This document shows, piece by piece, positions 1 through 64,000 of a DNA stretch of 64,000 nucleotides. Made by a program: the position numbers and the translations under genes. Source of the DNA: Pseudoselenomonas ruminantium (GTDB taxonomy: Bacteria > Bacillota > Negativicutes > Selenomonadales > Selenomonadaceae). Location: the NCBI GenBank assembly GCA_015058655.1, contig SVBX01000007.1, positions 62,001-126,000 on the forward strand, written 5' to 3'. Position 1 is the stretch's first letter, and each line of letters starts with the position of its first letter. The notes beneath the pieces were generated by a model, which saw only the letters and a program-made list of their open reading frames with translations, did not search any database and was not told where the DNA came from.

Positions 1-233
1 TAAGTAACATTAGGATTCTTAGGAGCAATTAGGTCAGCAATGCAAGCCACATTTGGAAACATAGTCCTGTCCTTTGAAAAGTCATTTCCTTTGACAAAAC
101 CAACTTCCACAGCCTCTATGCCCGTCTGTCCCAGTTTCCAGCAGATATCCCTGATGGCCTTTTCCCCGAACCGCCAGTCATTGATATAGCCTCCGTCCCG
201 CAACGTGCTGTCCACCAAATTGATTTTATACAT
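1..233 (-). CDS. Partial HMG-CoA-lyase-like aldolase, N-terminal part
   Basis: The window edge cuts this gene. The visible N-terminus reads MYKINLVDSTLRDGGYINDW and then GIEAVEVGFVKGND. This is the TIM-barrel start of the HMGL/DRE family, where the D-S-T-L-R-D loop holds the divalent metal and substrate. The ATG at 233 lies 5 bp after the stop of the ThDP enzyme gene, so the two are probably co-transcribed. Family members of this kind sit in nucleotide-sugar clusters next to acetolactate-synthase-like enzymes. A role in making or trimming a branched sugar together with the upstream ThDP enzyme is inference. The C-terminal half is not visible. Confidence 0.75.
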   Translation of the reverse strand, partial: MYKINLVDSTLRDGGYINDWRFGEKAIRDICWKLGQTGIEAVEVGFVKGNDFSKDRTMFPNVACIADLIAPKNPNVT

Positions 234-238
234 TTATA

Positions 239-2059
239 TCACTCCCGTCCTATAGCTAATGCCATTTCCCTGATTTCTGCATTTTCCTCATCCGACAAAA
301 AAGGAGCCATATTATCAAGCGTTGCCGACACCATGCTCCCGTCGGCTAGCTTCCTGGCCGCCACCTTCGGCTCGAATTTTTGCTCCTTGTCTACGAAGAC
401 CTCACAGATAAAGGGACCTGATTTTGAAAGTATTTCATTTACCTGCTCCTGCAATCCCTCATTTTCCTCGATGGAAAAGTAGTCCAGCCCATATGCGGTG
501 GCAATACTGGAAAGCCTTGGAAAGCCCAAATCCCCGCTGTCTTCTCCTACCCCGACCAAGGGCGGAGCAAAGTAATTCGACTGAGTCTGGCGGATAGAAT
601 GATATCCGCCATTATTGATTACAAATATTTTCACCGGCAGCTTGTTAAATGAAATAGTCGCCAGTTCCTGAATATTCATCTGTAAGCTACCATCCCCCGT
701 CAAGTTAACTACATCTTTCCTGCCAATGGCAACGCATGCACCTATGGCGGCAGGAAGATCGTAGCCCATGGAGGCAATGGCAGAATTGATGATGAATCTC
801 TGCCTGGGCTTGATCACATAGGCATGGCTACCGACAACGCAAGCGGATCCATTTCCCACCACGGTCACCTGCCCCTCACTCAAGGAGCTGCTGAGGGCAT
901 GAACAAAGGCATAGACATTTACCCTGCCTTGCTGCTTATAATGCTTTTCCTGCACAACAGGATACCGCTCTTTCCATGTACTGCAGCACTCTAACCAGCC
1001 ATTGTCATGGAACAATACATCATCCGGAAGATAATCTAGCAACTTTTCCATAAACGCCTTAGCATCAGCCCATACTGGAATATCTACGTGCAGGGTTGGC
1101 TTTCGCAACTCGTCCTTGTCAATGTCATTGGCTATGACAAAGGCATCTTTTGCCCAGGCTGTCCAGTTGTATCCCACTTGACGTATGCTCAGGCGGCTGC
1201 CGATAGAAAGCACCAAGTCACTGTTTTGAATGGCAAAATTTCCCGCCCTGTCGCCCATAATGCCACTACGGCCCACATAGAGGGAATGATCATCACTCAT
1301 GAGATCTATGCTGTTCCATCCTGTAACAACCGGGATATTCAGCTTTTCGACCAGTTTTTGGAACACATCATATCCCCCGGACAAACGGATGGCACTGCCC
1401 GCATTCAGCACCGGCCTTTTTGCGTGACGTATCTTCTCTACAATTGTTTCCAAAAGTTCCTCAGAAGGGGGCGGCGGCAGAGTAGTGTCAAAAGCCGCAC
1501 TGTCATACCCCAAAAGTTCTTCTGTCTCGATATACGCTCCTTGGACATTCAAGGGTATATCCAGCCAACAGGGTCCTGGTCTGCCAGTTGTGGCTTCATG
1601 ATAGGCTCGCTCCAGTGCTTTTCTAATCTGCCCTGGATCCGTCACCATCTCACAGTACTTGGTCATGGAACTGACGGCCTGGCATATATCAAACTCCTGA
1701 TCTCCCATGGCCCGCAAATTCAAGCCCGTACTGCGAGCCGTAGTATCATAGCGAACCTGTCCTGATATAATCAGCATAGGGATAGAGTCCAGCCATCCTC
1801 CCACGACACCGGTTATAGCATTGGTGCCTCCCGGACCCGTGGTAACGCAGACAGCCGCCATCTTGTTATTTATGCGGGCATAGCTCTCAGCCGCAATAGC
1901 ACAGGCCTGCTCGTGGTGATTGTACAAGCAATGCACCCCCTGCTGGTGCCCCAGTGCATCATTCAGATGCATGGCACCTCCACCGGTAATCATAAAACAT
2001 GTGTCAATGCCATGGTTCACCAAAAATTCCGAAATGTAATTTGCTACCCTGATTCTCAT
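239..2059 (-). CDS. ThDP-dependent acetolactate-synthase-like enzyme (YerE-like)
   Basis: The 606 residues form a complete three-domain ThDP enzyme. The catalytic glutamate is in the NHHEQA stretch near residue 50. The ThDP/Mg motif GDGSLQMN runs into NNGGYHS near residues 460-490. It is slightly longer than typical biosynthetic acetolactate synthases, and no small subunit gene is nearby. The ATG at 2059 has a GGTGGAG site 7 nt upstream and starts 1 nt after the rfbH stop. Directly following rfbFGH, it resembles YerE of yersiniose synthesis, which adds a two-carbon unit from pyruvate to C4 of CDP-4-keto-3,6-dideoxyglucose. The fold is certain; the substrate is inferred from context. Confidence 0.8.
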   Translation of the reverse strand: MRIRVANYISEFLVNHGIDTCFMITGGGAMHLNDALGHQQGVHCLYNHHEQACAIAAESYARINNKMAAVCVTTGPGGTNAITGVVGGWLDSIPMLIISGQVRYDTTARSTGLNLRAMGDQEFDICQAVSSMTKYCEMVTDPGQIRKALERAYHEATTGRPGPCWLDIPLNVQGAYIETEELLGYDSAAFDTTLPPPPSEELLETIVEKIRHAKRPVLNAGSAIRLSGGYDVFQKLVEKLNIPVVTGWNSIDLMSDDHSLYVGRSGIMGDRAGNFAIQNSDLVLSIGSRLSIRQVGYNWTAWAKDAFVIANDIDKDELRKPTLHVDIPVWADAKAFMEKLLDYLPDDVLFHDNGWLECCSTWKERYPVVQEKHYKQQGRVNVYAFVHALSSSLSEGQVTVVGNGSACVVGSHAYVIKPRQRFIINSAIASMGYDLPAAIGACVAIGRKDVVNLTGDGSLQMNIQELATISFNKLPVKIFVINNGGYHSIRQTQSNYFAPPLVGVGEDSGDLGFPRLSSIATAYGLDYFSIEENEGLQEQVNEILSKSGPFICEVFVDKEQKFEPKVAARKLADGSMVSATLDNMAPFLSDEENAEIREMALAIGRE

Positions 2060-2060
2060 A

Positions 2061-3386
2061 TCATTGCTCCACCGCTTCTTTGATAACTTTCACCATATAG
2101 TCAAGCTTCTCTTTTGTCATGCCGGGATAAACCCCAACCCAAAAGGTGTCCCTCATGATTCTGTCGGTACTTTCCAGACTGCCTACTACTCTGAACCCAC
2201 TGCCGCTTGCCCTCATTTCGTCAAAGCAGGGATGCTTGACAAGATTTCCTGCAAAAAGCATCCTGGTTTGGATTCCTTTTTTCTCGATATATGGCACAAC
2301 CTTGTTGCGGTCTACACCATTGCAGGTCATCATGAAGCCAAACCAGCTGGGCTTGCTGCCTACCGCCGGTTCCGGGAGGATCAGCCTGTCCTTGACATCC
2401 TGCAAGCCCTGATGAAGATATGCAAAGTTCTGCCTGCGTTTTGCTACGAAGCCCGGGAATTTCTTTAACTGCGCGACCCCGACAGCCGCTTGCATATCAG
2501 TAATGTTCAGGTTCAGGCCGAAATGGGAATACACATATTTATGGTCATAGCCTTGGGGCAGTTCTCCATACTGTCCGTCAAACCTATGTCCACAAAAATT
2601 GTCCTGCCCGGAAGCACAGACACAGTCCCTGCCCCAGTCCCGGAAAGAACGCATAATCTTGTGCAACAGGGGATTATCCGTATAGACCGCGCCCCCTTGC
2701 CCCATAGTCAAGTGATGAGGCGGATAAAAGCTGGAGGTGCCCATATCCCCTATGGTGCCCGTAAGTTTTTCCTTGCCATCTATGGTATACAACGAGCCCA
2801 AGGCATCGCAGTTATCCTCTATCAGCCATAAGTTATGCTTGTTACAGAAGGATTTTACCGCCATCAAGTCAAAGGGATTTCCCAAGGTATGGGCAATCAT
2901 GACAGCCTTGGTCTTCTCCGAAAGGGCCTCTTCTAAGCGATTAACCTCTATGTTGTACTGGGGTATGGTCACATCCACAAACACTGGCACGGCCCCATAA
3001 TTGACTATGGGCGATACCGTGGTGGGAAACCCCGCCGCCACGGTGATGACCTCATCCCCAGGACGTATGCGCCTATCCTTGAGAATGGGCGATGTCAGGG
3101 TCATGAAAGCCAACAAATTGGCAGAGGAGCCGGAATTTACTACAGAAACAAACTTTATCCCTAGATACTCGGCCAGTTTTTTTTCAAATTCCTTTACGTA
3201 CCGGCCAGAGGTGAGCCAGAACTCCAAGGCACTATCCACTAAGTTCATCATTTCTTCCCGGTCATAGACCCGGGAAGCGTAGGGGATGCGTTCCCCCTCC
3301 CTGTAGGGCTCTTCCTGATTATGAAACATGTCGCAGTATTCCCCTACCATTTCCAGTATCTTGTCATGCATTTCTTCCCTGTTCAT
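2061..3386 (-). CDS. rfbH: CDP-4-keto-6-deoxy-D-glucose 3-dehydrase (E1)
   Basis: This PLP-fold enzyme of 441 residues removes the C3 hydroxyl of CDP-4-keto-6-deoxyglucose using PMP and an iron-sulfur cluster. The diagnostic change is visible: the usual PLP lysine is replaced by histidine in FYPPHHLTMGQGG. The downstream cysteines in DCVCASGQDNFCGH are those that carry the [2Fe-2S] cluster in the family. It needs a ferredoxin-type reductase partner (DdhD/E3) that is not in this window. The start overlaps the rfbG stop by 4 nt (ATGA), and GGAGAGG lies just upstream, so translation is coupled. Confidence 0.93.
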   Translation of the reverse strand: MNREEMHDKILEMVGEYCDMFHNQEEPYREGERIPYASRVYDREEMMNLVDSALEFWLTSGRYVKEFEKKLAEYLGIKFVSVVNSGSSANLLAFMTLTSPILKDRRIRPGDEVITVAAGFPTTVSPIVNYGAVPVFVDVTIPQYNIEVNRLEEALSEKTKAVMIAHTLGNPFDLMAVKSFCNKHNLWLIEDNCDALGSLYTIDGKEKLTGTIGDMGTSSFYPPHHLTMGQGGAVYTDNPLLHKIMRSFRDWGRDCVCASGQDNFCGHRFDGQYGELPQGYDHKYVYSHFGLNLNITDMQAAVGVAQLKKFPGFVAKRRQNFAYLHQGLQDVKDRLILPEPAVGSKPSWFGFMMTCNGVDRNKVVPYIEKKGIQTRMLFAGNLVKHPCFDEMRASGSGFRVVGSLESTDRIMRDTFWVGVYPGMTKEKLDYMVKVIKEAVEQ

Positions 3387-4447
3387 AAGCCTCTCCTTAA
3401 AAATTCTTCTATCTGCTCATCCATGGTTTTACCCAAGTCCTTGCCATCACGCATGGCCTTGGCAAAATTCACCGTCTTTTGCATTGCCTCCTCAATATGC
3501 CAGCGTGGCTGCCAGCCCAGACGGCTCTTGATTTTCGAGCAATCCAGTTTCAGGAAATTTGCCTCATGGGGAGTGTCTGCACTGACATTCTCCCAAGTTT
3601 GGCCGTCTCCCCACAAGCGACAGAAAATGTCTACTAACTGCCCAGTAGTTACACAATCACAATCATCCGGACCAACATTATACCAATCCGCATATTCGCA
3701 ATTTCCATACTGAGCTTGAGCAACAAGAAGGTATGCGCACAGAGGTTCCAATACATGCTGATATGGACGAGTGGAATGGGGATTCCTCACCTCTATTTTC
3801 TCCCCCATCAATGCCGCCCGAATGCAGTCCGGCACTATACGGTTTTTTGCAAAATCTCCGCCACCTATGACATTTCCAGCCCGAGCGGTGGAGATGGCGC
3901 ATCGGCCATCAGCAAAAAAACTCCTTTGGTAGCTGTGGGTCACCAACTCCGAACAGCTTTTACTGTTGGAATAGGGATCATACCCATCCAGAGGGTCGTT
4001 TTCCCGATACCCCCAGGGCCATTCCTTATTTTCGTAAACCTTGTCCGTAGTGACATTTAAGAAGGACTTTACACTCTCCGTCTTCCGCACGCATTCAAGG
4101 ATATTCACTGTACCCATGATGTTGGTTTCATAGGTAAAAACAGGATTTTTGTAGCTCTCGAGTACGATGGGCTGGGCTGCTAAATGAAAAACTACTTCAG
4201 GCTCGGCCTTGCCAAACACTGCCAACAATTTTTCTCTGTCCCTTATATCCCCATTAATAAAATGCAGGCCTTCAATGCCTACCTGTCGAAAAATCCTCTC
4301 CCCCTCCTCAGTAGGGGCGCCCAGAGCATAGCCAGTGATTTCTGCTCCCAAGAACTTGAGCAATTTCGTCAACCACATGCCCTTAAATCCCGTATGTCCC
4401 GTGATCAGGACTTTTTTTCCTTTGTAAAAATCGCTACTCAGTTTCAC
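3383..4447 (-). CDS. rfbG: CDP-glucose 4,6-dehydratase
   Basis: An extended short-chain dehydrogenase of 354 residues. The Rossmann motif is ITGHTGFKGMWL near residue 15. The catalytic tyrosine is probably in YDPYSNSKSCSE, followed by lysine. It converts CDP-glucose to CDP-4-keto-6-deoxyglucose, the substrate of the next gene. The start codon is GTG, inside a GTGA overlap with the stop of rfbF, with an AAGGTG-type site upstream. Length matches the family. It lies in the middle of the rfbF-rfbG-rfbH cassette. Confidence 0.93.
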   Translation of the reverse strand: MKLSSDFYKGKKVLITGHTGFKGMWLTKLLKFLGAEITGYALGAPTEEGERIFRQVGIEGLHFINGDIRDREKLLAVFGKAEPEVVFHLAAQPIVLESYKNPVFTYETNIMGTVNILECVRKTESVKSFLNVTTDKVYENKEWPWGYRENDPLDGYDPYSNSKSCSELVTHSYQRSFFADGRCAISTARAGNVIGGGDFAKNRIVPDCIRAALMGEKIEVRNPHSTRPYQHVLEPLCAYLLVAQAQYGNCEYADWYNVGPDDCDCVTTGQLVDIFCRLWGDGQTWENVSADTPHEANFLKLDCSKIKSRLGWQPRWHIEEAMQKTVNFAKAMRDGKDLGKTMDEQIEEFLRRGL

Positions 4448-5223
4448 TTATCCCACACCTTCCAAGGAGCATTCCCCGACTCCAGCATACGCTCCAACTG
4501 CAGTTTTTCCCTATGAGTATCCATACACTGCCAGAATCCATGATGAATGTAACTCATGAGCTGCCCGTCCTCGGCCAGCCGGGACAAGGGCGTCTGCTCA
4601 AAAATGCAATCATCCCCCTCCAGATAGTCAAACACCCCCGGCTCAAGAACCATATAGCCTGCGTTAATGGGGGCACTGTCCCGGGAGGATTTTTCCCTAA
4701 AGGAGCGGACAGCATTGTCCCCGCCTATGTCCAGTACCCCCTTGGACTGTTCCAACATCACTGCCGTCAATGTAGCCAATTTGCCATGGCTTTTATGAAA
4801 ATCCAATAGCTTTTTTAGATTCACGTCACAAACCCCGTCGCCATAGGTGAGCATAAATGTCTCATCACCTACGTAGGGCTCTATCCGCTTGATCCTGCCA
4901 CCGGTCATGGTTTCCAAGCCAGTATCCACAACAGTTACTTTCCATGGCTCCGAATGCTGAGCATGGAGTATGACTTCGTTCTTGTTTGTAAAGTCAAAGG
5001 TTACATCACTGGTATATAGGAAATAGTTGTTAAACCATTCCTTGATGATATGCTGCTTATAGCCCGCACAAATAATAAATTCCTGAAAGCCATAGCTGGA
5101 ATATTCCTTCATAATATGCCAAATAATGGGCATCCCCCCAATTTCCAGCATGGGCTTGGGCCTATACTGAGACTCCTCGCTAATGCGAGTCCCCTTGCCT
5201 CCCGCCAACAGTACTACCTTCAT
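4444..5223 (-). CDS. rfbF: Glucose-1-phosphate cytidylyltransferase
   Basis: A GT-A fold nucleotidyltransferase that makes CDP-glucose from CTP and glucose-1-phosphate, opening the CDP-dideoxyhexose pathway. The N-terminal signature is MKVVLLAGGKGTRISEES, followed by RPKPMLEIGGMPI. The ORF track starts 19 codons earlier, but the ATG at 5223 has GGAGG 5 nt upstream and would not overlap the previous gene, so I use it (259 residues). The 3' end overlaps rfbG by 4 nt. Confidence 0.94.
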   Translation of the reverse strand: MKVVLLAGGKGTRISEESQYRPKPMLEIGGMPIIWHIMKEYSSYGFQEFIICAGYKQHIIKEWFNNYFLYTSDVTFDFTNKNEVILHAQHSEPWKVTVVDTGLETMTGGRIKRIEPYVGDETFMLTYGDGVCDVNLKKLLDFHKSHGKLATLTAVMLEQSKGVLDIGGDNAVRSFREKSSRDSAPINAGYMVLEPGVFDYLEGDDCIFEQTPLSRLAEDGQLMSYIHHGFWQCMDTHREKLQLERMLESGNAPWKVWDK

Positions 5224-5236
5224 AAGAACCTCCAAA

Positions 5237-6586
5237 TCAATCCATTTGATTTTGCTTACCACAGAACTCAAGTCTAGCATCCAAAACCTGCCATATCCTG
5301 CCTATATAAGAAACAGGATTCGGATAGGCAAAGACATGCCTGCTTGCGTCAATCCCCATCTCCATCAGACGTGTTATGACTTCCGTTTGGTACTGACTAT
5401 TCAGCCCCAGTACAATGCCGACATCATCGGAAAAATCATATGTATCTGCTGCTACTACCTTATGGGACAAGCAATGATTTTTGCTTTTTGCCTCCTGATC
5501 TGTGGAAACCACGAAGGCATCAAAGTCCTCATCAATAGCTATCAGATACTCGGCATAGCGTGTGGCACGCTTTCCACAGCCATAAATCACGATTCTTTCA
5601 CATGCTTCGACAAATTCTTTTAATGCTTTGTACTCATTGCTTCTGTAATCGTTTTTCTCTATCGATGTAACCTTCTCGTTTAATACTTGTAAAAACACTT
5701 CCGAGCCTACTCCAGAATAAGCCTCTATTTCCTTTTCATACTTCTTGAAAGCTTCCCGTGTGAAAATTCCTTGTTTTTTTATAGTCCTCAGAAATGCTGG
5801 CTTATAATAGTTCTCATTAATGCCAAAATTTCTTATTGCTACCAGCTTGTTTTCATAGCTGTCGGGAAGGCTCAAGATAGCATTTGGCCAGCGTTTTAGC
5901 CAAAGGTCAAAAATCTCTTTATGCCAAGTAGAGAATATCTTTTTGCGTCCGCAGTACAGAAACTGAGGAAGATCCATCACCAGAAGATGTGGATTCTTTA
6001 GCTGCTTTAATCTTTCAAAGTACATACACACATGGGAAAAATTGATTCGATCAGGTACTAGGTAACGATTCTCAAGATATGACCAATCTGCGCCAACCAG
6101 TATCGAATTCACATTGACAATCATAGCTCCATAAAGGCATGTTTGCCAGGCCCGTTCTTCGAAGAAGCCTTGGATGTCATGCGTTTCGTATATACCCTTT
6201 TCAAATACAGCTCCCGCTGGGGTGGTCAGCAAGAAATCATAGTCTTCTTCTAAATATGTCATTATGACCTTTAGCAATCTCTCATGGCACCAAAGAGCAT
6301 CGGAACGAACCCATATATAATCACAAGGTATCTCCTTGCCCGCTTTTTGATATATTTGATATACCTTAGCATTAGAATGCATATCCGACGGGAAACGTAT
6401 ATAATATAAATTAGAATAGTCTGCCTTATATTTCTCAACCACTTCCTTGGTCCTATCATCTTCACTGGAATCCACTATGTAAAGGGAAATATTATTTTCT
6501 ATATAAAATTTCATTTCCTCTGTAATTCTATCTTCTATATACTCACCATTTTGATAGGTAGGTATACATATTGCCAGCTTTTTCAT
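5237..6586 (-). CDS. Family 2-like glycosyltransferase with C-terminal Rossmann module
   Basis: 449 residues from ATG 6586; the track start (a GTG) lies inside the previous gene. The N-terminus MKKLAICIPTYQNGEYI is a GT-A opening. A Y-I-W-V-R-S-D-A-L stretch near residue 100 is a DxD-like candidate. Near residue 345 begins a second domain, ERIVIYGCGKRATRYAEYL, that looks like a dinucleotide-binding Rossmann fold. The same two-domain plan occurs in the next gene, so the two are tandem paralogues. The previous stop and this start are 1 nt apart. Donor and acceptor sugars are unknown. Confidence 0.75.
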   Translation of the reverse strand: MKKLAICIPTYQNGEYIEDRITEEMKFYIENNISLYIVDSSEDDRTKEVVEKYKADYSNLYYIRFPSDMHSNAKVYQIYQKAGKEIPCDYIWVRSDALWCHERLLKVIMTYLEEDYDFLLTTPAGAVFEKGIYETHDIQGFFEERAWQTCLYGAMIVNVNSILVGADWSYLENRYLVPDRINFSHVCMYFERLKQLKNPHLLVMDLPQFLYCGRKKIFSTWHKEIFDLWLKRWPNAILSLPDSYENKLVAIRNFGINENYYKPAFLRTIKKQGIFTREAFKKYEKEIEAYSGVGSEVFLQVLNEKVTSIEKNDYRSNEYKALKEFVEACERIVIYGCGKRATRYAEYLIAIDEDFDAFVVSTDQEAKSKNHCLSHKVVAADTYDFSDDVGIVLGLNSQYQTEVITRLMEMGIDASRHVFAYPNPVSYIGRIWQVLDARLEFCGKQNQMD

Positions 6587-6587
6587 A

Positions 6588-7925
6588 CTAGGTTTCACTT
6601 CCATTTTTACTTGTAATTGCTTTAAGCTCATCCATAACATTTTGCATATAATCAAAACTATCAGGATAAGTAAACACTTGTTCTTGTACACCTCGTTCCA
6701 TTAAAAGTGAATATACTTGCATTTGGTATACGGCATGCATCCCCAAAACTATACCTGTATTTTTATCTAATGACACTTTTCCAAAGGGAAATACTTTATA
6801 ACCCATTACCTTCTTAGAATCGGCATTTTTCGCATCCGTAACACAAAAGCAGTCCAAGATAAAATTGGACGCCAACAAGTATTTAGCGTATTTAATTGCT
6901 TTTATTCCGCATCCGTAGACAACAATCTTTTCGTACTTCTTTGCAAAGTTGTATAAATTCAAATATTCCTCATCTTTGTCATAAATTTCCCTACCAAATG
7001 AATTGTACTCGATTCTCTTTGCCGCCCAGTAAAAATAAATATTTGGTACATCTGTATATTTACTTATTCTTTCCTTATATCTAAAATATACATCGATATC
7101 TAGTACATTATCCATAGCCATGTTCTTTAAATTCTCAGGAAAAAACCGCACATATGTAGCAGATTTGATAACACTCATTTTGTTTTTGTATGATGCTGGC
7201 AATCTCTCTATAACATTAGGCCACCTATAAAGCCATATTTTAATAGTCTCATTATACCAGAAGGCTCTTTTTTTCATTTTCTTTATCGTCTGGTAAAAAA
7301 TTGATGTAGGAACATTTAATATCAAACATGAAAAGTTTTTCAAATTTCTAATCTGCTCAAAGTAAAAAGCCAAATGAGAAAAATTTATACAATCATCACA
7401 TAAATATTTGCTTTCCAACATATGCCAATCAGCTGATTGTACCATACTTTCCACTCGTAAAATTGCAGCTCCATATAATGTTAGTGCCCAAGAACAGTAA
7501 TCAAACACCTCTTGCGGAGCGCTTGTCACATATGAAAATTTACTTGTAAATCGAGAAAAGCTATTCAGTACTACAATATCATATCCATGTACCAAATAAA
7601 TCAAAATTCCTTTTAGAAGCATCTCATCCGTTCTAACAGCATCGGAACGCATCCAAATATAATCACAAGATATTTCCGTTTTTACCATCTGAAAAATTTT
7701 ATAAACTTTGACGTTAGAATGTATATCGTGCGAGAATCTATAGTAAAAAAGATTATTATAATCTTCTTGATATCTTTTTACAACATCTTGCGTTATTTCA
7801 TCTTGGCTAGAATCCATTATATACACACAGATTCCAAGTTTCTTATATGTTGATAATTCCTCTTCAAATAGTTCAACAATATAATCGGGATTTTGATAGG
7901 TAGGTATGCATATCGCAAGCTTCAT
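6588..7925 (-). CDS. Family 2-like glycosyltransferase with C-terminal Rossmann module (paralogue)
   Basis: Paralogue of the following gene: the N-terminus MKLAICIPTYQNPDYIVELF is nearly the same, and a Y-I-W-M-R-S-D-A-V stretch lies at the equivalent place. Near residue 340 it carries EKIVVYGCGIKAIKYAKYLL. The track begins at a TTG at 7943, but ATG 7925 has GGGGGG 6 nt upstream and clears the stop of the preceding gene, giving 445 residues. The coding sequence is strongly AT-rich compared with the rfb genes, suggesting separate acquisition. Probably one of the glycan-assembly transferases of this locus; specificity unknown. Confidence 0.75.
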   Translation of the reverse strand: MKLAICIPTYQNPDYIVELFEEELSTYKKLGICVYIMDSSQDEITQDVVKRYQEDYNNLFYYRFSHDIHSNVKVYKIFQMVKTEISCDYIWMRSDAVRTDEMLLKGILIYLVHGYDIVVLNSFSRFTSKFSYVTSAPQEVFDYCSWALTLYGAAILRVESMVQSADWHMLESKYLCDDCINFSHLAFYFEQIRNLKNFSCLILNVPTSIFYQTIKKMKKRAFWYNETIKIWLYRWPNVIERLPASYKNKMSVIKSATYVRFFPENLKNMAMDNVLDIDVYFRYKERISKYTDVPNIYFYWAAKRIEYNSFGREIYDKDEEYLNLYNFAKKYEKIVVYGCGIKAIKYAKYLLASNFILDCFCVTDAKNADSKKVMGYKVFPFGKVSLDKNTGIVLGMHAVYQMQVYSLLMERGVQEQVFTYPDSFDYMQNVMDELKAITSKNGSET

Positions 7926-7939
7926 TTCAACCCCCCGAT

Positions 7940-8620
7940 TCAACTCTTATCCTTTAGCTGTTCCATAATCACCCAATCACTAGGTTCATCTATCTCAAAA
8001 TATGTCTCCTCGGGCATTTCATAAACACCTACTTTTCCGGACAATCTACATTTATCCTTCAGCAACGACTCCCGTTTAGTTATATAAAAAGCTCCATTTT
8101 CTACTAAATACCCATCCATTTCCTGTCTTCTTGGCCTTTCATTCAGATTATAATTAACCGGCACAGCCCTTCCACCTTTAACCTCCCAAATAAAACGCTT
8201 TTGCTTCACCACCGATAACAAACTATCATAGTTATAATTCAAATATTTTTCGCAACCTCTCTCAAGATCATCGCTCCTAAGCAATGGGCTAGTGGCTTGA
8301 ATAAGAACTATATGCCTAAAACTATACCTTTCAGCAAAATCCAGCATAGCTGATTCTGTTGATGCCGTATCCGTAGCAGTTTCATCTTTTCTATCTATAA
8401 CATTTATTTTAGGCAATCCCAAAGACATAACAGCTTCTCTAATCTTTTCTGAATCTGTACTGATATAAACTTCATCTATATACTTACAATCAGTTGCAGC
8501 TTTAGCAGTCCAATAAACCAATGGCTTCCCACAAAACTCTTTTATGTTTTTCAACGGGATACTTTTACTCCCCCCTCTCACTGGTATAAATGCTACAAAA
8601 TTATCCATATCAATCATCAT
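7940..8620 (-). CDS. Acylneuraminate (CMP-sugar) cytidylyltransferase-like protein
   Basis: 226 residues. The N-terminal motif FIPVRGGSKSIPLKNIKEFC is the CTP-binding loop of the NeuA/PseF/LegF/KdsB superfamily. DEVYISTDSEKI and LIQATSPLLRSDD also match it. It should activate a nonulosonic acid as its CMP derivative. The NeuB-like synthase two genes upstream is its natural partner. Start is uncertain: ATGs at 8620, 8617 and 8608 share one AAAGGA-type site, and the first overlaps the methyltransferase gene by 11 nt. Which nonulosonate is used cannot be told from sequence. Confidence 0.85.
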   Translation of the reverse strand: MMIDMDNFVAFIPVRGGSKSIPLKNIKEFCGKPLVYWTAKAATDCKYIDEVYISTDSEKIREAVMSLGLPKINVIDRKDETATDTASTESAMLDFAERYSFRHIVLIQATSPLLRSDDLERGCEKYLNYNYDSLLSVVKQKRFIWEVKGGRAVPVNYNLNERPRRQEMDGYLVENGAFYITKRESLLKDKCRLSGKVGVYEMPEETYFEIDEPSDWVIMEQLKDKS

Positions 8621-9278
8621 CCTTTATTAAAAATGATGGCTTAGTATGAGAAAAAGGAAACTTCTCAAGATGATATTTCGAATGATTCAACAGAAACTCA
8701 TCTATAGCCACAGTCTCCCCTTCTACCGTACCGTAATCATCGAAAACTACTACTCCATGTTTGACCACGCGATCCCATAAAAGTTCTAAACCAAACTTCG
8801 CTGGCTCATAAACATCAGTATCAATATGTAAAAATGAAATTCGCAAATATGGATGCTGCTGCAAATATTCTGGTAAGGTATCCATTATATTCCCTTTGAT
8901 CAGTTCAACGTTTTTCAGCCCCTTATCATCCATGTATCCCCTTAGTTCATCCTTAGTTAAAAACTCCCCCTCAAACTGCTTGTTCCATTTTTCCACAAAC
9001 TCCTCATCAGTAGACACCTGCCCCCCCTGAGGAAACATACCAAATGCATCAAACCCTATAATTTGTCTCGAACGCTCATTCTCAAGCAATTCCCTAAAAG
9101 TAGCAAACTGTAAAATTGAATTCCCCTTAAAAACTCCCAACTCAACCAAGGCACCAGGAAGATTAACTATTTTCTTGTAAAGCTCATAATGTGCCATGAT
9201 ATTACCCAGTCTGTATACCTCTGAAGTCAACATAAAGCCATTTTCATAGTCAAATGCTTTTTCTCTCAAAAATTTCAT
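8610..9278 (-). CDS. TylF-family SAM-dependent sugar O-methyltransferase
   Basis: 222 residues of the TylF/MycF class of metal-dependent methyltransferases. The SAM-binding region GALVELGVFKGNSILQFA is followed by FLHIDTDVYEPAKFGLELLW and the metal-binding VVFDDYG. Family members methylate sugar hydroxyls on macrolides or surface glycans. Here it sits between the NeuB-like and NeuA-like genes. A run of seven G (seven C on the plus strand near 9021) lies in frame inside the gene, comparable to the G8 run that breaks another methyltransferase of this locus. Confidence 0.82.
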   Translation of the reverse strand: MKFLREKAFDYENGFMLTSEVYRLGNIMAHYELYKKIVNLPGALVELGVFKGNSILQFATFRELLENERSRQIIGFDAFGMFPQGGQVSTDEEFVEKWNKQFEGEFLTKDELRGYMDDKGLKNVELIKGNIMDTLPEYLQQHPYLRISFLHIDTDVYEPAKFGLELLWDRVVKHGVVVFDDYGTVEGETVAIDEFLLNHSKYHLEKFPFSHTKPSFLIKDDD

Positions 9279-9282
9279 GCCC

Positions 9283-10161
9283 TCAACCTCTCAGTTTCTT
9301 CTTAACCGCCAATTCTGCCTCACTTAATGTGCGGTTACCATCTCCAAGGATTTTTCTCACATTTCTAACTCGTCTTTGCAACATATCCATAGCGTGCAGC
9401 GTCAAACTTGCAGCTTGGTCAGTGCCCCACATATCATGGTCTAATGTTACGTGTCTCTCAATAACACAGGCACCAAGCACGCAAGCCATAACTGTCGGCT
9501 CCAGTCCCTGCTCATGACCGCTATAGCCAACCGGGCAATTATATCGTTTCTTTAGTGTTCCTATCATATTTAGGTTCAAACTATCATCAGGAGCTGGATA
9601 TGTTGAATTCGTATGCATAAGCACATAACCGCCGTCTGCATATTGCTCAAGAATATCTACGGCATGATCTATTTCCTCCCAAGTACTCATACCAGTAGAC
9701 ATAATAACTGTCCTGCCAGACTGCGCAGCTTTTGTAAGCAATTCATCGTTAGTAAGTGTAGCGGATGCTATCTTTATAAAAGGGATATCATAATGTAGCA
9801 AAAACTCAAGGCTGGGCATATCCCAAGGTGAAGCTGACCAGCCTATGGGCTTTTCCAAACAGTATCTATCTATATAGTCATACTCCCGCTTGCCAAACTC
9901 TACATGCTTTTTATACTCCAAATAAGTCATCCGTCCCCAAGGAGTATCTCTAATAACAGATTTCTGTGATTCAGGAACTGCAATATCAGGTTCTCTCTTC
10001 TGAAACTTCACCGCATCCCAACCAGCCGCATTAGCTCCGTCAATTAATTTTTTTGCTATTTGCAAATCCCCATTATGATTAATACCTATTTCAGCTATTA
10101 AATACGGCTTGCTATAATTAGATACCACCGTTTCCCTCAACATGATTTCTTTTTTTCTCAT
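9283..10161 (-). CDS. NeuB-like nonulosonate synthase lacking the SAF domain
   Basis: 292 residues with the TIM-barrel NeuB signature YLIAEIGINHNGDLQIAKKL. Later come VKFQKREPD, KIASATLTN, GYSGHE and the metal ligand region IERHVTLD. The family condenses phosphoenolpyruvate with an N-acyl aminohexose to a nonulosonic acid (sialic, legionaminic or pseudaminic type). Ordinary NeuB/PseI proteins run to about 350 residues with a C-terminal antifreeze-like SAF domain that closes the neighbouring active site. This one stops at about residue 292, so that domain is missing. GAGGA lies 9 nt before the ATG. Confidence 0.85.
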   Translation of the reverse strand: MRKKEIMLRETVVSNYSKPYLIAEIGINHNGDLQIAKKLIDGANAAGWDAVKFQKREPDIAVPESQKSVIRDTPWGRMTYLEYKKHVEFGKREYDYIDRYCLEKPIGWSASPWDMPSLEFLLHYDIPFIKIASATLTNDELLTKAAQSGRTVIMSTGMSTWEEIDHAVDILEQYADGGYVLMHTNSTYPAPDDSLNLNMIGTLKKRYNCPVGYSGHEQGLEPTVMACVLGACVIERHVTLDHDMWGTDQAASLTLHAMDMLQRRVRNVRKILGDGNRTLSEAELAVKKKLRG

Positions 10162-10295
10162 ATACTCAATTCCTCTACTAAGTATTTACAACACGCAACA
10201 CACTTCTAAAATATATTAAAATTTTACTCAGCCCAAGAGTTTATAATCATTAGTGTATTATTCTACATCATCCATTATGCAACAAAACTCAGATT

Positions 10296-11624
10296 TTAAG
10301 TATTTCTAAACAAAGCATCAAAGTCCACACGTTCAAAAACTTCCAATTTGCCGCCTCGTGTAGCATTGTAAATTTTTATGCCATGTTGTTCTGCATAATA
10401 GCGAATGGATTGGTAAGCACGAAACACATAGTTCCCACCAAAAATAACCAATCTATCAATATCTTTTTTCTCACAGTGCTCATCATGATAATAGTCTTCT
10501 ATAAAATGTTTGCTACCACTTGTACTGTAATCGGAATCAATCCCCAATAGATATATTTCCTTAAATCCCATATACATAGCAATCTGCAAAGCGGAATGCA
10601 CGCAAGTACCAGATTCATAAACTCCTCTTGTTATATCATCTGATATGCGCATTATTGTAGGAGTACAATCTGACATAGTATTTATCCGGTGCATCCTACT
10701 GCCACATGTTCTGCCAACTATTTTTTTCCAAAAAAATTCTGCTTGGTTACTTATAAATGAGTCCCCCATCTCAGCTTCGATTATTTCATCACAATAATTT
10801 TTTATCCCATTAAAATCACCAGCATAATAAAAATCTGGTCTCCACCTTGTTCTGTCAAAGGCACGAATAATCAAATTCACACTCATGGAATACTCTTTAT
10901 TTATCCTCAGGACATCCAAATCATCGAAACTAAGACTAGGTCCAGTCCCCACAACAAAAAGTCTCTCTCCTTTGTAAGCATCCTTAAACCTGGCCAAATC
11001 TTGATGAGGCAGCGTATCCATCTTGGACGTTATTTCCCAAAAATCTTCTGTAAGCACATTTGGAAAAAAAACATTCGACTCCTCCCTAAGCCTGCATGCT
11101 AACAGTATTCTATCCAAATGTTTTTGATCAGAGTAGATTGAAAAGCCACAATCTAAAATATATCTCTTTAAACATTCTCGTCGTTTTTCCTGCTCAGGTG
11201 CAATACACACATCATTCCATCCATTATTTCGTAGATATTCATGCAACATAATGCCCCATAAAGTTAAACCATAGATACATATTCTTTCACTTTCAGCAAA
11301 TTTTTCAAATCCCAATTTATTGTAATCGATAGGTAAATCAGCCGTCAGTTCCATTGGCTCATCATTCAATGAAGAGTACCAATATATACCATTCTTACGT
11401 AAAAGCTCAATAATTTTCCTATCATCGTATATTGGTGTCACAACTATAAAACAGTCACTATACTTCCTCTGATATTCCACAAAATTAACAACCTGCAGCC
11501 CCTCAATCTCAGTTCCCAGCTTATCGGGAGATGCATCTATAAACACCCTGGCATTATTTCCCAACACTTTTCGTATGCGCTTCCCACGTCTGCCTGCTCC
11601 CCATATAGCCACAGCAAATTCCAT
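10296..11624 (-). CDS. Maf/DUF115-family glycan transferase-like protein with N-terminal Rossmann module
   Basis: 442 residues. Residues 1-95 form a Rossmann-like module starting MEFAVAIWGAGRRGKRIRKVL. The DUF115/MptE-like core follows near residue 205: ERLFVVGTGPSLSFDDLDVL, then GFKEIYLLGIDSDYSTSGS. DUF115 is the core of Maf motility accessory factors that transfer nonulosonic acids to flagellin. The VGTGPSL and KEIYLLGID strings also resemble CstI-type GT42 sialyltransferases. With NeuB- and NeuA-like genes next door, transfer of a CMP-nonulosonate is a reasonable inference. GAGGAGG lies 11 nt before the ATG. The gap downstream (10162-10295) is AT-rich with no gene seen. Confidence 0.8.
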   Translation of the reverse strand: MEFAVAIWGAGRRGKRIRKVLGNNARVFIDASPDKLGTEIEGLQVVNFVEYQRKYSDCFIVVTPIYDDRKIIELLRKNGIYWYSSLNDEPMELTADLPIDYNKLGFEKFAESERICIYGLTLWGIMLHEYLRNNGWNDVCIAPEQEKRRECLKRYILDCGFSIYSDQKHLDRILLACRLREESNVFFPNVLTEDFWEITSKMDTLPHQDLARFKDAYKGERLFVVGTGPSLSFDDLDVLRINKEYSMSVNLIIRAFDRTRWRPDFYYAGDFNGIKNYCDEIIEAEMGDSFISNQAEFFWKKIVGRTCGSRMHRINTMSDCTPTIMRISDDITRGVYESGTCVHSALQIAMYMGFKEIYLLGIDSDYSTSGSKHFIEDYYHDEHCEKKDIDRLVIFGGNYVFRAYQSIRYYAEQHGIKIYNATRGGKLEVFERVDFDALFRNT

Positions 11625-11789
11625 ATATTTCTAAGCCTCCTCAATCCTCACTGAAGTAGCACATTGCCTACATAACAAAAACTTATCAAAGATAATATCG
11701 TGGGCATAAGGCAAACGAGATTCTCCTTGTCTCCCCAATAACAAAAATATCTATCACACACCAAATTGAAATTTCTAATTTAATTTTGT

Positions 11790-12872
11790 CTAAATTGCAT
11801 ATAACACTGTATCACCAGCACTTAAACAATAATGCCTTATATAAAATTTATATTCTGGATCAATGCTCAATATAGTTCTAGGTATTATGAATAAATCACT
11901 TTTTTTATGATATACAGAAATCGCAAGCTTAGGATGATATTTCTGTATAGTCTTTTTAGCTCCTTCAATTGCTTGTTTTTCCGCCCCTTCTATATCCATC
12001 TTTATAAAAGTTACTTCCTCACCCTGTAGCATCGTGTCTAAATCTATTACATTAACATGTACATCACTTTTATAAGAACAATCTACAACTTTTGCCCCAG
12101 GTAAATGTTTCTCATCGACCATAAACCCCATAGAATCTTTGCAATTCCATAAACCTTCACTGTGCAACGTATATTTATTTCCTGTAGCACGCATATTTGA
12201 ATGAATACTTACATGTAAATTTACATTAGGTTCAAACATATGAATATGTCTATATTCCCCTCCAGACCATCTAATAAAGCCCAAACTAGATTCTCCGTCT
12301 AACACACCTGCATCCACAAATACTTCGTTACAACATTTTTCTAAATATGGCAAATCAAAATACGCTTTTGATTCCAAAAAATCTTGTTTTTCCCCATATA
12401 GATATATATCTTTTTCCATAAAGGAATTTGATTTTAATTGTTCTTCTATAGCTTCATAATCGTAACGCGGTGACACAACTATATAAGCATCAGGGTACAT
12501 TTGTCTTAATTCCTCAACGGATATCACTGGAAGCTCTTCTACTACCATATCTGGAAGTGCACGATTGTCTACATAACATTTCCAATCCACTTCTGGAAAA
12601 CATTTTTTTATAAATTTTCCATATCTCCCACAACCAAAGATAACCTTTGGTTGGTTATTGTGACTGTTGAAATCTGGTAACAAGTCCCACTCTTCATCAA
12701 GAATATCAAAAATATGTCTTAAATATGTAACATCATTTGTTATACTATACATTAATTTATTTGCATAAATTTCTTTCGAAATTCGATCACCCAATCTATC
12801 ACTAATATCCCCAATGTCTTTACAAATTTTCTCAAAATACACTTCCTGCCTATCAAAAATATTCTCACCCAT
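11790..12872 (-). CDS. FkbM-family methyltransferase with Rossmann module
   Basis: 360 residues from ATG 12872, which has GAGGA about 9 nt upstream; the track ATG at 12902 has no visible site and lies inside the previous gene. After a helical N-terminus comes the module PKVIFGCGRYGKFIKKCFPE with a Y-V-D-N strand end. From about residue 180 follows an FkbM methyltransferase: VFVDAGVLDGESSLGF, HMFEPN, and VTFIKMDIEGAEKQAIEGA, the family hallmark. It probably methylates a sugar in the glycan. The 165-nt gap on its downstream side is AT-rich and shows nothing beyond the next ribosome binding site. Confidence 0.83.
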   Translation of the reverse strand: MGENIFDRQEVYFEKICKDIGDISDRLGDRISKEIYANKLMYSITNDVTYLRHIFDILDEEWDLLPDFNSHNNQPKVIFGCGRYGKFIKKCFPEVDWKCYVDNRALPDMVVEELPVISVEELRQMYPDAYIVVSPRYDYEAIEEQLKSNSFMEKDIYLYGEKQDFLESKAYFDLPYLEKCCNEVFVDAGVLDGESSLGFIRWSGGEYRHIHMFEPNVNLHVSIHSNMRATGNKYTLHSEGLWNCKDSMGFMVDEKHLPGAKVVDCSYKSDVHVNVIDLDTMLQGEEVTFIKMDIEGAEKQAIEGAKKTIQKYHPKLAISVYHKKSDLFIIPRTILSIDPEYKFYIRHYCLSAGDTVLYAI

Positions 12873-12894
12873 AACAGTTTTTCCTCGTTTCAAT

Positions 12895-13991
12895 CTAATC
12901 ATGTGAAGTCAGCTTTTTACATTTTGCTGTCACAATCAAAGGATACTGATCATCGTTATAACCATAATCGTCTTCTGTCAAATCTTCTTGACAAAATCCA
13001 TACATAAAACCAATGGCCGTCTTTACATTCCCCCAACTTTCAACTAAAATTGATTCCTTAGGAAAGACTTCTTCCATTAATTTCTCCATCGATATCTTAG
13101 TAAAACGCCAATATTCACCCCAGTTGTCATAATCATTTTTACTGATTTGAGAGATACCTGAAGCTGTAAGCAAAAGCGTCCCTCCCGGTTTCAGTAAACG
13201 ATATATGTTCTTTACGACAGCATGAATATCGTAAATCATTTGGATCGTCTGAGTACATATCATGCAATCAAAATAGTTTTCTGGAATTCCATCTCCAGTT
13301 TCCAGATTCCCGTGGATATGTCCATCTGCCCCCCCCAGTTTACAACGTGAAGTGCATACATATGACTAACGTTGCGTCCAAATCGGCGGATATATGCAGT
13401 ATCGGCAATCTCCAAGACATTGCCTGTGATGTCCATACTATTTTTTTCAAGAAATTTTTCTATATAATAGCGATCAATCGCCGGTCCCCGTTCTGTACCA
13501 AAATTCCTGCTCATCGGTAACACAGAGAGCCTTGGAAAGATATCCTCAAAAAAATCATTTCCTCTCATCAGCTTTCGCATTACAGACTGATAGCCTTGAC
13601 TATCACAGAAAGAATATCTTCCTCTATCGCAATACAGGACAGCATTCTCTCCATCGAAATCTATTGTCCCATGCAGCGAATGCAAGAATTCCTCACCTTT
13701 GTCAAAGCATGGAAGAAGATTAATCCCGAGCAAAATCTTATTAGGTTCAACACGCAGCCTAATTAATTGAAGCGCCATCTCCATAAAGTATTTTTTTGAA
13801 GCCATGATAACTATCTTCTTGCCTGGGAAATGCTTAACATCCCCTGGCAAAATAACTGGCATTCCATCTTCCAATTCACCATTCAAGGCATTATTGTCAA
13901 GGTAAGCTACTACTTCATATAGCTTGCATAGTTCTTCCTTTTTGACTTTCCAGTAAGCACCACGCCCAAATACGATGATTTGCTCTCTCAT
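12895..13991 (-). pseudogene. Rossmann module-methyltransferase gene split by a frameshift at a G8 tract
   Basis: Two ORFs, 13260-13991 and 12895-13263, together encode one protein. The first begins MREQIIVFGRGAYWKVKKEE (ATG 13991, AGGTGA upstream) and runs through a methyltransferase N-half to HVVNWGG. There it reads out of frame through eight G. In the alternative frame the sequence after the run is ADGHIHGNLETGDGIPENYF followed by DCMICTQTIQMIYD, which joins the second ORF containing LKPGGTLLLTASG (class I SAM fold). Six or nine G would restore one frame. The first ORF ends TGA overlapping an ATG (ATGA), so the C-half might also be translated separately. It is either a phase-off allele, a true pseudogene or a sequencing error. 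Confidence 0.8.
13329..13336. repeat. Homopolymer run (C8 on plus strand, G8 in the coding strand)
   Basis: Eight consecutive C on the plus strand sit exactly where the methyltransferase reading frame breaks. A length of 6 or 9 would keep the frame open; 8 does not. Such runs are the usual substrate of slipped-strand phase variation in surface-glycan genes. Confidence 0.9.
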
Positions 13992-13998
13992 AGTTATC

Positions 13999-14859
13999 TC
14001 ACCTATACTTGTCAATAAATATCTGACGTACTCTTTGCTGCGCCTCGTATTCTTCCTGACTGAACGTCTCTTTCTTCAAATCTATAACAGTCATATCGCC
14101 AAGCCTGTTATACGTATGGATTCCACAATACAGATTTTTCCATTCAGGACTAATATCTTCTACAAACACACGACGAACTTCATGTTCGTGATACTCAGGC
14201 CACAAACTATCAATCTCGTAGAAAATAAGCCCTGTTCCATAAACAGGAACACTATTTTGTGCAACTCTAATGTATTTTCCACACTTCTTCAATATATTCC
14301 CCGCAGGACGCGAACCTGCTGGATTGCTCGAAATAACACGGACATCATCGATTTTGCCATCTGCAATTCTGCACAAAATACCGTTCCCATCTGTACCATT
14401 TCTCTTGCGTTCAAATGTGAACATATAAGATGCATCCCCGTCCTGAAGAAAGGTAGAGTCGCAATACTCAACATCATTAATATACGTATTGACCTTTTTC
14501 CACTGATTTGGAAAAGCTACCAACTCATAGGTGCTCACTTCACTACTCTGATACGATTCCGGACACATATACAATTTACCATCTTTCACGAAAACATTTG
14601 GATAGGAGAGATGCCAATGTCGATCCATTGTAATCGTCCAATCACTGAATCCCCCATTTTCATACTTGCAATATCCAATTTTCCCATTACGTTCCGTTTT
14701 GTACAGAAATACCTCTGCAAATAGATATATGGTCCCCTCGTATTCCACCAAAAAAGGATCCGCTATCCAGCCATAATGTGGTGGTTTCACTACTTGGAAC
14801 TTATCCATATCAGCGGTTTTATACGCAATATCATAGTGATAAAATTTTTGAGATGACAT
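13999..14859 (-). CDS. Beta-propeller (GH43/GINT1-N-like) protein of the glycan locus
   Basis: 286 residues with repeated blade-like strings: YGWIADPFLVEYEGTIYLFA, LSYPNVFVKDGKLYMCPES, DSTFLQDGDASYMFTFERK and PAGSRPAGNILKKCGKYIRV. This matches the five-bladed domain found at the N-terminus of plant GINT1 glycosyltransferases and in bacterial sugar-biosynthesis proteins, related in shape to GH43. No signal peptide is visible, so it is probably cytoplasmic. It lies 2 nt after the GT4 gene and 7 nt before the split methyltransferase. Enzymatic activity is unknown; sugar binding or sugar modification is inference. Confidence 0.6.
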   Translation of the reverse strand: MSSQKFYHYDIAYKTADMDKFQVVKPPHYGWIADPFLVEYEGTIYLFAEVFLYKTERNGKIGYCKYENGGFSDWTITMDRHWHLSYPNVFVKDGKLYMCPESYQSSEVSTYELVAFPNQWKKVNTYINDVEYCDSTFLQDGDASYMFTFERKRNGTDGNGILCRIADGKIDDVRVISSNPAGSRPAGNILKKCGKYIRVAQNSVPVYGTGLIFYEIDSLWPEYHEHEVRRVFVEDISPEWKNLYCGIHTYNRLGDMTVIDLKKETFSQEEYEAQQRVRQIFIDKYR

Positions 14860-14861
14860 GA

Positions 14862-15995
14862 CTAATATTCTCCCATATATCCTCTCTCAACATTTTTTAT
14901 TTGTTCTCTAATATCATAGCCAGCATTTCGTATCATCTCTATATTATTTGCACGCGACCTATGCGCTCTATAGTCTTCTAAAACATGACTGCACCACATT
15001 TCCTTCTCTAATGGTAGGAACTTAATGCTGTTTGTCACGCCAACATCCTTAGGCATACAATCACTTGCATAGCACAACAGACCTGCAGCTTGAGCCTCTA
15101 ACAACGCTAAAGAAACCCCTTCATACTCCGAAGGAAGTGTAAATACATCGAAACCCTGCAACAGTTTCTCTGCATCTGTACGATAACCTGTAAATGTCAC
15201 ATAATCATTTAGTGCGTGTTGAGAAACATACTCCCTGCACTTTTCAAGGTTAACCCCATCACCTACTAATACAAGTTTAATGTTTGGAATACACTCTATC
15301 AATTTTGGCATAATTCTTAACAAAAACTCTTGATTTTTAGGATAGGCAAACCTTCCTACGTGTCCTATGACATATTTACCTTCCCATCCCATGTTTTTGC
15401 GCACATTTTCCCGTACTTGGGATTTATATGAATATGTTTCCAAATCAATCGCATTAAGCATTATATGCACTTTATCTTCTGTTATACTATCCCCAAACAG
15501 AAATTTTGCCGCTGCTTTTGAGCATGCCCAACATTCTATGTTCTCTGAGATTGTCAGTTTCTTTACAATCTCACTATGACGTGCAAGGTTTTTTTCTCGT
15601 TCTTTTACATCCTCTGAAACCACACCTGTCGAATGTGCATGAATTATAATTTTCCTTATTCCCATTTCTTTGCAGGCTTCTTCTGCCAAAGTACTTTTCC
15701 ATCTACCTGTGTGTAAATGAACAATATCATACTTACCGTTATCCAACATTTTGCAAAAATCATCCTTAAATTTTTTTGGATCCATCTCTGCATAGGTATT
15801 AATATGATATACAGATCTCCCCGCTTTAAGAATCTCTTTTTCAAAATCCAATCTTGAACTCATCGTAGCAAAATCAAATTGAAACTTATCTTTATCTATA
15901 AACTTCCAATTTGTCATCACATAACGTGTAATTCCACCTTTTGTATTGCCAATTGGGAATTGTAAGACATTAATTTTTCTATTCACTTGTATCAC
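14862..15995 (-). CDS. GT4-family glycosyltransferase
   Basis: 377 residues of GT-B fold. The N-domain contains the glycine-rich acceptor loop GNTKGGITRYV. The C-domain contains VIGHVGRFAYPKNQEFLL and LVLVGDGVN. The donor-binding E-x7-E motif appears as PSEYEGVSLALLEAQAAG. It should transfer a nucleotide-activated sugar during glycan assembly in the cytoplasm. The start is a GTG at 15995 or a second GTG at 15986; GGGG lies just upstream. It is the first gene after the MITE-containing intergenic region, which may hold the promoter for the block below. Confidence 0.88.
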   Translation of the reverse strand: MIQVNRKINVLQFPIGNTKGGITRYVMTNWKFIDKDKFQFDFATMSSRLDFEKEILKAGRSVYHINTYAEMDPKKFKDDFCKMLDNGKYDIVHLHTGRWKSTLAEEACKEMGIRKIIIHAHSTGVVSEDVKEREKNLARHSEIVKKLTISENIECWACSKAAAKFLFGDSITEDKVHIMLNAIDLETYSYKSQVRENVRKNMGWEGKYVIGHVGRFAYPKNQEFLLRIMPKLIECIPNIKLVLVGDGVNLEKCREYVSQHALNDYVTFTGYRTDAEKLLQGFDVFTLPSEYEGVSLALLEAQAAGLLCYASDCMPKDVGVTNSIKFLPLEKEMWCSHVLEDYRAHRSRANNIEMIRNAGYDIREQIKNVERGYMGEY

Positions 15996-16027
15996 TTCCC
16001 CAATTATTTTAAACCTGAATTATTCAT

Positions 16028-16205
16028 CCTAATCTCCTGAAGAAACTATACACACAATTGCCGTTGAAGCCTTATGTACCAACCGATCAGGCCACTTTCA
16101 CAATGTGTGTATAAGGATTATTATACACACATTGTGAAAGTGGCGAAAAGCTAGATGTGACAAAGGGGTTCAAGATTTGTGTGTATAGAACTCCGGGAGG
16201 TTAGG
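16028..16205. repeat. Large nested inverted repeat
   Basis: Two palindromes are nested. The inner one has perfect 24-nt arms (16091-16114 and 16121-16144, starting GCCACTTTCACAATGTG) around a 6-nt loop. The outer arms carry CTATACACACAA on the left and TTGTGTGTATAG on the right. They continue outward as CCTAATCTCCTGAAG against the inverse of CTCCGGGAGGTTAGG with a few mismatches. The low-GC arms without a U-run do not look like a terminator. An IS-derived miniature element is the likeliest reading; the family is not established. Confidence 0.7.
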
Positions 16206-16211
16206 TTTATA

Positions 16212-16363
16212 GTAACTACTCAGCCCCCCTTTGATGTCTACTGATCGAAGAATATTTTGTCCCGATTTGTTTTCGTATTACGGATATTGTACTTTGTTTC
16301 GTAGACATACATGCTGAATGTCTACTGGTAGGAACAAAAAGAGGGGGGGTGCTGAGTAGTTAC
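16212..16363. mobile_element. 152-bp MITE with IS66-like ends and 8-bp target duplication
   Basis: The element starts GTAACTACTCAGC and ends with the exact inverse GCTGAGTAGTTAC. It is flanked on both sides by the same 8 bp, GGTTTATA (16204-16211 and 16364-16371), which marks a transposition event. Ends starting GTAA plus an 8-bp duplication are what IS66-family elements produce. There is no ORF inside, so it must be moved in trans. A direct repeat ATGTCTACTG occurs near both ends. It interrupts the space between the GT4 gene and the hypothetical gene at 16389. Confidence 0.85.
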
Positions 16364-16388
16364 GGTTTATATCATTATAGAATTGCCA

Positions 16389-16988
16389 TTATAAATCAAT
16401 GTATTTTTGCTCAACATGAGAATAACGACGCGCCACAATATCATATTTATAGCCTTTCCTTGTTGTACTAATTTTCAACACTCCGTCAACTTCATCACAC
16501 TTAATTTCAGGGCAACCTGCTATAAATATTGCGCCATTCATGGCCTCATACGGTTTTACTACTGTTCCACATTTTATAGGATTTTCTATCCTGAATGTGT
16601 CATTTTTAGTAACATATTTATCTTTTTCGATGCCTTGAAAATACGGTTCCATATCATACTTATCCATCGGAAGGAAGAAATCATTTACAAACAACTTTTC
16701 TTCAAATCCAGTTAAACACAATGTAATTTCCGTAATCGCTATCGGATCCGGTGACTCATTTGAAATTAAGATTTGAAAAAACAACCGATATGGTGCAGCA
16801 CATTTATCCACATCTGATGTACATGGAAAATATACCCCATCTCCCTTAAAATGAACTTTCATACACGGTCTATGGTGAATTTTATAAAAAATCTCATTCA
16901 TAACAGCAGCACATACGCCTGCAGATAATGCTCCAGGTATAATAACTGATGCCCAATCATAAGTTAATGGGCGTGTTTCATTTATCAT
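16389..16988 (-). CDS. Hypothetical membrane-anchored protein
   Basis: 199 residues, not recognised. Residues about 12-31 (DWASVIIPGALSAGVCAAVM) form one hydrophobic segment. The remainder looks soluble and beta-rich, with strings such as YRLFFQILISNESPDPIAIT. It has no charged N-terminal signal typical of export, so it may be a cytosolic domain held at the membrane. Its start overlaps the preceding small gene by 11 nt, so the two are translated together. The stop is 26 nt from the MITE. Confidence 0.55.
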   Translation of the reverse strand: MINETRPLTYDWASVIIPGALSAGVCAAVMNEIFYKIHHRPCMKVHFKGDGVYFPCTSDVDKCAAPYRLFFQILISNESPDPIAITEITLCLTGFEEKLFVNDFFLPMDKYDMEPYFQGIEKDKYVTKNDTFRIENPIKCGTVVKPYEAMNGAIFIAGCPEIKCDEVDGVLKISTTRKGYKYDIVARRYSHVEQKYIDL

Positions 16989-17205
16989 ATTTATCGATTA
17001 CCTCCTTAATTTTATTTTGCACATAGGTTATGCCAGAATATCTTCCGACATCTACTGCCAATGATGTGTACGGATCTCTCCTTTTCTGGTTTTCTATGAA
17101 TTCCTGATACAACTCATGAGAACGATGTCTCTTTTGCATTTCGACCCACTCATCAATCAACTCGCGGTTGAGATCCTTCAAATCCTGTAAAATATTCTTC
17201 CCCAT
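16978..17205 (-). CDS. Small charged hypothetical protein
   Basis: 75 residues from ATG 17205, chosen because AAGGATAATAAG precedes it; the track ATG at 17223 has no site. The sequence starts MGKNILQDLKDLNRELIDEW and is highly charged and probably helical. No family is recognised. It overlaps the membrane-anchored gene downstream by 11 nt, so the two probably form a pair. It has no visible link to glycan synthesis apart from position. Confidence 0.5.
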   Translation of the reverse strand: MGKNILQDLKDLNRELIDEWVEMQKRHRSHELYQEFIENQKRRDPYTSLAVDVGRYSGITYVQNKIKEVIDKYDK

Positions 17206-17245
17206 CTTATTATCCTTTCTCATAAAACATGATAAACTCTAAATA

Positions 17246-17371
17246 TCACACATCACATCTTGCATTGCATAAAGAAGAAACTTCGAAAGAAAGATTGTAC
17301 GGCGTATCCAAAGGAACGACATCTTTCAACATTGTCCGCTCTGTCTCACGCCACTGCCTGTATTCCGCCAT
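17246..17371 (-). pseudogene. 5' remnant of a radical SAM gene
   Basis: A 41-codon ORF missing from the track starts at ATG 17371. It reads MAEYRQWRETERTM, then LKDVVPLDTPYNLSFEVSSL and CNARCDV before TGA. The pattern LDTP-(Y/F)-x-L-x-x-(E/D)-x-(S/T)-x-L-C-N-x-x-C is the start of radical SAM/SPASM proteins, where C-x3-C-x2-C binds the [4Fe-4S] cluster. The ORF stops exactly where the third cysteine would be. The rest of the gene is gone, so this is a decayed or deleted gene between the glycerophosphate genes and the hypothetical pair. Confidence 0.55.
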
Positions 17372-17436
17372 ACTATTTCAGCTACCTTTCAATCTTTCCA
17401 CATTTCTTATGTAATACTACTATTTCTCATCCGTCT

Positions 17437-17871
17437 CTATTCTTCTACTCGTCCATCCTTATCCAATCGTAATCCTGTTGAAGAAACACCTTGTGTATAC
17501 GGCAGATATATAAAGCCCACGCCCAAGCCTGCCATATCCCTCTCCGTTTGCTTCCAACGAGGAGAACCTTTCCAATCACTGCCAATAAAAATCACATTAA
17601 ATGGATGTTGATGATATATATCTATCTTATCCAGCGTATGAACCAGGAAGCACTCATCCACAGCCCGTATATTATTTACAATGGCCAGCCTGTCTATCTC
17701 ATTGATGACAGGTACTTTATGCTTATATTCACTAACCAATTCATCAGCATTAACCCCAACCATCAAATAATCACAATACTTCTTGGCATTATTCAAAAGA
17801 TTCAAGTGTCCCACATGAAACATATCATAGACACCTTGCGTATAGCCTATCTTGTAATGTGGCTCTGCCAT
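17437..17871 (-). CDS. TagD-like glycerol-3-phosphate cytidylyltransferase
   Basis: 144 residues. The nucleotidyltransferase motif HVGHLNLL (HxGH) follows GYTQGVYDMF, and the second CTP loop appears as GVSSTGLR. Size and layout match TagD, which makes CDP-glycerol from glycerol-3-phosphate and CTP. GGAG sits 5 nt before the ATG. It is 9 nt downstream of the glycerophosphotransferase gene, a matching enzyme-donor pair. Other small polyol phosphates are possible substrates. Confidence 0.85.
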   Translation of the reverse strand: MAEPHYKIGYTQGVYDMFHVGHLNLLNNAKKYCDYLMVGVNADELVSEYKHKVPVINEIDRLAIVNNIRAVDECFLVHTLDKIDIYHQHPFNVIFIGSDWKGSPRWKQTERDMAGLGVGFIYLPYTQGVSSTGLRLDKDGRVEE

Positions 17872-17880
17872 TGTTCTCCC

Positions 17881-19128
17881 TCAATCATTTCTCTGCATGA
17901 ATCCAAAAATCACGTCCGCTACCCGTTCAGCAGCATGCCCATCTTCAATCAAAGATATTTTATGGAAAAAATCTTTCAAACCATTGCAGTAAGCATCATA
18001 ATCAAAACTATCAATATTATCCTGCAACTCCACATTAGTCTGAGCAACTGAAAAAGGCAATTCCCCGGGCTTCCACATGAACTTTCCACGGTTCTCCTTG
18101 TATTCCTCAACATCATCAGCATACAAGAACACCGGCATATACGCATATGCAGCATCAAATGCACAGCTGGAGTAATCCGTCAATACGGCATCGCAGCCTG
18201 CAATCAACTCGCTAATATCATCATGCTGGCTGACATCACATAGATTTTCTGATCCTTCTTGCACAGACATGTTATGCATTTTAGCAGCCACCTGAGGATG
18301 CAAACGAAGCATCACTTGCCACTGCCCTGAAAATCTTTTCCCTAAAGCAGTAATCAAGCTTTCAAAATCAACACTGGGATAATCCTGCCTTACCTCTTTT
18401 TTCAAATTCTGATTGCCACCGCGAAACGTTGGCGCAAATAGAATAACCTTTACATCTTTAGGCAATCCATACTGCTCACGAATCAATTTGTGATATCTAT
18501 CCCTTTGCGTGATAACAATGTCATTACGCGGCGTACCAACCTGCAGAACAGGCCCAGTATAAAAAAGCAAATCTGGAAGAAGCCTTGACCGGTACGCCGA
18601 ATCAGTAATAACATAGTCTATTAATTCTGAGTCAGCCTCACTTACAATCTGCGCAATCTTTGGAAGTTTATCTCCTCGGAATCGCCCAACAGCCTTGATT
18701 CCTAAGCTGCCATGCCAGGTTTGAATGTAAAGCTGACCTTTCCTCTTTCGAGTTCCCCATGGCTTACGATAATTATCTATCCATATCTTGGCTGTTGATA
18801 GATGATAAGCTGTATTTTCTGGCGTATCTTCTACTTTTTCAATCCAATCCGGAAAATCACGGCTTACATCATGCATAAGCCAAACAAAGTTCAAGGACGA
18901 GTCTCGCCTATGCAATTCCTCAACTACATACCGAGGATTACATCCATAGTGACCATCACCCTCAAAGGCCGAAACCACAATTTTATTGTTCTCAATAGGA
19001 CGAACTTCCATATTCTGGAACAATTTTGTCAGTTCTTCTGCTTGTTCTCTTCTATTTTCGATATACAAGCCTTCTTGAGAAACATTTCCTTTTGCTTCCG
19101 TTTCAATTGTAGTAAATCTTTCTTTCAT
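17881..19128 (-). CDS. CDP-glycerol glycerophosphotransferase family protein
   Basis: 415 residues from ATG 19128 (AGGAG 8 nt upstream; the track TTG is rejected). It contains the TagB/TagF signatures YIQTWHGSLGIKAVG, VGTPRNDIV, ILFAPTFRG, MLRLHPQ and LTDYSSCAFDAAYA. These enzymes transfer glycerol phosphate from CDP-glycerol to a lipid-linked or sugar acceptor. There is no long N-terminal extension, so it is closer in size to the priming TagB type than to polymerases. In an outer-membrane Firmicute it probably adds phosphoglycerol to a capsule or LPS glycan. Confidence 0.85.
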   Translation of the reverse strand: MKERFTTIETEAKGNVSQEGLYIENRREQAEELTKLFQNMEVRPIENNKIVVSAFEGDGHYGCNPRYVVEELHRRDSSLNFVWLMHDVSRDFPDWIEKVEDTPENTAYHLSTAKIWIDNYRKPWGTRKRKGQLYIQTWHGSLGIKAVGRFRGDKLPKIAQIVSEADSELIDYVITDSAYRSRLLPDLLFYTGPVLQVGTPRNDIVITQRDRYHKLIREQYGLPKDVKVILFAPTFRGGNQNLKKEVRQDYPSVDFESLITALGKRFSGQWQVMLRLHPQVAAKMHNMSVQEGSENLCDVSQHDDISELIAGCDAVLTDYSSCAFDAAYAYMPVFLYADDVEEYKENRGKFMWKPGELPFSVAQTNVELQDNIDSFDYDAYCNGLKDFFHKISLIEDGHAAERVADVIFGFMQRND

Positions 19129-19181
19129 AAAGCAGACTCCTGACAATGTTGTAAATTAGAACTTTTAACCTACTATGCCGG

Positions 19182-19952
19182 TTATCCTCTCAACCAGCTC
19201 ATATCTCCATCCACCACTCGTCTGCCACTGTCAGGACAGTCGGTGATGATGGCGTCTGCGCCCAGGTCAGCCCAACGCTTGATCTCGCTCTTAATGTCTA
19301 TGGTCCAAATATGAACCTTCAGGCCCTTAGCATGACAAGCTTCCAGTACACTTTCCTGCATCTGGCTGACAGGAGGATGATAGGCATCCGCGCCCAAGCT
19401 ACTGACATACTCTGCAGCCTTGCCGAGCAGCTTTCCTGAGAGGATACCAAAACGGGAATGGTACCCCTTTGTCTTGCAATAAGTCATGGCTTTCTTCACT
19501 GAGTAATGGCTGAAAGAAGAATAAGTAACCTGCTCATCCATGCCCATCTTGTGCACAAGGTCAGCAGTCTTCTCCTCTAGCCCCTCATAGTAGAGCACAC
19601 TGCTCTTCAGCTCCAGGTTCAGCTCCAGATTCGTGTCCTGTAAGAGACAAAGCAAATCCTCCAATGTGGGGATCTCTACCTTGCCGAATTCAGGATGAAC
19701 CTTGCTAAAGCTGAAGCCCCTCAGTTCTTTCAGCGTGTAATCCTTTATCCAGCCACTACCATCACTGACGCGGTCGATAGTTTCATCATGGGCCAGTACA
19801 AGTACACCATCCTTAGTTAGCTGCACATCGGTCTCAATACCATCCGCCCCCATTTTTATTGCCCTCTCAAAGGCCGGCATGGTATTTTCCGGAGCGTATT
19901 GCTTGTCCCAACCGGAAGCTCCCCTGTGAGCCCAGATTTTCGTTTTTGCCAA
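19182..19952 (-). CDS. Glycerophosphodiester phosphodiesterase
   Basis: 256 residues of the GDPD TIM barrel. Catalytic residues appear in WAHRGASG (HRG), APENTMPAFERA and METDVQLTKDGVLVLAHDE-like order. The barrel ends in AIITDCPD. No signal peptide is visible, so it is a cytoplasmic UgpQ-type enzyme that splits glycerophosphodiesters to glycerol-3-phosphate. The start is a TTG, supported by AGGAGG 9 nt upstream; no ATG lies nearby. It follows the fusion gene by 1 nt and could feed glycerol-3-phosphate to the cytidylyltransferases. Confidence 0.9.
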   Translation of the reverse strand: MAKTKIWAHRGASGWDKQYAPENTMPAFERAIKMGADGIETDVQLTKDGVLVLAHDETIDRVSDGSGWIKDYTLKELRGFSFSKVHPEFGKVEIPTLEDLLCLLQDTNLELNLELKSSVLYYEGLEEKTADLVHKMGMDEQVTYSSFSHYSVKKAMTYCKTKGYHSRFGILSGKLLGKAAEYVSSLGADAYHPPVSQMQESVLEACHAKGLKVHIWTIDIKSEIKRWADLGADAIITDCPDSGRRVVDGDMSWLRG

Positions 19953-19953
19953 T

Positions 19954-21306
19954 TTACTCTGCCTCCTGTACTTTCTTCCTAGCAGCCAGGAATCTTTCCA
20001 TAATCTCGGCCATGGCTATACTCTCAGCGGCAGTAAGTTTGAACTCGCTCTTGCCATAGCCATTGATGGTAGATATGAAGTCGCTGAGTTCATACCTGAG
20101 GCCACCACCGAGAAAGCGGGTGGAAATCTTCTGGTTCTGCTCCCGATCCTCATAGCACACCTCAAACTCGTGGGTAAGCCACCAGGGAGACGGTACAAGT
20201 ATATAACCTTTAGTGCCAGAAATAAGCAACTGTCCTTCAGACTTCACCTTCAACCCGGTCTTGGCTGTAGCTATGGCATTGGGATAGGTGAAGTAGGCTT
20301 TGGTGTAGACATCCACACCATTCTCTGCCAGGAACATCTTAAACTCCACATCATCATAGTGAAGACCAAGAATTTTCAGGATGGGCAGAATGGCGTAACT
20401 TCCAAATTCCGTAAAGCTGCCACCACATTCAGTGTCCGTCAGTTCCCGCAAATGGTCAGGTGTCAATCGGCTAAAGCAAGCTTCCACATCTCTTATTTCA
20501 CCGATAGTGCCACTCTTCACTGTACTCAATAGGCGTATGAAGCCTGGAGCATGGGCCGTCTTAATGGCCTCCATAAGCACTAGGTTCTTCTCCTTGGCTA
20601 GGGCATATAATTCTTCAGCTTGGGATTTGGTCAGACACAAAGGCTTTTCACAAAGCACATGCACACCATGCACCAAAGCACTTTTTGCGTAGGCATAGTG
20701 GGTGGCATGGGGTGAAGCAATATTCACAGCATTTACCTTGCTATAAAGTTCCTCTTCGTCATCCGTGAAGAAGTCAAGCTTGTGGTTTTCGGCAAAATGC
20801 TCTGCACTCTTAATATGAGGATTGAATACCCCGTCAATGGAAAGGCCGCTGACGAAACGAGATTCAGGAACAAAGCGTCCAGCAATCCGACCACTGCCCA
20901 TAATCCCCATATGTACCAGCTCATAGGCCTCCGCTCTCAGCATGGTGCTGGAGATACCTTCCGTACGTGGCAAATAAATAACCTCACAATATTCCTTCAA
21001 ATAGTCAAAGTGTCCTACCCAGTCAGAACCAACCGTAAAAACATCCGCCTGATACTTCTGGATATCCTCCACCTTTTGCCCAACATGGTCTTCCACTATG
21101 ATTTCATCGGCAAAGCCTGTGGCCTTCACGTTCTCTATACGCTTTAGGATGGGGTCGATAAGGTTCAGCTTGCCGCGTTCCTCATCGAAATGCTCTGTAG
21201 TCACGCCAACTATGAGGTACTCTCCTAATGCTTTAGCTCGTTGGAGCAAGCGGTAGTGTCCTTTATGGAACAGATCGAAGGAGCCGTAGGTTATGACTTT
21301 TTTCAT
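19954..21306 (-). CDS. Fusion: TagD-like cytidylyltransferase + Gfo/Idh/MocA oxidoreductase
   Basis: 450 residues from ATG 21306, which has GGGAGG 8 nt upstream; the track start 19 codons earlier has none. Residues 1-135 form a TagD-type cytidylyltransferase: ITYGSFDLFHKGHYRLLQRA with HxGH, and EGISSTMLR. From about residue 140 to the end is a Gfo/Idh/MocA dehydrogenase with GRIAGRFVPES, ASPHATHYAYAKSAL and HVLCEKPL, the typical E-K-P catalytic region. The domains suggest oxidation or reduction of a sugar or polyol coupled to CDP activation, by analogy with TarIJ pairs. The substrate is unknown. Confidence 0.85.
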   Translation of the reverse strand: MKKVITYGSFDLFHKGHYRLLQRAKALGEYLIVGVTTEHFDEERGKLNLIDPILKRIENVKATGFADEIIVEDHVGQKVEDIQKYQADVFTVGSDWVGHFDYLKEYCEVIYLPRTEGISSTMLRAEAYELVHMGIMGSGRIAGRFVPESRFVSGLSIDGVFNPHIKSAEHFAENHKLDFFTDDEEELYSKVNAVNIASPHATHYAYAKSALVHGVHVLCEKPLCLTKSQAEELYALAKEKNLVLMEAIKTAHAPGFIRLLSTVKSGTIGEIRDVEACFSRLTPDHLRELTDTECGGSFTEFGSYAILPILKILGLHYDDVEFKMFLAENGVDVYTKAYFTYPNAIATAKTGLKVKSEGQLLISGTKGYILVPSPWWLTHEFEVCYEDREQNQKISTRFLGGGLRYELSDFISTINGYGKSEFKLTAAESIAMAEIMERFLAARKKVQEAE

Positions 21307-21360
21307 TGGTTGGCCTCCCTTGTTATTCTTGCTATAATTGCAGTTTCGGTGTGAACACCT

Positions 21361-21436
21361 CATTCGTCAGCCTGCGGCTGCCACCACCAGGGAGCCCACT
21401 GGGCTCCCGCGCTTACGCCCCCCCCTCAAGGGGAAG
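21361..21436. repeat. Dispersed hairpin-rich repeat, copy 1
   Basis: Three short palindromes follow each other: AGCCTGCGGCT, GGGAGCCCACTGGGCTCCC, and CCCCTCAAGGGGAAGGCT. The last string recurs at 56.7 and 61.1 kb, and a variant at 25.5 kb. It lies between the metallophosphoesterase stop and the fusion gene start and contains no gene. Confidence 0.75.
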
Positions 21437-21439
21437 GCT

Positions 21440-22762
21440 TTAAATATTGCGGTCATGACCTGCGCCGAAGCGGACGAAATGCAATTTGCCGCTGGCTTTG
21501 ATAATCAGAATATCCCAGAGCTCCTGGCTTGCTTCCCCTAAGACTCTGGCAGGAGTGAAACTGCCCTCTACTTTTCGCTCAGCCATATCCTCGCATTTGG
21601 CACAGCCTATAGAAACAACAGGAAAAGTCTGTTTCCCTTGCCATTGGTATACAAAATCTGCATGAGCGTGGCCGTGAATGTAGGCCAGGATTTGCACTTT
21701 GCTATTGTCCAACGCCTTTAGCAATAAATTGCCGTTGCGTATTTCCTCTGACCAAGGGTCAAGCTCCGGCAATGGGGCATCATGGGAGAAAAACAATATG
21801 CGCCAGCCTTCTGGCATGTCCTTAAGAGTCTCCCGTACCCAGTCAATTTGCGTAAGGTCAAAGCCGTACCTGGGACTGGCCCCATTATCATAGGCACTGA
21901 GGTACAGGCATCGTAGCTTCTGCTGCGGGCAATCGACATAGTAGTATGTCTTGTCCCTGTCCTGTTTCCACTTTTCTGCACCTTCATGATACAACGCCGC
22001 CTGCTCATGGAGGGACATCACATCAGGATTGCCGTGGAAATAGTTGGCATCGTGATTGCCCAGCACAATATGCACAGGTACTTCCAGCTTGTGCATATCT
22101 TTTAGCATGGATTGCACGTAGCGACAGGTCAGCCATCGTGAAACTGTGCCATCGGTGAGATCCCCCAAGTGGACGAGCCCATCCAGTCTGGTCTTTTGTT
22201 GCAAGGCCAGCAAGTTCGCTGCTGTATCCTGCCATGTGCCATTAACGGTCATGTGAGTGTCCGCAAGTATGACCAAGGCCAAATCTCCCGGCTCACGCAA
22301 GGTATTGATGCGATTCCCTACACGTTCCACTTCTTGCTCAAATACACAAGACTGCCTTTTTTCTACAGTGGAGGTGAATATCAGGGTGCTGCTAAAGCCC
22401 GCTGCTTCCTCTGCCGTGATGTTTTCCCCATCTGCCCGCCTTGCCGCTACCCGGAAGTAACAGCGTCCCTTGAAGATGTATTTGTCCATGCAATAGGAAT
22501 CTTCCCGAAGGTCACCCCTGTAGGTGCCCCAGATTTGTTCCGGGGCGTAGTCGTAGGTGTGCAGATATTTTTCTGGAAATTCCAAGGAGTAGGTAGCTAC
22601 TGCGAAACGGTAGCGAGAGTCCTTCAGTTCCAAGCTACTGCCGACCTCTGCCAGATAGAAGCCCTCTGTAGCCAGCCTGCTTGGCACATTGCACATAAAG
22701 AAGCCGGTCTCAGACTGCAGTGTTGCACATGCTGTGAACAGTAATGGTATAAATTTTGGCAT
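21440..22762 (-). CDS. Calcineurin-like metallophosphoesterase
   Basis: 440 residues from ATG 22762 (GGAGG 8 nt upstream, in a TGATG overlap with the previous stop). The C-terminal half has all metallophosphoesterase motifs: LADTHM, HLGDLTDG, GNHDAN, FFSHDAP and GHAHAD, which bind two metals. Residues 1 to about 190 are a beta-rich N-domain without a recognised family. No export signal is clear. The substrate is unknown; in this setting, removing phosphate or phosphodiester groups from the glycan or a lipid carrier is possible. Confidence 0.85.
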   Translation of the reverse strand: MPKFIPLLFTACATLQSETGFFMCNVPSRLATEGFYLAEVGSSLELKDSRYRFAVATYSLEFPEKYLHTYDYAPEQIWGTYRGDLREDSYCMDKYIFKGRCYFRVAARRADGENITAEEAAGFSSTLIFTSTVEKRQSCVFEQEVERVGNRINTLREPGDLALVILADTHMTVNGTWQDTAANLLALQQKTRLDGLVHLGDLTDGTVSRWLTCRYVQSMLKDMHKLEVPVHIVLGNHDANYFHGNPDVMSLHEQAALYHEGAEKWKQDRDKTYYYVDCPQQKLRCLYLSAYDNGASPRYGFDLTQIDWVRETLKDMPEGWRILFFSHDAPLPELDPWSEEIRNGNLLLKALDNSKVQILAYIHGHAHADFVYQWQGKQTFPVVSIGCAKCEDMAERKVEGSFTPARVLGEASQELWDILIIKASGKLHFVRFGAGHDRNI

Positions 22763-25383
22763 CACCCCAGCCTCCTGAGGACTTCTTCTTTGACCTTTTC
22801 CCCGCAGGTACCATCGATATTTTTGGCAAGCTCCGACCAATATTTTCGTTGCTTATCCCTATCATGTACTCCGCTTGTCACATATTCAATATACTGGCTA
22901 ACAGAACGGCACACCCTGTGCTCATCTGTAGCATATGGAATGTCTTTTCCCATACGCTCAAAGGTTTGTCCAATGGGCGTTGGCCAATTCTTGACCTGTT
23001 CCTCCGTCAGGCGACAAGGAATTTCTTTGTAAGTAAGAGTACGGAAGTCGTACCAGTACAAGCGGTTGTCAATGGTGAACTGTATAGCCCTCCCCGGCAA
23101 GTCCTCGTTCCAGGGACGATAGCCAGGTATCCACAGGCCGCCAAAACTGGTAAGGGGGCTTTGCTGCATAAAGAAGTTAGTTTTTCTCTCTGCCCAGCCA
23201 AAGGGCAGACCCAAATCCACCTTTTCCAGCTTTTTCTTTGCCATATTCAGGCGCATGGCTATGTTGCTAAAGCAAGGCAGAAGATAAACATAGCCATCGA
23301 GCCTTACAATGCTCGAGAATTTGTACTGACTCTCAAAGTCCCACCAGTCTGTCTGGCACTGGTACCCCATCGGGTAATCATCCATGGTCAGCACTTCACA
23401 TTCCCCTGTATGTGTATCCCAACGGCGAATTTTTTCCGTTCTCCAAGGGAACAGCCAGTAGATGCCAGAACCATAGGATTCCTCCACCATGCAACAGCAA
23501 TCTGTGTCCTCAGGTCCAACATCCTGCCAGGAATAATCTCCCGTGGCCAAATCAAAGGTCATAACCTTATTAGACTGAAGGGCTGAGATGTATAGGAGAT
23601 TGGGATACTTAATCCAGGCTGTGCCCCCTATAAGCTGCATATGCTCAGCTGTGATAGTAGGCAGGATTTCCTTTAAAAACTCACGATAATAAGTCAGTTC
23701 ACCTGTATGCTGATCCAGCCGAATCATGGCCTGGTAGCGGGAGGGCATGAAGTACAGGTAATGCTCGTACTTTAGAATGCCTCCAAAGTTCCCGCCTTCC
23801 AGCGGATTTTCGTAAGAAATATCCTTACGTTCTCCCGTTGTTACATCATATATACAGATGGTCTTGGCACTGTCGGGAGAGAAATAAAATTTCCCATCAT
23901 CCTCATCCCGCATAAAGGTGCTGTACATTTTGCTGTCTGGAGTGTTGCCGAAATCCAGCAATGTCTCTATGTCACCTGTCTCCCAGTCCAGCCTGCAAAA
24001 TCTTTTATAATGCGATGCCAGGAAATAGCTTTGCTTCATATCCTTGTCTATAATATGGGCACCAATTTGCAATGCCCTCTTCTCCTCCATGGATGGCTCC
24101 TGCCATAAAGTGTAATCGCCCGAGAAGAAAATAGGCTTGCCCGCATAGCCAAACAAGCTGACCACCGAGGAAGTGGCCTCCCCTAAATAGGCATCAGACA
24201 CAGCCATGGTCATCTCCAGATCTGGTGTCTCATCGAAAATGCCTATCTGTTGGAAAATATACCGATTTTTAATCTCCATGTACTCATCGTAAAGAGCGGG
24301 ACGCACAGACTGTATGCAGGACTCCATAAGAGGATGTGGCCGCCAAATAAGTGCCACTTCCGGATGTCTTTGGAAGGTGCCGAAGATGTAGCGCATCTTC
24401 TTCAAGAAGCGCTCGCCTTGCTGAAGAATGCCGGAAATGCTGGTATTGTAGAAGATAACCTTCCGACCACCTATATAATCCAGCCACTCCTGCGGCACGT
24501 TGGGATGCTTTTCGCAGTAGTAAATCCTGTCTATCTTGGGTGACCCCAAGGCCAGAATTTTTTCTTTAGGCAGAAAATCATCAAAGTAGGGTTCCTCCCC
24601 TTCCTTGATTTCCGAAAAGCGCATAGGCGCAATCTGCATATGCTCCTGCTGCACCACCATAAAATCCATGTACTGATACACTGAGCCAGTCGCATGCTGC
24701 TCTGGCCAACGACGTCCCACAACAAAATAAGGCACATAAACCAACAAATCTGTATGTGGCCTTAAATTAAAAGAGTACATACTGGAGTCCAAAGACGTGG
24801 CAGAATTGCAGTTGTCGTACGGATTGTGAGTAAAAATCACCTCTGGATGCATAGCTTCCAAATTCACGGACTGCCAATCCAAAGTAGGCACATCTTTAGG
24901 GAACAAATTTCTCTCACAGTGCCATTCTTTAGCTGTCCCATCAGGATTTCTGTCACAATATGGAACAGGTATTACATAGGCAATACAGTTCTCCTTATCC
25001 TCATCAGCTGCCCGCCAGATGCTTTCCAAACTATCCCACATAGAAGCTTTGTAAGGGATGAATACCATCTCTTTTTTGAACTTCGTTTCCTTCTTAGTCT
25101 CTGTCACGATATGCTGCAAAAGTTCTTTGCAAAGAGAAAGTATCTCCTGGGTATCATTCCCAGACTCCCCAGAGAGAATCTGATTGAAGGCCATAATGAG
25201 ACCATCATAAACCTCCCCATACTTCTCATAAGCAGTCTGGGGCAGTCCCTTTTTGCACAGTGTCTGTGCTTCCTTCATTCTCTGCAAAAGAGCATGAGTA
25301 TCTCGAAGATTTCCCTTCGACACCATTTCGAGGGCTACGTAGGTGCTTTTCAGTTTTGATAAAAGTCGTTGCTGTATAGCCAT
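22762..25383 (-). CDS. TagF-like N-domain fused to a C-terminal beta-propeller
   Basis: 873 residues. Residues about 100-420 contain GT-B glycerophosphotransferase-like strings: ILALGSPKIDRIYYC, VIFYNTSISGIL, ALIWRPHPLMES, and AVSDAYLGEATSSVVSLFGY. Residues about 430-800 hold repeated blades of the form R-x-D-x-x-T-G-(D/E): DWETGDIETLLDFG, YDVTTGERKD, LDQHTGELTYY, FDLATGDYSW and WDTHTGECEVL. No close characterised homologue is known to me. The ATG has GAGGG 8 nt upstream. It is the first gene of a run with the metallophosphoesterase, fusion and GDPD genes, below an unusual upstream region. Confidence 0.7.
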   Translation of the reverse strand: MAIQQRLLSKLKSTYVALEMVSKGNLRDTHALLQRMKEAQTLCKKGLPQTAYEKYGEVYDGLIMAFNQILSGESGNDTQEILSLCKELLQHIVTETKKETKFKKEMVFIPYKASMWDSLESIWRAADEDKENCIAYVIPVPYCDRNPDGTAKEWHCERNLFPKDVPTLDWQSVNLEAMHPEVIFTHNPYDNCNSATSLDSSMYSFNLRPHTDLLVYVPYFVVGRRWPEQHATGSVYQYMDFMVVQQEHMQIAPMRFSEIKEGEEPYFDDFLPKEKILALGSPKIDRIYYCEKHPNVPQEWLDYIGGRKVIFYNTSISGILQQGERFLKKMRYIFGTFQRHPEVALIWRPHPLMESCIQSVRPALYDEYMEIKNRYIFQQIGIFDETPDLEMTMAVSDAYLGEATSSVVSLFGYAGKPIFFSGDYTLWQEPSMEEKRALQIGAHIIDKDMKQSYFLASHYKRFCRLDWETGDIETLLDFGNTPDSKMYSTFMRDEDDGKFYFSPDSAKTICIYDVTTGERKDISYENPLEGGNFGGILKYEHYLYFMPSRYQAMIRLDQHTGELTYYREFLKEILPTITAEHMQLIGGTAWIKYPNLLYISALQSNKVMTFDLATGDYSWQDVGPEDTDCCCMVEESYGSGIYWLFPWRTEKIRRWDTHTGECEVLTMDDYPMGYQCQTDWWDFESQYKFSSIVRLDGYVYLLPCFSNIAMRLNMAKKKLEKVDLGLPFGWAERKTNFFMQQSPLTSFGGLWIPGYRPWNEDLPGRAIQFTIDNRLYWYDFRTLTYKEIPCRLTEEQVKNWPTPIGQTFERMGKDIPYATDEHRVCRSVSQYIEYVTSGVHDRDKQRKYWSELAKNIDGTCGEKVKEEVLRRLG

Positions 25384-25443
25384 CTAAATAGCCCTCTCTG
25401 CTCGAATTTATAAAGTAACTGGTGTAATCTCTGACACGATAGG

Positions 25444-25515
25444 TGCGGACGGGAATCCCCCTTCCACCGTCTTCGACGGTCCCCCTTCCCCGTGAACGGG
25501 GCAGGCTGGGGTGTG
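25444..25515. repeat. Dispersed hairpin-rich repeat, variant copy
   Basis: It contains CCCTTCCACCGTCTTCGACGG, where ACCGTCTTCGACGGT is palindromic, followed by CCCCGTGAACGGGGCAGGCT, a second hairpin. It is a looser relative of the CCTTCCCCTCAAGGGGAAGG repeats elsewhere. It lies about 60 nt upstream of the 873-residue gene and has no ORF. Confidence 0.6.
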
Positions 25516-25545
25516 CTGGCGGATGGATACAATCTTATACTAACT

Positions 25546-25562
25546 CATACTATCTTAGTATG
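25546..25562. promoter_or_regulatory. Candidate operator palindrome
   Basis: CATACTATCTTAGTATG is a perfect 7-bp inverted repeat around TCT. It lies 11 nt from the phased TGCACCC array, within the upstream region of the 873-residue gene. Its form suits a dimeric DNA-binding protein, but no regulator is identified. Confidence 0.45.
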
Positions 25563-25573
25563 CCTTTTGGTTA

Positions 25574-25643
25574 TGCACCCAATTTGCACCCAAATGCACC
25601 CTTTTGCACCCGGGTGCACCCAAAATGCACCCTTTTTGCACCC
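25574..25643. repeat. Seven TGCACCC boxes spaced by one helical turn
   Basis: TGCACCC (GGGTGCA on the minus strand) starts at 25574, 25585, 25595, 25605, 25615, 25626 and 25637. Steps are 10 or 11 bp, averaging 10.5, so all copies face the same side of the helix. The 3-4 nt between boxes alternate among AAA, TTT and GGG types. It sits between a truncated paralogue and the full-length gene and could be a cooperative protein-binding array. Confidence 0.8.
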
Positions 25644-25684
25644 AAGGAGAAAAGCTGTCATAGTTTTCTCCTTAATGTTGATAC

Positions 25685-26368
25685 TTAGGCGCATTTCCCA
25701 AATTTGGGATAATCCCCGAAGCCCCTTATTTCAAGGGGTTTCGGGCATGAACCCAATTCTCGGATTTGTATCGAATTGTTGTAAAATTGATTGCAATTAT
25801 CATAAGGATAATGGAAGAATATTGCATCAGGATGCATATGCTTTAAATCCACTTCCTGCCAGTCCAGCGTGGGAATCTCCTCAGGAAAGAACTCCCTCTC
25901 GCAGTGCCACTCTTTGGCAGTCATATCCGGGTTTCTGTCGCAATACGGTATAGGTATCACATGAGCAAGGCAGTTGTCCTTATCCTCATATGCAGCCCGC
26001 CACACACTCTCCAAGCTGTCCCACATGGAATACTTGTATGGCAGGAACACCAGTTCTTTTTTGAATTTCTCCTCTTTGGAGGTCTCCATCACAATATGCT
26101 GCAAGAGATCCTTGCAGAGATTCACGATTTCCTGCGTGTCGCTGCCGGAAGCTCCATCGAGCACCTGCTTGATAGCCATGATGAGGCCGTCATAGATTTC
26201 TCCGTACTTGGCAAAGTTGCTTTCCGTCAGTCCCTGCTGGCACAGCGTCCTGGCCTCCACCAGATTGCGATACACGGGATGCATTTTCTGAGGATGAGCC
26301 GATGCTGCCATGTTCATGGTCACATAGGTGGATTTAAGTTTGGATAAAAGTCTGCTTTTAATAGCCAT
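25685..26368 (-). pseudogene. Truncated paralogue of the 873-residue TagF-like/propeller gene
   Basis: From ATG 26368 (AGGTGA upstream) the product MAIKSRLLSKLKSTYVTMNM matches the N-terminus of the 873-residue protein almost throughout: FKKELVFLPYKYSMWDSLES and VIPIPYCDRNPDMTAKEWHC are near-identical. The match ends abruptly at PYDNCN, about residue 200. The last 34 residues are translated from hairpin-rich non-coding DNA, including a palindrome TCCCAAATTTGGGA (25696-25709) and a 13-bp-stem hairpin (25715-25745). The GT-B core and propeller are missing, so it is a broken tandem duplicate. Confidence 0.8.
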
Positions 26369-26598
26369 CGTCTTCACCTTTATTTTATGGATTATGAATA
26401 AAGATATGCAATCAACCTAATTGCACAAAGTTACAGCTAAATATACAGCAAATCACACTTAATATATAGATTATATCATTTAGCTCTCTTGCTCGCAAGA
26501 TAAAATGAGTTTTTTCTGAATCTTTGCTAATGCAAATAAAACTCCGCGCAAAAACATCTCCCATATGCGAGCTTATAGAAAATCCTGGCTTGCATGCC

Positions 26599-26626
26599 AA
26601 AAGAGCCCCAACTTCAGTCAGGGCTC
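26599..26626 (-). terminator. Rho-independent terminator after ridA
   Basis: On the minus strand GAGCCC pairs with GGGCTC across a 12-nt loop and is followed by TTTT. It begins 25 nt after the ridA stop. The rest of 26378-26598 is AT-rich spacer; I see no gene in it. Confidence 0.75.
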
Positions 26627-26650
26627 AACTCTATGCTTCTATGGTGCATA

Positions 26651-27022
26651 TCACAGCACTGCCGTAGCTTCCACTTCGCACAGGGCGCCGGCAGGCAGAT
26701 CTTTCACGGCTACGCAGCTGCGGGCCGGTTTGCTGATGAAATGCTTGGCGTAGACTTCGTTGAAAGCCTTGAAATCGGCAATGTCTGCCAGGAAGCAGGT
26801 GGTCTTGACCACATGGCTCATGTCCGTGCCTGCGGCTGCCAGCACGGCTTCTACATTCTTGCAGCACTGCTCGGCCTGCTCTTCGATAGTCTTGGCTACG
26901 ATTTTCCCCTCTGCGGGATTGATGGCAATCTGGCCGGAAAGATAGAGCGTGTTCCCTGCTTTGATGGCCTGGCTGTACGGCCCTACGGCTGCAGGTGCCT
27001 TGTCGGTATGAATGATTTCCAT
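26651..27022 (-). CDS. ridA: RidA-family enamine/imine deaminase
   Basis: 123 residues, the usual length. Family strings are visible: APAAVGPYSQAIKAGNTLYL, SGQIAINP, the catalytic-site arginine region SKPARSCVAVKDLPAGALCE, and VEATAVL at the end. RidA hydrolyses reactive enamines released by PLP enzymes such as threonine dehydratase, protecting other PLP enzymes. AGGAGG sits 9 nt before the ATG. It is a single-gene unit between two terminators. Confidence 0.95.
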   Translation of the reverse strand: MEIIHTDKAPAAVGPYSQAIKAGNTLYLSGQIAINPAEGKIVAKTIEEQAEQCCKNVEAVLAAAGTDMSHVVKTTCFLADIADFKAFNEVYAKHFISKPARSCVAVKDLPAGALCEVEATAVL

Positions 27023-27103
27023 AGATGATTCCTCCTGTATTTTGCAAATGTCAACAATGTCTATTTTAGCTTAACGAGGATATATTTACAAGGTTACAGA
27101 CAG

Positions 27104-27145
27104 AAAAGGAGAGATTCTCCCTCAACAGAGGCAAGAATCTCTCCT
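27104..27145 (-). terminator. Terminator of the feo operon
   Basis: Perfect 12-bp stem AGGAGAGATTCT / AGAATCTCTCCT on the minus strand, 15-nt loop, followed by TTTTC. It lies 8 nt beyond the stop of the small Cys-rich gene, closing feoA-feoB-orf. Confidence 0.88.
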
Positions 27146-27153
27146 GAACCCGT

Positions 27154-27312
27154 TTATTTCTTTTCCAGGCTGTGACAGCCGCTGCAACAGCTGCAACTGC
27201 CGCCTGTGCTGCCGCAGCAGTCCTCCTTGCCGTCACGCAGGTTGCGATAAACATGCCGCACAGCAAAGAACAGAGCCACAGCCAGGAACAAGCCTACGAT
27301 AAAAGTGGACAT
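27154..27312 (-). CDS. FeoB-associated Cys-rich membrane protein
   Basis: A 52-residue ORF too short for the track. It begins MSTFIVGLFLAVALFFAVRH, one transmembrane helix, and then a tail with DCCGSTGGSCSCCSGC, rich in cysteine. This is the small protein often found directly after feoB in Firmicutes; it probably sits in the membrane with FeoB and may bind iron or a redox cofactor. GGAG lies 9 nt before the ATG. It starts 33 nt after feoB and is followed by the operon terminator. Confidence 0.88.
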   Translation of the reverse strand: MSTFIVGLFLAVALFFAVRHVYRNLRDGKEDCCGSTGGSCSCCSGCHSLEKK

Positions 27313-27344
27313 GATGCATGCTCCAATCTATCCCCCAAGAGGAA

Positions 27345-29240
27345 TCAGAAGCCCAGGGCCTTGCCAATCTGATAGACCAGCAGGGAAACGAACCAGGCTA
27401 CCACAAACATGTAAACTGCAGAGAAGCCCATCCACTTCCAGCCGCCTGCTTCCTTCTTGATGGTACCAAGGGCAGTGACACAGGGAGTGTAGAGCTGGGA
27501 GAACACCATGAAAGCAATGGCAGACAGAGCCGTAAAGGAAGTAGCCATGCCGGTCTTCATCATGGTCTCGGCAGCTTCCACTGCTTCCTCGGCCTCGGTG
27601 GACACATCAGCTGCGCCGTAGAGCACGCCGATAGTGGAAACCACAGCTTCTTTGGCCAGGATGCCGGAAATGACGGCAGCGCCTGCTTCCCAAGTGCCAA
27701 AGCCGTGGAACACGAAGAGCGTGGACATCCAGCCGCCCATGGTCGCCAGGAAGCTTTCCTCGATCTCGCACATGCCACCGGCATTGAAGTTGGACAGCAG
27801 CCAAATCAGCACAGAAGCGGCAAAGATGATGGTACCTGCCTTGATGAGGTAGCCCTTGCCCTTGTCCCAGGTCTCCAGGAGCACCGTCTTCATATCCGGC
27901 ATGCGATAAGGAGGCAGCTCCAGCAGGAAGGTGGAACCCTCTTCCTTGAACATGGTCTCCCCCAGCACCTTGGCTACGATGATGGCCATGACCACGCCTA
28001 CGATGTACATGGCAAAGACCACATTGGCGGCATTGTCCGGGAAGAACATGGCAGCAAAGAGAGCCATGATGGGCAGCTTCGCGCCGCAGGTGAGGAAGGG
28101 GGTAATCAGAATGGAAATCAGACGGTCCTTGTTGGAATCCAACGCACGCGCACCCATGATGGCAGGCACGCCACAGCCGAAGCCCATCATCAGGGGCATG
28201 ATGCCCTTGCCCGTCAGGCCGCAACGGCGCATGATGGGATCCATGATGAAGGCAATGCGGGCCATATAGCCCGTACCATCCAAAAAGGACAGGCAGAAGA
28301 ACAATACGAAGATAAGGGGCACAAAGGTCAGCACAGCGCCTACGCCGCCGATGACGCCATCGGTGATAAGAGCCTGCATCCACTCAGCCACCCCGGCAGC
28401 CTCCAGTGCACCCTTGGACCACTCAAGGAAATCTTCATTGATAAGCGCATCCAAAGCATCTGCCAAAGGCTGGCCAATCCAGGTGAAGGTAATCTGGAAC
28501 ACGGCATAAAGGATAGCCAGGAAGATAGGCAGGGCCAGCACGCCGTTGGCCAGGAACTGGTCAAATTTCTCGGAAGTGGACTGACCTACATTGCGCATAT
28601 CCACGGCAGCTTCCATGATCTGGTCAATCAGGGCGTAGCGAGCTTCGATGACTTTTTCCTGCTTTTCGCTCTCACTGAGGGAGCTGCCCTGGATTTCCTT
28701 CACCTTCTCGATATGAGCCTTCACCTGAGGGCTGGCCTCATAGTTGCTCATGACAGTGGAAGTGAACACATCCAGCAGCTTCTTGGTGCTCTTGGAACTG
28801 CGTCCCACGGTCTGCACCACAGGCATGCCCACCACATCCTCCAGTTTCCTGGTATCGATGCGAATGCCGCGACGCTCGGCTTCATCCGTCATGTTGAGGT
28901 CGATGAGAAGTGGGATGCCCCTTTCCAGCAGCTGCACCGTCAGGAACAGGTTGCGTGAGATATTGGTGCTGTCCACCACATCCATGACCAGATCTAGCTT
29001 GTTGTCGGTCAAGTAGTCGATGACGATTTTCTCCTCCGGGGAGCGGGCGTTGATGCTGTAAGTCCCCGGCAGATCCACGATGGAAATGGCACGGTCCTTG
29101 TGGCGGGCATAACCTACCTTCTTATCCACGGTGACACCGGGCCAGTTGCCGATTTTCTGGCGGGCGCCGGTGAGTTCATTGAAGATCGTTGACTTGCCGG
29201 TGTTGGGATTGCCGGTAAGCGCTACTGCTAAAGTTGACAT
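27345..29240 (-). CDS. feoB: Ferrous iron transport protein B
   Basis: 631 residues. The N-terminal G-domain has G1 ALTGNPNTGKST, G2 and G3 around NWPGVTVDKKVG and DLPGTYS, and G4 as NLNMTDEAE rather than a plain NKxD. The C-terminal half holds the membrane segments with the Gate motifs around GCGVPAIMGARAL and FLTCGAKLPIM. It imports Fe(II) across the inner membrane. It is shorter than E. coli FeoB, as in many Firmicutes. It follows feoA by 53 nt and shares its Fur-type promoter. Confidence 0.96.
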   Translation of the reverse strand: MSTLAVALTGNPNTGKSTIFNELTGARQKIGNWPGVTVDKKVGYARHKDRAISIVDLPGTYSINARSPEEKIVIDYLTDNKLDLVMDVVDSTNISRNLFLTVQLLERGIPLLIDLNMTDEAERRGIRIDTRKLEDVVGMPVVQTVGRSSKSTKKLLDVFTSTVMSNYEASPQVKAHIEKVKEIQGSSLSESEKQEKVIEARYALIDQIMEAAVDMRNVGQSTSEKFDQFLANGVLALPIFLAILYAVFQITFTWIGQPLADALDALINEDFLEWSKGALEAAGVAEWMQALITDGVIGGVGAVLTFVPLIFVLFFCLSFLDGTGYMARIAFIMDPIMRRCGLTGKGIMPLMMGFGCGVPAIMGARALDSNKDRLISILITPFLTCGAKLPIMALFAAMFFPDNAANVVFAMYIVGVVMAIIVAKVLGETMFKEEGSTFLLELPPYRMPDMKTVLLETWDKGKGYLIKAGTIIFAASVLIWLLSNFNAGGMCEIEESFLATMGGWMSTLFVFHGFGTWEAGAAVISGILAKEAVVSTIGVLYGAADVSTEAEEAVEAAETMMKTGMATSFTALSAIAFMVFSQLYTPCVTALGTIKKEAGGWKWMGFSAVYMFVVAWFVSLLVYQIGKALGF

Positions 29241-29293
29241 TTGCTGCTTTCACTACTCCTTTGCGAATTGATTCCAACCTCCTGAGCCAGAGC

Positions 29294-29518
29294 TCAGTTT
29301 ACCTGCTGCACCTCAATCTGTGCAGCGTCATCACGCCGCAAAGCCAAATTGTAATAGCGGACATTGATGGCGATAGGATCTCCCAGGGGAGCCGAACGAA
29401 GCACCTTCACCTTCGTACCAGGAATGAGCCCCATGGTCATCAGCCGCTCCTTCAGCGCGGAATCGCCGATCTGCTGGATCTTGAGGATCATGCCAGTCTT
29501 TCCATCCTTCAACGTCAA
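29294..29518 (-). CDS. feoA: Ferrous iron transport protein A
   Basis: 74 residues, SH3-like fold: KIQQIGDSALKERLMTMGLI, PGTKVKVLRSAPLGDPIAIN, YYNLALRRDDA. It is a cytoplasmic partner of FeoB. The start is TTG 29518, with AGGAGG 9 nt upstream; the first in-frame ATG is nine codons later and would cut the first strand. It is the first gene of the feo operon. Confidence 0.95.
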   Translation of the reverse strand: MTLKDGKTGMILKIQQIGDSALKERLMTMGLIPGTKVKVLRSAPLGDPIAINVRYYNLALRRDDAAQIEVQQVN

Positions 29519-29550
29519 GAGAAACGCCTCCTTAAATGATTGCTAGAACT

Positions 29551-29574
29551 GATAATGATAATTAGAATGATAAT
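29551..29574. promoter_or_regulatory. Fur-type operator (GATAAT hexamer array)
   Basis: Four hexamers in a row read GATAAT-GATAAT-TAGAAT-GATAAT. Fur boxes are described as three or more GATAAT-like hexamers, so this is a strong match. It lies between the -10 box and feoA, where a bound repressor would block transcription when iron is plentiful. Confidence 0.82.
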
Positions 29575-29588
29575 TAAATTACTTATAC

Positions 29589-29617
29589 ATGATAAACTAT
29601 CTCAATTATATTGTCAA
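29589..29617 (-). promoter_or_regulatory. Sigma70-type promoter of feoAB
   Basis: On the minus strand TTGACA (29612-29617) is followed after 17 nt by TATCAT (29589-29594). It is immediately upstream of the Fur-type array and 70 nt before feoA. Confidence 0.8.
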
Positions 29618-29679
29618 GCTGTCGGAAACCAGTTATTATTTATTTCAACTTCAGAAAATTCTCTTTCAACCACACATAC

Positions 29680-29704
29680 AAAAAAGGGAGGATTTCTCCC
29701 CCCC
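29680..29704 (-). terminator. Terminator after zapA
   Basis: On the minus strand GGGAG, loop AAATC, CTCCC and six T, 15 nt after the zapA stop. It closes the pheS-pheT-zapA unit. Confidence 0.7.
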
Positions 29705-29718
29705 AGAAAAAACTTCAT

Positions 29719-29985
29719 TCACTTCTCGTCTATGAGTTCCACCAATTCATCATAGTCCTTCTTCAGCTGGTAATATTCATCAGCCAACTGCAAGGCCGTA
29801 AGAATGGCAATCTTGGTACTGTCGAAGCTGTGCACCTGATGAGCCACCTTCTTCATATGCTGATCTACCAGCTTTCCCAGCTCCTCCATATGCTTAGGAT
29901 CATCTGTTTTCAGCGCGAAACTATCACCGAATATTTCCAGGACGACCCGCTGCGGAATTTTCTTATTGTCGTTTTCAACTGCCAT
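29719..29985 (-). CDS. zapA: Cell division protein ZapA
   Basis: 88 residues from ATG 29985, which has GGGGGTGAAGGAT upstream; the track start at 30027 lies inside pheT. The sequence KIPQRVVLEIFGDSFALKTD is the ZapA beta-hairpin start. The C-terminal helix (QLADEYYQLKKDYDELVELI) is the coiled coil that forms the tetramer. ZapA bundles FtsZ filaments. Following pheT is a common gene order in Firmicutes. An ftsZ lies elsewhere in this window. Confidence 0.88.
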   Translation of the reverse strand: MAVENDNKKIPQRVVLEIFGDSFALKTDDPKHMEELGKLVDQHMKKVAHQVHSFDSTKIAILTALQLADEYYQLKKDYDELVELIDEK

Positions 29986-29998
29986 ATCCTTCACCCCC

Positions 29999-32437
29999 TC
30001 AAGCACGGAGTTCAGCCTGGAACTCACGCTCCACGGCCTGCAAGATATTCTTGAAGGCGCTGTCAGCCTCTTCGTCAGTCAGGGTCTTGTCCTTGGACTG
30101 GAATATGAGGTTGAAAGCCATGCTCTTCTTGCCCTCTGCCACCTGCTTGCCAGTGTAGACATCAAAGAGGGTGACGCCCTGGAAGTATTTGCCACCATTC
30201 TTGGAAATCACCTTTTCGATATCGGCTGCCTGCACCTCATCATCGACCAGCATAGCCAGGTCCCGGCTGATGGCAGGATACTTGGGCAGGGACTCATACT
30301 TGAAGCTCTTGGCAGTGTACTTCATGAGGGTCTCTACATCCATCTCGAAGATATAGACAGGCTGCTTGATGCCGTAGTTCTCAGCCGCCTGGGGATGGAG
30401 CTCGCCCACGGCAGCGATGACTTCGCGGCCCTTCTTGAAGACTGCCGTCTTGCCGGGATGCATGGCATAATGCTCCCCTGCTTCCACCGTGTACTTGCTG
30501 ATGGAAAGAGCGGCCAGCAACTGCTCCACGATGCCCTTCATGTCATAGAAGTCCACCATGTCGTTGGGCTGGTTCCAAAGGGCCTCATACCTGCGGCCGG
30601 AAATCAGGCCCACCAGCTTCACCACTTCGTGGGGCAGCTCGGTGACAGGCAGCGCCTTGGGAGCAAACACCGGCGCCACATCAAAGAGGCGCAAATCCAT
30701 GTTCTTGCGGGAGAAGTTGCGCACGGCATTCTCCATGATGCTGGTGAGGAGCGTAGTCCTCACCAGCGGATATTCATCCGTCAGCGGATTCATGATGGGC
30801 ACAGCCTGGCGCAGCTCGCTATCCTCAGGCACGCAGAGCTTGTCCAGGGCATCTGGGCTGGTGAAGCTGAAGGACAGTTCCTCGGTCATGCCCAGGGACA
30901 CCAGCACGCGCTTGATGCTGTCGATGAAGGTCTGGCGGGCGCTCTGGGTGCCCTGCATCATGTCACCTCTGGGAGAGGTGCTCTTGATGCTGTCAAAGCC
31001 CACGATGCGGGCCACTTCCTCGGACAGGTCTTCCATCAGGCTCACATCGTTGCGCCAGGTGGGCACCAGAGCCTCGAAGCCCTCCCCCTTGGCCGTGACC
31101 TTGAAGCCCAAGCTTTCCAGGATTTCCGTCATCTTCTCAGCAGGCAGCTCAGTGCCAAGCCGCTTGTTGATGGCCTCGGCAGTGTAGGCCACAGTCACCT
31201 GCTCCTTGGGCTCGGGATACACATCCACGATGCCCTTGGTGACAGTGCAGGCCCCCATTTCCTGCAGCAGCTGGCAGGCACGATCAAGGGCACGGGTGGT
31301 CTTAGTCACATCTACGCCACGCTCGAAGCGGCCGGAAGCCTCGGAATTGAGGCCGCAGGCACGGGAGGTACGACGGATGCTGGGGCCATTGAAAGAAGCA
31401 GCCTCGAAAATGACCGTGGTGGTCTTCTCCGTGACCTCGCTCTCAAGGCCGCCCATAATGCCAGCCAGGCCTGCCGGATGCTCGGCATCGGCAATGACCA
31501 GTTCCTCGCCCTTGGCCAGACGCTCAGAATCGTCCAAAGTGTGGAGATTCTCTCCGGCAACAGCGCGGCGGGCAGTGAGGCTGTGCCCCTTCACCTCGTC
31601 ATAGTCATAGGCATGCATAGGCTGGCCCAGCTCCACCATGACAAAGTTGGTGACATCCACCACATTGTTGATGGCACGGATGCCTGCCCCTTCCAGACGG
31701 GCCTGCATCCAGGCAGGCGAAGGACCGATCTTCACATTCTTCACCACGCGGGCAGAGAAGCGGTCACAAAGGTCACGGGCCTCGATGCCGATTTTCACCA
31801 GGTCGGCAGCGCTCTCCTCATCGTCCTCATTGACCTTTATTTCCGGGTAATGAGCTTCAAGACCCGTCAGCACAGCAGCCTCGCGCACCAGCCCCCAGAC
31901 GCTGAAGCAGTCGCCGCGGTTGGCAGTGAGCTCGAACTCCAGCACCACATCATCCATGCCCAGCACATTGGCCACCGGCACGCCCACAGGCGTATCGGCA
32001 GGCAGGATGTAGATGCCGTTCAGCTGCTCCTCGGGCAGGCCCTCAATGTCCAGCTTGAGTTCTCCCGCAGAGCACATCATGCCGTTGGAAGGCACGCCCC
32101 TCAGCTTGCCCTTGGAAATCTTCTGTCCCGTGGGCAGGAGCGCTCCCACCATGGCAGCTGGCACGATATGGCCCTCCCTCACATTCTGCGCGCCGGTGAC
32201 AATCTGCACCCGCTCTTCCTTGCCCACATCCAGGGTGCAAACCCACAGGTGGTCGGAGTCCGGATGGGGCACGATTTTCTCCACCCGGGCCGTCACTACC
32301 TTTTCCAGGCCATCATCAGCCCGAATGACATTCTCCACGGGCACGCCCGCCATAGTGTATTTATCCGCCAGAACTTCTGCGGTGACTTTATCTTTCAGGT
32401 CAATGTAGTCCTGAAGCCATTTCATGGATACCTGCAT
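29999..32437 (-). CDS. pheT: Phenylalanyl-tRNA synthetase beta subunit
   Basis: 812 residues, the normal length. It starts MQVSMKWLQDYIDL. The tRNA-binding (EMAP-II-like) domain contains VVTARVEKIVPHPDSDHLWV. The B3/B4 editing region, B5 domain and the C-terminal anticodon-binding domain (YPAISRDLAMLVDDEVQAAD) follow in order. It forms an alpha2-beta2 enzyme with PheS and edits mischarged tyrosine. AGGAGG is 9 nt before the ATG. The gene is 14 nt after pheS. A very long antisense ORF (840 codons) covers it but is a codon-bias shadow. Confidence 0.97.
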   Translation of the reverse strand: MQVSMKWLQDYIDLKDKVTAEVLADKYTMAGVPVENVIRADDGLEKVVTARVEKIVPHPDSDHLWVCTLDVGKEERVQIVTGAQNVREGHIVPAAMVGALLPTGQKISKGKLRGVPSNGMMCSAGELKLDIEGLPEEQLNGIYILPADTPVGVPVANVLGMDDVVLEFELTANRGDCFSVWGLVREAAVLTGLEAHYPEIKVNEDDEESAADLVKIGIEARDLCDRFSARVVKNVKIGPSPAWMQARLEGAGIRAINNVVDVTNFVMVELGQPMHAYDYDEVKGHSLTARRAVAGENLHTLDDSERLAKGEELVIADAEHPAGLAGIMGGLESEVTEKTTTVIFEAASFNGPSIRRTSRACGLNSEASGRFERGVDVTKTTRALDRACQLLQEMGACTVTKGIVDVYPEPKEQVTVAYTAEAINKRLGTELPAEKMTEILESLGFKVTAKGEGFEALVPTWRNDVSLMEDLSEEVARIVGFDSIKSTSPRGDMMQGTQSARQTFIDSIKRVLVSLGMTEELSFSFTSPDALDKLCVPEDSELRQAVPIMNPLTDEYPLVRTTLLTSIMENAVRNFSRKNMDLRLFDVAPVFAPKALPVTELPHEVVKLVGLISGRRYEALWNQPNDMVDFYDMKGIVEQLLAALSISKYTVEAGEHYAMHPGKTAVFKKGREVIAAVGELHPQAAENYGIKQPVYIFEMDVETLMKYTAKSFKYESLPKYPAISRDLAMLVDDEVQAADIEKVISKNGGKYFQGVTLFDVYTGKQVAEGKKSMAFNLIFQSKDKTLTDEEADSAFKNILQAVEREFQAELRA

Positions 32438-32451
32438 TTATCTATTCCTCC

Positions 32452-33492
32452 TCAGAACTGGCGCAGGAAGCGCATATCGTTGTCGTAGAACAGGCGCAGG
32501 TCGTCCACGCCGTAGGAAAGCATGGCAATGCGTTCCACGCCCATGCCGAAGGCAAAGCCACTGACCTTCTTGGGGTCGTAACCGCTCATGGCCAGCACAT
32601 TGGGATGCACCATGCCAGCCCCCAGAATCTCCAGCCAGCCAGTGCCCTTGCACACCCGGCAGCCCTTGCCGTGGCACATGACGCAGGAAATATCCACCTC
32701 TGCGGAAGGCTCCGTGAAGGGGAAGAAACTGGGACGGAAGCGCACCCCTACCTTCTCGCCGAAAATCTGGCGCAGGAAAGTCTCCAGAGTGCCCTTCAGA
32801 TCTGCCAGGCTGATGCCCTCGTCGATGACCAGGCCCTCCACCTGAGTGAACATAGGAGAATGGGTAGCATCGTACTCGTCACGGCGATAGACACGGCCGG
32901 GAGCGATCATGCGGATGGGCCTGTTGGCCTCGCCATTCTGGCTGTAGCGCTGCATGGTGCGGGCCTGCACCGGAGAAGTCTGGGAACGCATGAGGATTTC
33001 TTCGGTAATGTAGAAAGAATCCTGCATATCACGGGCTGGGTGATCCTTGGGCAGGTTCAGCGCCTCGAAGTTGAAATAATCCCGCTCGATCTCAGGCCCT
33101 TCCTCAACGGAAAAGCCCATATGGACGAAAATGTCCTTGATGCGCTCAAGGGTCAGGGTCAGGGGATGCAGATGTCCCAAAGCCTGGGTGCGGCCAGGCA
33201 GGGTCACATCAATCTTCTCGCTGGCAAGACGGTTCTCCATAGCCCGGACCTTGAGTTCATCATTCTTCTCGGCGATGAGTTTCTCCAGCTCGCTGCGAGC
33301 TTCGTTCACGATCTTGCCCAGACGGGGACGCTCTTCCTTGGCCACAGCGCCCATGCCGCGCAGGATGCTGGTGAGCTCGCCCTTCTTGCCCAGGAACTGC
33401 ACCCTGATATTGTCCAGTTCCTCCAGGCTGCCGGCAGCCTTCTTGATAGCCTCCGAGGCCTGGGCCTTCAGTGCCTTGATTCTTTCTTCCAT
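32452..33492 (-). CDS. pheS: Phenylalanyl-tRNA synthetase alpha subunit
   Basis: About 346 residues. The N-terminal coiled coil binds tRNA. Catalytic class II motifs include [12 protein letters not shown], the motif 2 region [20 protein letters not shown], and motif 3 [20 protein letters not shown] lies 7 nt before ATG 33492 and 4 nt before ATG 33495; the track start is a TTG one codon further up. Expression is controlled by the T-box leader just upstream. Confidence 0.97.
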
Positions 33493-33535
33493 CATCAAAC
33501 CTCCTACAATCTTAGGGACAACTTTTCAGGCAATA

Positions 33536-33775
33536 GAAAAGCTCCGCCCCTCAACGCAGACAGCAAACGAGGGGCGAAGCTGCAAACTTCGCGGTACCAC
33601 CCTGATTTATCACTCAATGGCTCTAACGCAGCCCTGCGTCCGGCTCTCACCGAAGGACTCCGGAGCGAACTTTCAGCCAGCTGCACCATCCCGCTCCCAG
33701 TCGCGGCGGGACTCCCTGTGGATGCAGGCTCAGCTTACTCTTCTCCATCATCGTCACGATGGTATCAAGTTTAGC
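33536..33775 (-). promoter_or_regulatory. T-box riboswitch of pheST (Phe specifier)
   Basis: The minus strand carries the T-box core AGGGTGGTACCGCG at 33604-33589, which pairs with the uncharged tRNA acceptor end. The terminator stem follows (GCTTCGCCCCTC against GAGGGGCGGAGC, then TTTT, near 33541-33580). Stem I carries an AGTA bulge (GAAGAGTAAGC). GAAAGTTCGCTC holds TTC at 33669-33667, the likely phenylalanine specifier. Uncharged tRNA-Phe should favour the antiterminator and switch on pheST-zapA. Confidence 0.93.
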
Positions 33776-33818
33776 ATATTCAAGGGATTTTTGCAAATCC
33801 AAGTCAAGCTCCACCAAA

Positions 33819-33846
33819 AAACCGCCTCGAATCACAAGGCGGTTTA
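33819..33846 (-). terminator. Terminator after lysS
   Basis: On the minus strand AACCGCC, loop, GGCGGTT, then a run of T (GGCGGTTTTTTGG), 22 nt after the lysS stop. It separates lysS from the pheST leader. Confidence 0.9.
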
Positions 33847-33867
33847 CGGTCTATAGTATAAGAGTTC

Positions 33868-35873
<2,006 letters not shown>

Positions 35874-35905
35874 GTTTAACGCCCCTTCTTCTAATCTAGT
35901 ATAAC

Positions 35906-36169
35906 TTATTCAGTATAAGTAATCCTGCCCGCCTTGTCAATGAGCTCCTGCTTTTGCCCATGGGTGAGCCTTTTCAGATGCCACTCCCGGCTCATGGCTG
36001 CGTGCTTGTCCGGCAACTCCTCAAAGTAGGCCAGTCGAACAGGCAGGCGGGACCGGGTGTACTTGCCCCCGCGCCCCGCCTGGTGAGTCCTGATGCGTTT
36101 CTCCAAATCGTCTGTCCAGCCCACATACAGGCTGCCGTCCCTGCATTCCAGCATGTAGGTATAGGCCAA
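35906..36169 (-). CDS. GIY-YIG family nuclease-like protein (UPF0213/YhbQ-like)
   Basis: 87 residues. The motif is present as YTYMLECRDGSLYVGWTDDL (YxY...LYVG) with the arginine in EKRIRTHQAGRG and a later glutamate in REWHLKRL. Single-domain proteins of this size are widespread; some have nuclease activity in vitro, and the cell role is unclear. The start is a TTG at 36169, with GAGG 9 nt upstream inside the preceding gene; the two genes are 1 nt apart. Confidence 0.85.
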   Translation of the reverse strand: MAYTYMLECRDGSLYVGWTDDLEKRIRTHQAGRGGKYTRSRLPVRLAYFEELPDKHAAMSREWHLKRLTHGQKQELIDKAGRITYTE

Positions 36170-36170
36170 A

Positions 36171-36737
36171 TTACTTCGCCTCTTTGATAGTGACCTTCTC
36201 CATCGTCACCTTCTCCAAAGGACGGTCGGAGAAGTCGGTATCCACTTTGCCGATCTTCTTCACTACATCCATGCCCTTCACGACCTTGCCGAACACAGCG
36301 TGATGGCCGTCCAGCCAGGGAGTCTTGTCCAGGGTGATGAAGAACTGGCTGCCGCCGGTGTTGGGGCCTGCATTGGCCATGGAGAGGATGCCTTCGCTGT
36401 CGTGCTTCAGGCCCTCGCCAAACTCATCATCGATGGTGTAGCCGGGGCCGCCCATGCCGGTACCCGTGGGGTCGCCGCCCTGGATCATGAAGCCGTCGAT
36501 GACGCGGTGGAAGATAACTCCGTCATAGAAGCCCTTCTCCGTCAGGTCAATGAAATTCTTGGTAGTCTTTGGTGCCTTGTCCTCAAAAAGCTCGATTTCG
36601 ATAGTCCCCAGATTGGTTTCAATAACTGCGATGCGATTTGCCACTTTCTTCGCGCCTCCATTTTTATCCGCCTGGGCCGAGCATCCCACTGTCAAAAGGA
36701 GCAGGGCCGTCAGGGCCAAAATCATTATCTTTTTCAT
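36171..36737 (-). CDS. Cyclophilin-type peptidyl-prolyl isomerase lipoprotein
   Basis: 188 residues. The N-terminus [20 protein letters not shown] is a lipoprotein signal with lipobox TVGC, so the mature protein is tethered on the periplasmic side. The cyclophilin signature is intact: [20 protein letters not shown], with [20 protein letters not shown]. It catalyses proline cis-trans isomerisation of exported proteins. GGGAGG lies 9 nt before the ATG. Confidence 0.92.
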
Positions 36738-36778
36738 TTTACCTTACCTCCCACGGTTTTTTCAATAGTTTCCCTAAA

Positions 36779-38023
36779 TTAGTCCAGAACTCCGGGGGCA
36801 AAGTTGCCTTCCCTGAAGATCTCCACTTCTTCCCCTTCATGGGTGGTGCCCACAATGGAGAGATCTGCAGTGCCTATCATGAAATCTTCGTGGACTAAGG
36901 AATCATTCGCCCCATGCTGCAGCAGGGTCACGCTGTCCATCTTCTCCCCGCCTTCGATGCAGGTAGGATAAGCCTTGCCCAGGGCCAGGTGGCAAGCAGC
37001 GTTCTCATCGAAGAGGGTATTGTAGAAAAGGATGCCGCTGTTAGAGATGGGCGAATCATAGGGCACCAAGGCCACTTCGCCCAGATAACGGGCCCCCTCG
37101 TCCATGTTGATGAGTTCCTTCAAGGTCTCTTGCCCTGTTTCCGCCCCGAAGTCCACCACGCGGCCAGCCTTGAAGGTCAGGTGGAAATTCTCAATGCGGT
37201 TGCCGTTGTAGATAAGGGGCTTGGAGGCATACACCACGCCATTTACCCCTTCCCGCAGGGGCAGGGAGTAAACCTCCTCCGTAGGCATATTGGCAGCAAA
37301 GGTCACTCCCGTGGCAGATTTCTCTGCTCCGCCTGCCCAGATATGGCCCTCAGGCAACTCCACCGTCAGGTCGGTGCCCAGGCTGTTCTTGTAGTGCAAG
37401 GTCTTGAAATTCTTCTTGTTCAGGAAAGCTGCTGCCCTTTGCAAAGTTGAGATATGCTCCTGCCACGCTTCTGCCGGGTCTGTCTCCGGCTCAATGCGCA
37501 CCGTACGGAAGATTTCCTGCCAGAGCCTGGCCTTGGCCTCTTCCTCGCTCAGTTCCGGGAAGACTTTCTTCGCCCAGCCAGCCGTAGGCACGGACACCAC
37601 GCACCAGGTGTTCTCATTGTTCATGAGACGGGCGCGGTACTCCAGCAGCGCCGCTCCTGCCGCCTGGGCAGAAAGGGTGAGCTTTTCCGGCTCAATGTCC
37701 TTGAAGATTTCCGGATTGCGGGCAGCGATGGATACAAAGGCCGCCCCCTGCTCTGCGTAATCCTGATAGAAGCGCACTTTCCACTCCGGGAACTCCTTGA
37801 AGATTTCTTTTTTGCCCCCTGCGAAGCGAATGTGAGCCAGCTGTTCATCTCCCCAGCTCACCACTACATCATGAGCGCCTGCCTTGAAGGCTGACTCAGC
37901 TATCAACCGGGCAAAATCAGCGCATTCCAGGGGAGAGTTAATCACCAGAATCTGGTCAGGCTGGAGATTTACCCCCACCTTCACTACCAAGTCGGCGTAT
38001 TTTCTCAATAAATCCTGCTGCAT
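36779..38023 (-). CDS. M29-family aminopeptidase
   Basis: 414 residues, the family's usual length. The N-terminus MQQDLLRKYADLVVKVGVNL is characteristic of AmpS/PepS-like M29 metallopeptidases. Later family regions include NMPTEEVYSLPLREGVNGVV, LGEVALVPYDSPIS, FDENAACHLALGKAY and SLVHEDFMIG, which supply glutamate and histidine metal ligands. No export signal, so it is a cytoplasmic peptidase that frees N-terminal amino acids. Confidence 0.92.
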   Translation of the reverse strand: MQQDLLRKYADLVVKVGVNLQPDQILVINSPLECADFARLIAESAFKAGAHDVVVSWGDEQLAHIRFAGGKKEIFKEFPEWKVRFYQDYAEQGAAFVSIAARNPEIFKDIEPEKLTLSAQAAGAALLEYRARLMNNENTWCVVSVPTAGWAKKVFPELSEEEAKARLWQEIFRTVRIEPETDPAEAWQEHISTLQRAAAFLNKKNFKTLHYKNSLGTDLTVELPEGHIWAGGAEKSATGVTFAANMPTEEVYSLPLREGVNGVVYASKPLIYNGNRIENFHLTFKAGRVVDFGAETGQETLKELINMDEGARYLGEVALVPYDSPISNSGILFYNTLFDENAACHLALGKAYPTCIEGGEKMDSVTLLQHGANDSLVHEDFMIGTADLSIVGTTHEGEEVEIFREGNFAPGVLD

Positions 38024-38037
38024 ATGCCATTTCCTTT

Positions 38038-38970
38038 CTATTTGACTGCCTGCCTCTTAGCTGCATCCTTTTCCATTTTCTTCCTTCTGCGCTTCAGCAT
38101 CTCCTCTATATCCACTCCGGGATGGCTGAAGCCCCTCCCCATGACCTCATTGGCAGAAATGACGATCATGAAGGCATCCGGGTCAAAGAGATTGGCTATC
38201 AGCTTGATTCTCGACACCTGGGTGAGATTCACCACCACGAAAACCACATTCCTCTCTTTGCGGGTGAAAGCCCCTTGGCCGTGCAGGAAGGTAACCCCCC
38301 GCCCCACTTCCGTGATGATGCCTTCGGCAATATGCTGTGCCTGGTCGGAGATGATCAGCACTGCCTTGCGCCGGTTGAAGCCTGCAATGACCTTGTCTGT
38401 CACCGTACCGTTCATATACATGCAGATGAGGGTGAACATGGCAGGCGCCACCCCGAAGAGGAAAGCCGCCGCCGCCATGATCAGGCAGTTGAAGGCAAAG
38501 ATTACTCCCCCCATGTTCAGGGAGTAATACTTCTTCACAATGGCACCGATGATGTCAAAGCCGCCGGTGCTGCCGTTCATGCGGAAGACGATGCCGTAGC
38601 CGATGCCGTTGAAAACACCGCCGAAGACGGCCGAAAGCATGATATCGTTCACAGGAGCATAGGCATTGAGAGGTCTGGTGAAATCCAGGAAGAAGGAAAA
38701 AATTGCCGTGCCGACAATGACATCGAAGGTATAACCTTTGCCCAAAGTCTTCCAGGCCGCCAGCAGCAAAGGGATATTATAAAGAAAGGTCTGCAAGCCT
38801 ATGGGCAGATGGCTCAAATAGTAGACGATGATGGCAATGCCCGTGGCGCCGCCGGTCAGCAGATGAGCAGGCACCAGGAAGAGGTTGATGGAGCAGCTGG
38901 CAATAAGGCATCCCAGGAAGATGCCAAGATACCGCAAGAGACGATGTTCCAGCATCTTCAGCTGTATCAT
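38038..38970 (-). CDS. YitT-family membrane protein with DUF2179
   Basis: 310 residues. The first about 200 residues contain five or six hydrophobic segments, with family strings NLFLVPAHLLTGGATGIAII and NGIGYGIVFRMNGSTGGFDI. The C-terminal soluble DUF2179 domain contains VTFLHGQGAFTRKERNVVFV and ISANEVMGRGF. Function is not established for the family. Its start overlaps the stop of the upstream gene by 4 nt. Confidence 0.88.
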   Translation of the reverse strand: MIQLKMLEHRLLRYLGIFLGCLIASCSINLFLVPAHLLTGGATGIAIIVYYLSHLPIGLQTFLYNIPLLLAAWKTLGKGYTFDVIVGTAIFSFFLDFTRPLNAYAPVNDIMLSAVFGGVFNGIGYGIVFRMNGSTGGFDIIGAIVKKYYSLNMGGVIFAFNCLIMAAAAFLFGVAPAMFTLICMYMNGTVTDKVIAGFNRRKAVLIISDQAQHIAEGIITEVGRGVTFLHGQGAFTRKERNVVFVVVNLTQVSRIKLIANLFDPDAFMIVISANEVMGRGFSHPGVDIEEMLKRRRKKMEKDAAKRQAVK

Positions 38971-39644
38971 TCAGCTTTTCCTCCCATCCTGAAGCGAGGC
39001 AGTTCCTCCTTGGGCAGGGCCGAAGTGTCAATTTCCTTCGACCCGAATCTTTCCGACAGAGCCTCATCCTCCAGCCCTTCCTCGATATCTGCTCCCTCGA
39101 TGACCATGCGGTCAGCTTCTTCATCGGTGAGGGGCAGGGCCGTGATGCGTGCCTTCACCATATGCCAGTCGCCAGAATCGAGTTCAAAGAGCAAATGTTC
39201 GTGAGGGTGGCCGGGGCGCTCATAGATGAAGTAAGGCACCCCTCCCTGCCACTGATGCTTATTCTTGCCGTAAGTGCCCTCCAGCCAGTAGGAGGTGGCT
39301 CCCTGCCGCACATTGTGGCGCAAGACATAATCCTTGCCGGACAAATCAATATCTGCCACCTTGCCCGTAGCTTTCACCACGCCCACCCTCACCTCAGGGT
39401 ATTCATAAATGATCAGGGGCACTCCCTGCACCGTCTGTTCCTTGTCGTAGAGCGGCTCCCCCAGGATATCCTTCATCTGGGCAACCTTCGCCCCCAGCAT
39501 CAGCCCCTTGTAGCCAAAATCGCTGTCAAGCAAACGAGCTTTGGCTGCCTCAGCCGTCACAGGTGCAAGGATATTGTCTGAACAAGCTGGGATTGCCATG
39601 CTCAGACAGGCCAGGGCTGCCAGACTTGCTGCTATCTTTTTCAT
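38967..39644 (-). CDS. Exported hypothetical protein
   Basis: 225 residues, not recognised. The N-terminus MKKIAASLAALACLSMAIPA is a signal sequence; the following cysteine could be a lipobox (IPAC), or cleavage may occur near AEA at residue 33. The body contains LGAKVAQMKDILGEPLYDKE, which resembles small periplasmic proteins with a conserved GxxxxxVxxxLGxP motif. The acidic C-terminal region (IEEGLEDEALSERF) is unusual. It is translationally coupled to dtd and yitT by 4-nt overlaps on both sides. Confidence 0.6.
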   Translation of the reverse strand: MKKIAASLAALACLSMAIPACSDNILAPVTAEAAKARLLDSDFGYKGLMLGAKVAQMKDILGEPLYDKEQTVQGVPLIIYEYPEVRVGVVKATGKVADIDLSGKDYVLRHNVRQGATSYWLEGTYGKNKHQWQGGVPYFIYERPGHPHEHLLFELDSGDWHMVKARITALPLTDEEADRMVIEGADIEEGLEDEALSERFGSKEIDTSALPKEELPRFRMGGKAE

Positions 39645-40096
39645 TTCTTCTTCCTCATTTCGTCCGTGTCAAACAGTAAAGTGACGGGGCCGTCATTGAT
39701 GGACTCCACCTGCATATCCGCCCCGAAGCTGCCATGCTGGGGAGGGAACCCCTTTTCCTTCAGCTTATCCATGAAGCAATTGTAAAGTGGCTCCGCCAAA
39801 GAGGGCGGCGCCGCATGGGAAAAGCCGGGACGGCGGCTGCCCAGATCTGCATAGAGGGTGAACTGGGAAACCACCAGTATCTCCCCTCCCACCTGCTCGA
39901 TACTCAGATTCATCTTCCCCTGCTCGTCCTCGAAGACCCGCAGATGCACTATTTTCTCTGCCAGGCAATCAGCCTCAGCTTCAGAATCCTCCGGGCCTAC
40001 GCCCAGCAGCACCAGATAGCCCTGGCCAATAGCCCCCTCAACTTTTCCCTCAATGGTGACAGAGGCTGACTTCACCCGTGTAACTACTGCTTTCAT
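39641..40096 (-). CDS. dtd: D-aminoacyl-tRNA deacylase
   Basis: 151 residues, standard length. The motifs are GGEILVVSQFTLYADLGSRR (SQFTL) and VESINDGPVTLLFDT (NDGPVT, with the GP cis-peptide motif). It removes D-amino acids and glycine from tRNA. It lies 3 nt after the hydrolase gene and overlaps the downstream exported gene by 4 nt. Confidence 0.95.
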   Translation of the reverse strand: MKAVVTRVKSASVTIEGKVEGAIGQGYLVLLGVGPEDSEAEADCLAEKIVHLRVFEDEQGKMNLSIEQVGGEILVVSQFTLYADLGSRRPGFSHAAPPSLAEPLYNCFMDKLKEKGFPPQHGSFGADMQVESINDGPVTLLFDTDEMRKKK

Positions 40097-40099
40097 AAT

Positions 40100-41056
40100 C
40101 TATCCTTTCGTCATATAAGGCTTGACAAAATCCCTGATGGTCTTGAAATACAGCTCCTGGCCAGTCTGGCTGGCTGCTCCGTGAACGGCATCCTCTATGA
40201 ACAGGATTTCCTTGCGGGGAGCCACAGCCGCATCGTAAAGCTCCTGCGCCATCACAGGGGGCACCAGCGTATCCTTCAGCCCATGGATGAAGAGCATGGG
40301 CACCTTGGAATTCCTCACCGCCTGGACAGGCACCGCCTGATTGAGGCTGAAGCCCGCCACCTCCTTGCACCGCCAATCCAGGAGATTCATGGCAGGGAAA
40401 GGCGGCAGGCCGAAGGAATCCTTCATCTGGTAGGCCAGAAGGTCAAAGGCGCTGGTATAGCCACTGTCCTCCACGCAGGCCACCACCTGGGCAGGCAGGT
40501 TCTCGTCATCAGCGGCCAGCATCACCGTAGCGGCTCCCATGGAAACACCATGGAGCACGATATGGGCCTCAGGATAGCGCATGGCCACCAGTCCGGCCCA
40601 GGCTGTCACATCATTGCTTTCTTTATACCCCATGGTCAGGAACTTCCCCTGGCTTTCCCCGGAAGCCCTGAGGTCAGGGGTCAGCACATGGTACCCCATC
40701 ATGAGATAATGCTCAGCTATATAGTAGGAATTAGTCTGATTGCAGCCATAGCCATGAGCCACGATCACCCACTTATTGGAGCTTTCCTTCGGAGAAAAAT
40801 GCGTGGCCGTAAGATGCAGTCCCTCCTCAGACTGCAGTTCCCAAGGCTCGCTGAGGTAATCCGGCCTGTCATACTTCCGGCTCTCCGGCGGCATCAGCAG
40901 GGCAAAGGCCCTTGGCGGCTCCGCATGTCCCCCAAAGGTCCCTCTCTCCAGACCGAAGGAAACCAAATAATTGCCAATAAAATAACCTGTCCCCAGCACG
41001 AAGCCAACAGTCATGACCACAGCTGTCAACAGGCAGGAAATCACTATTTTCTTCAT
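40100..41056 (-). CDS. Membrane-anchored alpha/beta hydrolase
   Basis: 318 residues. A single N-terminal hydrophobic helix (ISCLLTAVVMTVGFVLGTGY) anchors it, with the domain probably outside the cytoplasm. The nucleophile elbow is LHGVSMGAAT. The oxyanion region is VAHGYGCNQ, the catalytic aspartate is likely in HGLKDTLVPP, and the histidine in DAVHGAAS. It resembles the YqkD/BAAT-like esterase group. The substrate is unknown. Confidence 0.85.
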   Translation of the reverse strand: MKKIVISCLLTAVVMTVGFVLGTGYFIGNYLVSFGLERGTFGGHAEPPRAFALLMPPESRKYDRPDYLSEPWELQSEEGLHLTATHFSPKESSNKWVIVAHGYGCNQTNSYYIAEHYLMMGYHVLTPDLRASGESQGKFLTMGYKESNDVTAWAGLVAMRYPEAHIVLHGVSMGAATVMLAADDENLPAQVVACVEDSGYTSAFDLLAYQMKDSFGLPPFPAMNLLDWRCKEVAGFSLNQAVPVQAVRNSKVPMLFIHGLKDTLVPPVMAQELYDAAVAPRKEILFIEDAVHGAASQTGQELYFKTIRDFVKPYMTKG

Positions 41057-41085
41057 CCATCCGCCCCCCTTTGTCGATAGTACAC

Positions 41086-41251
41086 ATTATAACACCATTG
41101 TTCCAGATTTGTCGAAGACAAATCTTCCTCTTGGTGTTTTCCCACAGGGACTAGCTTCGCGTCGCACGAGGCGGGAGATATTAACTCGCCGCCTGTTAGT
41201 AGTTTGCCGCCCCCACTTATAGAAGTGGGGGACATCTTGTACTCGTTATAA
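41086..41251. repeat. Multi-hairpin repeat, copy 1 (IS200/IS605-like end?)
   Basis: About 165 bp between ATTATAA and CGTTATAA. It holds three hairpins: AGATTTGTC-GAA-GACAAATCT, GGCGGGAG...CTCGCCGCC, and CCCCCACTT-ATAG-AAGTGGGGG. An 85-bp core is identical to the second copy at 56.5 kb. Subterminal hairpins and no long inverted ends suggest a non-autonomous IS200/IS605-type element or solo end; this is inference. The 88-codon minus-strand ORF across it is not a convincing gene. Confidence 0.75.
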
Positions 41252-41286
41252 CGCAAATGGGCATGTTTAACAAATAGAAGTGGATT

Positions 41287-41313
41287 AAAAAAGGAGCTGT
41301 GCTTCACAGCCCC
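41287..41313 (-). terminator. Terminator of the polyamine operon
   Basis: On the minus strand GGGGCTGTG-AAG-CACAGCTCC followed by TTTTTT, 12 nt after the aguB stop. Confidence 0.92.
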
Positions 41314-41325
41314 TTCCACATTGCC

Positions 41326-42201
<876 letters not shown>

Positions 42202-42211
42202 AGCTTCACCT

Positions 42212-43333
42212 CTATTTTTTCTGTCCAGTCAGGGGAATCTGCTGGGTCAGGCAGTGGAAGTTGCCACCTCCCACGATGACCGCCCGCGCCGGCAAAGGCA
42301 CCACCCTGCGCTGGGGGAAGCAGGCCGCCAGGATGCGCACAGCTTCACTATCCATGGCATCCCCAAACTGGGGCACCAGCACCTTGCCATTGCAGAGATA
42401 GAAATTCACATAGCTGGCTGCCAGGCGCTCCCCCGGCTCCCGCCTGTCCTCCCCTGCCTCGAAGGTGAAGCTATCCGCCTCTGTCTCCGTGATGCAGACG
42501 GGCTTCTGGGGGATAGGCAGCTTATGAATCTTGAACCTGCGCCCCTTGGCATCAGTTTCCTGCTCCAAAACCTTCAGGTCTGCCTGGCTCAGCTCATACT
42601 GGGGGTCATCCTTGTCCTCCGTCCAGGCCAGCAGGACTTCCCCGGGCCGGACAAAGGCAAAGACATTGTCCACATGCTCATTTGTCTCGTCATTGTAGAT
42701 GCCCCTGGGCAGCCAGATGACCTTCTCCGCGCCGAGATAATCAAGCAGCTTTTCCTCGATCTGTGCCTTGGTGAGCTGGGGATTGCGCCCCTCCGACAGC
42801 AGGCAGGCTTCCGTCACCACCACCGTGCCTTCGCCGTCCACATGGATAGAACCTCCCTCCAGCACGAAATCCCCGGCCTCGTAAAGGTCATCACCCAGAG
42901 CTGCGCACATCTTCTCTGCCGCCGCCTCATCCAGCCCATAGTCAGGGTAGAGGCCGTCAAAATCTCCGCCCCAGGCATTGAAGCGCCAGCTGATGCCACG
43001 GCGCTGTCCCTGCCCATTGATGACATAGGTAGGCCCCATATCCCTGGCCCAGGCATCGTTGGTGGGAATCTCCAGATAGTGGATATGCTCCTGGGGCAGT
43101 TCTTTCAGCATGGCTTCTGCCTGGGCGCGGTGCGCCCCATCCACCAGCAGGTAAACCTCCTCCGCCTCGGAAATCTCCCGGATAAGCTCCACAAAGACCG
43201 GCTGCACCTCAGCCCCGCCATGGGTCCAGGAGCCGGGGCGCACAGGCCAGATCAGGAAAGTTCCCTCGTGGGGAGCAAACTCGGCGGGCATAAAGAAGCC
43301 ATCAGACTTTGGCGTAATATCGGTAATTTTCAT
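42212..43333 (-). CDS. aguA: Agmatine deiminase
   Basis: 373 residues, standard length. Pentein-fold motifs are PAEFAPHEGTFLIWPVRPGS, NDAWARDMGPTYVI, NEHVDNVFAFV and the catalytic cysteine in IVGGGNFHCLTQQ at the C-terminus. It converts agmatine to N-carbamoylputrescine. Start and nspC stop overlap by 4 nt (ATGA). Confidence 0.96.
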   Translation of the reverse strand: MKITDITPKSDGFFMPAEFAPHEGTFLIWPVRPGSWTHGGAEVQPVFVELIREISEAEEVYLLVDGAHRAQAEAMLKELPQEHIHYLEIPTNDAWARDMGPTYVINGQGQRRGISWRFNAWGGDFDGLYPDYGLDEAAAEKMCAALGDDLYEAGDFVLEGGSIHVDGEGTVVVTEACLLSEGRNPQLTKAQIEEKLLDYLGAEKVIWLPRGIYNDETNEHVDNVFAFVRPGEVLLAWTEDKDDPQYELSQADLKVLEQETDAKGRRFKIHKLPIPQKPVCITETEADSFTFEAGEDRREPGERLAASYVNFYLCNGKVLVPQFGDAMDSEAVRILAACFPQRRVVPLPARAVIVGGGNFHCLTQQIPLTGQKK

Positions 43334-44505
43334 GACAAGCGCCCCTTGAAATCTTCATAGCCAAACTGCTTCACCAGGGTACAGTCCCCTGCCCTGTCCA
43401 TCTTCCAGATGGCAGGCAGGGCCATGCCGTTGAAGGTGTTGTTCTTGACCATGGAGTAAATGGCCATATCCTCAAAATACAGCCTGTCCCCCGGCACGAT
43501 TTCCCTGTCAAAGGAATAGTCGCCGATGATGTCCCCTGCCAGGCAGGTGCAGGAAGAGAGCCTGTAGGTATAGGCCTTCTCTCCTGCTTCCCCCGCCTCC
43601 TTCAAGGGAGGACGGTAAGGCATTTCCAGCACATCCGGCATATGGCAGGCAGCGGAAGCATCGAGGATCAGGGTCTTGACCCCATGATTTTCCACTATAT
43701 CCATCACCTCGGTGGCAAGATACCCTGCATTGAGGGCTACCGCCTCCCCAGGCTCCAGATATACCTCTACCCCGTACTGCTCCCGGGCGGATTTGACCAG
43801 GTCAATGAGCCGCTTGCGGTCGTAATCAGCCCGCGTGATGTGATGACCGCCTCCCATGTTGAGCCAATGAACAGAGTCAGCCTCCAGCCACCGGCCAAAG
43901 CACGCCTGCACTGCCTTGAGGGTTTCAGCCAGAGCATCGCTATTCTGCTCGCAGAGGGTGTGGAAATGGAGTCCGTCAAGTTGTTCAAACAGCTCAGGCT
44001 CCCCCGCCACTGCCCGCTCAAAAGCCTCTGCCGTCACTCCCAGACGGGAGCCGGGAGCGCAGGGATCATAGATGCCATGCTCCTGGGTAGAGCACTCGGG
44101 GTTGATGCGCAGGCCAATGCCCTGCTGCACGCCACGCTGCTGCTGAATCTCCCTGACCTTGGCACCAAAGCGGCGCAGCTGGGCAAAGGAATTGAAGATG
44201 ACATGGTCGCAGATGGACGCAATTTCCTCGATTTCCTCAGGACGGTAAGCCGGGGAAAACACATGGTTCTCCCCCCGCATCTCCTCATGGCCCAATCTGG
44301 CCTCATACAGGCCGCTGGCGGTGGCACCGTCCAGGTATTTGCTTATCAAGGGATACTCGGCAAACATGGAAAAGCACTTCTGGGCCAAAAGGATGCGGCA
44401 GCCTGCCGCATCCTTGACCTCTTTCAGCAATTCAAGATTTTTTTCCAAGGCCTGCTCATCCACCACATAGGCAGGAGTAGGCACTTTATCTATCTTCATT
44501 GCCAT
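43330..44505 (-). CDS. nspC: Carboxynorspermidine/carboxyspermidine decarboxylase
   Basis: 391 residues from ATG 44505 (GGTGG about 10 nt upstream; the track adds 18 codons lying over the previous gene). Alanine-racemase-type PLP barrel: the PLP lysine is in RILLAQKCFSMFAEYPLI. Family motifs include GLRINPECSTQEHGIYDPCA, LHFHTLCEQNSDAL, LNMGGGHHITRADYD and LEPGEAVAL. It decarboxylates carboxyspermidine to spermidine (or carboxynorspermidine to norspermidine). Its partner dehydrogenase is the next gene upstream. Confidence 0.94.
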   Translation of the reverse strand: MAMKIDKVPTPAYVVDEQALEKNLELLKEVKDAAGCRILLAQKCFSMFAEYPLISKYLDGATASGLYEARLGHEEMRGENHVFSPAYRPEEIEEIASICDHVIFNSFAQLRRFGAKVREIQQQRGVQQGIGLRINPECSTQEHGIYDPCAPGSRLGVTAEAFERAVAGEPELFEQLDGLHFHTLCEQNSDALAETLKAVQACFGRWLEADSVHWLNMGGGHHITRADYDRKRLIDLVKSAREQYGVEVYLEPGEAVALNAGYLATEVMDIVENHGVKTLILDASAACHMPDVLEMPYRPPLKEAGEAGEKAYTYRLSSCTCLAGDIIGDYSFDREIVPGDRLYFEDMAIYSMVKNNTFNGMALPAIWKMDRAGDCTLVKQFGYEDFKGRLS

Positions 44506-44510
44506 GGGAC

Positions 44511-45770
44511 TCAATCCACCAGCACCGGGTTTTCTTCCACCTTCCAGGGCAGGCCCCACTTGTTGAGGGCTTCCATGTAGGGGTCCGGGTCGAACTCGTC
44601 AGTGGTGAAGACACCGGGCTTCTTCCACTGGCCCGTCACCACCAGCATGGCGCCGATCATGGCAGGTACGCCCGTGGTGTAGGAAATGGCCTGGGAGCCC
44701 ACTTCCTTGAAGCACTCCTGATGGTCGCAGACATTGTAGATGTAGATGGAGCGCTCTTTGCCGTCCTTCTTGCCCGTGAAGATGCAGCCGATATTGGTCT
44801 TGCCCTTGGTGCGGGGACCAAGAGATGCCGGGTCAGGCAACAGGGCCTTCAGGAACTGGATGGGCACGATTTCCTGACCGTTGTAATTGATGGGGGTGGT
44901 GGAGAGCATGCCCACATTCTCCAGGCAGCGCATATGGTCGAGATAGCTCTGTCCGAAGGTCATGAAGAAGCGGATGCGCTTCACCTCCGGCATATTGCGG
45001 CCCAAAGCCTCGATTTCCTCATGGTGCAGCAGGTACATATCCTTCTTGCCCACGCCCTCGAAATCGTACTCCCGCTTGATGCTCATGGCAGGGATCTCAA
45101 TCCACTTGCCGTTTTCCATATAGGAGCCGGGGGCGGAAACCTCACGCAGGTTGATTTCGGGATTGAAGTTGGTGGCAAAGGCATAGCCGTGGTCGCCGCC
45201 GTTGCAGTCCAGGATGTCGATGGTGTCGATGGTATCGAAGTAATGCTTCTTGGCATAGGCGGCAAAGACAGAGGTCACCCCCGGGTCAAAGCCCGTGCCC
45301 AGGAGAGCGGTCAGTCCAGCCTGTTTGAACTTGTCCTCATAAGCCCACTGCCAGGAGTAGTCGAAGTAAGCGGAGAAGCCCAGATCCTTGCAGCGCTTCT
45401 CATAAATCTTGCGCCACTCAGGGTCTTCCGTATCCTCCGGCTCGTAGTTGGCCGTATCGATATAGTCCACCCCGGCAGCCAGGCAGGCATCCATGATGGT
45501 GAGGTCCTGATAGGGCAGGGCCACATTCAGCACTGCATCCGGCTGGTACTCCTTGATCAGCTTGGTGAGCGCCTCCACATCATCTGCATCGATCTGGGCC
45601 GTGGTGATTTTCGTCTTGGTCTGTCCCTGCAGCTTATCTTTCAAGGCATCGCATTTGCTCACCGTGCGGCTGGCAATCATCAGCTCGTCAAAGACACCAT
45701 CATTCTGGCACACCTTGTGGATAGCTACGCTGGCCACGCCGCCGCAGCCGATAATCATGAGTTTGCTCAT
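44511..45770 (-). CDS. Carboxynorspermidine/carboxyspermidine dehydrogenase
   Basis: 419 residues of the saccharopine dehydrogenase-like family, with N-terminal Rossmann motif MIIGCGGVASVAIHKVCQND and IDADDVEALTKLIKEYQPDA. DYIDTANYEPEDTE and GTGFDPGVTSVFAAYAKKHY are strings of the CASDH group. It joins putrescine to aspartate semialdehyde with NADPH to give carboxyspermidine. It overlaps the speE stop by 4 nt. The neighbouring decarboxylase makes this assignment firm rather than saccharopine dehydrogenase. Confidence 0.93.
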   Translation of the reverse strand: MSKLMIIGCGGVASVAIHKVCQNDGVFDELMIASRTVSKCDALKDKLQGQTKTKITTAQIDADDVEALTKLIKEYQPDAVLNVALPYQDLTIMDACLAAGVDYIDTANYEPEDTEDPEWRKIYEKRCKDLGFSAYFDYSWQWAYEDKFKQAGLTALLGTGFDPGVTSVFAAYAKKHYFDTIDTIDILDCNGGDHGYAFATNFNPEINLREVSAPGSYMENGKWIEIPAMSIKREYDFEGVGKKDMYLLHHEEIEALGRNMPEVKRIRFFMTFGQSYLDHMRCLENVGMLSTTPINYNGQEIVPIQFLKALLPDPASLGPRTKGKTNIGCIFTGKKDGKERSIYIYNVCDHQECFKEVGSQAISYTTGVPAMIGAMLVVTGQWKKPGVFTTDEFDPDPYMEALNKWGLPWKVEENPVLVD

Positions 45771-46624
45771 TTTTTTTCCTCCTCTGAGAGAATATCCTCA
45801 ACATACTTGGGCAGCATAAATGCCCCCTTATGCAAATGAGTCGTGTAGTACCAAGTGGTGAGATTTCTCTCATTCCAGCGCTTGGCATCAAAATCCTTCA
45901 AGGGATGATACTTCTTCGAAGCAAAGCCAAACATCCACAGCCCTGCCGGGCAGGTGGGAATGCCCGCCTGATAGACGCGGCTTACGGGAAAGCTCTGATA
46001 GGCCTTGCGGTGCATGGCCCGAAAGGCCGCCTCATCCTCATCGTAGAAGGGGCTGCCATGCTGATAGACCATGATGCCGTCATCATGCAGGGCGCGATAG
46101 CAGTTGCCATAAAACTCCCTGGTAAACAGCCCCTCCGTATGGCCAAAGGGGTCGGTGGAATCGTTGATGATGAGATCGTACTTGTCCCGGCAGCGTCGCA
46201 AGAAGCGCAGGCCATCCATGTTGGTGATCTTCACCCGCTCATCGTCGAAGCCCTTGGCGGTTTCGGGGAAATATTCCCGGGAAACCTCGATGAACATCTC
46301 ATCAGGCTCCACCACATCAATGGCCTCGATTTCCGGATACTGGGTGAGGACCTTGGCCACGCCCCCATCGCCGCCGCCGATGATCAGCACATTCTTCACT
46401 CGGGGATGCACGGCCATGGGCACATGGACCACCATCTCATTGTAGATAAATTCGTCGGCCTCCGAGAAGATGATTTCGCCATCCAGCACGATCATCCTGC
46501 CAAACTCCTGGGACTCAAAGACATCTATGCGCTGATACTCGCTCTGCTTGGAGAACAGCTGCTTGTTAACTCGCACAGAGGTTTTGACATTCTCGGTATC
46601 CATCTGTGAAAACCATATTTCCAT
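45767..46624 (-). CDS. speE: Spermidine synthase (aminopropyltransferase)
   Basis: 285 residues. Motifs are intact: FGRMIVLDGEIIFSEADEFI, LIIGGGDGGVAKVL, and the catalytic aspartates in LIINDSTDPFGHTEGLF. It transfers aminopropyl from decarboxylated SAM to putrescine. No speD lies in this window. It is odd to find it in the same operon as the CASDH/CASDC route, which makes the same product without SAM. GGGAGGG is 6 nt before the ATG. Confidence 0.93.
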   Translation of the reverse strand: MEIWFSQMDTENVKTSVRVNKQLFSKQSEYQRIDVFESQEFGRMIVLDGEIIFSEADEFIYNEMVVHVPMAVHPRVKNVLIIGGGDGGVAKVLTQYPEIEAIDVVEPDEMFIEVSREYFPETAKGFDDERVKITNMDGLRFLRRCRDKYDLIINDSTDPFGHTEGLFTREFYGNCYRALHDDGIMVYQHGSPFYDEDEAAFRAMHRKAYQSFPVSRVYQAGIPTCPAGLWMFGFASKKYHPLKDFDAKRWNERNLTTWYYTTHLHKGAFMLPKYVEDILSEEEKK

Positions 46625-46643
46625 TCAGTTCCCTCCCTGCCGG

Positions 46644-48098
46644 TCAGATCTCTGTCAGGATGCGTATTTCCCGGCACTCCAGATCCTGTGTCCCCTGCAG
46701 GGAACACCCCTTTTCCCGGGCGTATTCGATGTAGTCAATAATCTCTTTCGTAATGCGCTCCCCCGGCGTCAGGATGGGGATTCCCGGCGGATAGCACATG
46801 AGCATTTCCCCGGCAATGCAACCCACGGTCTCCTGCAAGGGCATCTTCTTGCCCCGGGCATAGAAGGCCTCCCTGGGGCTCATGACCAGTTCCGGCGCGA
46901 TGAACTCCCCGCAGTAGAGCTCACGCTTCTCCTGGGCAAAGCGGTCGGCAATGTCCTCCAAAGCCCCCACCAGCCGCTCGATATCACGGATGCGGTCACC
47001 GATGGAAATATAGGCCAGGATATTGCCGATATCCCCAAACTCGATCTGGATATCGTACTCGTCCCGCAGCATGTCGTAAACCTCAATGCCCGTCATGCCG
47101 ATGCCCTGAGTGAAGACGGAGAGCTTGGTCACATCAAAGTCAAACACGCTGTCCCCGTCCACCAGTTCCCGCCCATAGGCATAGAAGCCACCGATGTCAT
47201 TGATTTCCGAGCGGGCATACTCTGCCATGGAACTTACCTTCTCAAAGGACTCCCGCCCATGCAAGGCCAGGTTTCGACGGGAAAGATCCAGGCTGGAAAT
47301 CAGGAGGTAGGAGGCACTGGTGGTCTGAGTGAGGTTGATGATCTGCTGCACATACTCTGCATCCACCCCCTGGCCGCAAAGCATGATGGAACTCTGGGTC
47401 AGGCTGCCGCCGGACTTGTGCATGGACACCGCCGCCAGATCTGCCCCGGCTGCCATGCCCGAGACTGGCAGATTATCCCCAAAGTACAGGTGGGTGCCAT
47501 GAGCTTCGTCCACCAGCACCTTCATGCCCGCTGCATGAGCCAGATTGACAATGCCCTGCAAATCGGAGGCGATGCCGTAATAGGTAGGATTATTGACAAA
47601 GATGGCCTTGGCCTTAGGATGCGCTTTGATGGCCCGCTCCACATCAGAAAGAGCCATACCGGTGGCGATGCCGATGGTATGATTGACCCGCACCGGCACA
47701 TACACAGGTATGCCGCCGCAAAGCACCAGGGCATTGATGACGCTTTTATGCACATTGCGGGGCAGGAGGATTTCCTCCCCTGCCCGGACAGTGGCCAGCA
47801 CCATGGCCTGCACCGCCGAAGTGGTGCCATGCACCATGAAGAAAGCGTGGCTGGCGCCGAAGGCATCTGCCGTCAGCTCCTCAGCCTCCCGGATAACCGA
47901 GACAGGATGGCTCAGGTTATCCAGCATCTTCATGGAGTTGACATCCACGCCCACGCACTTTTCTCCCAAGAATTCCACCAGTTCGGGATTTCCCCGCCCC
48001 CGCTTATGACCGGGCACATCAAAAGGAACCACCCGTCTCTTGCGAAGTTCCAGCATGGCCTCGTACACCGGCGCCGTATGTTGATTGATTCGGTCCAT
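46644..48098 (-). CDS. speA: Arginine decarboxylase, fold III (SpeA-like)
   Basis: 484 residues from ATG 48098 (GGAGGG 4 nt upstream; the track TTG is rejected). Aspartate-aminotransferase fold: VPFDVPGHKRGRGNPELVEF, FFMVHGTTSAVQAM, VLVDEAHGTHLYF, and the PLP lysine in AVSMHKSGGSLTQSS. The N-terminal receiver-like domain of the enterobacterial enzymes is absent, as in B. subtilis SpeA. Lysine or ornithine are alternative substrates, but aguA and aguB in the operon point to agmatine as product, hence arginine. Confidence 0.92.
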   Translation of the reverse strand: MDRINQHTAPVYEAMLELRKRRVVPFDVPGHKRGRGNPELVEFLGEKCVGVDVNSMKMLDNLSHPVSVIREAEELTADAFGASHAFFMVHGTTSAVQAMVLATVRAGEEILLPRNVHKSVINALVLCGGIPVYVPVRVNHTIGIATGMALSDVERAIKAHPKAKAIFVNNPTYYGIASDLQGIVNLAHAAGMKVLVDEAHGTHLYFGDNLPVSGMAAGADLAAVSMHKSGGSLTQSSIMLCGQGVDAEYVQQIINLTQTTSASYLLISSLDLSRRNLALHGRESFEKVSSMAEYARSEINDIGGFYAYGRELVDGDSVFDFDVTKLSVFTQGIGMTGIEVYDMLRDEYDIQIEFGDIGNILAYISIGDRIRDIERLVGALEDIADRFAQEKRELYCGEFIAPELVMSPREAFYARGKKMPLQETVGCIAGEMLMCYPPGIPILTPGERITKEIIDYIEYAREKGCSLQGTQDLECREIRILTEI

Positions 48099-48148
48099 TA
48101 TTCCCTCCAAAGCATCTCCCGCACAGTATTTCCATCAGCTCCCTGGAA

Positions 48149-48625
48149 TCAAAGCTTTTCCAGCCCCGCCACCGCATAGGCAGAAATACCCTGCTCCGTG
48201 CCGGTGAAGCCCAATTTTTCTTCGGTGGTAGCCTTGACATTCACCTGCTCAAGTTCCACCTCCAGCACACGAGCGATATTCTCGTTCATAGCCTGGATAT
48301 AATCCTTGAGCTTAGGCCTCTGGGCCACGATGGTAGCATCCACATTGCCTACTGCGTAGCCCTTTTCCTTTATCAGCTGCACCACATGGGCCAGGAGTTT
48401 CATGCTGTCAGCTCCCTTATACTGAGGGTCTGTATCCGGGAAATGACGGCCGATATCTCCCAGGGCAGCCGCCCCCAGCAGAGCATCGCTGATGGCATGC
48501 AGCAGCACATCGGCATCAGAATGCCCCAAAAGCCCCAGGGTATGAGGCACCTCTACCCCACCCAAGATCAGTTTCCTGCCCTCTACAAGCCTATGTACAT
48601 CATAACCCATGCCAAAGCGCGTCAT
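48149..48625 (-). CDS. ispF: 2-C-methyl-D-erythritol 2,4-cyclodiphosphate synthase
   Basis: 158 residues. The zinc ligands are in GMGYDVHRL and [29 protein letters not shown] and [15 protein letters not shown] complete the family pattern. It cyclises the IspE product in the MEP isoprenoid pathway. It starts within the ispD stop (4-nt overlap), the usual order. Confidence 0.97.
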
Positions 48626-49317
48626 GTTCCTGCCTCCTTCATCTGTTGCAGAAATGCCTCTGCAGTCACCATATCCTCGGGCGTAGTGATCTTGATATTG
48701 CGGTAATCTCCCTCCACCACTTTCACAGGCGCGCCGAGCCGCTCCACCAGGCTGGCATCATCCGTGCCCAGAAAGCCTTCCTGCTCAGCCTGCTCATTGG
48801 CCCTGAGCAGGACTTCCTTCCTGAAGCCCTGTGGCGTCTGCACTGCCCAAAGAGACTTCCGCGGCGGGGTACTCACCACCAGGCCTGCTTCGCTTACGAT
48901 CTTCACCGTGTTCTTTTCCGGCACAGCAGCAATGGCCCCGCCAAACTGCCTGGCTCCTTCAATGACCCTTGCTATGACCACCTCGGTGACAAGGGGGCGG
49001 GCAGCATCGTGCACCAATACAAGCTCTGCCTCCTTTGCCACGCACGCAAGGCCATTCCTGATGGAATACTGCCTCTCAGTGCTGCCTTCCACCAGCTGCC
49101 AGGGCTTCAGATTCCCGGCCCTTTCCAGCATGGCCCGCACTTCCTCCATTTCTTCCCTGCCCGTTACCACGATAAGTTCTCCCACCTCGGGCACAACGGA
49201 AAAAGCCTGCAAAGTGCGCAACAGGATGGGCTGCCCCGCCAGTTCCAACAATACCTTATTCTTGCCCGCCTTCATGCGGGTTCCCTGCCCCGCTGCGGGG
49301 AAAATCACACTTACCAT
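48622..49317 (-). CDS. ispD: 2-C-methyl-D-erythritol 4-phosphate cytidylyltransferase
   Basis: 231 residues. The CTP loop is [40 protein letters not shown] and [20 protein letters not shown] follow. It makes CDP-methylerythritol from CTP. AGGAG sits 5-6 nt before the ATG. A terminator separates it from the PIN/TRAM gene, so ispD-ispF is its own unit. Confidence 0.96.
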
Positions 49318-49329
49318 AATGACTCCTTC

Positions 49330-49359
49330 AAAAAAAAGGCTGCCTCCTTGACAGCCTCA
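49330..49359 (-). terminator. Terminator after the PIN/TRAM gene
   Basis: On the minus strand GAGGCTGTC...GGCAGCC is followed by seven T, just past the stop at 49375 and ahead of the ispD ribosome site. Confidence 0.85.
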
Positions 49360-49374
49360 TAAAACATTACTGGC

Positions 49375-50535
49375 TCAATGTTTCGGTTTAGCAAAAATCA
49401 TGCGGCCTGCGGCAGTCTGGAGGGCGGAAGTGACCTCCACCTCCACGGTCTCGCCAATGCGACGCTGGCCGTTTTCCACCACAATCATGGTACCATCATC
49501 CAGATAGGCCACGCCCTGGCCCTGCTCCTTGCCGGATTTCACTATGGAAACCACCATGTTCTCCCCGGGAATCACCACCGGTTTCACAGCATTGGAAAGC
49601 TCATTGATATTCAGAACCTCCACGCCGCGAAGCTGGGCCACCTTATTCAGGTTGAAATCGTTGGTGATGATCTTGCCGCCTACTTCCTGTCCCAGGCGCA
49701 CCAGCTTGGAGTCCACCTCTGTGATATCGTCATAATCCACATTGGTGACCTCTACCTTGAGCTTCTTGGATTCGCCCCGGATCTTGGCCAAGATGTCAAG
49801 CCCCCGGCGTCCCCTCACCCGCTTGAGCTGGTCAGCCGAATCGGCAATGTGCTGCAATTCCTCCAGCACGAAGACAGGAATGAGGAGCGTGCCTTCGATG
49901 AAGCCCGTCTCACAAATGTCAGCAATGCGCCCGTCAATGATAACCGAGGTATCGAGGAGCTTGTAGTCCTTGCCCCCTGCCATCCCTTCGGCAGCAGGCA
50001 CCGCTGGCTTCCCGCTCCCCTGCTTGGCTTCCCTGTTCTTGGCAAGTTCCTTCAGCAGCTTGGGGAAAAAATCGAAGAGGCTAGCCAGTTCCTGGCGCTT
50101 CTTGATGGTGATGTGTATGCCCAGATACCCCAGCACAATGCTGAAGATCACCGGGATATAGTCACCGATGACAGGAATCTTGGCAAAAGAATAACCTAAG
50201 AGATTAGCAATAATAAGTCCGAGAGAAAGTCCCACCGCACCGGCAATCACATCGTGAATGGGCATCTTGCTGAGCTGCTGCTCCACCCAAAGGGAAAAGC
50301 GCTTCAGCTGCCTTATGAGGTATGGCGAAGCCAAAAAGCCAACCACGCCGCCCAGGATGGCACCAGCAAGCAGGCACAAAAGGCTCGCCAGGGTCAGCTT
50401 GAAGATTCCCAAATCGGTCATGAGCACCTCTGTGCTGAGGAAATCCGTCAGGATTGGCGCCAGAAGATGAAACAGCGCCCCTCCTGCAATAGCAAGAAAT
50501 GATGTGATGAAAAACTTGAGTACCCTGTCCAGCAT
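49375..50535 (-). CDS. PIN and TRAM domain membrane protein (YacL-like)
   Basis: 386 residues from ATG 50535, which has AGGAGG 7 nt upstream; the 37 extra codons in the track come from the repeat upstream. Four hydrophobic segments fill residues 1-145 (LKFFITSFLAIAGGALFHLL, LASLLCLLAGAILGGVVGFL and two more). The PIN domain follows: LLDTSVIIDGRIADICETGF, FVLEELQHIADS, GKIITNDFNLNKVA. The C-terminal TRAM domain contains GQGVAYLDDGTMIVVENGQR. The family is a predicted membrane-bound RNase; its targets are unknown. Confidence 0.9.
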   Translation of the reverse strand: MLDRVLKFFITSFLAIAGGALFHLLAPILTDFLSTEVLMTDLGIFKLTLASLLCLLAGAILGGVVGFLASPYLIRQLKRFSLWVEQQLSKMPIHDVIAGAVGLSLGLIIANLLGYSFAKIPVIGDYIPVIFSIVLGYLGIHITIKKRQELASLFDFFPKLLKELAKNREAKQGSGKPAVPAAEGMAGGKDYKLLDTSVIIDGRIADICETGFIEGTLLIPVFVLEELQHIADSADQLKRVRGRRGLDILAKIRGESKKLKVEVTNVDYDDITEVDSKLVRLGQEVGGKIITNDFNLNKVAQLRGVEVLNINELSNAVKPVVIPGENMVVSIVKSGKEQGQGVAYLDDGTMIVVENGQRRIGETVEVEVTSALQTAAGRMIFAKPKH

Positions 50536-50568
50536 ATTCTCACCTCCTTTCATAACGCAACAAGCTAA

Positions 50569-50723
50569 GGAACTGTTCAGAAATAAATTAAGCATTCTGC
50601 TTGTCTTAGTTCGTCTATACTGCGTTGTCGTCAGTCGACATAGCACCGCTATGCCTCCTTCCTCCGCCTTGTCTAGCCAAACTAATCCTTCGCATTATGC
50701 TCAATTTATTTCTTGCCAGTTCC
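50569..50723. mobile_element. 155-bp miniature inverted-repeat element
   Basis: Imperfect terminal inverted repeats of about 27 bp: GGAACTG...AGAAATAAATT-AGCAT at the left and the inverse ending CAGTTCC at the right. Further partial pairing inside includes CATAGCACCGCTATG. TAA flanks both ends (50566-50568 and 50724-50726), a possible 3-bp target duplication. No ORF. Its position between carD and the PIN/TRAM gene created the false N-terminal extension in the track. Confidence 0.7.
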
Positions 50724-50752
50724 TAATTGATGAATCCATCATAAAATGAGAA

Positions 50753-50800
50753 AAAGTCAGACAGACCATCTCTATAAGTATAGCAGGTCTGTCTGACTTT
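50753..50800. terminator. Bidirectional terminator after carD
   Basis: AAAGTCAGACAGACC and its exact inverse GGTCTGTCTGACTTT flank an 18-nt loop, with A-run and T-run outside. It starts 10 nt after the carD stop. Confidence 0.92.
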
Positions 50801-50810
50801 GTCCAAAAAT

Positions 50811-51305
50811 TCAATGCGTGTAGACATTCTTCTCCAAGATGCCGTCCACCCAGCCCTCTACTTCGTCCGGTGTCTTGTCACAAGCGAAAACCAATTCACT
50901 GATGAGGATTTGCCTGGCTAGATCCATCAGGCGGCGCTCGCCGCTTGATACTTTGCGCTGACGGTCTTGCAGTATGAGGTTGCGCGCCACTGCGGCCACA
51001 TCACAGATATTGCCGGTCTTCATGCGGTCCAGGTTAGCATGGAAACGCCTGTTCCAACTGCCCGAAGCCTTCTCCGGCTTATCCTCCAGCACGCCTTTGA
51101 CCTCACCTACCTTATCCTCTGAAATAATGTCCCTCAGGCCGATATTATCCACATTATCGGTCGGAATCATCACTTTCATATTGCCTAGTGGCATTTGGAG
51201 GACATAATAAGATTTTCCCTCGCCGAGGACTTCGCATTTCTCAATGCCTGCAATCACACCTGCGCCGTGCATCGGGTAGACCACCTTGTCACCTACATGC
51301 AACAA
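50811..51305 (-). CDS. CarD-family transcriptional regulator
   Basis: 164 residues. The N-terminal Tudor-like domain MLHVGDKVVYPMHGAGVIAG, with KSYYVLQMPLGNMKVMIPTD, binds the RNA polymerase beta subunit. The helical C-terminal part (VSSGERRLMDLARQILISEL) contacts promoter DNA. CarD proteins alter open-complex stability, often at rRNA promoters. The start is TTG (51305), with GGAGG 7 nt upstream; no ATG is available nearby. Confidence 0.9.
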   Translation of the reverse strand: MLHVGDKVVYPMHGAGVIAGIEKCEVLGEGKSYYVLQMPLGNMKVMIPTDNVDNIGLRDIISEDKVGEVKGVLEDKPEKASGSWNRRFHANLDRMKTGNICDVAAVARNLILQDRQRKVSSGERRLMDLARQILISELVFACDKTPDEVEGWVDGILEKNVYTH

Positions 51306-51446
51306 ACAACCACCTCCCCGAAAAGCAATTCATCGCTAGCCTGTTTACATTATAACACACACTTATCAAAAATGCAAAATAATAAAAAATGTTATTTTAG
51401 CATGTATATTTTGTTGCGTCAACCCCACATGTCCCCCATGCATATC

Positions 51447-51476
51447 AAAAGGCTGCGGAGGCAATCCTCCGCAGCC
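51447..51476 (-). terminator. Terminator after tcdA
   Basis: Perfect 11-bp stem GGCTGCGGAGG / CCTCCGCAGCC with a CAAT loop; on the minus strand it is followed by TTTTG. It lies 7 nt after the tcdA stop. Confidence 0.9.
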
Positions 51477-51482
51477 CTGCCA

Positions 51483-52226
51483 TCATGCTTTTCTCTCAAT
51501 GCCCAAAAGGTCCCGCACCACCTCGCCGGCAATAATAAGCCCTGCCACAGAGGGCACGAATGACACGCTCCCCGGCACAGCCCGTCTCGGGGTGCCGTCA
51601 GGGTTCTCTCCGGGCTGGCTAACCTCCAAGGGCTGCTCCTTGGAATAAACCACCTTCAGCCCCTTCACGCCTTTTTCTCTGAGTTTCTTCCGCATAACCC
51701 TGGCCAGAGGGTCTACGCTGGTCTTGTAGATATCCGCTACCTCGAAGCGAGTCGGATCCAGTTTGTTGCCCGTGCCCATGCTGGCTATGAGGGGAAGGCC
51801 CAAAGCCTCGCAGCGACAGGCCAGATCAATTTTAGCCGTAATAGTGTCAATAGCATCCACTACATAGGAAAAATCCCCCTGTTCCTCAAAGAACTGCGCC
51901 CCCTGCTCCGGCAGATAAAAAATTTCCCTTGTCTCCACCCTGGCCCTGGGATTGATATCCCTGATGCGCTCTGCCACCACCGCTGCCTTGCTGCGACCCG
52001 TGGTGGAGGCAAGTGCCGGCAGCTGCCGATTGCGGTTTGTCAGGCTAACAGTATCATTATCCACCAACACGAAGCTGCCTATCCCCGCGCGGGCCAGGCC
52101 TTCTGCCACATAGGAGCCTACGCCCCCAAGACCAAAAATCAACACCCGTGCCCCTGCAAGCTTTCTCAGCCCGTCCTTGCCTATCAGCAATTCCAACCTC
52201 GAAAATTCGTGCATTCCTTCGCTCAT
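51483..52226 (-). CDS. tcdA: tRNA threonylcarbamoyladenosine dehydratase (ThiF/E1-like)
   Basis: 247 residues from ATG 52226 (GGGGAG 6 nt upstream; the longer track version runs into the ftsZ terminator). The ThiF/MoeB fold shows LIFGLGGVGSYVAEGLARAG, VDNDTVSLTNRNRQL with the adenylation arginine, and YVVDAIDTITAKIDLA. It cyclises t6A37 in tRNA to ct6A using ATP. No sulfur-carrier gene is nearby, which supports TcdA over MoeB/ThiF. Confidence 0.88.
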   Translation of the reverse strand: MSEGMHEFSRLELLIGKDGLRKLAGARVLIFGLGGVGSYVAEGLARAGIGSFVLVDNDTVSLTNRNRQLPALASTTGRSKAAVVAERIRDINPRARVETREIFYLPEQGAQFFEEQGDFSYVVDAIDTITAKIDLACRCEALGLPLIASMGTGNKLDPTRFEVADIYKTSVDPLARVMRKKLREKGVKGLKVVYSKEQPLEVSQPGENPDGTPRRAVPGSVSFVPSVAGLIIAGEVVRDLLGIERKA

Positions 52227-52247
52227 TTTGCGCTCCCCTTTGCAATC

Positions 52248-52274
52248 GAAAAGACGGCAGCCGAGCCGCCGTCT
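52248..52274 (-). terminator. Terminator after ftsZ
   Basis: On the minus strand AGACGGC...GCCGTCT followed by TTTTC, 8 nt after the ftsZ stop. Confidence 0.85.
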
Positions 52275-52281
52275 AAAAATA

Positions 52282-53439
52282 TCATTTCTTTTCATCCATA
52301 TTATCGGGCGCCAGCTTGAACGCAGGAATAGCAAAAGCCCCCTGGCCCTTGAAATCCATCGCCGGTGCCGTCTTGGTCATAAATGAAGGCGTTTCCAAAG
52401 ATAAGCCCGTCGACTTGGGCGGTGCCTGCACCTTGCTCTCAGGCACCTTGACAGTAGTTGTCTTCAAGGGAATGCTGCCAGCAAAATCCGTAGCTATGAT
52501 AGTGGCTTGAACAACACCATTCATGCTCTCGTCTATGACCGTGCCCAGGATAATGTTCACATCAGGATCGGTGTGCTCGTAAATATAGCGAGTAGCCTCA
52601 TCCACATCGTAAAGGCTCAGGCTCTCATCGCCCGTAAGGTTGATGATAACGCCCCGTGCCCCCTTGAGCTCTTTATTGATAAGGGGACTCTCCACTGCCT
52701 GCTGCACAGCCTGCACAGCGCTGCGCGGGCTGCTGCCAATGCCCAGCAGTGCATCGCTGCTGGGATTCTGCCGGAAAATAGTAGTCACATCTGCGAAGTC
52801 CACATTGATGACACCAGTGGTCAGGATCAGCTCTGCCACGCAGTTGATGGCCTGCTTGAGGATATTGTCTGCGCAAATAAACGCCTGCACCATGGACATG
52901 CGGCGGTTCTCCGGCAGCTTCATGAGGTTGTCGTTTTCCACCGCAATCAAGGCATCCATCTGGGACTGCATCTTGACTACGCCTTCCATAGCCAGCTTTT
53001 TCTTGCGGCTGCCTTCGAAACTGAAGGGAACTGTCACCACGCCTACGGAAAGGGCCCCCATCTCATTGGCCAGCCGTGCCACCACAGGCGCAGCCCCCGT
53101 ACCGGTGCCGCCCCCCATGCCTGCTGTTATGAAAATGAGGTCTGCCCCGCTCATGGCCTCCCTGAGACGATTCTCCGCCTCTTTCGCCGCTTGCTCGCCC
53201 AGCTCCACACTGCCGCCGGTGCCACGCCCACGGGTAAGGGTTTCACCGATCTGGACAGGCTTCACTCCCGCCTGGGCCACAAGCGAAAGCTGCTTGGCAT
53301 CGGTGTTCACCGCCACCAGCTCGATATCCAGCTCATTATGCTGCTTCATGCGCATGAGGACACTGTTGCCACCGCCCCCGACACCGAATACTTTTATTTT
53401 GACTTTTGGTTTTATGATTAAGGTTTCGTCTGCTGCCAT
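52282..53439 (-). CDS. ftsZ: FtsZ-family tubulin-like GTPase, stand-alone
   Basis: 385 residues. GTP-binding elements are present: KVFGVGGGGNSVLMRM, the tubulin signature AGMGGGTGTGAAPVVA, and VPFSFEGSRKKKLAMEG. The T7 catalytic loop is NVDFADVTTIF, keeping N-x-D-x2-D. It deviates from common FtsZ between residues 170 and 240 (ICADNILKQAINCVAELILT, RQNPSSDALLGIG). The C-terminal peptide is weak: IPAFKLAPDNMDEKK instead of an IPxFLR(R) ending. No ftsA, murein or other division gene adjoins it, so it may be a second copy. GGGGAG precedes the ATG. Confidence 0.88.
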   Translation of the reverse strand: MAADETLIIKPKVKIKVFGVGGGGNSVLMRMKQHNELDIELVAVNTDAKQLSLVAQAGVKPVQIGETLTRGRGTGGSVELGEQAAKEAENRLREAMSGADLIFITAGMGGGTGTGAAPVVARLANEMGALSVGVVTVPFSFEGSRKKKLAMEGVVKMQSQMDALIAVENDNLMKLPENRRMSMVQAFICADNILKQAINCVAELILTTGVINVDFADVTTIFRQNPSSDALLGIGSSPRSAVQAVQQAVESPLINKELKGARGVIINLTGDESLSLYDVDEATRYIYEHTDPDVNIILGTVIDESMNGVVQATIIATDFAGSIPLKTTTVKVPESKVQAPPKSTGLSLETPSFMTKTAPAMDFKGQGAFAIPAFKLAPDNMDEKK

Positions 53440-53595
53440 ATATACAACTCCCCTCTCTGCCGTACATCCCTCTATAAGTTCTCCATGATCACAGCAGATT
53501 CCTGCTTGTTGTTAGCTTGTACCGAAATAATACGAAAAAGCAGAGCCGCACCAACGCAGCCCTGCTTCTTTGCCCTCAAAAGATTCATCCACGAA

Positions 53596-53655
53596 TCAGC
53601 TGAAGAGAAATACCGCCAAACAGGCCAGAACGATCTTCAGGCTATCCAGCTTCAC
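53596..53655 (-). CDS. Possible 19-residue hydrophobic peptide
   Basis: GTG 53655 is preceded by AGGAG at 8 nt and encodes MKLDSLKIVLACLAVFLFS followed by TGA. The sequence could form one short membrane helix. It sits alone in the 411-nt gap between ftsZ and argH, where no other gene is seen. Evidence is only the ribosome site and composition. Confidence 0.35.
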   Translation of the reverse strand: MKLDSLKIVLACLAVFLFS

Positions 53656-53804
53656 GCCAAACACTCCTTACCCAACGCATCCAGCATTTCATTTTCCTCT
53701 AAAGAAAGAACGCTACGGCAGTAAACCGTTAACAAGATTATAACTCCTGGCATAATTTTTTTCAATAAAAATCTTCCTGCTCCCAAAACTACCTATCAGC
53801 GCAC

Positions 53805-53839
53805 AAAAGAACCCGCCACTCTTTCACCGCGGCGGGTTC
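53805..53839 (-). terminator. Terminator of the arg operon
   Basis: On the minus strand GAACCCGCC, a 13-nt loop, GGCGGGTTC and TTTT, 12 nt after the argH stop. Confidence 0.92.
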
Positions 53840-53850
53840 CCCATTCATCT

Positions 53851-55269
53851 TCAGATTTGTTTCTGTGCCAGTTCTTCCTGCAGCTTCCTTTCCGTTGCCA
53901 GCAGTTCCTCCGCTGCCGCCAGCTGCCTTGCAACCTGTGCATAGGAGGTGCCCCCAAGAGAATTCCTGTTTGCCACGCAAGTCTCAGGACTGATGGCTTC
54001 GTAGATATCCTCCTCAAAGAGCTCAGAAAGTTTCTTGTACTCCTCAAGGCTCATATCCTGAAGGTAGCAGCCCTTGGCCAGGCAATCATGCACCGCCTGG
54101 CCGGAAACAGCATGGGCCTGACGGAAGGGCATGCCCTTCTTCACCAGATAGTCAGCCAGGTCTGTAGCATTGGAGAAGTCTTCGGCCACAGCTCTCCGCA
54201 TGACATCTTTCTTTACCTTCATGCCGCGCATCAGCTGGGCATAGACACCCAGGCTGAATTTCACTGTGTCGATGGCATCGAAGATGCCCTCCTTGTCCTC
54301 CTGCAGGTCCTTGTTATAGGCCAGGGGCAGGCCCTTGACCGTGGCCAGCATAGCCATGAGGTGGCCTACCACCCTGCCGGTCTTGCCCCGCACCAATTCG
54401 GACACATCGGGATTTTTCTTCTGGGGCATCATGGAGGAGCCCGTGCAATGAGCATCATCCAGCTCCACAAAGGAGAACTCACGGCTGCACCAGAGGATGG
54501 TCTCCTCGGACAAACGAGAGAGATGTACCATCAAGATGCTGGCTGCCGACAGGAACTCCATGATGTAATCCCTGTCACTGACCGCATCCAAACTGTTGCC
54601 GTAAAGCTGCTCGAAGTTCAGCTGCTTGGCCACCAGTTCCCTGTCAATGGGGAAGGTGGTGCCAGCCAGAGCACCTGCTCCCAAAGGCATGATATCTGCC
54701 CTCTTGTAGGCTCCCTCAAAGCGGGCAAAATCACGGGACAGCATGCCGAAGTAAGCCAACAGGTGATGAGCAAAGAGGATGGGCTGCGCCCGCTGCAGAT
54801 GGGTGTAGCCGGGCATGATCACATCCTGATTGGCCTTGGCAGTCTCCACCAGGGCGGCCTGCAGATTGAGGATTTCCCGCAGCACTGCCACCACCTCGCG
54901 GCGGACATACATATGGGTGTCCAGCGCCACCTGGTCATTGCGGCTGCGGGCGGTATGGAGCCTGCCCCCCGCCTCGCCGATGGCTTCCGTCAGCCGCTTC
55001 TCGATATTCATGTGAATATCCTCAAGGTCCACGGAGAAGTCAAACTCTCCCGCCTCAATCTGCTTTTCTATGTCCTTCAGTCCCTGCAGGATAGCCCCGC
55101 AGTCATCTTCGGAGATGATGCCGCATTTGGAAAGCATGATGGCATGGGCGATGGACCCTGCGATATCCTCATGGTACATGCGCTTGTCAAAGTTTATGGA
55201 CGCCTGGAACTCATTGACCATCTCATCAACGGTCTTGGTGAAGCGTCCCCCCCACATGGCCTCGCTCAT
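53851..55269 (-). CDS. argH: Argininosuccinate lyase
   Basis: 472 residues. The superfamily signature is [20 protein letters not shown]. The N-terminus [20 protein letters not shown] and [20 protein letters not shown] are typical. It splits argininosuccinate to arginine and fumarate. Its start overlaps the argG stop by 4 nt. It is the last gene before the operon terminator. Confidence 0.97.
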
Positions 55270-56483
55270 TTCTCGTTCTTCTCCTGCATGAGGGCGCGAA
55301 CCTTGAGGGGCAGGCCAAAGAGGTTGATGAAGCCCGTAGCATCTGCCTGGTCGTACACATCATCATGCTCGAAGGTGACGAACTCCTGGCTGTAGAGGGA
55401 ATAGGGAGAGGTGGCGCCGGCAGAGATGATATTGCCCTTGTAGAGCTTCAGGGTGACGGTGCCGGTGACAGTCTGCTGGGTGCTCTCCACGAAAGCAGCC
55501 AGCGCCTCGCGCAGCTGGCAGAACCACATGCCATCGTAAACCAGCTCGCCATAGCGGATAGCCAGGCCTTCCTTGTAATGGAAGGTAGCGCGGTCAAGGC
55601 AGAGATACTCCAGCTCACGGTGTGCATAATAGAGCAGGGATCCGCCGGGATTCTCGTACACGCCGCGGGACTTCATGCCCACCAGGCGGTTCTCGCAGAT
55701 ATCCACAATGCCCACGCCGTTGCGGGCGCCGATCTCATTGAGCTTGGTCAGGAGTTCCACAGCCCCCAGCCTCTCGCCATTGACAGCCACAGGCTTGCCC
55801 TGCTCGAAGCAGATCTTCACATACTCCGGCTTGTCGGGAGCATCCTCGGGAGCCTTGGAAATCATGAACATGCTGTTCTTGGGCTCATTGGCAGGATCCT
55901 CCAGGTCGGAACCCTCGTGGGACAGATGCCAGATATTCCTGTCCATGCTGTAGGTCTTGTTCTCCGTAGCCACGGGGATATCGTGCTTCTTGGCGTACTC
56001 GATCTCAGCGCTGCGGGAGTCAAGGTCCCACTCACGCCAGGGAGCGATGATGGTGAGGTTCGGAGCCAGAGCCTTGACGGTCAGCTCGAAACGCACCTGG
56101 TCATTGCCCTTGCCGGTAGCGCCGTGGGCGATGGCATCTGCCCCTTCCTTCTTGGCCACATCCACCAGCCACTTGGCAATCAGGGGCCGGGCAAAGGAAG
56201 TGCCCAAGAGGTACTTGCCCTCGTAAACAGCCCCGGCCTGCAGGGTAGGCCACACATAATCCTCAAGGAATTCCTTGGTGAGGTCTTCCACATAGACCTT
56301 GGAAGCACCGGACTTCAAGGCCTTGTCATGGACCACATCCAGCTCATCACCCTGTCCGATATCGCAGCAGCAGGCAATGACTTCGCAGTTGTCATAGTTT
56401 TCCTTGAGCCAGGGAATGATGACGGAGGTGTCAAGACCGCCGGAATATGCCAGAACAACTTTGCTAACCTTTGCTTTTGCCAT
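55266..56483 (-). CDS. argG: Argininosuccinate synthase
   Basis: 405 residues from ATG 56483 (AGAGGAG 9 nt upstream; the ATG three codons earlier has no spacing). The ATP P-loop is [36 protein letters not shown] and [20 protein letters not shown] are family regions. It joins citrulline and aspartate. A multi-hairpin repeat lies between it and argF. Confidence 0.97.
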
Positions 56484-56523
56484 AGTAAGCATCTCCTCTT
56501 ATCCTAAACTTTATGTTAATACA

Positions 56524-56666
56524 ATTATAAGGCTATTGTTCCAGCTTTGTCGATAGACAAAGCTTCCTCTTGGCCTTTCAACGAGGCGGGAGATATTAAC
56601 TCGCCGCCTGTTAGTAGTTTGCCGCCCCCACTTATAGAAGTGGGGGACATCTTGTACTCGTTATAA
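56524..56666. repeat. Multi-hairpin repeat, copy 2
   Basis: Second copy of the element at 41.1 kb, about 143 bp. The core from ACGAGGCGGGAGATATTAAC through CTCGTTATAA is identical. The first hairpin differs in a compensated way: AGCTTTGTC-GATA-GACAAAGCT here against AGATTTGTC-GAA-GACAAATCT there. It sits inside the arg gene run between argF and argG. Confidence 0.78.
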
Positions 56667-56686
56667 ACAAACTTGAACGATAAGCG

Positions 56687-56739
56687 CCACCTCATCCGTC
56701 AGTCCTTCGGACTGCCACCTTCCCCTCAAGGGGAAGGCT
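56687..56739. repeat. Dispersed hairpin repeat, copy 2
   Basis: CCACCTCATCCGTC, then AGTCCTTCGGACT, then the 20-bp near-palindrome CCTTCCCCTCAAGGGGAAGG. The last string is shared with the copies at 21.4 and 61.1 kb. It lies 6 nt beyond the argF stop. Confidence 0.78.
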
Positions 56740-56744
56740 TTTAA

Positions 56745-57674
56745 TTAACCCATGAGCAGCGCCATGATGGCCTTCTGGGTGTGGAGGCGGTTCTCGGCCT
56801 CGTCAAAGATGACATCTGCATTGGCCTCCAGCACTTCCTCGGTGATTTCCTCACCCCGGTAGGCTGGCAGGCAGTGCATGACGATGGCCCGCTTGTCAGC
56901 GTGAGCCATAAGCTCCTTGTTCACCTGGTAGGGAGCGAAGATCTTCTTGCGCGCATCGTGCTCCTCCTCCTGACCCATGCTGGCCCAGGTGTCAGTCACT
57001 ACGATGTCGGCTCCCTTGACAGCTTCCACAGGGTCAGTCACCAATTTGATGGAAGCCCCCGTGGCCTTGGCATCTTCCATGGCCTGCCTGGTCACCGTCT
57101 CATCGGGACGGTAGTCCTCCGGCGTAGCCGCCACGAACTCCATGCCCGCCTTGGCGCAGCCGTACATGTAGGAGTTGGTCATGTTGTTGCCGTCACCTAC
57201 ATAGGCCATCTTCAGCCCCTTGAGGTTCTTGCCCTTGTGCTCTTTGATGGTGAGCAGGTCGGTGAGCACCTGGCAGGGGTGCAGAAGGTCTGTCAAAGCA
57301 TTGATGACAGGAATATCTGCATATTCTGCCAGCTCCACCACCCTTTCATGACCGTAAGTGCGAATCATGATGCCGTCCAAGTAACGGGACAGCACCCTTG
57401 CCGTATCCTTGATAGGCTCGCCGCGGCCCAGCTGCAGGTCACGGTTGGAGAGGAACAGGGCCTGCCCTCCCAGCTGATACATGCCTGTCTCAAAGGAAAC
57501 CCTGGTGCGGGTGGAAGACTTCTCGAAAATCATGCCCAAAGTCTTGCCCGCCAGCAGCTTGTGCTCAATGCCGGCCTTCTGCTTGGCCTTGAGTTCTGCT
57601 GCCAGTTCCAATATCTCCTCCACTTCCACTACTGTAAGTTCGTGGATAGAGAGCAAATCCCTGCCTTTTAACAT
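56745..57674 (-). CDS. argF: Ornithine carbamoyltransferase
   Basis: 309 residues from ATG 57674 (GGGGGG 7 nt upstream). The carbamoyl-phosphate site is FEKSSTRTRVSFETGMYQLG. The ornithine-binding region is VVTDTWASMGQEEE, and the catalytic cysteine is in VMHCLPAYRGEEIT. It makes citrulline. It follows argD by 20 nt. Confidence 0.97.
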   Translation of the reverse strand: MLKGRDLLSIHELTVVEVEEILELAAELKAKQKAGIEHKLLAGKTLGMIFEKSSTRTRVSFETGMYQLGGQALFLSNRDLQLGRGEPIKDTARVLSRYLDGIMIRTYGHERVVELAEYADIPVINALTDLLHPCQVLTDLLTIKEHKGKNLKGLKMAYVGDGNNMTNSYMYGCAKAGMEFVAATPEDYRPDETVTRQAMEDAKATGASIKLVTDPVEAVKGADIVVTDTWASMGQEEEHDARKKIFAPYQVNKELMAHADKRAIVMHCLPAYRGEEITEEVLEANADVIFDEAENRLHTQKAIMALLMG

Positions 57675-57694
57675 CAAATTCCCCCCGAAAAATA

Positions 57695-58906
57695 TCAAAT
57701 GTACTTCTCAAGCACCTTTGCCAAAACTTTGACAACCTCATCAACCTGCTCCTCGTCGATGATGAGGGGCGGGATAAAGCGCAAGACCTTGCCCACTGTG
57801 CAGTTGATGATAATGCCCTCAGACAGGCACTCATTGACAATGTCCCTGCCGATATCATCCCTGGAGAGTTCTGCACCGAGAATCAGCCCCTCGCCCCTGA
57901 CCTGGCTGATAAGAGCAGGGAACTTCTCCTGCAGGGAGGAAAGCTGCTGCTTGAAATAGCCCCCCACCTGACGGATATGCTCCAGGAACTCTGCCTGGGG
58001 CACCGTATCTAACACCACATTTGCAGCGGCGCAAGCCAGGGGGTTGCCCCCGAAGGTGGTGCCGTGGTCACCGGGCTGCATGGCTCTGGCCACTTCCCCA
58101 CGGGCCACAAAGGCACCGATGGGCACGCCACCTGCCAGGCCCTTGGCCAGGGTTACGATATCCGGCTTCACGCCGTACTTGTCATAGGCGAAGAACTCAC
58201 CGCTCCTGCCGATGCCTGCCTGTATCTCATCAAAGATCAGCAGGGCGCCATGCTTGTCGCAAAGCTCCCGCACCTGCTGGAGGTAACCGGGATTCGGCGT
58301 GTAGACGCCGCCCTCCCCCTGAATAGTCTCCAGCATGACAGCGCAGGTCTTGTCGCTCATCATTTTCTCCAGCTCGGCTATGTCGTTGTAATGCACATAG
58401 TCAAAGCCCTCCGGCAGGGGCCCTACTCCCTCCTGATAGTGGGGTTGGCCAGTAGCCGTAAGGGTGGCCAGCGTCCTGCCGTGGAAGCTCATCCAGGCAG
58501 TGATGATCTGACTCTTTTCCGGGTCCTGCCGATGGGTGAATTTCCTAGCCAGCTTGATGGCGCCTTCGTTGGCCTCCGCCCCGGAGTTGCCGAAGAACAC
58601 TTTGGCATCCTCAAGGCCGCTGAGCTTAGCCAGCTTGTCAGCCGCATCAGCCTGGGCCTGGGTGTAGTAGAGGTTGGAGCAGTGCAGCATTTTGCCCGCC
58701 TGCTCTGACACCGCCTTGACCAGGGCCGGGTGGTTATGCCCCAACACATTGACCGCAATGCCCCCCAGAAAGTCCAGGTATTTCTTGCCGTTATGGTCCC
58801 AGACATAGGCGCCCTCGCCGTGATCCAGCACGATTTCGTAGCGGCTGAACACCGGCAGGTAGCCTGCCTTGTCCTTGGCCATTATCTCTTGATCGGTTTC
58901 CCGCAT
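57695..58906 (-). CDS. argD: Acetylornithine aminotransferase
   Basis: 403 residues, class III aminotransferase. Motifs are YLDFLGGIAVNVLGHNHPAL, the PLP lysine in IVTLAKGLAGGVPIGAFVAR, and ALLIFDEIQAGIGRSGEFFA. It transaminates N-acetylglutamate semialdehyde. GAGGAG is 6 nt before the ATG. Its order between argB and argF fits the pathway. Confidence 0.96.
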   Translation of the reverse strand: MRETDQEIMAKDKAGYLPVFSRYEIVLDHGEGAYVWDHNGKKYLDFLGGIAVNVLGHNHPALVKAVSEQAGKMLHCSNLYYTQAQADAADKLAKLSGLEDAKVFFGNSGAEANEGAIKLARKFTHRQDPEKSQIITAWMSFHGRTLATLTATGQPHYQEGVGPLPEGFDYVHYNDIAELEKMMSDKTCAVMLETIQGEGGVYTPNPGYLQQVRELCDKHGALLIFDEIQAGIGRSGEFFAYDKYGVKPDIVTLAKGLAGGVPIGAFVARGEVARAMQPGDHGTTFGGNPLACAAANVVLDTVPQAEFLEHIRQVGGYFKQQLSSLQEKFPALISQVRGEGLILGAELSRDDIGRDIVNECLSEGIIINCTVGKVLRFIPPLIIDEEQVDEVVKVLAKVLEKYI

Positions 58907-58918
58907 AACTTGCTCCTC

Positions 58919-59806
58919 TCAGCGTACCACCTGGGTACCAATGCCCTTGGCGGTGAACATTTCCAGAATGGGAGAATGTCCCAGCCGCCCGTCGATGATA
59001 TGGGTCTTGCCCGTGCCCATGGCAAGGGACTTGAGGCAGGCCTCCACCTTGGGAATCATGCCCCCGGCAATAATGCCCTCTTTTATGTAGGCCCTGGCTT
59101 CCTCCATGTGCAGGGTGGAAATGAAGCTGCTCTTATCGTTGAAATCCTTGTAAATCCCTTCCACATCCGTCAGCAGCAGCAGCTTCTCCGCCTTGAGGGC
59201 TCCTGCCATCTCCGCTGCCACATAGTCGGCGTTGATATTGTAGCTCTCGCCATCCTCACCTACGCCGATGGGGGCTATCACAGGCACATAGCCGCCTTCC
59301 AGCAGGTCTTCCACTATGCCGGCCTGGATTTCCTCCACCTCGCCCACATAGCCGATATCCACCTGCTTTTCCGCTTCGCCCTCGTAGATGGTTGCCATCT
59401 TTTTCCTGGCTTTGATAAGGCCCGCATCCTTGCCGGAGAGGCCCACGGCCTTGACGCCGCGACGGTTCAGCAGGTTCACTATTTCGGAGTTGATCTTGCC
59501 GTCCAGCACCATTTCCGCAATCTCCACGGTTTCCTCATCAGTGACTCTGAGGCCTGCCACAAAGGAGCTTTCCTTGCCCACCTTCTTGAGGAAACCCGTG
59601 ATTTCCGGGCCGCCCCCATGGACAATCACCGGACGGATGCCAACATACTTCATCAGGGCAATGTCCTGCATGACCTTTTCCTTCAGTTCCTCGCTGACCA
59701 TGGCATTGCCGCCATACTTGATGACGATGGTCTTGCCAAAGAATTCCTGTATATAGGGCAGGGCCTCAACCAGCACACCTGCCTTGTCCTCTGCCGTAAA
59801 ATCCAT
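58919..59806 (-). CDS. argB: Acetylglutamate kinase
   Basis: 295 residues from ATG 59806, supported by a GGGGGG site; the ATG at 59821 overlaps argJ without one. Family strings are [38 protein letters not shown] and [20 protein letters not shown]. It phosphorylates N-acetylglutamate. Arginine feedback is common for the long-N-terminus type; the N-terminal helix ([20 protein letters not shown]) is of that kind. Confidence 0.96.
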
Positions 59807-59820
59807 TGCCGCGCCCCCCA

Positions 59821-61038
59821 TCAGGTGTGGTACTCGCCGTTGATCTTCACATACTCATAGGAGAAATCGCAAGTCCAGACGGTGGCTTCAGCCTCACCCA
59901 GGCCCATGTCAATGTCGATGACGATATCCCTCTGGCTCATGACCTGCTTCAGGGCTTCTTCATCATGCTCTGCCCCTACGCCATAGGCGTAGACGGGAAT
60001 GCCGCCAAACTTCACCACGGTCTTCTCCGGTTCCATGGGCACACCGGCGTAGCCCACGGCGCAGATGACACGGCCCCAGTTGGGGTCTTCGCCAAAGAAA
60101 GCGGTCTTTACCAGAGGGCTCTTGGCCACGCTCATGGCGATGGTCTTGCCATCGGCAAAAGTCTTGACCCCGGTCACATTCACCGTCAGGAACTTGGTAG
60201 CGCCTTCGCCATCAGCGGCGATGCGGCGGGACAGTCCCTGGCAGATTTCCTTGAGGGCAGCCTTGAACTTCTCATAATCTTCGCCCTCGGCCTTGATTTC
60301 CTCGTTGCCGGCTTCGCCGTTGGCCAGCACCACCACCATGTCGTTGGTGCTCATGTCACCGTCAATGGAAATCATGTTGAAGGAAACCTCCGTGATTTCC
60401 GACAGGGCCTTCTGCAAAAGTTTCTGGTCGATGGCTGCATCCGTGGTGATGAAGCAGAGCATGGTAGCCATGTTGGGCTGGATCATGCCGGAGCCCTTGG
60501 CGATGGCACCAAAGCGCACCTGCTTGCCCCCCAGCTCAATCTCCGTGGCACAGGACTTGGAGTAAGTATCGGTAGTGATGATGGCCTTGCCAGCAGTCTC
60601 GCTGCCCTCATCAGAGAGTTCGTTGACCGCCTGCTTGATGCCTGCCTCCATCATCTCCATGGGCAGGTTCACGCCAATGATGCCCGTAGAGGCTACCACT
60701 ACATCCAAAGGCTCGCAACCCAAAGCTGCAGCGGTAATGGACTGCATGGCTGCTGCGTCCTTGTTCCCCTGCTCGCCGGTGCAGGCATTGGCACAGCCTG
60801 CATTGGCCGTGATGGCATGAGCCGTGCCCGTAGCCACGGTCTTCTTGGAAGCAAAGACAGGAGCTGCCGCCACCGCATTCTGGGTGAAGACACCTGCCAC
60901 CTTAGCTTCTTTCTCCGTGTAGATAACTGCCACATCAAGGTTGCCGCTCTTCTTGATGCCGGCCTTGACACCGGCAGCCTTGAAGCCCTGAGGGTAAGTG
61001 ACGCCGGCCTTGCACATTGCTTCGCTGAACATATCCAT
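59821..61038 (-). CDS. argJ: Glutamate N-acetyltransferase / amino-acid acetyltransferase
   Basis: 405 residues. The self-cleavage site before the catalytic threonine is in [16 protein letters not shown]. The N-terminus contains [20 protein letters not shown]. ArgJ recycles acetyl from acetylornithine to glutamate, and bifunctional members also use acetyl-CoA. With no argA or argE in the run, the cyclic pathway is expected. GGAGG lies 7 nt before the ATG. It meets the argB track start in TGATG. Confidence 0.96.
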
Positions 61039-61077
61039 AAAATAACCTCCAAGTACAAAATTATCCTAGTCTGGTCG

Positions 61078-61117
61078 TTGCCACCTCATCCACCGCTTCC
61101 CCTCAAGGGGAAGGCTG
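61078..61117. repeat. Dispersed hairpin repeat, copy 3
   Basis: CCACCTCATCCACCGCTTCC followed by CCTCAAGGGGAAGGCT, shared with the copies at 21.4 and 56.7 kb. It fills most of the argC-argJ gap. Confidence 0.75.
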
Positions 61118-61146
61118 CAAAGAAGCAACCCTGCATCTTACAATTT

Positions 61147-62181
61147 TTAAGGATACATGGGCACCATATCAAGGCCCGTCTTCTCATCAAAGCCGCAGGC
61201 GATGTTGAAATTCTGCACAGCCTGCCCTGCGGCGCCCTTCACCAGATTGTCTATGGCGGACATGACGATCACCCTGTGGGTGCGCTCGTCTATATGCCAG
61301 CCAAGGTCACAGTAGTTGGAACCTCGCACCTCCTTGGTGGAAGGATAAGCTCCCAGTCCCCGCAGCCTGATGAAGTGTTCCTCGCCGTAGAGCTTATTGA
61401 AAGCTTCATTGACCCTTTCAGCCGTGACATCAGACTTCAAGGTGGCATAACAGGTGGAAAGTATGCCCCTGGACATAGGCACCAGATGGGGCGTGAAGTT
61501 AATGACCGTCGCTTCCCCTGACAGGTCTGCAATGGCCTGCTCGATTTCCGGCGTGTGCCTGTGCTTGCAGGCATTATAAGCCCGGAAATTATCGTATAGC
61601 TCCGGGAAGTGGTTGGGCACCTTGGCCCCCCTGCCAGCCCCGGAGACACCTGACTTGGCATCCACGATGATGGTATTCACATCGATCAGATGTTCCTTGG
61701 CCAGCGGTGCCAGAGCCAGGATGCTGGCGGTGGTGAAACAGCCTGCATTGCCGATGATCTTGGCATCCTTGATCTTATCCCGGTAGAGCTCTGCCAGCCC
61801 ATAGACCCTCGGCGCCTCCTTATGGGTATGGGGTACATGGTACCACGCTTCGTAAACCTCGGTATCATCGAACCTGTAGTCCGCCCCCAGGTCGATGATG
61901 CGGGTCTTCGTCTCTGCCAGGGCCTTGCCCACTTCCATAGCGTGGCCGTGAGGGAGGCCGATGAAAACAAAATCACTGTCAGCGCCGATGCGCTCGATAT
62001 CCTTCATGCTCTCCAGCTGCATATCATACAAGCCCGTAAGATGCGGATAAAGGCTGTCAATCTTCTCTCCCGTGTGGCTTTCCGAGGTGATATGCACCAC
62101 TTCAGCCTCAGGGTGACCGTAGAGCAGCCGCAGGAGCTCTGCCCCTGCGTAGCCCGTAGCCCCCAATACGCTTACTTTCAT
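61147..62181 (-). CDS. argC: N-acetyl-gamma-glutamyl-phosphate reductase
   Basis: 344 residues from ATG 62181 (GGGGGAG 5 nt upstream; the track start eight codons earlier is less supported). NADP-binding: VLGATGYAGAELLRLLYGHP. The catalytic cysteine is in IIGNAGCFTTASILALAP. HTPEIEQAIADLSG and THLVPMSRGILSTCY-like strings follow. It is the first gene of argCJBDFGH. Confidence 0.97.
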   Translation of the reverse strand: MKVSVLGATGYAGAELLRLLYGHPEAEVVHITSESHTGEKIDSLYPHLTGLYDMQLESMKDIERIGADSDFVFIGLPHGHAMEVGKALAETKTRIIDLGADYRFDDTEVYEAWYHVPHTHKEAPRVYGLAELYRDKIKDAKIIGNAGCFTTASILALAPLAKEHLIDVNTIIVDAKSGVSGAGRGAKVPNHFPELYDNFRAYNACKHRHTPEIEQAIADLSGEATVINFTPHLVPMSRGILSTCYATLKSDVTAERVNEAFNKLYGEEHFIRLRGLGAYPSTKEVRGSNYCDLGWHIDERTHRVIVMSAIDNLVKGAAGQAVQNFNIACGFDEKTGLDMVPMYP

Positions 62182-62199
62182 AAACTCTCCCCCTGACCT

Positions 62200-62249
62200 G
62201 TACACTCAGGCGGGACTCAGGCCATAGCCATCCTCCCGTCCAAGTGTAC
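62200..62249 (-). promoter_or_regulatory. Hairpin in the argC leader
   Basis: GTACACT at one end and AGTGTAC at the other enclose a second, imperfect stem (GGG/CCC region), just upstream of the argC ribosome site. It matches no riboswitch I recognise and has no T-box core. It may affect argC translation or act as a protein site. Confidence 0.45.
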
Positions 62250-62269
62250 CCTGTAAACTCATGAGCATA

Positions 62270-62299
62270 ATTATACATCTTCATTGTATATTTTTGCAA
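62270..62299 (-). promoter_or_regulatory. Candidate sigma70 promoter of the arg operon
   Basis: On the minus strand TTGCAA (62294-62299), 18 nt, TATAAT (62270-62275), about 90 nt before argC. A TATAAT at 62362-62367 on the plus strand could be the -10 of the divergent transglycosylase gene, with a poor -35. Confidence 0.65.
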
Positions 62300-62395
62300 T
62301 AGTCCCCAGAAAATATTTTCCCATTATGCAATAAACTTCGTCAAATGCTCAGCAAATGCGTTATAATGGTGAAGTATCTTCCTAAGGAGGGGACT

Positions 62396-63253
62396 ATGAA
62401 AAAAACAACCAAACGCAAGGCAACCGGGAAAAAAGTCGTTGTCAGGCGGCGCATCAAGCCCCTGCGCTTCCTGGCCCTGCTTATCATCATCTTTGCCATC
62501 GCCTTCGTCTTTTCCGGCGGGCTGATGATCTTCTCGCCCCGCACCTGGCAAGGAGTAGGCGACTTCCTGCCCAAGCTGGAGAAACGCCTGCCCGCCATCG
62601 CCTCAGATACCGCCGAAGAACTCAGCGGCAGCGACAGGCTCTCCCGCTTCTTCTTCCTGCACCGGGCCGTGGAGGCCAGGCTGGACAAAGAAAGCTTTGT
62701 CAGGCTCAAGGATGTGCCGGAAAACCTGCAGCACGCCATCCTGGCAGTGGAGGACCGCCGTTTCTACACCCACCACGGGGTGGATTTTGAAGGCGTGGCC
62801 CGGGCTTCCCTGGTTAATCTCCAGCATGGGGAGATCCAGGAAGGCGCCAGCACCATCACTCAGCAACTGGTGAAGAACCTCTTCCTCACCCATGAGCAGA
62901 CCTTCGGCCGCAAGGGGGAGGAACTGCTGCTGGCTCTGGACATGGAAGCCAGCTACGAAAAAGACGAGATCCTAGAGCTCTATCTCAACACCATCTACTA
63001 CGGCTCCAATTTCTATGGCATCCAGGCTGCCAGCTTAGGCTACTTCGACAAGCAGCCCCGGGAGCTGAATCTCTCTGAAGCCGCCATGCTGGCCGGCCTG
63101 CCCAATGCGCCCTCCCTCTACTCTCCCTATGTGGACTTCAAGATGGCCAAGAAGCGACAGATCGTCGTACTTGATGCCATGGTGCGCAATGGCTACATAG
63201 ACGAAAAGACCGCCGAGGATGCCAAGATCAAGCCCCTGTACTTTGCCCGCTGA
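62396..63253 (+). CDS. Monofunctional peptidoglycan transglycosylase (GT51)
   Basis: 285 residues from ATG 62396, preceded by AGGAGG; the track starts 17 codons earlier. A basic N-terminus (KKTTKRKATGKKVVVRRR) and one membrane helix (LRFLALLIIIFAIAFVFSGG) are followed by the GT51 domain. The catalytic glutamate is in AILAVEDRRFYTHHGVDFEG. GASTITQQLVKNLFL and the second glutamate region KDEILELYLNTIYYGSNFYG are intact. No transpeptidase domain, so it only polymerises lipid II glycan strands. It is the sole plus-strand gene here. Confidence 0.93.
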   Translation: MKKTTKRKATGKKVVVRRRIKPLRFLALLIIIFAIAFVFSGGLMIFSPRTWQGVGDFLPKLEKRLPAIASDTAEELSGSDRLSRFFFLHRAVEARLDKESFVRLKDVPENLQHAILAVEDRRFYTHHGVDFEGVARASLVNLQHGEIQEGASTITQQLVKNLFLTHEQTFGRKGEELLLALDMEASYEKDEILELYLNTIYYGSNFYGIQAASLGYFDKQPRELNLSEAAMLAGLPNAPSLYSPYVDFKMAKKRQIVVLDAMVRNGYIDEKTAEDAKIKPLYFAR

Positions 63254-63280
63254 CCTGCCAACTTCATAAAAATGCACAAA

Positions 63281-63309
63281 AGAGACAGCGCCCTCATGAC
63301 GCTGTCTCT
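63281..63309. terminator. Bidirectional terminator between convergent genes
   Basis: Perfect 10-bp stem AGAGACAGCG / CGCTGTCTCT with a 9-nt loop. An A-run lies before it and a T-rich stretch after it. It serves the plus-strand transglycosylase and the minus-strand gene ending at 63317. Confidence 0.88.
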
Positions 63310-63316
63310 CTTGCTA

Positions 63317-63883
63317 TTAAAATTTACCTTTCAGTTGTTTCTTGAGCTGAGCCTCTGCAGCACGGTCAAAGTGCTTGTAGAACTGCTCGCAGAAGTTGGC
63401 ATAAGTCTTCTCGGAATTCCCCTCGTTCTTATTGGCAAGAATCATGTATGTGTAAAGGAGGTCATTGGTACCGACTTTATACACATCGAAAAAGAAAGCG
63501 GTGCGGCTGTTGTTGGCTACAGTCAGAATGACATAAGCATCAGCCAGGCTATCCAGATTCTCCTTGAAAATCTTGCTGGCCTTGCGGCGGTCAATGACCT
63601 TGATATCCACGCCCTTAGTAGCCTTGATGGTCTCTGCCACTGCATCATAAGACACCACATAGCTACGGGACACGCGACCTGAATCACCAAGTATCTTGGC
63701 AAGCATCTCATTGCCGGGCGCATTGGCAGGAGCCTGATAAAGAGGTGCACCGACGGCAATGCGGTTAATTTCGGTGATGTCCGCCCCCTCCATAAGAGTT
63801 TCCTTGTCAGCATTTGCCAGGGCTACCTGTGTGCCAAGCAGCACCATGCAAGCGATAACCAGCATTTGGATTAGTTTTCTCAT
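63317..63883 (-). CDS. Secreted hypothetical protein
   Basis: 188 residues, not recognised. The signal peptide MRKLIQMLVIACMVLLGTQV ends with ALA, a signal peptidase I site before NADKE. The mature part has alternating strands and helices: DITEINRIAVGAPLYQAP and DSLADAYVILTVANNSRTAF. This resembles small periplasmic proteins of Negativicutes of unknown role. GGGGGAAG precedes the ATG. The upstream 117 nt to the window end hold only AT-rich promoter-like DNA. Confidence 0.65.
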   Translation of the reverse strand: MRKLIQMLVIACMVLLGTQVALANADKETLMEGADITEINRIAVGAPLYQAPANAPGNEMLAKILGDSGRVSRSYVVSYDAVAETIKATKGVDIKVIDRRKASKIFKENLDSLADAYVILTVANNSRTAFFFDVYKVGTNDLLYTYMILANKNEGNSEKTYANFCEQFYKHFDRAAEAQLKKQLKGKF

Positions 63884-64000
63884 GAATTACTTCCCCCTGA
63901 GTATGTAGAATTTCCTGCTTGAACCGGCATCCTGCACCGTTTCGCATTATCTACCATTTTACTACACTTCCAAAAATACTGCTAGTTATTTTTACTCTTT

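Follow-up and report, generated by a model that had tools for sequence, protein, structure and literature searches.

Large serine recombinases (LSRs) place several well-studied prophages inside genes, among them A118 in comK, TP901-1, SPbeta and phiC31, and sequence homology that ends at the crossover dinucleotide is the signature expected of an LSR exchange. Other direct repeats phased at 10-11 bp are the arm sites of tyrosine integrases and the parC iterons of plasmids. In IS1535, of the IS607 family, short direct repeats at 10-11 bp are bound cooperatively by a serine recombinase (PMC6188088).

Here we describe an array of seven GGGTGCA boxes in Pseudoselenomonas ruminantium, located in a stretch of 64,000 nucleotides that we call the window. 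The array is very probably an internal part of the attL of an LSR mobile element, of which 985 bp are left in the window.

An array in which only the box is conserved

Read 5' to 3' on the minus strand, the box steps average 10.5 bp (Table 1). All 49 of the 49 box letters are identical across the seven boxes, and the spacers differ (AAAA, TTTT, CCC, AAA, TTT and AATT). These results bear out a sequence-only reading of the window, which had described seven boxes at steps of 10-11 bp, with a conserved box and variable spacers, and a palindrome (CATACTATCTTAGTATG) beside them. The palindrome is partly retained in two other copies of the array, on contig C30 of the same genome (G000) and in genome G162. 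An eighth GGGTGCA, on the plus strand at 25612-25618, is the palindromic half of GGGTGCACCC.

As a null model, we used 100 first-order Markov simulations of the 64-kb window, with a phased run defined by steps of 9-12 bp. Across all 7-mers, the longest phased run reached 2 in 96 simulations and 3 in the remaining 4, compared with the 7 observed. The total of GGGTGCA in the window is unremarkable (14 against 11 expected); it is the clustering and phasing, and not the total count, that are unusual. In relatives, too, the boxes are conserved over the spacers and kept in helical phase, and that only the box is conserved suggests that selection held it at some time.

Two further repeats lie close by. 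On the minus strand at 25535-25562, AG(A/T)T(A/T)GTAT occurs about three times at 10 bp, with two copies in C30 and G162. For the MITE-like repeat that separates the array from the start of TagF, the genome contains some two dozen similar short matches. An Rfam search gave no match, and a literature search with the GGGTGCA box sequence returned nothing informative.

Two copies of the 5' part of a TagF-like gene

The array lies beside a full TagF-like open reading frame (22762-25383, minus strand) of 873 aa, whose protein had no match in Pfam, NCBIfam or PHROGs; a second, truncated 5' copy of the gene is found upstream. The truncated and full copies match at 71% up to TGCAAT (25790 and 24805, respectively). 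The locus on contig C30 carries the second array of the genome and has the same arrangement of truncated TagF 5' part, hairpin, array and full TagF, its two copies matching at 80% up to TGCAA. The homology of the target copies ends at TGCAA(T) at both TagF loci of G000, and the final T in the window is taken as a chance match. Across loci, the 5' third of the TagF-like gene comes in several exchangeable types.

Table 1. Features of the array, the element remnant and the TagF-like gene, in positions of the window.
Feature	Position	Strand	Basis or remark
Inferred integrated-element remnant, 985 bp	24806..25790	-	Runs from the first base past the AA of attL through the AA of attR
Inferred attL crossover dinucleotide AA	25791..25792	-	15 nt before the half-site
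attL element half-site TCAATTTTACAACAATTCGATACAAATC	25763..25790	-	Alignment of end copies; R1 match
Terminator-like hairpin CCCGAAACCCCTTGAAATAAGGGGCTTCGGGG	25714..25745	-	Aligned end module
Seven-box GGGTGCA array	25574..25643	-	Boxes 25637-25643, 25626-25632, 25615-25621, 25605-25611, 25595-25601, 25585-25591 and 25574-25580; from 25643 to 25574, steps 11, 11, 10, 10, 10, 11
Palindrome CATACTATCTTAGTATG	25546..25562	+	7-bp arms, 3-bp centre; adjoins the array
MITE-like repeat, GGGGGACCGTCGAAGACGGTGGAAGGGGG type	25453..25507	.	Between the array and the TagF start
Truncated TagF-like 5' part	25685..26368	-	Host-derived to 25791, then reads into the element
Inferred element-borne 5' part of the full TagF-like gene, ~193 codons	24806..25383	-	
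Remaining TagF-like gene, inferred host-derived	22762..24805	-	With the element-borne part, the 873-aa ORF

A conserved end module in Selenomonadaceae

In the window, in C30 and in four further copies (one in G002, one on each of two contigs of G005, and one in G162), the truncated gene enters a (T)TCGATACAAT-like motif and a hairpin of the form CCCGAAACCCCTT-N5-AAGGGGCTTCGGGG. The end module is made up of a crossover dinucleotide, a (T)TTGATACAA half-site and a terminator-like hairpin. With R1, a model built from 14 aligned end copies, the module was found in 40 of 189 Selenomonadaceae genomes belonging to 11 genera, and 20 R1 loci were examined; the window match, from a search of its genome, lies at 25698-25794 (E 1.1e-15). 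Many of these relatives are draft assemblies whose contigs end at these repeats.

The ends sit in sfsA (contig C9 of G005), a serine recombinase gene (G185), a dxs-like gene and intergenic DNA; one breaks a DNA methyltransferase gene between YID and PPY and another an hsdM-like gene between VCD and P, the names methyltransferase, hsdM and sfsA resting on the translations as read. Since the module occurs at many unrelated genes, the array is a passenger of the end and not of TagF. The sequence-only reading had proposed to look in relatives for arrays with the same spacing upstream of the same gene. The spacing is indeed kept, with steps of 9-12 bp in other Selenomonadaceae, but the end module is not tied to the same gene.

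A motif search of C9 did not find the rest of sfsA, and neither a comparison of the end region with plasmid and phage DNA nor one exact viral pattern search gave a match. Applied to array loci from outside the Selenomonads, R1 yielded only E>0.6; three Clostridia loci with TTTGATACAATC beside a GGGTGCA run (L119, L120 and L152) are therefore not claimed as members.

Several ends (L303, L304, L306-L309, L318 and L320) are surrounded by variable small genes which, named from their translations, encode macro-domain, SIR2-like, ADP-ribosylglycohydrolase-like, P-loop and PD-(D/E)XK/Rpn-like proteins. Behind the sfsA end of G005 C9 lies an island of ~21 kb (67.9-89.6 kb; L065, L216) whose SNF2 helicase, DEAD/helicase protein and MZB-domain protein may make up a DISARM-like defence set. 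The island also carries a frameshifted Tn916-type integrase, which we dropped as a candidate because it lies ~20 kb from the array and has no relative in G000.

Among the matches listed for the whole genome collection, GGGTGCA runs are mostly unrelated tandem repeats. Within the same matches, runs at 10-11 bp overlap or follow tyrosine integrase genes in Desulfobacterota and Chloroflexi (L099, L113, L143, L154 and L167), several of them beside a tRNA gene, which we read as a separate use of the box in probable arm sites. Many dispersed arrays with 11-bp steps are also found, among the matches listed, in Jannaschia aquimarina (L067, L092 and others) and in Prevotellaceae RUG689 (L093, L114 and L150), those of RUG689 often as inverted pairs.

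Intact relatives carry tandem large serine recombinases

In intact relatives, the module is one end of elements of 50-70 kb that carry two tandem LSRs at the other end. Four ends adjoin a 50-residue 5' fragment of the dxs-like gene, and a protein search located a full-length dxs-like copy in the same orientation, at a distance of 17.7 kb in G166 and of 57 kb in G150. The 57-kb stretch of G150 is a prophage, with terminase, tail tape measure and holin genes, and its two tandem LSRs, both with Resolvase, Recombinase and zinc-ribbon domains, adjoin the full-length dxs-like gene. The order from the end to LSR1 and LSR2 is also found in G151, G152 and G001, at distances of 51-72 kb, which gives four intact members with LSR genes at the far end.

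The nearest named NCBIfam family to LSR1 is CcrB (E 5e-44; 151 bits against a cut-off of 900), and the NCBIfam IS607 scores of the two G150 LSRs are 34 and 42 against a cut-off of 110. The nearest PDB sequences to the LSRs are a conjugative-transposon recombinase and SPbeta YokA, and the nearest phage LSRs belong to gut phages labelled Ca. Heliusvirales (PV036449, PV036454 and PV036412).

The phased array follows one subtype of the recombination site

We mapped the crossover by aligning the DNA upstream of the end with the DNA after LSR2. The two target copies of G150, G166 and G001 stop matching at GGA, with GA at the junction; in G152, GGA closes a short separate match, and in G151 a match of 95% over 258 bp at the same position stops just short of it. 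The two attachment sites thus share only the short crossover sequence, where the homology stops. It follows that attL consists of the host 5' fragment, the dinucleotide and the element half-site, and attR of the element-borne 5' part, the dinucleotide and the rest of the gene.

When the dinucleotide was read by counting 15 nt back from the half-site, 34 of the 37 copies had either GA (21) or AA (13), and AT, AG and TT were seen once each. Phased runs of at least two boxes were found in 13 of the 14 AA-type ends (one of which was scored AT) and in none of the 21 GA-type ends, a strong association and not a formal test, the end copies being phylogenetically non-independent. The arrays have from 2 to 9 boxes across copies. 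GA-type ends instead contain, as judged by eye, single GGGTGCA or GGTTGCA boxes and CGTTTGYAGGGT motifs.

That the array tracks the subtype of the recombination site points to a function in the element. As phased arrays accompany only the AA-type site, they probably bind a protein specific to the element, in ancestors of the window copy if not in the copy itself. An intact AA-type element carrying an LSR of its own was not found, and it is through the shared end module that AA-type ends are connected with GA-type ends.

Proposed origin of the window locus

We propose that an LSR pair recombined the attP of a circular element with an attB inside the 5' third of the TagF-like gene. The host's 5' fragment would have been left at attL, and the rest of the gene would have acquired an element-borne 5' part, by which the gene stayed whole. 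A later deletion would then have removed almost the whole element. In the window copy, the array starts 148 bp inside attL and reaches to 217 bp. With less certainty, an element-encoded protein may occupy neighbouring boxes along one face of the DNA; such a protein could be a directionality or accessory factor, or the repressor of the element. The small HTH/zinc-finger protein phrog_2308, whose gene lies just upstream of LSR1 in several elements, is our guess for a candidate.

The identity of the element is well supported by the end module, its spread over genomes and targets, the tandem LSRs opposite it and a duplicated 5' target part whose homology ends at AA or GA; the functions of the array and of the recombinases are what we infer from sequence. 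The window copy is called a remnant, and not a member with its own recombinase, because a search of G000 for a related LSR gave no match at E<=1e-30. It is most likely a dead remnant, and since no related recombinase gene was found in its genome, the array is probably a relic.

Competing explanations

A variant of this proposal, which we consider unlikely, is that the TagF remnants of ~970 bp are minimal mobile cassettes, moved in trans by the LSRs of resident phages, which swap the front third of genes and in which the array would be the platform for a new LSR accessory or directionality factor. It fits the near-equal sizes of the remnants at three places (985 bp in the window, 963 bp in C30 and 960 bp in G162), which pure decay does not predict unless one deletion was shared. 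It also fits the swapped 5' types of G000 and G162: the window host fragment is 86% identical to the element-borne part of G162, and the window element-borne part is 76% identical to the G162 host fragment, where the other pairings reach 62-65%. The swap could be explained by gene conversion between related loci as well as by mobility in trans. If the cassette reading were true, a half-site, a hairpin, a phased array, a promoter region and a new 5' third would make up the whole cassette, and surface-polysaccharide-type genes would be the targets of front-third swapping.

The sequence-only reading had favoured a cooperative binding array for a regulator or architectural protein upstream of the TagF-like gene; as a regulatory array of that gene, the seven boxes would be bound by a regulator upstream of the promoter. 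Cooperative binding is retained as the best guess for the biochemical role, but we regard transcriptional control of this gene as improbable. The array does lie 191-260 bp upstream of the ATG at 25383, with phased and conserved boxes, and such arrays precede TagF-like genes at both G000 loci and in G162. However, in G185 and G186 the module with phased boxes sits at unrelated places; in G003, the full-length TagF gene of the proS/TagF locus is preceded by a degenerate end module without an array; and the presence of the array follows the site subtype and not the gene.

Very improbable, and already contradicted as the whole story, is repeat growth with local duplication only, in which the array would come from slippage and the truncated TagF from an ordinary partial duplication. 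A share of this account holds. Since TRF detects a 31-bp repeat of 1.9 copies in the array region, the array probably grew in part through duplication of a three-box unit; the number of boxes varies between copies, and TagF 5' types are shuffled between loci. Nevertheless, the unconserved spacers mean that the array is not a simple slippage repeat, and slippage, which the sequence-only reading had kept as its alternative, fails as the sole origin. In addition, the homology stops at the same sequence in two loci, and the same half-site and hairpin are found in unrelated genes.

It is extremely improbable that the boxes are arm-type sites of a tyrosine integrase or that they are the subterminal repeats of a transposon of the IS607 type. 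GGGTGCA runs do lie beside tyrosine integrase genes in other phyla, a serine resolvase and a TnpB gene adjoin the C30 copy, and IS1535 TnpA binds four helically phased 9-bp motifs (PMC6188088). Yet tandem LSRs lie opposite the end module in the elements that have it, the crossover at the junction is a dinucleotide, TnpB is not present at the window locus, and G150, as far as read, is an intact element with LSRs as its only recombinases.

Implications

Read as part of an LSR element, the array becomes a marker for a family found in 40 of the 189 Selenomonadaceae genomes. The family yields attL half-sites, AA and GA dinucleotides and matching tandem recombinases, which are of use for prophage annotation and may provide new integrase/site pairs. 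A gene hit by one of its elements stays whole, because the element supplies a spare 5' part, and its arrays raise the question of whether some serine recombinases use a helically phased accessory array.

Comparison with known systems

The arm sites of tyrosine integrases and parC iterons are, like our array, direct repeats at about one helical turn. No tyrosine-integrase gene or, in an unsystematic look for ParR/ParM, parC-associated gene was recognised beside the Selenomonad ends, and none of the window, C30 and G162 loci has a tyrosine integrase gene beside the array; on contig C4 of G005, such a gene lies ~2 kb from the array, beyond a TnpB gene. The IS607 family differs in recombinase class, target and end structure, and the intact elements were read without an IS607 TnpA; an IS607-family transposon was rejected on the Recombinase and zinc-ribbon domains of the G150 LSRs and on their IS607 scores below the cut-off. 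IS607 ends and tyrosine-integrase arm sites had been our first working ideas and were dropped once the intact relatives showed LSRs.

The Ccr cassette chromosomes (SCCmec and the Enterococcus cassette chromosome, PMC6222049) likewise have LSRs in pairs, and LSR1 matches the CcrB model. The match remains far below the family cut-off, the target genes are others, and G150 is a prophage; an SCC/Ccr cassette chromosome was rejected on the failed cut-off.

The closest systems are the prophages placed inside genes by LSRs, which have in common with the intact relatives the LSR domain set, the dinucleotide crossover, the prophage gene order and the integration inside genes. The window copy differs from them as a remnant of 985 bp without a recombinase. 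The Selenomonad element differs in that the target gene remains whole thanks to a spare 5' part which the element carries, and its AA-type ends differ in carrying a phased array, a feature not seen in the phage records compared. Two traits of this family appear to be new: its phased box array goes with a single site subtype, and the target gene has its front third exchanged.
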